From assembly GCA_945920825.1 (NCBI GenBank), contig CAMEKD010000004.1:1-37176 (forward strand): a DNA stretch of 37,176 bases, given 5' to 3'. Positions 1-37,176 of the stretch are shown in pieces (position 1 is the stretch's first letter; the number at the start of each line of letters is the position of its first letter). The DNA is from an uncultured Anaeroplasma sp. (GTDB taxonomy: Bacteria; Bacillota_I; Bacilli_A; Acholeplasmatales; Anaeroplasmataceae). The position numbers and the translations under genes are program-made. The notes below the pieces were generated by a model. That model was not told the origin of the DNA. It searched no databases and saw only the letters and a program-made list of their open reading frames with translations.

Positions 1-3000
1 GCGTTAACGCATCGAATAATCTTTCCTTTTCTGCCTCTTGGTTTTCTACCCAAGTGGTTGCGAAAAGCTTAAAATATTTCCAACCCTGACGCTCAAGCAA
101 AAGCTTTTCAAGTCTATAGGTATCTGTAACATTTGAAGAATATTCACTCTTACCATCAATCATAATGGCCATAATGAAATCCTCATCCTTTTTAACTGCA
201 AGGTCAACCTTAAACGCACTAGATCCATACTGAGGTAGGACCGTATAGCCTAAAGATTCTAAGTATTCCTGAACGGATCTTATAATACCATTAGATTCTT
301 CCGTGTAATTCTTAGCTGCAACAACATTTTCAGCAAATTCTAGATAATCTCTTAATAGTAGGGCACCCTTTGAACTTGTATTTGTTTTAATATCTGTATA
401 TCGAATAGAGGATACAATCGATACATTATACTTCGCTCTAGTTACCGCAACATTTAATCTTCTTTCTCCGCCCTTAACATTTAACGGACCGAATCTTTGC
501 ATGAATTTTCCATCCTCGTTATATGCATAACAAATAGAGAAGATAATTCGATCTCTTTCATCACCCTGTACAGTTTCTAGATTCTTAATAAAGAATGGCT
601 CATCAATATCCTCTTGGAAATACTTCTTCAAGGATGGATCCTCCTTAATTAGCTTATCAAGCTCACGCTGAATCTCATCTGCCTGGCTTGATGAGAAGGC
701 TACAACGCCTAAGGATTTATCACTATTCTTATAATGCTCAATAACCATCTTTGCAACCTTTCCCGCCTCAAAGATATTCGTTCTAGTTTGCGTATTATAC
801 CTACCCATAGGATCATAGTAAAAATCAACACCAAAGCCAGTAGAGTGAATTCTTGGGGTCGGAACAGTAATTAGCTTATCCGAATAGAATGCATTATTTG
901 AGAAGGTAATTAATTCTTCGCTTCTACTTCTATAATGCCACTTTAGGGCAATGGTTTCAAAGGTTGCCATAGCCTTATCCAAAATGGATTCTAGGTCATA
1001 TTCTAATTCCTCATCTGTACCAGAATTATCATCTAGCTGTGCCATAAAGAAATTCGATGGTGGCATTTGCTTATCATCCCCTATGATAATACATTGCTTA
1101 CCTCTATAAATTGAGCCTAAGGCATCACAGGCAAAGATTTGAGATGCTTCATCAAAGATGACGCAATCAAACATATTTGGCATATTCGCTAAATAGGTAG
1201 ATACAGAAAGTGGAGACATTAGGAATACAGGCTTAATTTCAAGGGCAAGCTCAAAAATTTGCTCAAGCAATTGTCGGATTGGTTTTTGTCTTGTCTTCTT
1301 TTCATGCTCTCGCTCCAAAACCTTAAACATAGAGCCTTCAACAGCCATACCATTTTGTCTTTTTTGACTATTTTTCGCTATGATGATATCTCTATTAATC
1401 GTCAATGTCTTTTCATCTAAATCTCTAAATCCATCGATGATATCATCAATCGATTGATTTTCAAAATATTGTAAGAAATCTCCACTATGATGAACAGAAT
1501 CAATCTTATTCTTTAGGAAGGTCTTCTTAAATCTTGGGGAGATTTCATCTAGATTAAATTGATTATCCAAATAATAATACAAGAATTCCTCAGCATTCTT
1601 ATCCTTTAGCTCATCAATAATCTCTAGGGTTCTTCTATAATTTGAAATATGATTTCTTTCCTTATTAACCTCATCAATTCTATCGTAGGCTTCCTTTATT
1701 GTGCAGCTTGTAATATTGAATTGCTTAATCTTAAAAATACGAGATAGATTTAATAAATTCTTATATTCTGCTTGCTGCTCTTCTAAATCTAGATCATTTG
1801 CTTCCCAAGCATTTTTAAGCATATTAAATGCTTGTGTAGAAATGGACATATCTGGTAAGGAATCTACCGCCTTAACATCGAATAGAATTTGTCTTAGGTT
1901 TTGAAGTGCATCACTACCTAAGGACTTAGCAATGCTTGCTGCAGCATTATCTGCTTGAGCCTTATAGGCTTTTAGCTTAACTAAATCGTTTAATTCCTCA
2001 ACAACTACCTCAGGCTTAGCCTTTGCTACTCTATAGGATTGAACCTTTAAATCTAGCTCCTTAAATTCCTTCGTTTGCGATTTAAAGATACCCTTAGTTT
2101 CCTTCATCATTCTTGCATAATCTGCACGAATCTTAGGTAATTCTAAAGATAAAATATCTTCCTTATATATATTTAAAATGTCGGTCTTAATCTCTTTAGA
2201 ATAGGACATATATTTCTTAATCATATCGTTAATAATGACACGATTCTTCTTAAACATATATAGAGGTCTATATTGCTTAATTTGCACAATCTTATTTGCA
2301 ATTTCAATTGCCTTCATAGCATCAATAATATTGGATGCATCAAGGCCAATACCCTTTAATGGTAATCGTATGCTTTCAATTTTCTTAAGTAAATCTAAGG
2401 AGGCCTCAATATCTGCCCTAAGCCCCATTTTAATATATTCCTCAGAAATCTGATTTAAGCCATATAATGGAGATTCTCTATAATCACTAAATCCAATGAT
2501 TTTTGCATATCCTGCATAATCCCTTAAGGATTTAGAAATACGATCCATATCCATTAAATTATAGGTATCCATGAATTTTAATTCATATGGCACAGGCTCA
2601 CTTTTTGTATCTAAATAGATAGAATATAAATCAAACAAGGAAACGCCTAAGGATGGAATAACCTCATGAAGACTGCTTTCATAATTATGTAAATTATTTT
2701 TAAAATATTCATATTTTGTACCTAAGAATCTTGTCTTAAGCTCAATATCATATCTAGGCAAGGTTGCCGTACGATACATATTCTCAATGAATTCCTTTTT
2801 GTTTGCCTTATTCGAATGCAATTCTAGTGCGAATTCCGATAGTCTTACTCTTCTTAGGTTTTCATAAACTACATTTAAAGCGGCAATCTTTTCCGATACG
2901 AATAAGATCTTTTTTCCTACGCCAAGCATAGAAGAAATCATATTCGTAATGGTTTGGCTCTTACCAGACCCAGGAGGGCCCTGTAAACAAAAGGATTTAC

Positions 3001-3886
3001 CATTTGCGGCATACTGTATTGCCTTAAGCTGTGAGGAATCACAGTTTACAACAGGATATAGTGGTTCATTAAAATTCGCATCCCAAGATCCATGCTCCTC
3101 ACCTAATAATGCACGAATATTCGCATTCTCTAAAACGAAATCTCTATTGTATATTAAGTCATTATACATATTCATTTTATAGAAGGAATAAATACCCAAG
3201 GATAAACCCTCCTCAAGTTCTACTCCCAAAGGTAAAGCAGCTCTTGCCTTCTCAAGATATGTACTTAATGCTTCATTATTGTATGGGACTAAATCTGTGT
3301 TAAATACAGATGTAAAATAATATCTTAGGGTTGGATTTAAAATAATTTCATCCTCATATTGACGAATTACGAAGGAGCCTGAATCATTATTAATTTCAAC
3401 AGGTATTAAAAGTAGAGGAGCCTTATATTCAATTTCCTCTTCCTTATAATGCAAGAAGCATACAGAAAGGTATAGTGAATTCATTCCCTTTTCCACAATA
3501 GAGAATGTAAATTCCTTCTTCAATGCCTTTAAAGCCTTCAAAAGCCCATGCTGCTTCTTATAGCAAATAAGCTCATCCTTTTTCTCCTGCATTCTTCTTA
3601 CAGCCTCATAGACGGTATCATTTTCAAGGTCAAGTAAGTTATCCTTAGGTCCAATTATCTCCTGCTCAGGATTATTTTGCACCTCAAGTAATGCCTCATC
3701 CGTTGGGAAGAAGGTAAAGTCTCTATACTGCTTTACTCCACGGAATACCTCTTCCACATTTTTATTTAAAATGGCTAATGTTTTTAAGCCCTTATCTATA
3801 TAATTTAGTAATCTATTTCTTTTTCCTAAATCTAATAGCTGGTTTGTAACCGCAGCTAAGCGATCTTCCAATTCTTTTCTCGTCAT
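1..3886 (-). CDS. DUF4011 / superfamily 1 helicase / C-terminal Vsr-like (MTES_1575-type) nuclease protein, Hhe-like; truncated by the left window edge
   Basis: Own translation of the minus strand from ATG 3886 (MTRKELEDRLAAVTNQLLDLGKRNRLLNYIDKG...) stays open and in frame to base 2. Motifs: DUF4011 'LLDLGKRNRLLNY', Walker A 'LQGPPGSGKSQTITNM', Walker B 'CVIFDEASQ', motif III 'GDDKQMPPSNF', 'VQGDERDRIIFS', motif VI 'RRLNVAVTRAK', then 'YLESLGYTVLPQYGSSAFKVDLAV...MIDGKS'. Not in the supplied ORF track because no stop lies inside the window. Confidence 0.9.
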   Translation of the reverse strand, partial: MTRKELEDRLAAVTNQLLDLGKRNRLLNYIDKGLKTLAILNKNVEEVFRGVKQYRDFTFFPTDEALLEVQNNPEQEIIGPKDNLLDLENDTVYEAVRRMQEKKDELICYKKQHGLLKALKALKKEFTFSIVEKGMNSLYLSVCFLHYKEEEIEYKAPLLLIPVEINNDSGSFVIRQYEDEIILNPTLRYYFTSVFNTDLVPYNNEALSTYLEKARAALPLGVELEEGLSLGIYSFYKMNMYNDLIYNRDFVLENANIRALLGEEHGSWDANFNEPLYPVVNCDSSQLKAIQYAANGKSFCLQGPPGSGKSQTITNMISSMLGVGKKILFVSEKIAALNVVYENLRRVRLSEFALELHSNKANKKEFIENMYRTATLPRYDIELKTRFLGTKYEYFKNNLHNYESSLHEVIPSLGVSLFDLYSIYLDTKSEPVPYELKFMDTYNLMDMDRISKSLRDYAGYAKIIGFSDYRESPLYGLNQISEEYIKMGLRADIEASLDLLKKIESIRLPLKGIGLDASNIIDAMKAIEIANKIVQIKQYRPLYMFKKNRVIINDMIKKYMSYSKEIKTDILNIYKEDILSLELPKIRADYARMMKETKGIFKSQTKEFKELDLKVQSYRVAKAKPEVVVEELNDLVKLKAYKAQADNAAASIAKSLGSDALQNLRQILFDVKAVDSLPDMSISTQAFNMLKNAWEANDLDLEEQQAEYKNLLNLSRIFKIKQFNITSCTIKEAYDRIDEVNKERNHISNYRRTLEIIDELKDKNAEEFLYYYLDNQFNLDEISPRFKKTFLKNKIDSVHHSGDFLQYFENQSIDDIIDGFRDLDEKTLTINRDIIIAKNSQKRQNGMAVEGSMFKVLEREHEKKTRQKPIRQLLEQIFELALEIKPVFLMSPLSVSTYLANMPNMFDCVIFDEASQIFACDALGSIYRGKQCIIIGDDKQMPPSNFFMAQLDDNSGTDEELEYDLESILDKAMATFETIALKWHYRSRSEELITFSNNAFYSDKLITVPTPRIHSTGFGVDFYYDPMGRYNTQTRTNIFEAGKVAKMVIEHYKNSDKSLGVVAFSSSQADEIQRELDKLIKEDPSLKKYFQEDIDEPFFIKNLETVQGDERDRIIFSICYAYNEDGKFMQRFGPLNVKGGERRLNVAVTRAKYNVSIVSSIRYTDIKTNTSSKGALLLRDYLEFAENVVAAKNYTEESNGIIRSVQEYLESLGYTVLPQYGSSAFKVDLAVKKDEDFIMAIMIDGKSEYSSNVTDTYRLEKLLLERQGWKYFKLFATTWVENQEAEKERLFDALT

Positions 3887-3912
3887 ACTTACACCCCATA
3901 CCTATATATGTT

Positions 3913-3921
3913 ATTATATCA
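3913..3921 (-). promoter_or_regulatory. Extended -10 promoter (TGATATAAT) for the DUF4011 helicase gene
   Basis: Minus strand ...CTTCTTGATATAATAACATATATAGG...ATG(3886); fits TGnTATAAT. No good -35 seen. Confidence 0.5.
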
Positions 3922-3938
3922 AGAAGGCAAAAGAAAAA

Positions 3939-3954
3939 CCACCCTTTAGGGTGG
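3939..3954 (-). terminator. Rho-independent terminator (CCACCC-TAAA-GGGTGG-TTTTTCTTTT)
   Basis: Perfect 6-bp GC-rich stem followed by a T-tract on the minus strand, just after the 189-aa ORF. Confidence 0.75.
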
Positions 3955-3976
3955 ATTTTATTTTGTTTTCGTAAAA

Positions 3977-4546
3977 TTATTCCTCATTTCCATAGGTAGA
4001 ATTCGATATAGAAAGTATTGTATAGCCCACAAAAATCAAAATCAAATCTACCTTTTGCAAGGACACTTTACCGTTTATTTTCGAAAATAAATATCCAAAG
4101 CTTGCATCTGAAAATAAAACGAAAAATATACAGGATGCCATGATAAAACAGCCAAGTACCTCTATAGCTCTTAAATAAGGAATCCTCTTCTTCAAGGATA
4201 ATTTATCTATAGAAGCAAATCCATAGAATATAAATAATATGCTTGTAATGATCTCTGCTGCACTACCAATGTTAAGATATCCACTTATGATGTCTAATAT
4301 AAATCCTATGAAATATACTACACCAATTAAGAAATATAGAATTGGCATATAAAATTTTAGGATTTCTACCTTTTTTAATAAAATGAGTAATGCTAATACG
4401 AAAACACAAAAGCCTAGTACAATAATCATTACCTCTAGGGTTTGCCCCTTTGAAACAAGTAGGATACTTCCTACAATCATTAATATAGCTGATACTATAT
4501 GCGATACAAAAACAAATAATGTATCCTTATCCTTTAATATCTTCAT
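3977..4546 (-). CDS. Uncharacterized multi-pass membrane protein (189 aa)
   Basis: ORF with about 5-6 hydrophobic segments; RBS AAAGGAGAAG before ATG. Confidence 0.75.
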   Translation of the reverse strand: MKILKDKDTLFVFVSHIVSAILMIVGSILLVSKGQTLEVMIIVLGFCVFVLALLILLKKVEILKFYMPILYFLIGVVYFIGFILDIISGYLNIGSAAEIITSILFIFYGFASIDKLSLKKRIPYLRAIEVLGCFIMASCIFFVLFSDASFGYLFSKINGKVSLQKVDLILIFVGYTILSISNSTYGNEE

Positions 4547-4561
4547 ACATCTTCTCCTTTT

Positions 4562-4583
4562 ATTTTAAGTATACACTTAAAAT
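4562..4583. promoter_or_regulatory. Perfect inverted repeat ATTTTAAGT-ATAC-ACTTAAAAT upstream of the 189-aa gene, candidate operator
   Basis: 9-bp perfect arms about 15 bp upstream of the start codon, overlapping a -10-like TATACT on the minus strand. Confidence 0.4.
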
Positions 4584-4615
4584 AGAACAAAATAAATGTG
4601 AAATTTTAAGAAAAT

Positions 4616-4635
4616 AAACCAGCAATCGCTGGTTT
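4616..4635 (-). terminator. Terminator hairpin AAACCAGC-GATT-GCTGGTTT-ATTTTCTT
   Basis: 8-bp perfect stem overlapping the stop of the 808-aa ORF, followed by a T-rich stretch on the minus strand. Confidence 0.7.
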
Positions 4636-7060
4636 ATCTCATACGCTTATAGGTTTCGTAATTCAAATAATATAGCATTGTATCTGGATTACAATAAATA
4701 TCTGTTAAGGAAATATATAACTTTGTTTGTGTTTCACTTAAGCTAATTCCATAAATCATTTGTAAATCTCTTACAATGTCTGGCAAATACATATAATATT
4801 TCGATTCAACAATCTGTTCAATTAAGGATGAAATACCCATTTCCTCCTTTTGAACACGAATCTTTAATATTACAGAATCTGTGCTATAACATCTTTGGTA
4901 GATGATATCCTTAGATGGAATGAATAAGCTAGAATAGAAATAGTCGGAATAATTCTTTTCTAATATTGGATGGCTAAAGCCCTTATTTCTTAAGGATGTA
5001 ATCGTAAATATTTCATCCTCGTAAACAGAATTCTTAACTAGATCAACAAAATCATGAATCAATTCTAAGGTAATACCATCATTTTGAAGCATACTTAAAG
5101 AAACATAGTGATAAGGCTCAACCTCAATATATTCATAAGAATATATTCTCTTTCTTAAAGCTTCTTGGAATTCAGGTAAGGATATAAGCTTTGGATCCAT
5201 TCTCTTTAGATATAATTCATCCTTAAATAGAGTTTCCACGTAATCACTTAAGGATATATATTTATCCTTATAGATACATCTTATACCATCCTCATAGCCT
5301 AAGCTCTTTAACGTTGTTTTATTAATATAATATTCTTGGAATGGAATTCCATTTTTATTTGCTAGAGGGCCAATATCCGATATGAAATAGAAATCATCTG
5401 TCAATAATTCTTTATACATATTTAATATTTCTTCTCTAAGCTTTGGTGTTTGTACAGTAAATGTTGCGTTTTGATAATATGGACTAAATTGCTTAGCTGC
5501 ATAATTCGAGAAGGATTTTTCATTTACACCAAATACCTTTGAATAGGCCTTTGTAAAATCGGCCATAGAAACAGGAGATAGCTCAAATAAAATAGATTTA
5601 ATTTGATTGTTTCTATTTCCTGCACCAAAGACGATAATTGGCTTTCTAATGAATTCTATTGAATTGCTTCTAGCAGTCTTCTTTAGCAAGAAATAAAGCT
5701 CATATTCATCCTTGATGTCATAAGCACGCATCAAATCGAAATGTGCATCAAAAATAATCTTTGCTGAAGCCTCAATATCAATATATTGGCTTAAGGATAA
5801 GGAATGGTAGAATCCTGAATCAATGACTAAGGAATTATAATATCTAAAGCCATTTTTTCCCTCTAAAATTTGTTTAGAATTATCTAATATTTGCACGAAT
5901 TGCTTTTCATTAATGCTTAATTCCTCATGAAATAAGTTAAACCAATATTTCTTAAAATCTAGAAAAATATCCTTTTCTGATAGCGTATCCTTCAAATCAA
6001 ATCTTGCATAAATATCTAATATATCGGATGGTGTTTTTAAGACGCTAATGCCATGGATTTTTGCGTATTTTCCTAATGTATTTTGAATATTTACTCTTAC
6101 ATCAGGACTAACTCTTTCATCCTCTAGCATCTCTAAAATATTTCTTGTACCCTTTGGCTTTTTCGCCTTTATTTCTAAATAGCGGAATACCGATTTATCT
6201 AGCTGGAAGATTTTAGAAAATTCATCGATATTTAAATGATAGGAATAATATAAATCTAAATATTCATCCTCACTTAATATAGGGAATGGATATTTGGATA
6301 ATGTAGCTTTAATCTTTTCCTTTTGAATACCATAATCTAAGGCAAGCTTATCTAAAGGTACACCCTCTAAATAATCCTTTAATAAGCCTGAGGTTTTATC
6401 CTCAGATAAGCTAAAGATAAATTCCTTTAAATTTGCCTGTAGCTTCTTTATACCAAATAAAGAATTTTCAATGAATTCTTGGTTGGATAAATCCTCTAGT
6501 GCTCTATCCATTAATGAGCCATATCTATAGCATTCCTCAAGCTTAATAGATAGCTCATCTTCCATAATATAATCCTCACCTAAATTCTTTAATATACTCT
6601 TCTTTAATAGATTCATATATTCTATATCCTGGTATAAGGATTCTAAATAATTCTTTACCTCTTCCTTCTGTTTATCAAAAGGCTCATTGATTGCTAAAAT
6701 AGCATCCATAATTTTCCTTATGTTGCCTTCAGTTAAATTATATTTTTGCTTCAGCAAAATATCTGGATATAGTCTTATCATAAATAAGGAGGTAATACCC
6801 TTTTTCTTTAAGGATTGACACACCTTATCGGATACTCCACAGGAGGTTAGAGCAAATATATTATATACATTATGTTTTTCCTTAGATAATTCACATAATG
6901 CATTATAGCAATCCGCATTTTTTATTCCTGTTTCATTTGCAAATTCAAGAAATCCCATTCCTATAACATTAGATAAATCCATTCCAGAAAGAATGATATT
7001 ATTGATTACTGCAGAGGATATTCCTTTATCTGTTAAATGAAACAAATCATATTTATTCAT
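4634..7060 (-). CDS. Large uncharacterized protein (808 aa) with N-terminal helix-hairpin-helix/RNAP alpha-CTD-like repeats and a sigma-region-4-like HTH segment
   Basis: RBS GGAGGTCTTTATG. Repeated 'L...GIS..V...L...GI.S...' helical motifs at residues about 8-60 and 70-125; 'LLKDYLEGVPLDKLALDYGIQKEKIKATL' resembles a sigma region 4/HTH. Domain call is tentative. Confidence 0.6.
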   Translation of the reverse strand: MNKYDLFHLTDKGISSAVINNIILSGMDLSNVIGMGFLEFANETGIKNADCYNALCELSKEKHNVYNIFALTSCGVSDKVCQSLKKKGITSLFMIRLYPDILLKQKYNLTEGNIRKIMDAILAINEPFDKQKEEVKNYLESLYQDIEYMNLLKKSILKNLGEDYIMEDELSIKLEECYRYGSLMDRALEDLSNQEFIENSLFGIKKLQANLKEFIFSLSEDKTSGLLKDYLEGVPLDKLALDYGIQKEKIKATLSKYPFPILSEDEYLDLYYSYHLNIDEFSKIFQLDKSVFRYLEIKAKKPKGTRNILEMLEDERVSPDVRVNIQNTLGKYAKIHGISVLKTPSDILDIYARFDLKDTLSEKDIFLDFKKYWFNLFHEELSINEKQFVQILDNSKQILEGKNGFRYYNSLVIDSGFYHSLSLSQYIDIEASAKIIFDAHFDLMRAYDIKDEYELYFLLKKTARSNSIEFIRKPIIVFGAGNRNNQIKSILFELSPVSMADFTKAYSKVFGVNEKSFSNYAAKQFSPYYQNATFTVQTPKLREEILNMYKELLTDDFYFISDIGPLANKNGIPFQEYYINKTTLKSLGYEDGIRCIYKDKYISLSDYVETLFKDELYLKRMDPKLISLPEFQEALRKRIYSYEYIEVEPYHYVSLSMLQNDGITLELIHDFVDLVKNSVYEDEIFTITSLRNKGFSHPILEKNYSDYFYSSLFIPSKDIIYQRCYSTDSVILKIRVQKEEMGISSLIEQIVESKYYMYLPDIVRDLQMIYGISLSETQTKLYISLTDIYCNPDTMLYYLNYETYKRMR

Positions 7061-7069
7061 AAAGACCTC

Positions 7070-7435
7070 CTATTTTCCGCAGTCACAGTGGTCATCCATT
7101 TGGGATAAATCTAATCTTGCGGTATTGAAGCTTTCTAAGCTACCCTCTAAAAGAGCAATTACAGCATTTTCTGGGCTGCCAGATAATCCCATATAGACCC
7201 TAACATTTGCCTCTCTTAGGGTTGTAAGTGCAGGCTTTCCCATGTGTCCTGCAAGTACAACCTCAGCCTTAAGCTTTCTTACTAAGCCCGTCATATATAC
7301 ATGACCTGAGCCTTGGCATGGAATCGTCATTTTCCCAAGGATTTTCTCATCATCTGTATCAAAGATAACCATAGCCTGACAATGTCCAAAATGTGGATCT
7401 ATTCTCCCTCTATCGTAAGGTACTGCAATTTTCAT
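7070..7435 (-). CDS. NifX/NifB-like dinitrogenase iron-molybdenum cofactor (Nitro_FeMo-Co) family protein
   Basis: MKIAVPYDRGRIDPHFGHCQAMVIFD...; typical family N-terminus and length; C-terminal DDHCDCGK. Confidence 0.85.
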   Translation of the reverse strand: MKIAVPYDRGRIDPHFGHCQAMVIFDTDDEKILGKMTIPCQGSGHVYMTGLVRKLKAEVVLAGHMGKPALTTLREANVRVYMGLSGSPENAVIALLEGSLESFNTARLDLSQMDDHCDCGK

Positions 7436-7463
7436 AGTGATTCCTCCTTAGTATAGTATATAC

Positions 7464-8609
7464 TTACATTAATTTCATAAATAATGCTTTAACTTCCTCA
7501 TGGGTAGCTTCCTTTGGATTACCTGGGTAGCATGCATCATGAAGTGCATCTTTTGCTAAATTATCTAAATCCTCTTTTCTAATTTTCTCACATTTTGTTG
7601 GAATACCAACATCAAAAGATAGCTTCTTAACCGCATCAATGGCTTTAAGTCTATACTCCTCTTGGCTCATAGATTCTGTATTTGCTACGCCTAATGCCTT
7701 GGCAATATCTCTAAATTTTTCTCCCGTTACCTCTTGATTAAATTCCATTGAAATTGGAAGTAGCATAGCACATGCAACTCCATGTGGAATATCATAATAT
7801 GCAGATAATGTATGTGCCATTGCATGATCAATTCCAAGACCAACATTCGAAAATCCCATACCAGCAATATACTGTCCTAATGCCATTCCCTCTCTACCAT
7901 CTGGGTCATTTGCAACAGCCTTTCTTAAATTCTTTCCAATTAGCTCAATTGCCTTAATATGGAACATGTCACTCATTTCCCATGCACCACGGGTAATGTA
8001 ACCCTCAATTGCATGAGTAAGTGCATCCATACCTGTTGCAGCAGTTAAGCCCTTTGGCATTGTTGACATCATATCTGGGTCAACGATAGCAACCACTGGC
8101 ATATCGTGTGGATCTACACATACAAATTTTCTTTTCTTTTCAACATCTGTAATAACATAATTGATGGTTACCTCAGCTGCAGTACCTGCTGTAGTTGCAA
8201 CAGCAATAATAGGTAAGCAAGGATTCTTTGTAGGTGCAACACCCTCAAGACTTCTTACATCGGCAAATTCAGGGTTTGTCATAATAATACCAATAGCCTT
8301 TGATGTATCCATACTCGATCCACCACCAATAGCGATGATGAAATCTGCCTTTGCTGCCTTACATGCAGCAACACCACTTGTTACATTTTCAATTGTTGGG
8401 TTTGGCTTAATGTTTGAATATAGCTCATAAGCAACACCACCCTCAACTAATAAATCTAATACCTTCTTTGTTACTCCAAATTTAACTAAATCTGGGTCAC
8501 TACAAACGAAAGCCTTCTTAAATCCTCTTGCCTTTGCCTCAGGTACAATATTTAAGATTGCACCATGACCATGATATGAGGTCTCATTTAACATAAAACG
8601 ATTTGCCAT
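7464..8609 (-). CDS. Iron-containing alcohol dehydrogenase
   Basis: 'AIGGGSSMDTSKAIGI', 'TTAGTAAEVT', 'GMDALTHAIEGYIT', 'GIDHAMAHTLSAYYDIPHGVACAMLLP' Fe-ADH signatures. Confidence 0.93.
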   Translation of the reverse strand: MANRFMLNETSYHGHGAILNIVPEAKARGFKKAFVCSDPDLVKFGVTKKVLDLLVEGGVAYELYSNIKPNPTIENVTSGVAACKAAKADFIIAIGGGSSMDTSKAIGIIMTNPEFADVRSLEGVAPTKNPCLPIIAVATTAGTAAEVTINYVITDVEKKRKFVCVDPHDMPVVAIVDPDMMSTMPKGLTAATGMDALTHAIEGYITRGAWEMSDMFHIKAIELIGKNLRKAVANDPDGREGMALGQYIAGMGFSNVGLGIDHAMAHTLSAYYDIPHGVACAMLLPISMEFNQEVTGEKFRDIAKALGVANTESMSQEEYRLKAIDAVKKLSFDVGIPTKCEKIRKEDLDNLAKDALHDACYPGNPKEATHEEVKALFMKLM

Positions 8610-8738
8610 ATTTTTCCTCCTTCTAACTCTATAAATGCTCGTTCTTTTTTATAATGTATCGCTTCATTAACTAATATTTTACTATATATCTTTAAAAAAA
8701 TAAAGTTAAAGCTTTTGAGAAAGAACAAAATGGGCCGT

Positions 8739-8779
8739 AAAAAAACTAGGTTTTAAAAATATCAATTCCTAGTTTTTTT
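8739..8779 (-). terminator. Terminator hairpin AAAAAAACTAGG...CCTAGTTTTTTT
   Basis: 12-bp perfect inverted repeat with a 17-nt loop, downstream of the aldo/keto reductase ORF. Confidence 0.7.
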
Positions 8780-8797
8780 ACAACCCCAAATTTTAAA

Positions 8798-9904
8798 TTA
8801 TTCCTTTAATAGATTCTTTAATTCTTCTAGAATCTCAGGTATTTTAATTTTTTGAGGACATAGTCCCATACAGGCACCACAGGAAATACAATCCTTAGGA
8901 TGACCTACTGTCTTAATTTCATCCTTATCCTCTAAAGCATCATAGCCTGATATTTTATATTCGTTAAATAGCTTTAAATAGGCTGGAATATTGATTTCAA
9001 TTGGACAATCATCCAAACAATATCTACAGCCTGTACAAGGAATAGATAAGGATTTATGGAAAATATCACAGGCTTTAAATAAAAGCTTCTTATCACTATC
9101 ATTTAGACAGTAATCATCATTAAATGTATTTACATTATCCATAATTTGCTCAAGGCTTGACATACCAGATAATATTACTCCAACATTATCTAAGCCTCTT
9201 ACAAATCTTAAGGCCCAAGAGGCAATGCTAAAGTTTGGCTTAGAAGCCTTTAATAGCCTACTTGCATCCTCATTTAAGCTTGCAAGCCTACCACCTCTTA
9301 CAGGCTCCATTACAAAGGTCTTAATACCTCTTTCCCTTAATATTTCATATTCTTCCTTAGTAGAGGAATACATCCAATCGAAATAATTAATTTGAAGCTG
9401 AGCAAAATCCCAGTTTGTGTAATCTCTAAATCTTTTTAGGGTTTCTACTCCTGCATGAGAGGAAAATCCTAGGTATTTAATTTTACCTATTCTCTTCATT
9501 TCCATGAAGAATTCAATTCCACCACTTGCAATATATTTATCCATGTTCGAATCTGTAAGACAGTGGATTAAATAGAAATCTATATAATCCGTTTGTAATC
9601 TTTTTAATTGCTCTTGAAATACTTCCTTGTAATTTGGGTTCGCATCATAATGCCATTTCGTTGCAAGATAAAAGGAATCTCTTTTATATTTCTTCATGGC
9701 AAAACCTAAGAATCTTTCAGAATCACCCTTAGAATATACATAGGCAGTATCGTAGTAATTTATGCCATTTGCCATGGCATAATCAATGATTTCTTGACTT
9801 TTTTCATAGTCAATTTCTTCACTATTCGGCTTCATAGGAAGTCTCATATTTCCCATACCTAAGCGCGATAATTTAATGCCATCCTTAAAATCAAAATATT
9901 CCAT
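8798..9904 (-). CDS. Aldo/keto reductase with C-terminal 4Fe-4S ferredoxin-type domain
   Basis: 'MGNMRLPMK', 'YYDTAYVYSKGDSERFLG', 'YIDFYLIH'; C-terminal 'CTGCRYCLDDCP' and 'CISCGACMGLCPQ'. Confidence 0.9.
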   Translation of the reverse strand: MEYFDFKDGIKLSRLGMGNMRLPMKPNSEEIDYEKSQEIIDYAMANGINYYDTAYVYSKGDSERFLGFAMKKYKRDSFYLATKWHYDANPNYKEVFQEQLKRLQTDYIDFYLIHCLTDSNMDKYIASGGIEFFMEMKRIGKIKYLGFSSHAGVETLKRFRDYTNWDFAQLQINYFDWMYSSTKEEYEILRERGIKTFVMEPVRGGRLASLNEDASRLLKASKPNFSIASWALRFVRGLDNVGVILSGMSSLEQIMDNVNTFNDDYCLNDSDKKLLFKACDIFHKSLSIPCTGCRYCLDDCPIEINIPAYLKLFNEYKISGYDALEDKDEIKTVGHPKDCISCGACMGLCPQKIKIPEILEELKNLLKE

Positions 9905-9912
9905 ACATTCTC

Positions 9913-10719
9913 CTACAAGCTATGCTTTGGGGGTTCATTATTTAAAAATTGATTGATTTGTAAATATAACAAATCCCCTATATTTTTTAATGCTTCCTTC
10001 GTGTTCGATGCAATATGAGGATACGCAATAACTCTCTCCTTTAATAAAGGATTATCCATCTTTAAGGGTTCATCCTCAAATACATCTGTTGCGTAGCATA
10101 ATAAATGATTTTCTCTTAATGCTTTTATAATGCATTGACTATCTACGATTGCACCTCTTGCTGTATTAATCAAAATAGCATTTTTCTTTAAAGCTTTTAA
10201 TCTTTCTTCGTTAAAGAAGTGATAATTATCCTTATTTAAGCTCATACAAATAAAGATAAAATCGCAATCCTTTACCTTTTCTTTAAAGGAATCCTTTCTT
10301 TTATAAATCGTAACATCCATAGAAAAAGCATTTATAAGCATTTCTTCTAATCTTTTCCCAATATGACCATAGCCTAAAATACATGCACGCTTTTTATATA
10401 GCTCCATTTTCCCATATTTTCTTGCTGCCTCTAGTGCAAGGAATATACTAAATTCAGCTACACTTTCATAATTTTGGTATGGCGCATTGAATAAAGCGAT
10501 GCCCTTCTTTTTAGCATATTCTATATCTACTTCCGATATACCTGTACCATGGATGGCAATACATTTTAAATTCTTTGCTTGATCTATGAATCTTTTATCC
10601 ACTCTTAGATTTCTTGTAATTACAATATCTGCAGTATCTATCCTATCTACAATTTCATGATTTAATTTTAAATTTGAAACGAAGGATTCATCTACATATT
10701 CAACCAAATAGATTTTCAT
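9913..10719 (-). CDS. D-isomer-specific 2-hydroxyacid dehydrogenase, NAD-binding (short form, 268 aa)
   Basis: 'CILGYGHIGKRLEEML' Rossmann motif, 'NTARGAIVDSQCIIKALRENHLLCYATDVFEDEPL'. Confidence 0.88.
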   Translation of the reverse strand: MKIYLVEYVDESFVSNLKLNHEIVDRIDTADIVITRNLRVDKRFIDQAKNLKCIAIHGTGISEVDIEYAKKKGIALFNAPYQNYESVAEFSIFLALEAARKYGKMELYKKRACILGYGHIGKRLEEMLINAFSMDVTIYKRKDSFKEKVKDCDFIFICMSLNKDNYHFFNEERLKALKKNAILINTARGAIVDSQCIIKALRENHLLCYATDVFEDEPLKMDNPLLKERVIAYPHIASNTKEALKNIGDLLYLQINQFLNNEPPKHSL

Positions 10720-11447
10720 ATTCCCAAATCCTTTAATTTTTTCAAATAAAAATGATTCGTTTGATCTATTCCTACAGGTACAAAGGTCGTATATCCATGC
10801 ATACCTAAATAGACATCGGTTTCCTTGTTATCATCATAGGTTATTTTTTCATCACATTCATCATAGGAACCCTTATTATTAATAATAAATTCCGTTTTAA
10901 AGCTTTTAATGCCCTGTCTACAGAATCTATAGCCTAAGGAACGATTAAATTTCTTTGTAGGGAAATTTACATTTAAAACATATTCTAAGGAATATAGCTT
11001 ATTCTTAAAAATGTATTCCAATACGCCATCAATCTCTCTTTTTGCAAGCTCCATACATCCTCTATCTGTAGATATAGCAACTCCAGGAATACCTTCAATT
11101 AAACCTTCCTTAGCTGCCGCAACTGTACCAGAATATAGGATATCTGTACCACAGTTTAGGCCATCATTAATTCCAGAAAAAACAACATCAAACTTTTTCT
11201 TAAGTACACTTGTAGATAGCCTTACACAATCCGCAGGAGTGCCACTGCATGCATAGCATAATATTCCATCAATAGCCTCTACCTCTACAAAGTGAATTTG
11301 CTGACGAATTTGTAAGCTATGGGAGGCTGCACTTCTTCCTATATTTGGTGCAACTACCGTTACATTACCATATTTCTTTAGTGCTTCTGCAAGTATTTTA
11401 ATACCAATCTCAAAAACACCATCATCATTTACTACTAATATTTCCAT
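10716..11447 (-). CDS. surE: 5'-nucleotidase SurE
   Basis: N-terminal 'MEILVVNDDGVFEIGIKILAEAL', 'VAPNIGRSAASHSL', 'FSGINDGLNCGTDILYSGTVAAAKEG'. Stop overlaps the next start (ATGA). Confidence 0.93.
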   Translation of the reverse strand: MEILVVNDDGVFEIGIKILAEALKKYGNVTVVAPNIGRSAASHSLQIRQQIHFVEVEAIDGILCYACSGTPADCVRLSTSVLKKKFDVVFSGINDGLNCGTDILYSGTVAAAKEGLIEGIPGVAISTDRGCMELAKREIDGVLEYIFKNKLYSLEYVLNVNFPTKKFNRSLGYRFCRQGIKSFKTEFIINNKGSYDECDEKITYDDNKETDVYLGMHGYTTFVPVGIDQTNHFYLKKLKDLGI

Positions 11448-11459
11448 AAAAAAACCACC

Positions 11460-12164
11460 TTATTTTATTTTAGCTGCATCCACGAATGCTTTGAAAATTA
11501 ATTGTGATGCCGAATCCTTCAGCATATATTCTGGGTGCCACTGAAAAGCCCAACAAAACTTCATCTTAGGATGGTAAATTGCCTCAACTAAACCATCCTC
11601 AGATACAGCCATACTCTTTAGGCTAGATGCGATTCTTCTTACTGCCTGATGGTGAATACTATTTACCATCAAGGAATCACTCTTTATTAAATCTCTTAAT
11701 GGGCTATCATGAAAAACATAGACCGAATGAAATCCTAAATTATAGTCACCCTTCATTAAGTGAGGAACCTTAGATGGATGATCACTATCTAAATCCTGAT
11801 ATAAGGACCCGCCCTCAAGCACATTAATTAATTGAATACCTCTACAAATACCTAAAATAGCCTTATCGCTACTTTTTGCAATTTCATATACATTCTTTTC
11901 CATATCGTCCCTGATCGAATTAATTCTACCGCAGGTATCCTTAATCTTAGCCTTGTAAAGGCTTGGATTAATATCATTACCCCCAGTAAACAAATAGCCA
12001 TCGACGATACCATTTAATTCTTCAAGCTCAGCCCTTGTTGCACCATAAGGCAAAATGACAGGAATCCCTCCTGCCTCCTTAATTCCATCTAAATATCCCG
12101 GTAACATCCAAATAGAATTTAATTCTTCATCGTATAAGGGTAAAACACCAATAATAGGCTTCAT
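11460..12164 (-). CDS. Gamma-glutamyl-gamma-aminobutyrate hydrolase-type class I glutamine amidotransferase (peptidase C26)
   Basis: 'PIIGVLPLYD', 'LFTGGNDINPSLY', 'ILGICRGIQLINVLEGGSLYQDL', 'FQWHPEYM'. Start moved from 12197 to the ATG at 12164, which has a GGAG RBS. Confidence 0.9.
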   Translation of the reverse strand: MKPIIGVLPLYDEELNSIWMLPGYLDGIKEAGGIPVILPYGATRAELEELNGIVDGYLFTGGNDINPSLYKAKIKDTCGRINSIRDDMEKNVYEIAKSSDKAILGICRGIQLINVLEGGSLYQDLDSDHPSKVPHLMKGDYNLGFHSVYVFHDSPLRDLIKSDSLMVNSIHHQAVRRIASSLKSMAVSEDGLVEAIYHPKMKFCWAFQWHPEYMLKDSASQLIFKAFVDAAKIK

Positions 12165-12180
12165 AATAATCATCTCCAAC

Positions 12181-12197
12181 ATGTTAAATTTTAACAT
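12181..12197. promoter_or_regulatory. 17-bp palindrome ATGTTAAA-T-TTTAACAT, candidate operator upstream of the C26/surE operon
   Basis: Perfect 8-bp arms immediately 5' of the RBS of the 12164 start. Confidence 0.4.
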
Positions 12198-12250
12198 ATT
12201 ATTATTTCATAATAAAGAAAAAGCTACAATTCTCCTTTATAAGTATTAAA

Positions 12251-12270
12251 GGCTAGGATTATTCCCAGCC
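12251..12270 (-). terminator. Hairpin GGCTGGGA-ATAA-TCCTAGCC-TTTAAT, terminator-like
   Basis: 8-bp stem with one G-T wobble, weak T-run. Confidence 0.45.
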
Positions 12271-12274
12271 TTTA

Positions 12275-12349
12275 TTCGCACTTATGGTAGCGAGGCACCT
12301 TTTGTATTCAGACTTCGCACTTATGGTAGCGAGGCACCTTTTGTATTAT
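12275..12349. repeat. Two-copy direct repeat: 35-bp unit TTCGCACTTATGGTAGCGAGGCACCTTTTTGTATT, 5-bp spacer (CAGAC), 40-bp period
   Basis: Exact copies at 12275-12309 and 12315-12349. Confidence 0.95.
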
Positions 12350-12380
12350 AAATCATTTGAGGATATATCTATTTTCATCT

Positions 12381-12410
12381 ATAATATAGCAAAATTCCAA
12401 AAATTGTAAA
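12381..12410 (-). promoter_or_regulatory. Sigma70-type promoter TTTACA-N18-TATTAT reading into the tandem repeat
   Basis: Minus strand -35 at 12410-12405, -10 at 12386-12381. Confidence 0.45.
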
Positions 12411-12477
12411 GCATTTTTATCTGGGATAGTGTAATTAAATGCTTCTATTAACTTTAGGATTAAAAACTATGAATTCA

Positions 12478-13686
12478 TTATTCGTAGCTTTTCATAATAG
12501 ATACAGAAATATGGTCTTTATCTGGATACATTGTACCAGAATTAATATTAAGCATATTTAATTGCTCTTCTATATATTCCTTATGAACAATGAATATTCT
12601 TTCTTTGGAAACTGTATTTAAATGCTGGTATTCACCTGTCACATAATTACATAATCCAAATAGAATAAAGGATCCACTTTGTGCAATTATTCTTTCATTG
12701 ATCATACCAACCTTTACATGCCTTGGTCTAAGTAATACATCTGGTGTAAAGAAGGACTCATCAAAATAAGGAAGCTCATTTTGTATCTCGGCAACAAATC
12801 TTTTATAAGCAATAGAATTCTTATAAATCGATGGATCATTCTTTTCCTTAGATTCTAAAATCTTTTCATATAGCTCCTGCTTATAATTGGTTTCAAGTAC
12901 GGCTAAGCTAGATAATAGAGTTGTCGCATTAGAATCGGAATATTTTACATTTCTTATTGCCTCATTCATAACGACAACCTCACCAACACCTAAGCCCTTA
13001 TTCTTATAATTTTGTGGCTTATCACAAGCCATAAATAAGGCAACTAGTGGATTCGATGTGGTATCTAATAGCCTTGTTGGCATTTTATAATGCTGCATAG
13101 TCGTTAATATTTCAATATATTTCTTATTCGATAATTCATTATAAAATTGTGTTTTAAAATCCATATACATATAGGATTCATTATCGTAATATTTCTTTTT
13201 TCTATAAAGAGATGGAACAAGGGTATATTTATAGGAATAATGTCCTCTATAAAATGCCTCACACAAAGGATATTTTCTTTTTAATTCCTCTATTGCTTTT
13301 ATATAGTCCCCAACATTACCAATGACATAATTTCCATTCGGTAAGTGGGTAACACTCGCCAGCAAGGCCTTGAAGCAAACATTACTAATATCGGATACCT
13401 TGTTTGAAAAATCATCAAAGGATAAATATTCTATATCCTTTATTCTTTCATCATGCTGATTTACAAATAAATACATAAACTTATCTTCATCTTTTAGGGA
13501 ATAAATCTTATAATTTGCTTCTTCATTTATTACCATATATAAATCATTATCCGAAACATTAAAATGATTTATGCTTAAAAATGGTAAATCAACAGTACTC
13601 CATTTTGTAATAAAGAAGGAACCAAAATCACTATCATAGACAAATACGCCCTCTAAGATTTGATTATCAAAGTGAAGTTTGAACAT
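12478..13686 (-). CDS. FRG-domain-containing protein
   Basis: 'EAFYRGHYSYKYTLVPSLYRKKKY...' and 'TTMQHYKMPTRLLDTTSNPLVALFMACD' match the FRG domain; RBS GAGGGTG. Confidence 0.88.
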   Translation of the reverse strand: MFKLHFDNQILEGVFVYDSDFGSFFITKWSTVDLPFLSINHFNVSDNDLYMVINEEANYKIYSLKDEDKFMYLFVNQHDERIKDIEYLSFDDFSNKVSDISNVCFKALLASVTHLPNGNYVIGNVGDYIKAIEELKRKYPLCEAFYRGHYSYKYTLVPSLYRKKKYYDNESYMYMDFKTQFYNELSNKKYIEILTTMQHYKMPTRLLDTTSNPLVALFMACDKPQNYKNKGLGVGEVVVMNEAIRNVKYSDSNATTLLSSLAVLETNYKQELYEKILESKEKNDPSIYKNSIAYKRFVAEIQNELPYFDESFFTPDVLLRPRHVKVGMINERIIAQSGSFILFGLCNYVTGEYQHLNTVSKERIFIVHKEYIEEQLNMLNINSGTMYPDKDHISVSIMKSYE

Positions 13687-13720
13687 AGTATCACCCTCTC
13701 GTATATTATTTTACCATAAA

Positions 13721-15820
13721 CTACCTGTAAGTTGAAATATGAACTTTTCCAAAGCTCTCTAATATTGTAATATTACCACACTCATAAGTTTTATAGACTA
13801 TAGAATATTCCTCTAATCTTTTTATGATATAGGGTATTGGTAAATTATGGCTATTGTTCTTTGCAACAGATACAATAGAAATCTTTGGTGTTACATAATC
13901 TAAGAATTCCTTGCTTGAGGATGTATCAGACCCATGGTGTGCTACCTTTAATATATCACTATCCAGTAGGCTTCCATATTTCATAGCCAAATCATGTTCT
14001 TCTTCCTTTGTCATATCTCCTGTAAATAAATATTTTGTTTCATGAATTTTAAATTTTAAAACAATAGAATTGGAATTAGGATCTATATATGGATTTATTG
14101 GTCCAAGTATTTCCATTTCTATATCCCCAAATTTGATTCTATCCCCACTTTTTAAATAGGTAATAGAGAAATTTGGCATGATTTCTTTAAATTTTATATC
14201 CGAATATGGTGCATAGATTTTATCTACACTTAAATTTTTAATTATTTTTTCATAATCTCCTATATGATCAAAATCCGAATGGGAAAATAATAGAATATCA
14301 ATCTTATGGATCCCTAAGGATTTTATGTAATCATAAGAATTATATGCATCAATTAGCATATTTCCTCTATTGTTCGGCAATCGTATCAAGCAGGCATCTC
14401 CTTGTCCACAATCGATATAGGTAATCTCATAAAATGGATTTAAAATATTTATATTTATAGCACATAAAAGATAAGATAAAAAAATAAGGAGTGGTGGTAT
14501 TATTTTCTTCTTCATTCCTATAGAAAAAATGAAAAAGATAAAGAATACATAATAAAATAAGGATTTCCATATCGTAAAGGATGGAACAGTTATAAATAAA
14601 TTATATACCGTTATTCCTTCAAGATATGAATTTGTAAATATAAATACATATTTAAGTCCATAATCTAAGATAGGAAATAGAGTAACTAAATAGGATATAG
14701 GTATTAGGATAAAGGATAGAATTAAGCTGAATATTGGGCTTAATAAAAAGGATAATAAGGATATTCTATTGGTCATGTTGATTGTAATTGGGAATGTGGA
14801 AAAATAAATCAATATATAGGTTTTATATGCACTTTTTAAGCTGCTATCTCTTCTATTAAATATGAGCACAAAGGAAACCAAATAGGATAATATAAAGCCA
14901 CTAGAATAGATTTGATATGGATTTAATAGAAGCATTCCTATACAGGATATCGATAAGATATCTAATCTTGTATAGGGAACTTCTCCTTTTTTATTGATAG
15001 CACCTAATAAAACAAATAAAATAGCTCTTTGCGCACTTGGTGGTGCCCCAATAAGAATTCCATAGGTAATAAGAAACACTATTGGAATAGTCTTTTTATA
15101 ATATTTAAATACCTTAAGTAAAATAAAGGATATTATTTTAAATAAAAGAATAATATGTAATCCACTAATCGCTAATATATGAGATATACCTAAAATACTA
15201 TAGGAATCTTTGACATCTTCTTCTAAGGTATTCATACCAAATACCATGGCTAGGCTATAGCTTAGAGATTCTTTGCTTAAATGTTTCTCTAAATAGCTTA
15301 TGTAATAATATTTAATGGAATAAATAGAAAAATAGGAATAGATTTTATTTATAGTCTTCCCTTTTGCTAAATAGGATATTCCTTTTCCATATAGATATTC
15401 TTTAGAATCAAAATCAGAGTCATAGCTTTTTTCATTCATTTCCTTTAGTTCAATTTTCAAATGAATGTAATCGCCAGGTTTATTTTCATGCATCCATTCC
15501 GATACCTCTATTTTATTTCCTTTATATAGAAGGATATAGGAATTCTCATTTTTTACATCTAAAACATAGCTATCTATTTCCTTTGGTATAGGGATTTCTC
15601 TTAATAGGGAAATCATTCCAATTTCTAATGAAAAAATAAGTAAGAAAATCGAAATAGGAATTAATAGGCGACTTTTTTTGTACAAAAATATTAAAAATAG
15701 TCCTAAAACAATAAAAAACGACCAATATTTTAAGGATAATAAAAAAAGTAATATGGGAATAAGAATTAGATGAAAGTCGTTACAAAACGGCTTTTTCCTT
15801 AATTGATGCCATAATTTCAT
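13721..15820 (-). CDS. comEC: ComEC/Rec2 DNA-uptake channel with C-terminal metallo-beta-lactamase domain
   Basis: Multi-pass competence domain ('ILGISHILAISGLHI') and MBL 'FSHSDFDHIGD', 'LFTGDMTKEEE', 'LKVAHHGSDTSSS'. Start placed at ATG 15820, with AGGTG upstream, instead of GTG 15829. Confidence 0.93.
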   Translation of the reverse strand: MKLWHQLRKKPFCNDFHLILIPILLFLLSLKYWSFFIVLGLFLIFLYKKSRLLIPISIFLLIFSLEIGMISLLREIPIPKEIDSYVLDVKNENSYILLYKGNKIEVSEWMHENKPGDYIHLKIELKEMNEKSYDSDFDSKEYLYGKGISYLAKGKTINKIYSYFSIYSIKYYYISYLEKHLSKESLSYSLAMVFGMNTLEEDVKDSYSILGISHILAISGLHIILLFKIISFILLKVFKYYKKTIPIVFLITYGILIGAPPSAQRAILFVLLGAINKKGEVPYTRLDILSISCIGMLLLNPYQIYSSGFILSYLVSFVLIFNRRDSSLKSAYKTYILIYFSTFPITINMTNRISLLSFLLSPIFSLILSFILIPISYLVTLFPILDYGLKYVFIFTNSYLEGITVYNLFITVPSFTIWKSLFYYVFFIFFIFSIGMKKKIIPPLLIFLSYLLCAININILNPFYEITYIDCGQGDACLIRLPNNRGNMLIDAYNSYDYIKSLGIHKIDILLFSHSDFDHIGDYEKIIKNLSVDKIYAPYSDIKFKEIMPNFSITYLKSGDRIKFGDIEMEILGPINPYIDPNSNSIVLKFKIHETKYLFTGDMTKEEEHDLAMKYGSLLDSDILKVAHHGSDTSSSKEFLDYVTPKISIVSVAKNNSHNLPIPYIIKRLEEYSIVYKTYECGNITILESFGKVHISTYR

Positions 15821-16319
15821 TCGATACACCTATAATTTTTTTTAGCTCGTCCCAGGATTCAATTTTCTTATTCTTCCTATATTCTATAATTTTATTCGCT
15901 CGTGCTTCCCCAATCCCATATAAGCGTATAAGCTCATATTTTTCTGCAGTAGATATTTTTATCTTACCTTCCTCTGTTACCTCTTCTATGAAGCAGGAGG
16001 TATCAGAGGATTCAATTTGAATTATTGTATCACTATAATATCTTTCCTTTAAATTATCCTCAAGTATGCTGTATTCATTTAAATATTTTTCTATTTTCGT
16101 AATGATATAGCCATAGGATGCGCCTATAGGCACTTCTAAAGTTACCTCCTCCTTGACCTCACCCTCTATTTTAATTTGTATTGTATTCTTATGAGTTGTA
16201 GGTATTACTACATCACGAACATTATTACTGAATCTCGAAATAAGGGTAGGTAGGAAGGATAGTAATAGAGTAATAGCTAAAATGATGATTATAATTATGA
16301 TTTCTTTTTTCTTATACAT
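15780..16319 (-). CDS. comEA: ComEA-like helix-hairpin-helix DNA-binding protein, N-terminal membrane anchor
   Basis: N-terminal TM; SLBB-like middle; 'KINISTAEKYELIRLYGIGEARANKIIEYR' type HhH; directly upstream of comEC. Confidence 0.88.
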   Translation of the reverse strand: MYKKKEIIIIIIILAITLLLSFLPTLISRFSNNVRDVVIPTTHKNTIQIKIEGEVKEEVTLEVPIGASYGYIITKIEKYLNEYSILEDNLKERYYSDTIIQIESSDTSCFIEEVTEEGKIKISTAEKYELIRLYGIGEARANKIIEYRKNKKIESWDELKKIIGVSNEIMASIKEKAVL

Positions 16320-16384
16320 ATTCTTATCTCCTCATAATAATAAATAGTCAAAATTTTTAAAAAAATTACAAGAAAATAAAAAAA

Positions 16385-16403
16385 ATGCTACAAAAAGTAG
16401 CAT
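16385..16403 (-). terminator. Terminator ATGCTAC-TTTTT-GTAGCAT-TTTTTTT
   Basis: 7-bp stem plus long T-run on the minus strand after the phosphodiesterase ORF. Confidence 0.8.
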
Positions 16404-16934
16404 CTAATAAGTATATTTCGCTATTTCCTCATGATCCATGGTATATAGCGTTATTGTATGATTTTCCCATATACCATAGCCTCTTTTAGAATTGTTTTTA
16501 GGTATGGTAATGGAGCCAGGATTTATTTTATAGAACCCTCTTTCATCCCAAATACATTCTGGGATATGGGTATGTCCAAATAAAACTAATGGAGATGTGC
16601 CATGATATAAATCCAAATGATGACCATGCTCAAGGTGAACCTCTATATCATTTAATATTCCATCAAAAGAATCTAATATTTTAAAATCTAAGACCATTTG
16701 GTCTACCTCTGCTTCGCAGTTTCCTTTAATGCATAGGATTTTATCCTTGTAAGGATTTAATAATTTTATGACCTCTTTGGGGTTATAAAATGGTGGGAGG
16801 TCATTTCTTGGTCCATGATATAGAATATCTCCAAGCAAAAGAATTTTATCACATTTTTCTTTTTCAAATTCCTCTAAAATAAATCTTGTAGAGTCACTTG
16901 CCCCATGAATATCTGAGACGATTAAATATTTCAT
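16404..16934 (-). CDS. yfcE: YfcE/MJ0936-family metallophosphoesterase
   Basis: 'YLIVSDIHGASDSTRFILE', 'LLGDILYHGPRN', 'GNCEAEVDQ', 'LFGHTHIPECI', 'NPGSITIPKNNS'. Confidence 0.9.
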   Translation of the reverse strand: MKYLIVSDIHGASDSTRFILEEFEKEKCDKILLLGDILYHGPRNDLPPFYNPKEVIKLLNPYKDKILCIKGNCEAEVDQMVLDFKILDSFDGILNDIEVHLEHGHHLDLYHGTSPLVLFGHTHIPECIWDERGFYKINPGSITIPKNNSKRGYGIWENHTITLYTMDHEEIAKYTY

Positions 16935-17371
16935 TCGTTTGTAACCTCGAGTAAAAGCTTTAGCGCAGTATAGATGTGATCAAATTGGGTATCCGAAATA
17001 GATTCAAAGAATGGCCAGGTATAATCTGAGATATCTACTAAAATGCTGTCGACCATTTCCTTAGTTTTATCTGTCAAATACACCTTCATGCTTCTAGCAT
17101 CCTCCTTAGATACCTTTTTCATTAAATATCCCTTTTGAATTAGACGATTAATTAATGGAGAAATCGTATTTGTGGATTTATGTAATCTTTTACAAATATC
17201 TGTAACTCTTCTTTCCTCTGGATGATGATATACATCTAGTATAATGACAGCCTGTATGCTAGATAGGCCGTAAGGTTCGCATAAGGCATCACGGATGTTT
17301 GTAAAATAACTCGATAGATCCTTAATCATTTCTATTATATTTTTTCTATTCTCTACTGAATTTTCATACAT
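16931..17371 (-). CDS. MarR-family transcriptional regulator
   Basis: Winged HTH 'LSSIQAVIILDVYHHPEERRVTDICKRLHKSTNTISPLINRLIQKGYLMKK'. Start moved to ATG 17371 (GGAGTG RBS); ATGA overlap with yfcE. Confidence 0.88.
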   Translation of the reverse strand: MYENSVENRKNIIEMIKDLSSYFTNIRDALCEPYGLSSIQAVIILDVYHHPEERRVTDICKRLHKSTNTISPLINRLIQKGYLMKKVSKEDARSMKVYLTDKTKEMVDSILVDISDYTWPFFESISDTQFDHIYTALKLLLEVTNE

Positions 17372-17470
17372 AAAGATCACTCCAATCTTTCTTTGTATTA
17401 TAAATTTAGCATTAAAGATTATTTTTTTCAAGATGATTATATCAATATCGACTTAAATTTTCCAAAAGGA

Positions 17471-17494
17471 AAAGTGGTGAATAATCACCACTTT
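17471..17494 (-). terminator. Terminator AAAGTGGTGA-TTAT-TCACCACTTT
   Basis: 10-bp perfect stem downstream of nifJ. Confidence 0.75.
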
Positions 17495-17503
17495 AGATTT
17501 ATA

Positions 17504-20500
17504 TTATTCAGCCTTGTTTGAATAATCCTTAGCTGCAAGATATACATAATTGCTGTAACGCTTGCAAGCATCAGCGAAGTTAAGGTCAAATAATTCCTGA
17601 GCCTTAACTGGGTTAACCTTAGTTAACTGAGCATAACGACCTTCGTTCATTAAGAACTGCATGTAAAGCTCTTTATTTGGCTCCTTGCAGTTATCTAATT
17701 GCATTGGGTTCTTGCCTTCCTTAGCTAGATCAGGGTTGAAACGGAATGTTGGCCAATAACCACACTCTGTAGCCTTCTTAGCCTCCATTTGAGACATGAA
17801 TAGACCCTTCTTGATGTTATGAGCGATACATGGAGCATAAGCAATTACGATAGATGGTCCATGGTAAGCTTCTGCTTCCTTTAATGCCTTAATTACCTGG
17901 TTAGGGTTAGCACCATGAGAAATTGTAGCAACATATACATGTCCATAAGACATAGCGATAGAAGCTAAATCCTTCTTGAATGTTGGCTTACCAGCTGCAG
18001 CGAACTTAGCGATAGCACCAGTACGGCTGGACTTAGAAGCCTGTCCACCAGTGTTAGAGTAAACCTCTGTATCAACAACTAAGATGTTTACATCCTCATT
18101 GTTTGCGATAACATGGTCAAGTCCACCATAACCGATATCATATGCCCAACCATCACCACCGATGATCCACTGAGAAACCTTAACTAGGTAATCCTTTAAG
18201 CTTAAGATTTCCTTAGCGTATGGAGCATCAATAGCTTCCATTGCAGCAACAATCTTTGGAGCTAATTCCTTAGTCTTAGCGCCAGAAGCTCTATTTTCTC
18301 TCCATTCAGCACATAAAGCTTTTGCTTCTTCAGGCATTGCTTCTTCATTTAATGCCATAACGGTTTGGATTCTATCTCTTAATGTTTCAACACCGATTCT
18401 CATACCGAAACCGAATTCAGCATTGTCCTCGAATAATGAGTTAGCCCAAGCTGGACCACGGCCCTCAGCATTTGTTGTATATGGGCTTGATGGATAAGAA
18501 CCAGAATAAATTGATGTACAACCTGTTGCGTTAGCAACCATCATACGATCACCGAATAGCTGTGCAACAGCCTTAACGTATGGAGTTTCACCACATCCAC
18601 CACAAGCTCCAGAGAACTCAAATAATGGCTGAGCGAACTGAACGTTCTTAGCGTTAGCATTACCTGCAACATCACTCTTGTATGTTACATGGTTAGCGAA
18701 ATATTCGAATACAACTTCTTCCTTCTTTTCACGAGACTGAGCCATTGTATTAGACTTTAATGCCATAGCCTTAACTGGCTTACCATTCTCATCAACAGCT
18801 GGCTTGCCATCAGCGCCCTTAACTGGCTTACCTGGACAAACCGTTAAGCAGACACCGCAGCCTGTACAGTCAAGTGTAGAAATAGCTAAGGAATACTTAT
18901 ATCCCTTAAATCCTGTAGCTTCTAGGAACTGTGCTTCTTTTGGAGCATTAGCAACTTCCTCTTCAGTACATAGGAATGGACGGATACATGCATGTGGACA
19001 TACGAATGCACACTGGTTACACTGAATACAGTTTTCAGCAGTCCAGTATGGAACATCTGTAGCTACACCACGCTTCTCGTATGCAGCTGTACCCTGTGGC
19101 ATATGGCAATCCTTACCATACTTAGCGAATGCAGAAAGAGGTAGGGAATCACCCTTAATAGAGTTGATAACATCAGCGATTTCTCTTACGAATTCAGGAC
19201 GAGTATTATCAACTACCTTTACATCATCAGAAAGATTAGCCCAAGCTGGATCAACAGCTACCTCAACTAATCTAGAACCACCCATGTCAATAGCCTTATG
19301 GTTCTGATCTACTACATCCTGACCCTTCTTTAAGTAAGTCTTTGTAGCAAATTCCTTCATATGAACCTTAGCTTCTTCATAGTCCATAATCTGTTCATTT
19401 AGCTTGAAGAATGCAGACTGCATAATTGTGTTAACACCCAATCCAGCACGGAAACCGCACTCTCTTGCAGCAGCGTTAGCAGCAATGATATAGAACTTAG
19501 CATGCTTCTCTGCTAATAATCTCTTATATTTATTAGGTAAACGGTCAGCGATATGATCCTTATCAACAACTGTATTTAATAAGAATGTACCACCATCACG
19601 TAAACCATCAATCATATCAAACTTATCTAAGTATGCATCTAGTGAGCAAGATACGAAGTGTGGCTGGTTAACTAAGTAAGTTGAACGAATTGGCTTCTTA
19701 GAGAAACGTAAGTGTAATCTTGTAGAACCACCACTCTTCTTAGAGTCGTATGCAGCATAAGACTGTGAATATAAGTCTGTATAATCACCAACAATCTTAG
19801 CGATATTCTTACATGCACCTACAGTACCATCAGAACCTAAACCGAAGAATAATAATTCTGTAGTTGAAGGATCTGCAACGTCAACTGGCTTGCCTAAAGG
19901 TAAGCTTGTATACTTAATATCATCATTAATACCAATAGTGAAATGATCCTTTGGAGTTCTAGCCTTTAAGTTCTCGAATACAGCAACAATCTGCTCTGGA
20001 GTTGTATCCTTAGAAGATAGGCCATAACGACCAGCAACAATCTTTGGAGCGTTAGCCTTTCCATAGAATGCAGCCTGTACATCTAGAGCTAATGGCTCAT
20101 ATAATGCGCCCTGCTCGATTGTACGGTCTAATACTGCAATCTTCTTTGCAGTTGCAGGAATAGCCTTTAAGAACTTATCAACAACGAATGGACGATATAG
20201 ATGTACCTCTAGGATACCAACCTTCTCACCCTGCTTTGTTAATAGGTCAATTACTTCCTCAGCACACTGACATACAGAACCCATAGCAACGATTACACGT
20301 GTTGCCTTAGGATCACCATAGTACTGGTAAGGTCTATAGTTACGTCCTGTAGCCTTAGAAATAGCCTTCATATATTTTTCAACAACTGGATATACACCCT
20401 CATACTTCTGAGCCTGAAGCTCTCTTGTCTGGAAGTATACGTCATCATTTTGTGCTGTACCACGAGTCTTTGGATGACCTGGGTTTAGTGCCTCTTGTCT

Positions 20501-21115
20501 AAACTTAGCTACAGCCTCTCTGTCTAATAGCTTGTCGAATACCTTGTAATCAACAGGCTCGATAGTGTTAACCTCATGAGATGTTCTAAAACCATCAAAG
20601 AAATGTAGGAATGGAATGGAAGATGAAATTGCAGATAGGTGTGCAACACCAGCTAAATCCATAACCTCCTGAACGGAATTTGAACATAATAATGCGAATC
20701 CTGTCTGACGACATGCCATAACGTCCATATGGTCTCCGAAAATGGATAGAGACTGTGCAGCTAATGTACGTGCAGAAACATGGATAACGCCTGGTAAGCA
20801 TTCACCAGCAATCTTATACATATTAGGAATCTTTAATAATAGACCCTGAGATGCAGTATAGGTTGTAGTTAATGCACCTGCCTGTAGAGAACCATGAACG
20901 GTTCCTGCAGCTCCACCTTCAGACTGCATTTCTACAATTTTTACAGGCATTCCGAATAAATTTTTCTTTCCCTGAGAAGCCCATTCATCTGTATACTCAG
21001 CCATTGGAGATGACGGAGTGATAGGATAAATACCAGCTACTTCAGTGAAGGCATAAGATGAATATGCGGCAGCATAATTACCATCAATAGCCATTCTTTT
21101 TACTTGTTTGCTCAT
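17504..21115 (-). CDS. nifJ: Pyruvate:ferredoxin (flavodoxin) oxidoreductase
   Basis: 1203 aa; 'GIYPITPSSPMAEYTDEWA', two ferredoxin clusters ('CIQCNQCAFVCPH', 'CTGCGVCLTVCP'), TPP region 'GDGWAYDIGYGGLDHVIANNEDVNILVVDTEVYSNTGGQ'. Confidence 0.97.
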   Translation of the reverse strand: MSKQVKRMAIDGNYAAAYSSYAFTEVAGIYPITPSSPMAEYTDEWASQGKKNLFGMPVKIVEMQSEGGAAGTVHGSLQAGALTTTYTASQGLLLKIPNMYKIAGECLPGVIHVSARTLAAQSLSIFGDHMDVMACRQTGFALLCSNSVQEVMDLAGVAHLSAISSSIPFLHFFDGFRTSHEVNTIEPVDYKVFDKLLDREAVAKFRQEALNPGHPKTRGTAQNDDVYFQTRELQAQKYEGVYPVVEKYMKAISKATGRNYRPYQYYGDPKATRVIVAMGSVCQCAEEVIDLLTKQGEKVGILEVHLYRPFVVDKFLKAIPATAKKIAVLDRTIEQGALYEPLALDVQAAFYGKANAPKIVAGRYGLSSKDTTPEQIVAVFENLKARTPKDHFTIGINDDIKYTSLPLGKPVDVADPSTTELLFFGLGSDGTVGACKNIAKIVGDYTDLYSQSYAAYDSKKSGGSTRLHLRFSKKPIRSTYLVNQPHFVSCSLDAYLDKFDMIDGLRDGGTFLLNTVVDKDHIADRLPNKYKRLLAEKHAKFYIIAANAAARECGFRAGLGVNTIMQSAFFKLNEQIMDYEEAKVHMKEFATKTYLKKGQDVVDQNHKAIDMGGSRLVEVAVDPAWANLSDDVKVVDNTRPEFVREIADVINSIKGDSLPLSAFAKYGKDCHMPQGTAAYEKRGVATDVPYWTAENCIQCNQCAFVCPHACIRPFLCTEEEVANAPKEAQFLEATGFKGYKYSLAISTLDCTGCGVCLTVCPGKPVKGADGKPAVDENGKPVKAMALKSNTMAQSREKKEEVVFEYFANHVTYKSDVAGNANAKNVQFAQPLFEFSGACGGCGETPYVKAVAQLFGDRMMVANATGCTSIYSGSYPSSPYTTNAEGRGPAWANSLFEDNAEFGFGMRIGVETLRDRIQTVMALNEEAMPEEAKALCAEWRENRASGAKTKELAPKIVAAMEAIDAPYAKEILSLKDYLVKVSQWIIGGDGWAYDIGYGGLDHVIANNEDVNILVVDTEVYSNTGGQASKSSRTGAIAKFAAAGKPTFKKDLASIAMSYGHVYVATISHGANPNQVIKALKEAEAYHGPSIVIAYAPCIAHNIKKGLFMSQMEAKKATECGYWPTFRFNPDLAKEGKNPMQLDNCKEPNKELYMQFLMNEGRYAQLTKVNPVKAQELFDLNFADACKRYSNYVYLAAKDYSNKAE

Positions 21116-21152
21116 TTTTTTCCTCCTGATGAGTAATAAATTTCCATAGTGT

Positions 21153-21181
21153 ATTATAAATCGTTTTCAGGTTTTATTCAA
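21153..21181 (-). promoter_or_regulatory. nifJ promoter TTGAAT-N17-TATAAT
   Basis: Near-consensus -35/-10 with 17-bp spacing upstream of nifJ. Confidence 0.7.
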
Positions 21182-21251
21182 TAGCACAAAAGGAAAAAAT
21201 ACTCCTTTTTATACTTTAGTATAATAATGGAGTTTTCATAGAAAGAAAAAG

Positions 21252-21267
21252 CCGACAATTATGTCGG
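21252..21267 (-). terminator. Terminator CCGACA-TAAT-TGTCGG-CTTTTTC
   Basis: 6-bp GC-containing stem and T-run downstream of the msrA fusion. Confidence 0.7.
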
Positions 21268-21280
21268 TTTTAACTAAGAT

Positions 21281-22129
21281 TTATACTTTCTTTCTTCCTG
21301 ATGCAATTAATTCCTTTTCGAACTCCTCTTTATTCTTAATTGCATAATTTTGATGCTCCTCCTCAGCCATAAAGAATGGAGCATTTTCTAAAATTGGTAA
21401 ATTACATTCTCTTTCGCATTCAATAGATAATTGATACTTATATTCTATAACTACCTTCTTCTCTTCCGTATCGGAATTAAATACCGCAGGAGCATAGGAA
21501 TCTCCTCGGTCCATATACTGTCCCCCACAGTCAAAAGGATCAATATTTTCAAAATAAATGTCTACCATTCTTGTATAATCTGTCTTTAAAGAATCGTATT
21601 CTACCAAAATACATTCCTTATGATGGGTAAGCTGAGACTTAACTTCCTTATAGCTTGGATTTAATTCAGACCCACCTGCATATCCACTTAATACCCTTAA
21701 AACACCATCTTGGTCATAAAAAGGCTGTGCAATACACCAAAAGCAGCCTCCAGCGAAAAGACATCTTTTTATCTTACCCTCAAAAAATAAATAAGTTTCT
21801 CCTGTTTCATCCTTTGTTTTAAATTTGGAAAAACCTCCAAAAAGCTTAACAAAGGAATCCGAGCATAATTTTGCTACCTCAGGGCTTCCATGAACCCCAC
21901 CAAGCTTTAAATTAAAATCCCATAAAGCCTTAAGGCAATCCTCCATTAATTCTAAATCCCCATCAAAATTCATCATTCCAGCGTAGGGTGCAAGAACATA
22001 TAGACTCTTATCCTTATCTCTATATCTTATAGCATAGGACTCTCTTGTAAATCTTTTAATTAAGGAAGCCTCCTCAATAATATTTGTAAATGAACTACCA
22101 TCTGTATATATCTCTACCATTTGAATCAC
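21281..22129 (-). CDS. msrA: Peptide methionine sulfoxide reductase A domain (C-terminal) fused to a ~117-aa uncharacterized N-terminal domain
   Basis: 'FAGGCFWCIAQPFYDQDGVLRVLSGYAGGSELNPSYKEV', 'NIDPFDCGGQYMDRGDSYAPAVF' are MsrA; the first ~117 residues are not. Confidence 0.88.
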   Translation of the reverse strand: MIQMVEIYTDGSSFTNIIEEASLIKRFTRESYAIRYRDKDKSLYVLAPYAGMMNFDGDLELMEDCLKALWDFNLKLGGVHGSPEVAKLCSDSFVKLFGGFSKFKTKDETGETYLFFEGKIKRCLFAGGCFWCIAQPFYDQDGVLRVLSGYAGGSELNPSYKEVKSQLTHHKECILVEYDSLKTDYTRMVDIYFENIDPFDCGGQYMDRGDSYAPAVFNSDTEEKKVVIEYKYQLSIECERECNLPILENAPFFMAEEEHQNYAIKNKEEFEKELIASGRKKV

Positions 22130-22149
22130 CTCAATTCCACAAAAAGAAA

Positions 22150-22167
22150 GGCTGGAATCCTCCAGCC
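22150..22167 (-). terminator. Terminator GGCTGGA-GGAT-TCCAGCC-TTTCTTTTT
   Basis: 7-bp GC-rich stem plus T-run downstream of csp. Confidence 0.8.
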
Positions 22168-22174
22168 TAGGGTT

Positions 22175-22378
22175 TTATGCTTGAACCTTTACAACGTGCT
22201 TTGCTAATTGGCCCTTATCGCCAACTTCAACGTCAAATTCTACTTCCTGTCCCTCATCTAGTGTCTTGTAGCCTTCGCCTTCAATTGCACTAAAGTGAAC
22301 AAATACATCCTTACCTTCTTCAGATAGAATGAATCCATAGCCTTTTTCAGCATTGAACCATTTTACTTTCCCTTTCAT
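22175..22378 (-). CDS. Cold-shock protein (CspA family)
   Basis: '[32 protein letters not shown]'. Start corrected from TTG 22396 to ATG 22378 (AAAGGAG RBS). Confidence 0.96.
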
Positions 22379-22432
22379 TGTGGATACTCCTTTCAAACCA
22401 AACCATAGAATTCGTAATAAATTCTAACTACA

Positions 22433-22461
22433 ATTATAAACCACTTTCTATAAAATAACAA
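22433..22461 (-). promoter_or_regulatory. csp promoter TTGTTA-N17-TATAAT
   Basis: Near-consensus hexamers with 17-bp spacing. Confidence 0.65.
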
Positions 22462-22562
22462 GATTATTGTTCTCATTTATAAACACTTTTCAAAAAAGTG
22501 ATTAAATTATTTAAATTTTTGTAATTTAATTTTCGAAGATGATTAAATTCATTTTAAGAGAA

Positions 22563-22591
22563 TTGAAGATATATTTCATTTGAAATATAAT
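22563..22591 (+). promoter_or_regulatory. pepT promoter TTGAAG-N17-TATAAT
   Basis: Near-consensus hexamers, 17-bp spacer, 22 bp before the start codon. Confidence 0.7.
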
Positions 22592-22613
22592 TATCACTAA
22601 GGAGTACATAAAA

Positions 22614-23819
22614 ATGAAAAAGAAATTATTAGAATATTTTATTAAATATGTCAAAATAGATACCATGTCTATGGAAGGCCAGCATCAAATTCCATCTACC
22701 ATGAAGCAATTTGATCTTGCGAAGGTCTTAGTTAAGGATTTAGAGGAATTAGGCTTAGAGGATATAAAGCTAACAGAAAACTGCTTTGTTACTGCTACTC
22801 TAAAATCCAATTGTAATTCCAAATGCCATATAGGCTTTATTGCCCATATGGATACCATCCCAGGATTTTCGGGTACAAATGTATGTCCAAATGTAATTGA
22901 AAATTACGATGGAAATATAGTTAAGCTAAAAGGTATTGAGCTTAACCCTAAGCAATTCCCATTCTTAAAGAATTTAATTGGCAAAACCTTAATTACAACG
23001 GATGGTACAACCGTTTTAGGAGCAGACGATAAAGCAGGTATAGCAAACATTATGACGATGCTTTATTATTTTAAAAACCATAAGGATGTACCACATGTAA
23101 ATATTCATGTTGCCTTCACTCCAGATGAGGAAATTGGCGGTGGCATTGACGCTTTTGATATTGAAGGCTTTGGATGTGATTTTGCCTACACTGTAGATGG
23201 CGGAGATTATAAGGATGTTGAATACGAATGCTTTAATGCAGCATCTGCTCAAGTTACCGTAAAGGGCCTTGATATTCACCCAGGCTCTGCCAAAGGCCAA
23301 ATGAAAAATGCGAGCCTCATCGCCATGGAATTTAATCATCTTCTTCCTATTGAGGAACGTCCTGAATTTACAGATGGATATGATGGCTTTAACCATTTAT
23401 GTGGTATGAAAGGTGAGGTTGGACAGGCAGAATTATTCTATATATTAAGAAATCATAATAAAGCTATTTTAAATAGACAAAAGAATGATTTTTATAATGC
23501 GATGGAATTCATTAATAAGAAATATGGAGAGAATACCTGTACTGTTGAAATCAAGGATTCCTACTCCAATATGGCAGAAAAAATTATGGAAGATCCAAGA
23601 TGCTTAGATAGGGCATACCAAGCAATTAAAAAGGCTGGTTTTCTTCCTACCTCTACTCCTATTCGAGGAGGTACAGATGGAGCAAATCTAACCAAAAGAG
23701 GATTAAATACGCCAAATTTAGGTACAGGCGGATATAATTGCCATGGCCCATATGAATGTGCATGCTTAGAGGAAATGGAAAACGTAGTTCATATCCTAAT
23801 TGAGATTGCTAAGGAATAG
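22614..23819 (+). CDS. pepT: Peptidase T (tripeptide aminopeptidase)
   Basis: 'FIAHMDTIPGFSGTNVCP', 'TTDGTTVLGADDKAGIANIMTML', 'FTPDEEIGGG', 'PIRGGTDGANLTKRGLNTPNLGTGGYNCHGPYE'. Confidence 0.96.
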   Translation: MKKKLLEYFIKYVKIDTMSMEGQHQIPSTMKQFDLAKVLVKDLEELGLEDIKLTENCFVTATLKSNCNSKCHIGFIAHMDTIPGFSGTNVCPNVIENYDGNIVKLKGIELNPKQFPFLKNLIGKTLITTDGTTVLGADDKAGIANIMTMLYYFKNHKDVPHVNIHVAFTPDEEIGGGIDAFDIEGFGCDFAYTVDGGDYKDVEYECFNAASAQVTVKGLDIHPGSAKGQMKNASLIAMEFNHLLPIEERPEFTDGYDGFNHLCGMKGEVGQAELFYILRNHNKAILNRQKNDFYNAMEFINKKYGENTCTVEIKDSYSNMAEKIMEDPRCLDRAYQAIKKAGFLPTSTPIRGGTDGANLTKRGLNTPNLGTGGYNCHGPYECACLEEMENVVHILIEIAKE

Positions 23820-23897
23820 CTAACCATAAAATTGTGAATATTGGTTGTTTTTAAAGAATCAGAATTATGTATAATAAAAATTAAGGAAGGTGATTAT

Positions 23898-24713
23898 ATG
23901 AGTAAAACTATTTTAACGATTCAAGATATTTCCTGCTATGGAAATTGCTCTACTACAGTTGCATTACCAATACTTGCTCGCTTTGGTATCGAAACTGCAA
24001 TTCTACCATCAGCACTACTTTCCACACATACCCAAGGATTCAAGGATTGGACATTCCTAGATTTAACGGATGAAATGCCAAAGATTATTGACCATTGGTG
24101 GCATGAGGGAATTCAATTTGATGCAATCTATACAGGCTACATTGGGAACCCAAAGCAATTTAAAATCATATTAGATGCTAAGGATAAATTATTAAAGGAG
24201 GATGGCTTATTCATAGTAGATCCTGCTATGGCTGACCATGGTAAGCTATATCCTGGATTCGATGAATTCACTATCATTGGGATGAGGGATTTCATCAGTG
24301 TTGCCGATTATATTTTGCCAAATATTACAGAAGCCTGCTTCCTAACAGGAAATCATTATGAAGAGATTCAGGATGATGATTATATCAATAAATTACTTCA
24401 AGATTTATATCAGCTTGGCGCTAAGAATATTATTTTAACAAGCGCCCAGGACGATTTCGATTCCATAGGTGTAATTTCTTATGATGGTTTAACGAAAACA
24501 ACCATCATGAAGGAAAAAATTGAAAAGAATTATCATGGTACAGGTGATATCTTCTCTTCTTTAGTTGTTGCAGGAATATTAAATGGTAAGGATATAAAGG
24601 ATAACTTAAATTTTGCAACGGATTTCATTATGAATTCTATTGATATTACATTAGATGATCCATATCATGAATATGCACCTAAATATGAGCAAATTCTAAA
24701 AAGAAATCTATAG
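23898..24713 (+). CDS. Pyridoxal/pyridoxamine kinase (PfkB-fold)
   Basis: 'ILTIQDISCYGNCSTTVALPILARFGIETAILPSALLSTHTQGF', 'YHGTGDIFSSLVVAGIL'. Start moved to ATG 23898 (AAGGAAGGTG RBS). Confidence 0.92.
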   Translation: MSKTILTIQDISCYGNCSTTVALPILARFGIETAILPSALLSTHTQGFKDWTFLDLTDEMPKIIDHWWHEGIQFDAIYTGYIGNPKQFKIILDAKDKLLKEDGLFIVDPAMADHGKLYPGFDEFTIIGMRDFISVADYILPNITEACFLTGNHYEEIQDDDYINKLLQDLYQLGAKNIILTSAQDDFDSIGVISYDGLTKTTIMKEKIEKNYHGTGDIFSSLVVAGILNGKDIKDNLNFATDFIMNSIDITLDDPYHEYAPKYEQILKRNL

Positions 24714-24734
24714 AGGCTTTGGCCTCTTTTTTTT
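24712..24734 (+). terminator. Terminator AGAGGC-TTTG-GCCTCT-TTTTTTT
   Basis: Stem overlaps the stop codon of the kinase; long T-run. Confidence 0.85.
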
Positions 24735-24779
24735 GTCATAAGAAAAGAGGTTGCAAATTGCAACCCCCTAATAAAAATC

Positions 24780-27038
24780 TTATAATGAAGAAGCTTGGTA
24801 ATCATAACCAATCGCATCAGCAATCATCTTAAATGCATCTTCATCAAAGATGCTCTTTAAGCCAGCCTTTTCAAGTACAGATGTGAATGTATCTGTCGCC
24901 TCATGTGGAGAATATAAGAACTTGTATGCCGTTACTGCTTTATCCCAATCCTCGCATGCATATGCATATACTTCAAGTGATGCAATTGCAGATGTAGCAT
25001 AGCTAATATAATAGCCCTGATAATTTAATAATACAATATTCACCCAATCTGTAGCTTCTGCATAATCATCAAGACCAACAGCACAACAAATTTCTGCCCA
25101 CTTTGCAACTAATGCATTATAGAATGCATTTGCATCAGCATATGAGCTCATATCCTCTGTATACGTCCACTTTTCAAGCTCATTGATTAAGTAGCCTTCA
25201 ATTACAGCACCAATCATCATATATGTCTTATATGCTAAGAATGCCTTTGTAGCGCCTAGAGAATATACATCCGTTGTAGTTAAATACTTATAGAATAGCA
25301 TCTCATTCGCCTGAGAATGAACCTCATTTAAATCCATAGAATAGAATTCACTATCTGAAGCAGTAATATGCTCATTGTAGTGACCAAATTCATGAATGAA
25401 TGTACCAATTTCTTGGCAAGAAGGTCCTAAGAACATAAGTGGAGTGTCATCGGCAAAACTCCAAACATAACCAGTTACATTATCGTTTTCTGTTGCAGAA
25501 TACCAATAATTACCACTTGTGAAATAATATTTGAAGTTTTGACCCATTTCATCACCGATTACATTTTCAGCATAATCCGCGATATACTCAAAGTATTTAC
25601 CATAGAAGTCATCTTCAATTAATCCCCATAAGCCATAATAATATTCTTCATATAATTCAGACTCAGGATTTTGTGCTAAATCAGCCTTAGCCTCTGCCTT
25701 ATATGTTAAGAAATCACCAAGGGCATCCATCTGAGCTGGAATTAAATATGTAGCAATATAATCCGCTAATGCATCCGTATCTTGAACACTATATTCTCTA
25801 CCATATTGATTCTCATATGCATAAGTTAAATAATCCTCATAGCCTAAAACATTAGCATAAGCCTTTGCACTTTTGAAGAAGGAATATAATGCTTCTGCAG
25901 CTGTAGATTCACCAGAATAATAAGAGCTTAATGCTTGGCTCATATTCTTATCATATTCATTTAGCTGTTCTGTTGTCTCTGGATTTAAGCTTTGAACATA
26001 TGCATCTACTGCTTCTTCATTTAATGTTCCATCAGCATTCTTATACTCATCATATTGTAAATAATAGTATTCCTTATAAATAGACTTATATGCAGCAAGA
26101 TCAATCTTCTCATCAAGTAGTCCAAAATCATTGATTAATGCTTCAAGCTCATCTGCAAGATCATAAGATTCAGATGTGTTATCTCTATCCGATAAAATCT
26201 TTGCGATACGATATTGATCCACTAAATAATAGTACTGATCACAGAATGTGTTATATAATTCAACAATTTCTTCATTTGTAGCTTCTTCAGCCAGAATTGC
26301 ATCTAATACATCCTCTCCATACTTTAACTGTTGATTCTCTGTACCTGACTCATATAGAACCGTAAGCTCTTTACCATCAACATCGACAGGTCCAATTTCA
26401 TAAAGGTGATTTAATGCTTCAATCTTTGAAACATTAAGCTTAGAATCATTGTACTTTAAAGTGAATTTTGCACCAGCAGAAAGTCCTTCTAGCTCTGCAA
26501 AATTAACATCTAAACCAGTAAATACTACTTTTTTATCAGCAGTGATACAAGTCTTACCAGATTCTACTTCCTCAACCCATTTAACAAATGGAATGTCTAT
26601 AGCCTCACCACCATTAAATTGAGTGGTTAATAAATATTCATAACCATAAGCTTGATGGAAGTCTTTCGCTTGAATGCTTGTTATAGCATTGCCATTTTCA
26701 TCAATAGAAATGATTTCTCCTTCCATTACAAGATAATCCAAAAGTAAATTGGATAATTCAACAGGATTCTTATCTTCATCATAATAAGTACCATCCTCTT
26801 TATCCTTAGTGTAATAAGCTAAATTCCCCTTAGTAGAATATGTTGGATCAACTGCCTCATGATAGGTATAAGTTTCTACTGGTGCAGTAGATGTTTCTAC
26901 TGGCTTATCTGTTTTAGTTGGTGCAGGTATAATAGTTTCCGTTTCTTTAGTTGTTGAAGTCTCTATATCCTCTCCACAGGATGCTAAGGTTAATCCTGTA
27001 AGAAGAGTCATACCTAAGACTAGAAATTTCTTTTTCAT
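24780..27038 (-). CDS. Lipoprotein zinc metallopeptidase, M3/oligoendopeptidase-like
   Basis: Lipobox 'LTLASC'; 'TFIHEFGHYNEH' HExxH motif in a mostly helical C-terminal region. Confidence 0.78.
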   Translation of the reverse strand: MKKKFLVLGMTLLTGLTLASCGEDIETSTTKETETIIPAPTKTDKPVETSTAPVETYTYHEAVDPTYSTKGNLAYYTKDKEDGTYYDEDKNPVELSNLLLDYLVMEGEIISIDENGNAITSIQAKDFHQAYGYEYLLTTQFNGGEAIDIPFVKWVEEVESGKTCITADKKVVFTGLDVNFAELEGLSAGAKFTLKYNDSKLNVSKIEALNHLYEIGPVDVDGKELTVLYESGTENQQLKYGEDVLDAILAEEATNEEIVELYNTFCDQYYYLVDQYRIAKILSDRDNTSESYDLADELEALINDFGLLDEKIDLAAYKSIYKEYYYLQYDEYKNADGTLNEEAVDAYVQSLNPETTEQLNEYDKNMSQALSSYYSGESTAAEALYSFFKSAKAYANVLGYEDYLTYAYENQYGREYSVQDTDALADYIATYLIPAQMDALGDFLTYKAEAKADLAQNPESELYEEYYYGLWGLIEDDFYGKYFEYIADYAENVIGDEMGQNFKYYFTSGNYWYSATENDNVTGYVWSFADDTPLMFLGPSCQEIGTFIHEFGHYNEHITASDSEFYSMDLNEVHSQANEMLFYKYLTTTDVYSLGATKAFLAYKTYMMIGAVIEGYLINELEKWTYTEDMSSYADANAFYNALVAKWAEICCAVGLDDYAEATDWVNIVLLNYQGYYISYATSAIASLEVYAYACEDWDKAVTAYKFLYSPHEATDTFTSVLEKAGLKSIFDEDAFKMIADAIGYDYQASSL

Positions 27039-27166
27039 AAATATTCCCTCCGTTTTCTTTTTATTGATACTATTATATTGCTATTGTTCAGAATTTCAAT
27101 GTTTTTTTGAATATTTTTTATTAAAATCTTTAAAACTTTGAAAAAAATACTTAAATGATAGAAAAA

Positions 27167-27186
27167 GTCCGAAGAAACTTTCGGAC
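27167..27186 (-). terminator. Terminator GTCCGAA...TTCGGAC-TTTTTC
   Basis: 7-bp stem plus T-run downstream of mtnN. Confidence 0.8.
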
Positions 27187-27194
27187 ACTCGTAA

Positions 27195-27884
27195 TTATTC
27201 CATATTTTCTAATAGCTTTAATGTAACCTCAGCACTTCTTTCGGACATTTCTCTTTCAAACTTCAAATAATCCTCTTCTTGGTTTTCCTCTCCTATGATA
27301 TCAGAAATATATCTTAAAACAAGGAAATCAACACCAGCCCTTATTGCAGTATGTGCAATGGCTGCACCTTCCATTTCAATTGCTACTCCGCCTTCTAAAT
27401 TTACTTTATCAAGCTTATCTATAGAGGATACAAATTGATCTCCAGAATATACCTTCTTACATACATAAGGAAGCTTTAATCGATTAAAAATAGATTTTAC
27501 TAAAACGAGTAAATCCGGATTTACCATAAATTCCTTTGGCATAGATGGCACCTGACCATATTCATATCCAAAGATGGTCGCATCAAAATCATGATACATT
27601 AGGCTTGAGGCAATAACGGAATCCCTTTTCTTAAGTGGAGATATTCCACCTGCAATGCCAGAATTCAGAATTAAAGTACAGCTAAAGCTTGAAATGAGTA
27701 GAGTAGTCGCAATTGCGGCATTCACCTTACCTACACCACATAAGGATAATACAACCCTTTGGTTCATAATTTCACCCTCATAGAAGGTTACACCTAAAAG
27801 CTTAACCTTTTTTGTCTCCCTAGTGGCATTTAATAAAATATCCATTTCAGGCTTCATTGCACAAATAATACCAATTTTAACCAT
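27195..27884 (-). CDS. mtnN: 5'-methylthioadenosine/S-adenosylhomocysteine nucleosidase
   Basis: 'IGIICAMKPEMDILL', 'CGVGKVNAAIATTLLI', 'GIAGGISP', 'AIEMEGAAIAHTAIRAGVDFLVLRYISD'. Confidence 0.95.
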   Translation of the reverse strand: MVKIGIICAMKPEMDILLNATRETKKVKLLGVTFYEGEIMNQRVVLSLCGVGKVNAAIATTLLISSFSCTLILNSGIAGGISPLKKRDSVIASSLMYHDFDATIFGYEYGQVPSMPKEFMVNPDLLVLVKSIFNRLKLPYVCKKVYSGDQFVSSIDKLDKVNLEGGVAIEMEGAAIAHTAIRAGVDFLVLRYISDIIGEENQEEDYLKFEREMSERSAEVTLKLLENME

Positions 27885-29331
27885 TCTTAATCTCCTTAAA
27901 AACTTTATTTATATTTTCTTCTTCTATATCCACTACGGCATATTCTGCTGCCCTACCTAAAATATAAGAGCCTAAGGATGCTATTTTATAGGGCTCTAAA
28001 TCTAAATATGCACTAATGCCTGTAAGTATTCCCGAAAGCATATCTCCACTTCCACCCTTTGCAAGGCTTGAGTTACCAAAGGCGGATATCGATATATTAT
28101 GTCCATTTGTAATAATACTCGATGCGCTCTTAAGTATTAAGGTAACATCATATTCATGCGCAAATTCTTTTGCTGCTCTAAGTGGATTTTTCATAATATC
28201 TGAAACACTTATTTTGGATAATCGTTCCATTTCCTTTAAATGTGGGGTTAATATAACCCTACATTTTTTATTTTTTAATATATCAACACCATATTTAGCT
28301 ATTGTATTTAAACCATCCGCATCAATAATCAATGTCTTATCATAATTCTGTAATAGATACTCAATTACCTGATACAAATCATACGAAATATCCATACCCA
28401 TACCAATAGAAATGGAATCCATCTTAAGAAGTGAGCCTAAACTTTCACGATCATATTGGATATGGCCATCTACACTAGGCAAGCTTGATGTGATAACCTC
28501 AGGATGCCTTAAGGCATATACTTCATATACCTCATAAGGTACATAAAGGTAAGAATATCCTACTCCCATTTTAAACGAAGCACATGCTTGATATGCAATA
28601 TAGGAGGCTCCAGGGTATTTATAGGACCCAGCAACAATTGCAACTCTGCCGTAATCTCCCTTATTACTATTTCTTAATCGATAGGGAAGCAACCCTCTAA
28701 ATTCTTCTTTTTCGTGAATATGGATAACATCACTAGTCTTTATAATACCAATAGATATAATAGATAATTTCTTATAGGAATCTAATCCATCGTTTAAGAA
28801 TAATCCTGTCTTAGGATATTCTATTGTTATACATAAATCACTTTTTATAAATGCACCATAGGACACTCCACTTGTCGCATCAATTCCTGTTGGAATATCT
28901 AAGGATACAATTTTAATATTCGATTGATTAACGCTATCAATTACTTTGATATAATTATCTCTTAATTTAGATTTTAAGCCAAAGCCAATTAAGCCATCAA
29001 TAATTAAATCATAATCCAGCTTTGGTAATTCATAATAAATGTTGCCCTTAAATCTTTCCTTATTGGTATTCGTGTCCATGCTTAATTTATCACTAATGAG
29101 ATAAGCATCAACCATAATACCTTCCTCTATAAGCTTTCTACCCAAAACTAACGCATCTCCACCATTGCCACTAGAGCCCACCAAAAGTAATACTCTTTTG
29201 GGGGAGTATTGGGATAATACCTCCTTTGCCATAGAAGCACCTGCTGCTTCCATTAAATCAATGGATTTTATTAAATGTTCACATGTATATGTATCAATTT
29301 TCTTCATTACCTCTTGGCTTACTGCATCCAT
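27877..29331 (-). CDS. nnr: Bifunctional NAD(P)H-hydrate epimerase / ADP-dependent NAD(P)H-hydrate dehydratase
   Basis: Epimerase 'LVGSSGNGGDALVLGRKL', 'DIPTGIDATSG'; dehydratase 'LTPHLKEMERL', 'GNSSLAKGGSGDMLSGILTG'. Confidence 0.94.
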   Translation of the reverse strand: MDAVSQEVMKKIDTYTCEHLIKSIDLMEAAGASMAKEVLSQYSPKRVLLLVGSSGNGGDALVLGRKLIEEGIMVDAYLISDKLSMDTNTNKERFKGNIYYELPKLDYDLIIDGLIGFGLKSKLRDNYIKVIDSVNQSNIKIVSLDIPTGIDATSGVSYGAFIKSDLCITIEYPKTGLFLNDGLDSYKKLSIISIGIIKTSDVIHIHEKEEFRGLLPYRLRNSNKGDYGRVAIVAGSYKYPGASYIAYQACASFKMGVGYSYLYVPYEVYEVYALRHPEVITSSLPSVDGHIQYDRESLGSLLKMDSISIGMGMDISYDLYQVIEYLLQNYDKTLIIDADGLNTIAKYGVDILKNKKCRVILTPHLKEMERLSKISVSDIMKNPLRAAKEFAHEYDVTLILKSASSIITNGHNISISAFGNSSLAKGGSGDMLSGILTGISAYLDLEPYKIASLGSYILGRAAEYAVVDIEEENINKVFKEIKNG

Positions 29332-29340
29332 AAATTACTC

Positions 29341-30081
29341 CTAAATTCTTTTCGATAGAGTTACACAAATTCTTCCACTTTTGGAATTTCCACCTATTTT
29401 ATTTACGTATACTCTACCCTTATGTCTTACGCTAATTAAATCCTTTTCTTTGCATATATGAGAAGGATTTTGATTCATGATATGGTTAATAAATACTTCT
29501 CCACGCTCTAAATATTCTAAAGCTTCACTTCTAGATAAATTATATGCGGATGAGATAATTACATCTAATCTTAGGCTAGATAGAAAATGTAATTTATCCT
29601 CATATTTAATTCTATTATGAATTTCATTATGAACTTCCTTTAATGTAATAGGTGCCTTACCTACAGAGGTAAATTCTCTAAGTAAGAATTTAGATATTTC
29701 ATCTGTTGCAGCAAAATATGCATTCTTATCCTCATCTATTACAATATCTCCTATAGCCTCTCTTTTAATCCCTAAACCCATTAAAGCACCTAGAATACTT
29801 CTATGATATAATTCATAATATTTTTTATTATATTGGATTTCAAAAATGCGAATTTTGAAATCCTCTTTTTTTATATCATATAAAGATAAGATACATCTTT
29901 TTCTATCTGCATCTATAATACCACCATAAAAGGAGACCTGTATATCACTTAAATATTTTACTTTAGCCTCGATTACACCTATTTCACTATCGTCTAAAAA
30001 GGGAAGTAAAACAACTCCACCCTCATATACTCTACTTATAGAAGAATCAACTCTTCTTTTAAAGCTATCTAATCCTTCCAT
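29341..30081 (-). CDS. ylmH: YlmH-family S4 RNA-binding protein
   Basis: 'FYGGIIDADRKRCIL', S4 domain 'LRLDVIISSAYNLSRSEALEYLERGEVFIN'. Confidence 0.92.
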   Translation of the reverse strand: MEGLDSFKRRVDSSISRVYEGGVVLLPFLDDSEIGVIEAKVKYLSDIQVSFYGGIIDADRKRCILSLYDIKKEDFKIRIFEIQYNKKYYELYHRSILGALMGLGIKREAIGDIVIDEDKNAYFAATDEISKFLLREFTSVGKAPITLKEVHNEIHNRIKYEDKLHFLSSLRLDVIISSAYNLSRSEALEYLERGEVFINHIMNQNPSHICKEKDLISVRHKGRVYVNKIGGNSKSGRICVTLSKRI

Positions 30082-30707
30082 AGAATTCTACCTAATCTTA
30101 TATGAGTTGCAGAAGCCTCTAATGCTTCCTTATAATCATCACTCATACCCATGGATAAATATGGAATTTTAATTTTATATTTTTCCTCTAATCGATCTCT
30201 TAAATCTCTTAATCTTTCAAATTGATTTTTGATATCAAGATGGGTATCTCCCTTAATTGCCATCATCATAAGACCAACAATTTTTACCTTTGGGTATAAG
30301 AATACCTCCTCCATGAAGGAATCAATATCCATATAAGGAACTCCATTCTTAGACTCCTCAAGGTTAATCGATACTTCAATAAAGCAATTTAGAGGTGTAT
30401 TTCTTTCTTTTTCGATAATTTTCGCAAGCTCAATGGAATCTAGCGAATGTAAATAATCGATTTTATCGATTACCTTTTTCGCTTTATTTCTTTGTAGATG
30501 CCCAATGAAATGCCAGGTTGGATTTATATCCTTAAGATTCTCATATTTTTCCAAGAAGGCCTCTACTCTATTTTCGCCAAAATTTGTAACACCATTTTGA
30601 TATAATTCTCTCATTAAATCTGCCCCAACATACTTTGTTGCGGCAACAACGGTAACATATTCTGGTATTGTATTTAAAAAATCATGAATATCTTCTCTTA
30701 AATGCAT
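30069..30707 (-). CDS. yggS: YggS/YlmE-family PLP-binding homeostasis protein
   Basis: 'VVAATKYVGADLMRELYQNGVTNFGENRVEAFLEK', 'WHFIGHLQRNKAKKVI', 'LSMGMSDDYKEALEASATHIRLGRILW'. Confidence 0.95.
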   Translation of the reverse strand: MHLREDIHDFLNTIPEYVTVVAATKYVGADLMRELYQNGVTNFGENRVEAFLEKYENLKDINPTWHFIGHLQRNKAKKVIDKIDYLHSLDSIELAKIIEKERNTPLNCFIEVSINLEESKNGVPYMDIDSFMEEVFLYPKVKIVGLMMMAIKGDTHLDIKNQFERLRDLRDRLEEKYKIKIPYLSMGMSDDYKEALEASATHIRLGRILWKD

Positions 30708-30742
30708 ACTATCGCCTCAATCCGTATTATACTAAAATTCTT

Positions 30743-30866
30743 TAAAAAAAGAAATAAGGAACAGTGGGAGCCGTTCCTTATTCCTTAAATTGGGAGAGTT
30801 ATAGTTTGCTTATGACAGTCATCATATTCTAGGGAGTATACATGACAACCTATTTCATAAGCACTT
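30743..30866 (-). ncRNA. Predicted orphan small regulatory RNA with three CTCCC motifs (LhrC-like layout)
   Basis: Extended -10 TGTTATATA (about 30878-30870); 8-bp outer stem GCTTATGA (30862-30855)/TCATAAGC (30815-30808) with inner GTCAT/ATGAC stem; CTCCC at 30836-30832 (loop), 30796-30792 (linker) and 30770-30766 (terminator loop); terminator stem 30780-30773/30762-30755 and T-run TTATTTCTTTTTTT. No ORF on this strand. Confidence 0.55.
30753..30782 (-). terminator. Rho-independent terminator AATAAGGAAC-GGCTCCCACT-GTTCCTTATT-TCTTTTTTT
   Basis: 10-bp perfect stem, 10-nt loop, strong T-run on the minus strand. Confidence 0.88.
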
Positions 30867-30923
30867 ATAGTATATAACAAAATAACGAATTTAAACAATC
30901 ATTTTTTTCGAAAACGATTACTT

Positions 30924-32090
30924 TTAGGCAAAAGATGAAAATTGTCTAACGACGGGAGCTTGATACTGTGTTGACTCCTTAAAACTTTCATCATAATCAT
31001 TCCTAGAAGAGCATGGAAGGTTACCTGCAGACTCACAGCCAAAACGGATTCCAAACCCATCATCATAATTTAAATACTCTTGAAAATCATTGTAGTGATT
31101 ATAGGTATAGAATACATATCTATTATCCATTTTAGTTACCTTAGGATCACTTACAAAGACAAACCTACAAATTCCTCTATTAATATATTCTCCATCGTTG
31201 TATTTGTCTAGAGTTTGTTCACTTCTGTTATAGAATTGATATTTGTAATTTCCCTTTGTTCCAAAATCTGTTTCTGTATATTGAATACTTCCTCTTCCCA
31301 TAATATTAGGAAGTAGTGGTTCATAAGGATATTTTGTTGTATCCCCTGAGAAATTTTGCTTATTTACTCTTGCATATTCTCCCCACTTTGCAAGAGCTTC
31401 ACTCCGGTTTACACTTGATGTACCATAATTACTATTCGCTGGTAATGAACCAAAAGCTAAAAGGTATGCAGAAACATCATTTAAGGAAACATAGCCACAT
31501 CCATAATAAATACATCTTGCAGAGCCTCTTGTGTTTGGCATATAGCCTATATAATTTCCCTCTGTATCTAATATATAAGTGCCACTAGATGACCTAACAT
31601 ATTTATCATCCTCCATAATGCCTAAATTCTTTGGCATATAATCCTCGGGTGTAATATCTCCTGCAATAAATCCATGAAGTGCTCTATAATAGGCATCCTC
31701 ATAGGTAATAGCCACATTAAAATTTCTATAAAATTCAGAATAATCTACATCTATATAAGGATCATCTATCTCCTTAGGTTCATAAAAAATAGCAGAAATA
31801 TCATTTCCATATTTTGTCAAATCAATTCCATAAGGGTTAGAATCTCCTGCATTATAAATGACTTCTCCACTACCAAATGCGACATCTATAAATTCACTAA
31901 AGGTATACTCCTTATTTTCTGGAAAAATGGTTGTTGGGGCTATTGTTTCTGTCTCAGTTTCTTGTGAATCAGTTATAGTATCTACTAAAGGTTCACTTCC
32001 ACTTTCAACCGTAATATCCTTCATCAAAGGTCCACACGAACTTAGAGTGAAGAATAGAAGGAATGGTGCAATACAAATTTTTTTATTCAT
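30924..32090 (-). CDS. Lipoprotein with C-terminal barnase-like (microbial ribonuclease N1/T1 superfamily) domain
   Basis: Lipobox 'FTLSSC'. 'VSLNDVSAYLLAFGSLPAN...NRSEALAKWG' aligns by eye with barnase 'VADYLQTYHKLPDNYITKSEAQALGW'; 'YTETDFG', 'RFVFVSD', 'VFYTYNHYNDFQEY' align with the Glu73, Arg87 and His102 segments of barnase. Confidence 0.72.
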   Translation of the reverse strand: MNKKICIAPFLLFFTLSSCGPLMKDITVESGSEPLVDTITDSQETETETIAPTTIFPENKEYTFSEFIDVAFGSGEVIYNAGDSNPYGIDLTKYGNDISAIFYEPKEIDDPYIDVDYSEFYRNFNVAITYEDAYYRALHGFIAGDITPEDYMPKNLGIMEDDKYVRSSSGTYILDTEGNYIGYMPNTRGSARCIYYGCGYVSLNDVSAYLLAFGSLPANSNYGTSSVNRSEALAKWGEYARVNKQNFSGDTTKYPYEPLLPNIMGRGSIQYTETDFGTKGNYKYQFYNRSEQTLDKYNDGEYINRGICRFVFVSDPKVTKMDNRYVFYTYNHYNDFQEYLNYDDGFGIRFGCESAGNLPCSSRNDYDESFKESTQYQAPVVRQFSSFA

Positions 32091-32775
32091 TTAATGACTC
32101 ACCTACCTTTACTTTTAATTCATCAAAAAAGTCATAAAATTCATGATCTGCATCATGTATAACATCAAGATGAACATTTTCATATTTTTCTTTAAATTGA
32201 ATACTATAGGATAGAGGACATAATCGATCTTTATCGCCATGAATGATAGTTACCTCATTATGATATTTAAGAAGATAATAATCTTCCCTTCTAGTATCCT
32301 TTAAATAATCATAGGATAATCTCATACCCCATATGTGAACAGGCTGATTCTCTTTGATTTTTTTGCCAAAGAAATCACCATTTTTAAAGCAATCCATCAA
32401 ATTAAAGGCAGGGGCTAATAAGATTACCTTATATGGATTATATATCTGAGCAAGATAGGATGCAATAACACCACCTTGGGAATGCCCTATGAATATTAAT
32501 TTTTTATATTTATCCTTATAGGAATCTATCATAGCTTTAGCATCATTCATTTCAATTTCTAAGGTCATATCTAAAGGTTTCCCGTAGGATTTTCCATGCC
32601 CTATAAAATCAAATCTTAAAATGTCATAATTTAAGCTATATAAATATTCTGCCAAATCACTTATAGGATATATTTCAGAAGACATCGTAAGTCCATGAAG
32701 CATAACAATTAACGTATCACTATTTTTAGAATTATATAGATAATATATTTTATTCTTATTGATTTCCTTAATCAT
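32083..32775 (-). CDS. Alpha/beta hydrolase
   Basis: 'MLHGLTMSSEIY', nucleophile elbow 'FIGHSQGGVIASYLAQ', 'IIHGDKDRLCP', 'DADHEFYDF'. Confidence 0.92.
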   Translation of the reverse strand: MIKEINKNKIYYLYNSKNSDTLIVMLHGLTMSSEIYPISDLAEYLYSLNYDILRFDFIGHGKSYGKPLDMTLEIEMNDAKAMIDSYKDKYKKLIFIGHSQGGVIASYLAQIYNPYKVILLAPAFNLMDCFKNGDFFGKKIKENQPVHIWGMRLSYDYLKDTRREDYYLLKYHNEVTIIHGDKDRLCPLSYSIQFKEKYENVHLDVIHDADHEFYDFFDELKVKVGESLNE

Positions 32776-33098
32776 AGCTCATTATATTTTTTGCTTGATC
32801 CCTTTGCCTTAGATATAGGGTATTTCAATGCATTCTTCTCCATTTTCTTTAAGATAATATCCTTAATATCTAAATCTAATACAGAGGCAAGCTGTATTGC
32901 ATAATTAAATACATCGGCAAGTTCTTCTTTTACTTTATCTAAATCATAGTCAGTATCACTCCATTGGAAGCATTCTAAAAGCTCAGAAGCCTCTATAGAA
33001 ATACTTTTAGCCAGATTCGATGGCGTATGGAATTGTTCCCAATCTCTATCCTTTGTAAATTTATTAATTTTTTCCTTTAATTCTAATAAAGAATCCAT
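32772..33098 (-). CDS. MazG-like nucleotide pyrophosphohydrolase
   Basis: 'FTKDRDWEQFHTPSNLAKSISIEASELLECFQWSD' and 'EELADVFNYAIQLA' match the MazG/dCTPase family; ATGA overlap with the hydrolase. Confidence 0.92.
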   Translation of the reverse strand: MDSLLELKEKINKFTKDRDWEQFHTPSNLAKSISIEASELLECFQWSDTDYDLDKVKEELADVFNYAIQLASVLDLDIKDIILKKMEKNALKYPISKAKGSSKKYNEL

Positions 33099-33115
33099 AT
33101 AAGCCCTCCTGAAAA

Positions 33116-33134
33116 AATACGGCCTAGCCGTATT
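33116..33134 (-). terminator. Terminator AATACGGC-TAG-GCCGTATT-TTTTC
   Basis: 8-bp perfect stem downstream of the DUF362 ORF. Confidence 0.8.
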
Positions 33135-33136
33135 CT

Positions 33137-34012
33137 TTAAATTAAATCTGTAACATCGATTAATTCGTAATCTCTAGAGCCAATACCTAAGGCCATAGAA
33201 GCCTCTATCGTATGCTCACCATTTCTAGAATTTACTCTCTCTAAGAAATGGGCAACTCCCGGATCGGATGAATTCTTCACCATATCGATACAAGCCTGAT
33301 CGATTGCAACAGGATCAAGGGAAATCATGATTCCCATATCCTTAAGGCAAGGGTCCTCTGCAACACTACAGCAATCACAATCGACACTCATATTTTTCAT
33401 TACATTAATATATACAATATTACCTTTAAAAAAGTCTACAACGCTCATTGCAGCGTCTGCCATAGATTCCAAGAAGGAATTATGGTCAGCTGTCCATATT
33501 TCATCTACATTGCCTGCACCATGGATATATGCCTTGCCATAGCTTGATGCACAGCCAATAGATAATTGCTTTAATGCACCACCATATCCACCCATAGGGT
33601 GTCCTTTAAAATGGGAAAGAACGATCATAGAATCATAATTCTTAAAATTCTTTCCAAACCAATTCTTCTTTATAACCTTACCATTAGGAATATCTATTTC
33701 TAAATCTGGTCCTTCTTGATCCATTAAATCAAATTTAAAATATTTATCCCATCCATGCTCATGAATCGTAATTAAATGCTTAGGAGTTGTATTTCTCATT
33801 CCATCATAAGCCGTATTACATTCAACTACTGTACCTTGAATATAATCTATGATTGGCTTCCAAAATAATGGTCTTAAAAAGTTTTGGTTACCTACTTCTC
33901 CTGAATGAAGCTTAATGGCTACGTTACCCTTTAATTCAAATCCTAAATATTTATAAAGCTTTAAAACAGCATTTGGAGTTATATCCTTAGTAAAATATAC
34001 CTTTGATTTCAT
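33137..34012 (-). CDS. DUF362 domain-containing protein
   Basis: 'NVAIKLHSGEVGNQNFLRPLFWKPIID', 'MIVLSHFKGHPMGGYGGALKQLSIGCASSYGK', 'VDCDCCS', 'DPVAIDQACIDMV'. Confidence 0.9.
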   Translation of the reverse strand: MKSKVYFTKDITPNAVLKLYKYLGFELKGNVAIKLHSGEVGNQNFLRPLFWKPIIDYIQGTVVECNTAYDGMRNTTPKHLITIHEHGWDKYFKFDLMDQEGPDLEIDIPNGKVIKKNWFGKNFKNYDSMIVLSHFKGHPMGGYGGALKQLSIGCASSYGKAYIHGAGNVDEIWTADHNSFLESMADAAMSVVDFFKGNIVYINVMKNMSVDCDCCSVAEDPCLKDMGIMISLDPVAIDQACIDMVKNSSDPGVAHFLERVNSRNGEHTIEASMALGIGSRDYELIDVTDLI

Positions 34013-34111
34013 AATCGAGCCTCACTTTCTAATTAAAGTATACCAAATTTTTTAGGTAATAAAAAGAAAAAAGAAAAGAGGTTGCCTATGACAACCTCTC
34101 AAGCATGTTCA

Positions 34112-35434
34112 TTATTCTATTACAACACCCTGTTCAACGTAAGTCTTAGAAGAATCTGGAGTTGCAGAAACATTAACATCGCCATCATACTTGAAGTTTA
34201 ATTCAAAGGATAATGAACCCTCTACTTCTTCAAATGGTAATGTTGGAATTTCTGGGGTAGTAACATAGCCACCGATAATACCAGAACCTAAACCAGATGA
34301 TACGACTGAAGCAAGAGTATAAATCTTATCTAATGCATCCGTTGAAACATGAACAGATACGAATCTACCATGAACTACATCTACTGTAACAGATGCCTTA
34401 AATAATGTCTTATCACCAGAGAATACTAATCCAATTGCAGCACTAAATTCAGGAGCAAGCTTTTTAGCAACCTCCTTAACTTCAGGTTCAGTAACCTCAA
34501 CCTCAAATGTTACATTACTATTAGAAACATTAGAAACCTTAACGCCTAATGCCTCAACAACATCAACTAATGTCTTATATTCATCAGACTCATAGAACGC
34601 TGCATCAAAATTTGGCATTTCGGGTAAATCGAAATCCTCAAAGCCAGGAATATTTTCCTTAGCATAAGTAACGAAATCAGCTAAAGACTTTGTTTGATAT
34701 GCATTTAATGCAGTTGAAACAACAGGAGCCATATCATAATAAGGAATTGCACTCTTGATATATTTCTCTATATTTGTTTGTGTATCTGAGCTTATTAATT
34801 GTGCAATCTCTTCAGGTATTTTTGCATTAACCTCACCATAAGCATATCCATCATTATATAAGAATGCCTTAACATCAGCAGAAACAGCCTTACCATCAGC
34901 TGCCTTAAACATATCTTGTATTGCTTTTATTTCCTCATCTGTAAGGTCAGCAAATGCCTTATTGGTTGTATCTACACCGAAATTCTTAAATTGAACATCC
35001 CCATGTGCAGTTACTAATGCGCCTAGGTTCTGCTTTAATAAATCTGTTGCAGCCTTAACATCGGCAGAAGCATAAGAACCATCCTCATTTGGAGTATAAG
35101 CAGCGTAAGTCGCAGTACCAATACTTGCACCTGCACTCGCATTCGCATTTGCAACAATAGTACCAGTAACACCATTAGTTTCAACAGTTACATTTCCATT
35201 AACCTTAGCATCAACACCAACTGCATAAAGCTTACCTTCAGTTTCCTGAGTGCTACTGTTTGCAGCTAATACGATAGCCTTAGATACAGCCTCAGAATCC
35301 TCAGTTGCAGCAATCTTATAAGAATTACCATCTAAATCTTTAACATCAACCTCACTAGAACCACAGGATGCTAATGCTAATACAGATACTGCTAAGCCAG
35401 CAAGAGCTCCAGTTCTTAAAAATACTTTTTTCAT
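34112..35434 (-). CDS. Uncharacterized lipoprotein, paralogue A
   Basis: Lipobox 'LALASC'; similar along its length to the neighbouring ORF 35605..36948. Confidence 0.8.
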   Translation of the reverse strand: MKKVFLRTGALAGLAVSVLALASCGSSEVDVKDLDGNSYKIAATEDSEAVSKAIVLAANSSTQETEGKLYAVGVDAKVNGNVTVETNGVTGTIVANANASAGASIGTATYAAYTPNEDGSYASADVKAATDLLKQNLGALVTAHGDVQFKNFGVDTTNKAFADLTDEEIKAIQDMFKAADGKAVSADVKAFLYNDGYAYGEVNAKIPEEIAQLISSDTQTNIEKYIKSAIPYYDMAPVVSTALNAYQTKSLADFVTYAKENIPGFEDFDLPEMPNFDAAFYESDEYKTLVDVVEALGVKVSNVSNSNVTFEVEVTEPEVKEVAKKLAPEFSAAIGLVFSGDKTLFKASVTVDVVHGRFVSVHVSTDALDKIYTLASVVSSGLGSGIIGGYVTTPEIPTLPFEEVEGSLSFELNFKYDGDVNVSATPDSSKTYVEQGVVIE

Positions 35435-35543
35435 ACTTTTTTTGTCCTCCTTTTTAATTTTTGCTATATTGCATGTTTATTATACACCATTTTGAAACAA
35501 AATAAAGTATATGAATAGCTTCTTTTTTTATATAACAAAAAAA

Positions 35544-35573
35544 GATGCTATGAACATATTTTATCATAGCATC
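35544..35573 (-). terminator. Terminator GATGCTATGA...TCATAGCATC-TTTTTTTG
   Basis: 10-bp perfect stem and T-run downstream of paralogue B. Confidence 0.8.
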
Positions 35574-35604
35574 CAATTTTTAAATATAATGGATTGTACT
35601 TTTG

Positions 35605-36948
35605 TTATAGATATTCTTTAACCTCATATTCAATGCCTTCTTTAGGCTCTGCAACTGCGTTTACATCAGCGTCATATTTAACATCAATTGTTAATGAAAT
35701 TGAACCCTTAACGCTATCTATAGGTAATACTGCATCCTCAGGCATATATAATGCAGCAACTACTAATGCAACGCTACCAATGGTCTCAATTTCATCTATA
35801 GAGATTTCAAAATGATTTAATCTTGCCTTTGCTAAATCAACAGTTAATGCAATCTTTACTAAGGATTCATCATTAGGAAGTAATGAATTAACTACTGTAG
35901 CAATACTATCCTGACCAATTAGCTTTAAGAAGTTCTTTACCTTAGCACCAGTAATATCGAATGACACTGTAGCAACGCCATCGTTAATCTCACTAATTTC
36001 AATTCCTAATGTTTCAACAAGGGAAACAATCCTTTGGTATTCTTCGGATTCAAAGAATTCAGCATTTACCATAGATAAATCAATAGGTGCTAATTTAATC
36101 TTAGCATTCTCATCAAATTCCATCATTTCTACATACTTATTATAGAAATTAATTAAAGATGAATTCTGATAATCACTAAGTGCTGTTGTAACCATTGGAG
36201 CAATATCTGTAAATATACCCTCAGTCTTAGGTGTATACATAATATCACTTTCATCTTTTGAACTTATTGCTTCAGGAATATGTGCAAAGAATTCACCGTA
36301 TGCAGTATTTTCCTTAATGAATACACGAATATCTGCATCAATCTTGTCCTTAGATAAAGCTAAAGCTTGTTTCTTAGCCTGATCAAGAAGAGTTGGATCC
36401 TCAGTGAAGATTGGATCCTTTTCATCAATTACAAAATCACTGAATAGAACTTCACCCTTTAAAGATGCAACTGCAGCAATATTATTTACTTCTAGAATAG
36501 CTTTATTAATTTCTTCCTCAGTTAACTCCTTTGTAACATCAAAGCCAGTATATGGTTTATCACCAATAGATGCAGCAACGCTTGCTTTTACATCTGCATC
36601 AATTGTTCCAGTAACACCATTAGCTTCAACAGATACATTTTCATTAACCTTAGCATCAAATGCAATAGCGTATGGGTTCTTCTCAGACTTTACACCATTA
36701 AGTGCAGATAATAATAATGCCTTTGTAACAACATTTGCATCCTTAGTTTCGGAAACAGTAAATACCTTGCCATCTAAATCTGTAATTTCTACAGTTTCAG
36801 GCATCTCTTCAGTTGCAGGTAAAGTCTCTGTAGTTGTAGTATTCACTACTTCTGTTGATGCCTCAGCACTCTCACCACAGGAAGCTAATACGAAAGCAGA
36901 AATTGCTAAGCCTAGGAAGGCACTAGCCTTTAATAAGTTTTTCTTCAT
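35605..36948 (-). CDS. Uncharacterized lipoprotein, paralogue B
   Basis: Lipobox 'FVLASC'; shares 'DLDGKVF..', 'DAKVNENVSVEANGVTGTIDADVKASVAASIG' and C-terminal 'GSISLTIDVKYDADVN' with paralogue A. Confidence 0.8.
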   Translation of the reverse strand: MKKNLLKASAFLGLAISAFVLASCGESAEASTEVVNTTTTETLPATEEMPETVEITDLDGKVFTVSETKDANVVTKALLLSALNGVKSEKNPYAIAFDAKVNENVSVEANGVTGTIDADVKASVAASIGDKPYTGFDVTKELTEEEINKAILEVNNIAAVASLKGEVLFSDFVIDEKDPIFTEDPTLLDQAKKQALALSKDKIDADIRVFIKENTAYGEFFAHIPEAISSKDESDIMYTPKTEGIFTDIAPMVTTALSDYQNSSLINFYNKYVEMMEFDENAKIKLAPIDLSMVNAEFFESEEYQRIVSLVETLGIEISEINDGVATVSFDITGAKVKNFLKLIGQDSIATVVNSLLPNDESLVKIALTVDLAKARLNHFEISIDEIETIGSVALVVAALYMPEDAVLPIDSVKGSISLTIDVKYDADVNAVAEPKEGIEYEVKEYL

Positions 36949-37128
36949 AATTTTTTCTCCTGTTTTTTAATTTTGGCATACGCCATATATATAATAACAC
37001 ATGAATTGTACAAAAACAATCAAAAAGAATGTCATTAATAAAGGATTTTACCTAAAAGGTACCAAATAGAATTTAAAAATAACACCAATTTTTAAAATAT
37101 TATTAATTTAAATATTTTGTTTTTTTGA

Positions 37129-37156
37129 TTGAAAATAAATTCGAATTTGGTAAAAT
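37129..37156 (+). promoter_or_regulatory. Sigma70-type promoter TTGAAA-N16-TAAAAT facing out of the right edge
   Basis: Near-consensus hexamers in an AT-rich intergenic region with no ORF left in the window. Confidence 0.45.
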
Positions 37157-37176
37157 AGACTTAATTATGTATTAAA

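What the first reader, a model, noticed from the sequence alone, without database searches (positions are those of the whole stretch)
30743..30900. Candidate new sRNA with three anti-Shine-Dalgarno CTCCC motifs, LhrC-like
Minus strand: extended -10 (TGTTATATA), then AAGTGCTTATGAAATAGGTTGTCATGTATACTCCCTAGAATATGATGACTGTCATAAGCAAACTATAACTCTCCCAATTTAAGGAATAAGGAACGGCTCCCACTGTTCCTTATTTCTTTTTTT. The three CTCCC motifs fall in the 5' hairpin loop, the linker and the terminator loop, where they would be unpaired and able to bind GGGAG/GGAG ribosome-binding sites. Multiple UCCC motifs in a ~110-nt RNA, including one in the terminator loop, is the layout known for Listeria LhrC sRNAs; RsaE-type sRNAs also use UCCC. 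I see no coding alternative in this interval, and it has its own promoter and terminator.
Basis: partly seen in the sequence, partly recalled or inferred. Interest (0 to 1): 0.75.

Follow-up and report, generated by a model that had tools for sequence, protein, structure and literature searches.

The report
Two-component-linked small RNA family, Anaeroplasma
This stretch encodes one copy of a previously undescribed family of small regulatory RNAs in the gut bacterium Anaeroplasma and its relatives; many copies lie next to a sensor-kinase/response-regulator pair, and they probably shut down translation by pairing with the start regions of messenger RNAs, much as the LhrC RNAs do in Listeria.

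Summary
The minus strand of 30864-30743 is a promoter-to-terminator unit with three CUCCC motifs predicted unpaired, and it is conserved. A covariance model finds 74 places (1-4 per genome) in 43 of 56 genomes of the family that holds Anaeroplasma bactoclasticum, and none in the rest of the order or class sampled. All 12 base pairs covary. Two motifs are near-universal: TCCC in the 5' hairpin loop (59/63 copies) and CUCUCCC in the linker (55/63). The terminator-loop CUCCC occurs only here and in A. bactoclasticum. About 29 of 66 copies lie directly upstream of an OmpR-family response-regulator/histidine-kinase pair; that locus looks ancestral. Many promoters carry a direct repeat, ACATAATTTC[AC]CATAAT, 29 nt before the -10; the window copy has lost it. 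No Rfam match, even at E<=10. Best reading: a new family of two-component-controlled, UCCC-type antisense sRNAs, working like LhrC/csRNA but not a demonstrated member of either. Transcription, regulator link and targets are inferred; GGGAG Shine-Dalgarno sites are rare (2/296) and no convincing target was found.

The parts
30743..30864 (-). sRNA gene (predicted transcript, about 120 nt)
   Evidence: Covariance-model hit 30866-30786, 54.4 bits with R2, which includes this copy; R1, built without it, 41.8 bits; fold z = -6.3; nearest homologue A. bactoclasticum G020:C2, 91% identity over 141 nt
30869..30874 (-). -10 element TATACT
   Evidence: Aligns with TATACT/TATAAT at the same place in other copies; no -35
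30904..30920 (-). place where other copies carry the direct repeat ACATAATTTC[AC]CATAAT; here TAATCGTTTTCGAAAAA, 8/17 matches by eye, so the box is not recognisable in this copy
   Evidence: 29 nt from box to -10 in boxed copies; sequence
30807..30863 (-). 5' hairpin domain: outer helix 30863-30855/30815-30807, inner helix 30850-30840/30827-30817, loop 30839-30828
   Evidence: RNAfold. Most family members instead have two hairpins, P1 GUCUU/AAGAC and P2 AUCUAUC/GAUAGAU, all 12 pairs covarying
30832..30836 (-). CUCCC motif 1, hairpin loop
   Evidence: Unpaired 0.85; TCCC in 59/63 distinct copies
30787..30814 (-). core CAUAAGCAAACUAUAACUCUCCCAAUUU, the most conserved part of the family
30792..30796 (-). 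CUCCC motif 2, single-stranded linker (CUCUCCC)
   Evidence: Unpaired 1.00; 55/63 distinct copies, most others CUCUCCG
30744..30786 (-). intrinsic terminator, 16-bp stem and U run
   Evidence: all 63 distinct copies have a 3' hairpin
30766..30770 (-). CUCCC motif 3, terminator loop; not a family feature
   Evidence: Unpaired 1.00; 2/63 copies
30726..30731 (-). TATAAT, probable separate promoter of yggS downstream of the terminator
   Evidence: Sequence; TATAAT after the terminator also at many other copies
30069..30707 (-). yggS-like gene, downstream neighbour
   Evidence: PF01168; about 16 of 66 copies lie in the yggS neighbourhood
30924..32090 (-). lipoprotein gene, upstream neighbour
   Evidence: ORF with lipobox LSSC; no Pfam match

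Best explanation
The interval is a small-RNA gene: one copy of a multicopy family private to the Anaeroplasma family. Shown by sequence: the family exists, its 5' hairpins covary, its unpaired CUCCC motifs are kept, and its most widespread (likely ancestral) locus lies between the RNA-polymerase delta gene and an OmpR-family response regulator with its histidine kinase. Inferred: the response regulator binds the direct repeat upstream of the -10 and switches the sRNAs on, probably on a cell-surface signal. The sRNA then acts in trans: a CUCCC motif in the loop or linker makes first contact with GGGAG near a ribosome-binding site, and the UUUUUCAU tract can add pairing to AUGAAAAA, so that ribosomes cannot start and the mRNA is lost. 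The window copy, at yggS, has lost the repeat, so it is probably expressed constitutively or under different control.
For: Family: CM hits in 43/56 genomes, 1-4 copies each. Covariation: 12/12 pairs with two-sided changes, 63 cells against 7.7 in shuffles and 7-13 in slid controls, 0/500. Motifs kept and unpaired: linker 0.91, loop 0.96, against 0.45 over the whole RNA. Trans-acting unit: 3' hairpin in every copy, own -10, several unrelated neighbourhoods including convergent downstream genes and tandem copies. Two-component link: about 29/66 copies directly upstream of Response_reg+Trans_reg_C and HisKA+HATPase_c genes; in genomes without an R1 hit the same intergenic region mostly still has the box and often a degenerate sRNA. 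Box at a fixed 29 nt from the -10. Precedents: LhrC UCCC motifs contact GGGAG of lapB and LhrC requires LisRK (PMC4132741); csRNAs carry anti-SD and anti-AUG in the linker and use a direct-repeat CiaR box (PMC3091779).
Against: No transcript data. GGGAG is rare as a Shine-Dalgarno here, 2 of 296 genes, and TGGGAGA-N-ATG is not enriched over its control. No conserved target was identified; a lipoprotein bias among GGGAG...ATGAAAAAA genes is not significant (16/25 against 12/28, P = 0.17). The window copy lacks the box, and its CAUAAGC is paired with the 5' arm, so anti-start-codon pairing would need that helix to open.
Confidence: 0.65

Rival explanations
1. A cis-acting leader or attenuator: the hairpin-linker-terminator controls read-through into the downstream gene (response regulator or yggS).
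For: Many copies end 25-100 nt before a same-strand gene, and the terminator could be regulated.
Against: Downstream genes differ (response regulator, yggS, queT-like, a large secreted protein) and are convergent in several g4 copies; tandem copies occur; a TATAAT follows the terminator at many loci.
Confidence: 0.1
2. A protein-binding or titrating RNA: repeated CUCCC and the conserved linker bind a regulatory protein, not mRNAs.
For: The linker is conserved over about 28 nt, more than a short seed needs; no target class stood out.
Against: The single-stranded region complements a translation start region in the right order, SD then AUGAAAAA (read), and the same motif pairs with GGGAG in LhrC (PMC4132741).
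Confidence: 0.15
3. The sRNA is real and acts in trans, but is not controlled by the adjacent two-component system; the box belongs to another regulator and the linkage is historical.
For: The window copy and some copies at the two-component locus lack the box at the usual place; adjacency alone does not prove regulation.
Against: A direct repeat with a 10-bp period is typical of OmpR-family regulators (general knowledge); a box-like sequence is kept at the two-component locus even where the sRNA has decayed (L272-L274).
Confidence: 0.2
4. Only a 3' UTR or processed end of the upstream lipoprotein mRNA.
For: Same strand, about 60 nt after the stop codon.
Against: The family recurs after many different genes, on either strand relative to the upstream gene, with a conserved -10.
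Confidence: 0.03

Closest known systems
LhrC family of Listeria monocytogenes (LhrC1-5, Rli22, Rli33-1)
   Same: Multicopy, 105-121 nt; stem-loop A, single-stranded stretch and terminator; UCCC in loop A and in the stretch, a third in the terminator loop of LhrC1-5 (PMC8079631); first contact with GGGAG; LisRK-controlled (PMC4132741). The window RNA matches this layout point for point.
   Different: No covariance-model match. Most members have an extra 5' hairpin P1; conserved UUUUUCAU; many copies sit beside a two-component system; confined to the Anaeroplasma family; targets unknown.
csRNAs of the CiaRH regulon, Streptococcus
   Same: Two stem-loops with a conserved unpaired region complementary to SD and AUG; several related copies per genome; response-regulator direct repeat upstream of a -10 (PMC3091779).
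   Different: The box is ACATAATTTC[AC]CATAAT, 29 nt upstream of the -10, against NTTAAG-N5-TTTAAG at 10 nt; also CUCCC in the 5' hairpin loop; sequences differ.
RsaE, FsrA and other UCCC-type sRNAs of low-GC Gram-positive bacteria
   Same: Unpaired UCCC used against Shine-Dalgarno regions (as summarised in PMC4132741).
   Different: No Rfam match at E<=10; different genomic setting.

Membership tests
[quoted passage not shown]
   definition from PMC8079631
LhrC (Listeria) | Sequence/structure similarity to a curated Rfam family | tested here: not met
   No match at gathering score or at E<=10 with four loci
LhrC (Listeria) | Expression dependent on an envelope-stress two-component system | not testable with these tools
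   Adjacency to an OmpR-family two-component system and a direct-repeat box are suggestive only
LhrC (Listeria) | Pairs with GGGAG at ribosome-binding sites of surface-protein mRNAs | tested here: inconclusive
   Complementarity present, no convincing target set
csRNA (CiaRH regulon) | NTTAAG-N5-TTTAAG repeat 10 nt from the -10 | tested here: not met
   Different repeat and spacing
csRNA (CiaRH regulon) | Anti-SD and anti-AUG in the unpaired region between two stem-loops | tested here: met
   UUUUCAUAA in 57/63 and CUCUCCC in 55/63 distinct copies; in the window copy CAUAAGC is paired
RsaE and other Rfam sRNAs | Covariance-model match | tested here: not met

The most novel reading that the evidence does not exclude
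A dedicated signalling circuit ancestral to the Anaeroplasma family (Mollicutes relatives): a two-component system drives, through one repeat-type box, several sRNAs of at least two structurally different classes that share unpaired CUCCC, plus in some species an ABC transporter. It would be an independent evolutionary arrival at the LisRK-LhrC / CiaRH-csRNA design.
Probability: 0.45. Interest if true: 0.7.

Novelty: new variant of a known kind. Interest (0 to 1): 0.6.

Why it matters
I found no description of a conserved sRNA family in this lineage in the papers searched. If the reading holds, sRNAs that use UCCC against ribosome-binding sites under a two-component system arose again in relatives of the Mollicutes, and here the sRNAs are physically tied to their likely regulator. 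That gives a small system in a cultured type strain (A. bactoclasticum ATCC 27112, two copies) in which signal, regulator, sRNA and targets can be worked out, and it supplies a covariance model for annotating such genomes.

Tried and rejected
Coding gene: rejected, only short ORFs in random phase. Antisense small ORF: the reverse strand reads GGGAGAG...ATGAAAAAG like a gene start, but its frame is broken in most copies. Known Rfam family: none. Targets: (a) GGGAG-N-ATGAAAAAA gives 35 sites in 10 genomes, none in the window's genome, mostly lipoproteins, but not significantly more than AAGGAG controls; (b) TGGGAGA-N-ATG is not above the reversed control; (c) a few strong duplexes, e.g. A. bactoclasticum C1:155768 at -21.9 kcal/mol against a best of -18.8 in 295 background starts, but these were chosen for TGGGAGA and no gene recurs; (d) the window's lipoprotein genes are unremarkable. 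Wider distribution: none in the 95 other genomes of the order searched and none outside the family in a class-wide sample of 248; both used stricter filters, which lose weak matches. Regulon by box: sites in 46/56 genomes, but apart from sRNA promoters their number is near that of the reversed control, 64.

Full report
What was checked. The minus strand from about 30864 to 30743 has a -10 (TATACT, 30874-30869), a 5' hairpin domain, a 20-nt single-stranded linker and a strong intrinsic terminator; the fold is 6.3 standard deviations better than dinucleotide shuffles. The three CUCCC motifs are unpaired with probabilities 0.85, 1.00 and 1.00, and no other place in the window has three CTCCC within 120 nt. 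Nothing in the window reaches an Rfam gathering score, and nothing convincing appears at E<=10 in four representative loci.

It is a family. A nucleotide search of relatives showed that the core 30815-30786 recurs many times in related genomes, often more than once per genome. Named matches come from Acholeplasmatales/Anaeroplasma records, including Anaeroplasma bactoclasticum ATCC 27112, whose copy is the nearest. A covariance model from nine copies, not including the window's, finds 74 places, 1-4 per genome, in 43 of 56 genomes of the family, and nothing in the other 95 genomes of the order that were searched. A second model from 67 aligned matches finds nothing outside the family in a class-wide sample of 248 genomes.

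Anatomy. The typical member has a short hairpin P1 (GUCUU...AAGAC), a second hairpin P2 (AUCUAUC...GAUAGAU) with (U)CUCCCUA in its loop, then single-stranded ACUUUUUUCAUAAGCAAACUAUAACUCUCCCAAUU, then a terminator of variable sequence. All twelve pairs of P1 and P2 show changes on both sides: 63 such cells against 7.7 in shuffles, none of 500 shuffles reaching it, and 7 to 13 when partners are slid (the alignment was fitted to the model, so the counts lean towards it). Of 63 distinct copies, 59 keep TCCC in the 5' part, 55 keep CUCUCCC in the linker (others mostly CUCUCCG), 57 keep UUUUCAUAA and all have a 3' hairpin; CUCCC in the terminator loop occurs only in the window and in A. bactoclasticum. 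Mean unpaired probability is 0.91 for the linker motif and 0.96 for the loop motif, against 0.45 for the whole RNA. The window copy is a derived member: P1 is reduced, and the 5' arm GCUUAUG pairs with CAUAAGC instead.

Setting. About 29 of 66 copies lie directly upstream of a response regulator (Response_reg plus Trans_reg_C) followed by a histidine kinase (HisKA, HATPase_c, weak HAMP), usually downstream of the RNA-polymerase delta gene (HARE-HTH); about 16 lie near yggS, as in the window; eight in one genus lie after a gene that reads as acetate kinase; a few in another genus lie near an ABC transporter with a convergent downstream gene (acetate kinase named from the sequence and general knowledge). 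The window's own genome has a second copy at the two-component locus (G000:C60). In family genomes without a first-model hit the kinase is mostly still present, and the intergenic region before its regulator often still holds the promoter box and a degenerate sRNA, including genera g2 and g5. The two-component locus is therefore the likely ancestral one, and the other loci look like copies of it.

Promoter. Many copies share a direct repeat, ACATAATTTC[AC]CATAAT, ending 29 nt before the -10, and have no clear -35. A strict form of it was scored in 29 of 63 distinct copies; looser forms are visible in more. A period of about 10 bp is what OmpR-family regulators commonly bind (general knowledge), and CiaR and LisR precedents exist. 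The window copy has only 8 of 17 matches at that place, so it has probably lost this control. The same box and spacing precede an ABC transporter gene of one type in four genomes (L328-L331; ABC_tran by Pfam for L329), a trypsin-like lipoprotein in the window's genome (L326) and another lipoprotein in genus g7 (L322), but overall non-sRNA sites are near the chance level set by the reversed pattern.

How it probably works. The reverse complement of the conserved single-stranded region reads AAUUGGGAGAG...GCUUAUGAAAAAAG: a GGGAG-type Shine-Dalgarno followed by a start codon with lysine codons. This is the order needed for a csRNA-like RNA that covers both the ribosome-binding site and the AUG, with the longer spacer of the sRNA looped out. 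LhrC uses UCCC in loop A, the single-stranded stretch and (LhrC1-5) the terminator loop, and its first contact in lapB is GGGAG (PMC4132741; PMC8079631). By that analogy the sRNA should repress translation of mRNAs with GGGAG near the start. This step is inferred. GGGAG is rare as a Shine-Dalgarno here (2 of 296 genes), which would make the sRNA selective, but searches gave no recurrent target: genes with GGGAG before ATGAAAAAA are mostly lipoproteins, not significantly more so than AAGGAG controls (16/25 against 12/28, P = 0.17), and the lipoprotein genes of the window have ordinary sites.

Verdict. A real, conserved sRNA family that is new to Rfam: confident. Trans-acting pairing with ribosome-binding sites: likely. 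Control by the adjacent two-component system: likely for the family, doubtful for this copy. It works like LhrC and csRNAs, but the sequence test for the first and the promoter-box test for the second are not met, so it is not filed as a member of either; convergence is the simplest account of the resemblance.

Noticed in passing
L312, L313, L314, L316, L317, L323 (downstream of the box promoters listed): A second class of probable non-coding RNA under the same box: most start (G)TGTCTTA, and several carry GAAAGGAG and UUUUCUCCCAA in a large internal loop; tandem in L316. Not found by the covariance models.
   Followed up: partly
L328, L329, L330, L331 (upstream of the ABC transporter start): The same direct-repeat box and 29-30 nt spacing precede related ABC transporter genes in four genomes: candidate members of the two-component regulon.
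   Followed up: partly
L326:1062-2117(-), the window's own genome, contig C50: A trypsin-like lipoprotein with a Listeria-Bacteroides repeat lies behind a box-type promoter in the window's genome.
   Followed up: no
L272, L273, L274 (upstream of the response regulator): In these genomes the sRNA at the two-component locus seems to have decayed to a terminator remnant while a box-like sequence remains.
   Followed up: partly
L086:2869-2919(-): Sub-threshold PreQ1 riboswitch match (24.6 bits against a gathering score of 39) just downstream of an sRNA copy and before a QueT-like gene.
   Followed up: no
window 24780-27038, 34112-35434, 35605-36948: Three large lipoproteins with no confident Pfam family; the last two look like paralogues by eye.
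   Followed up: no
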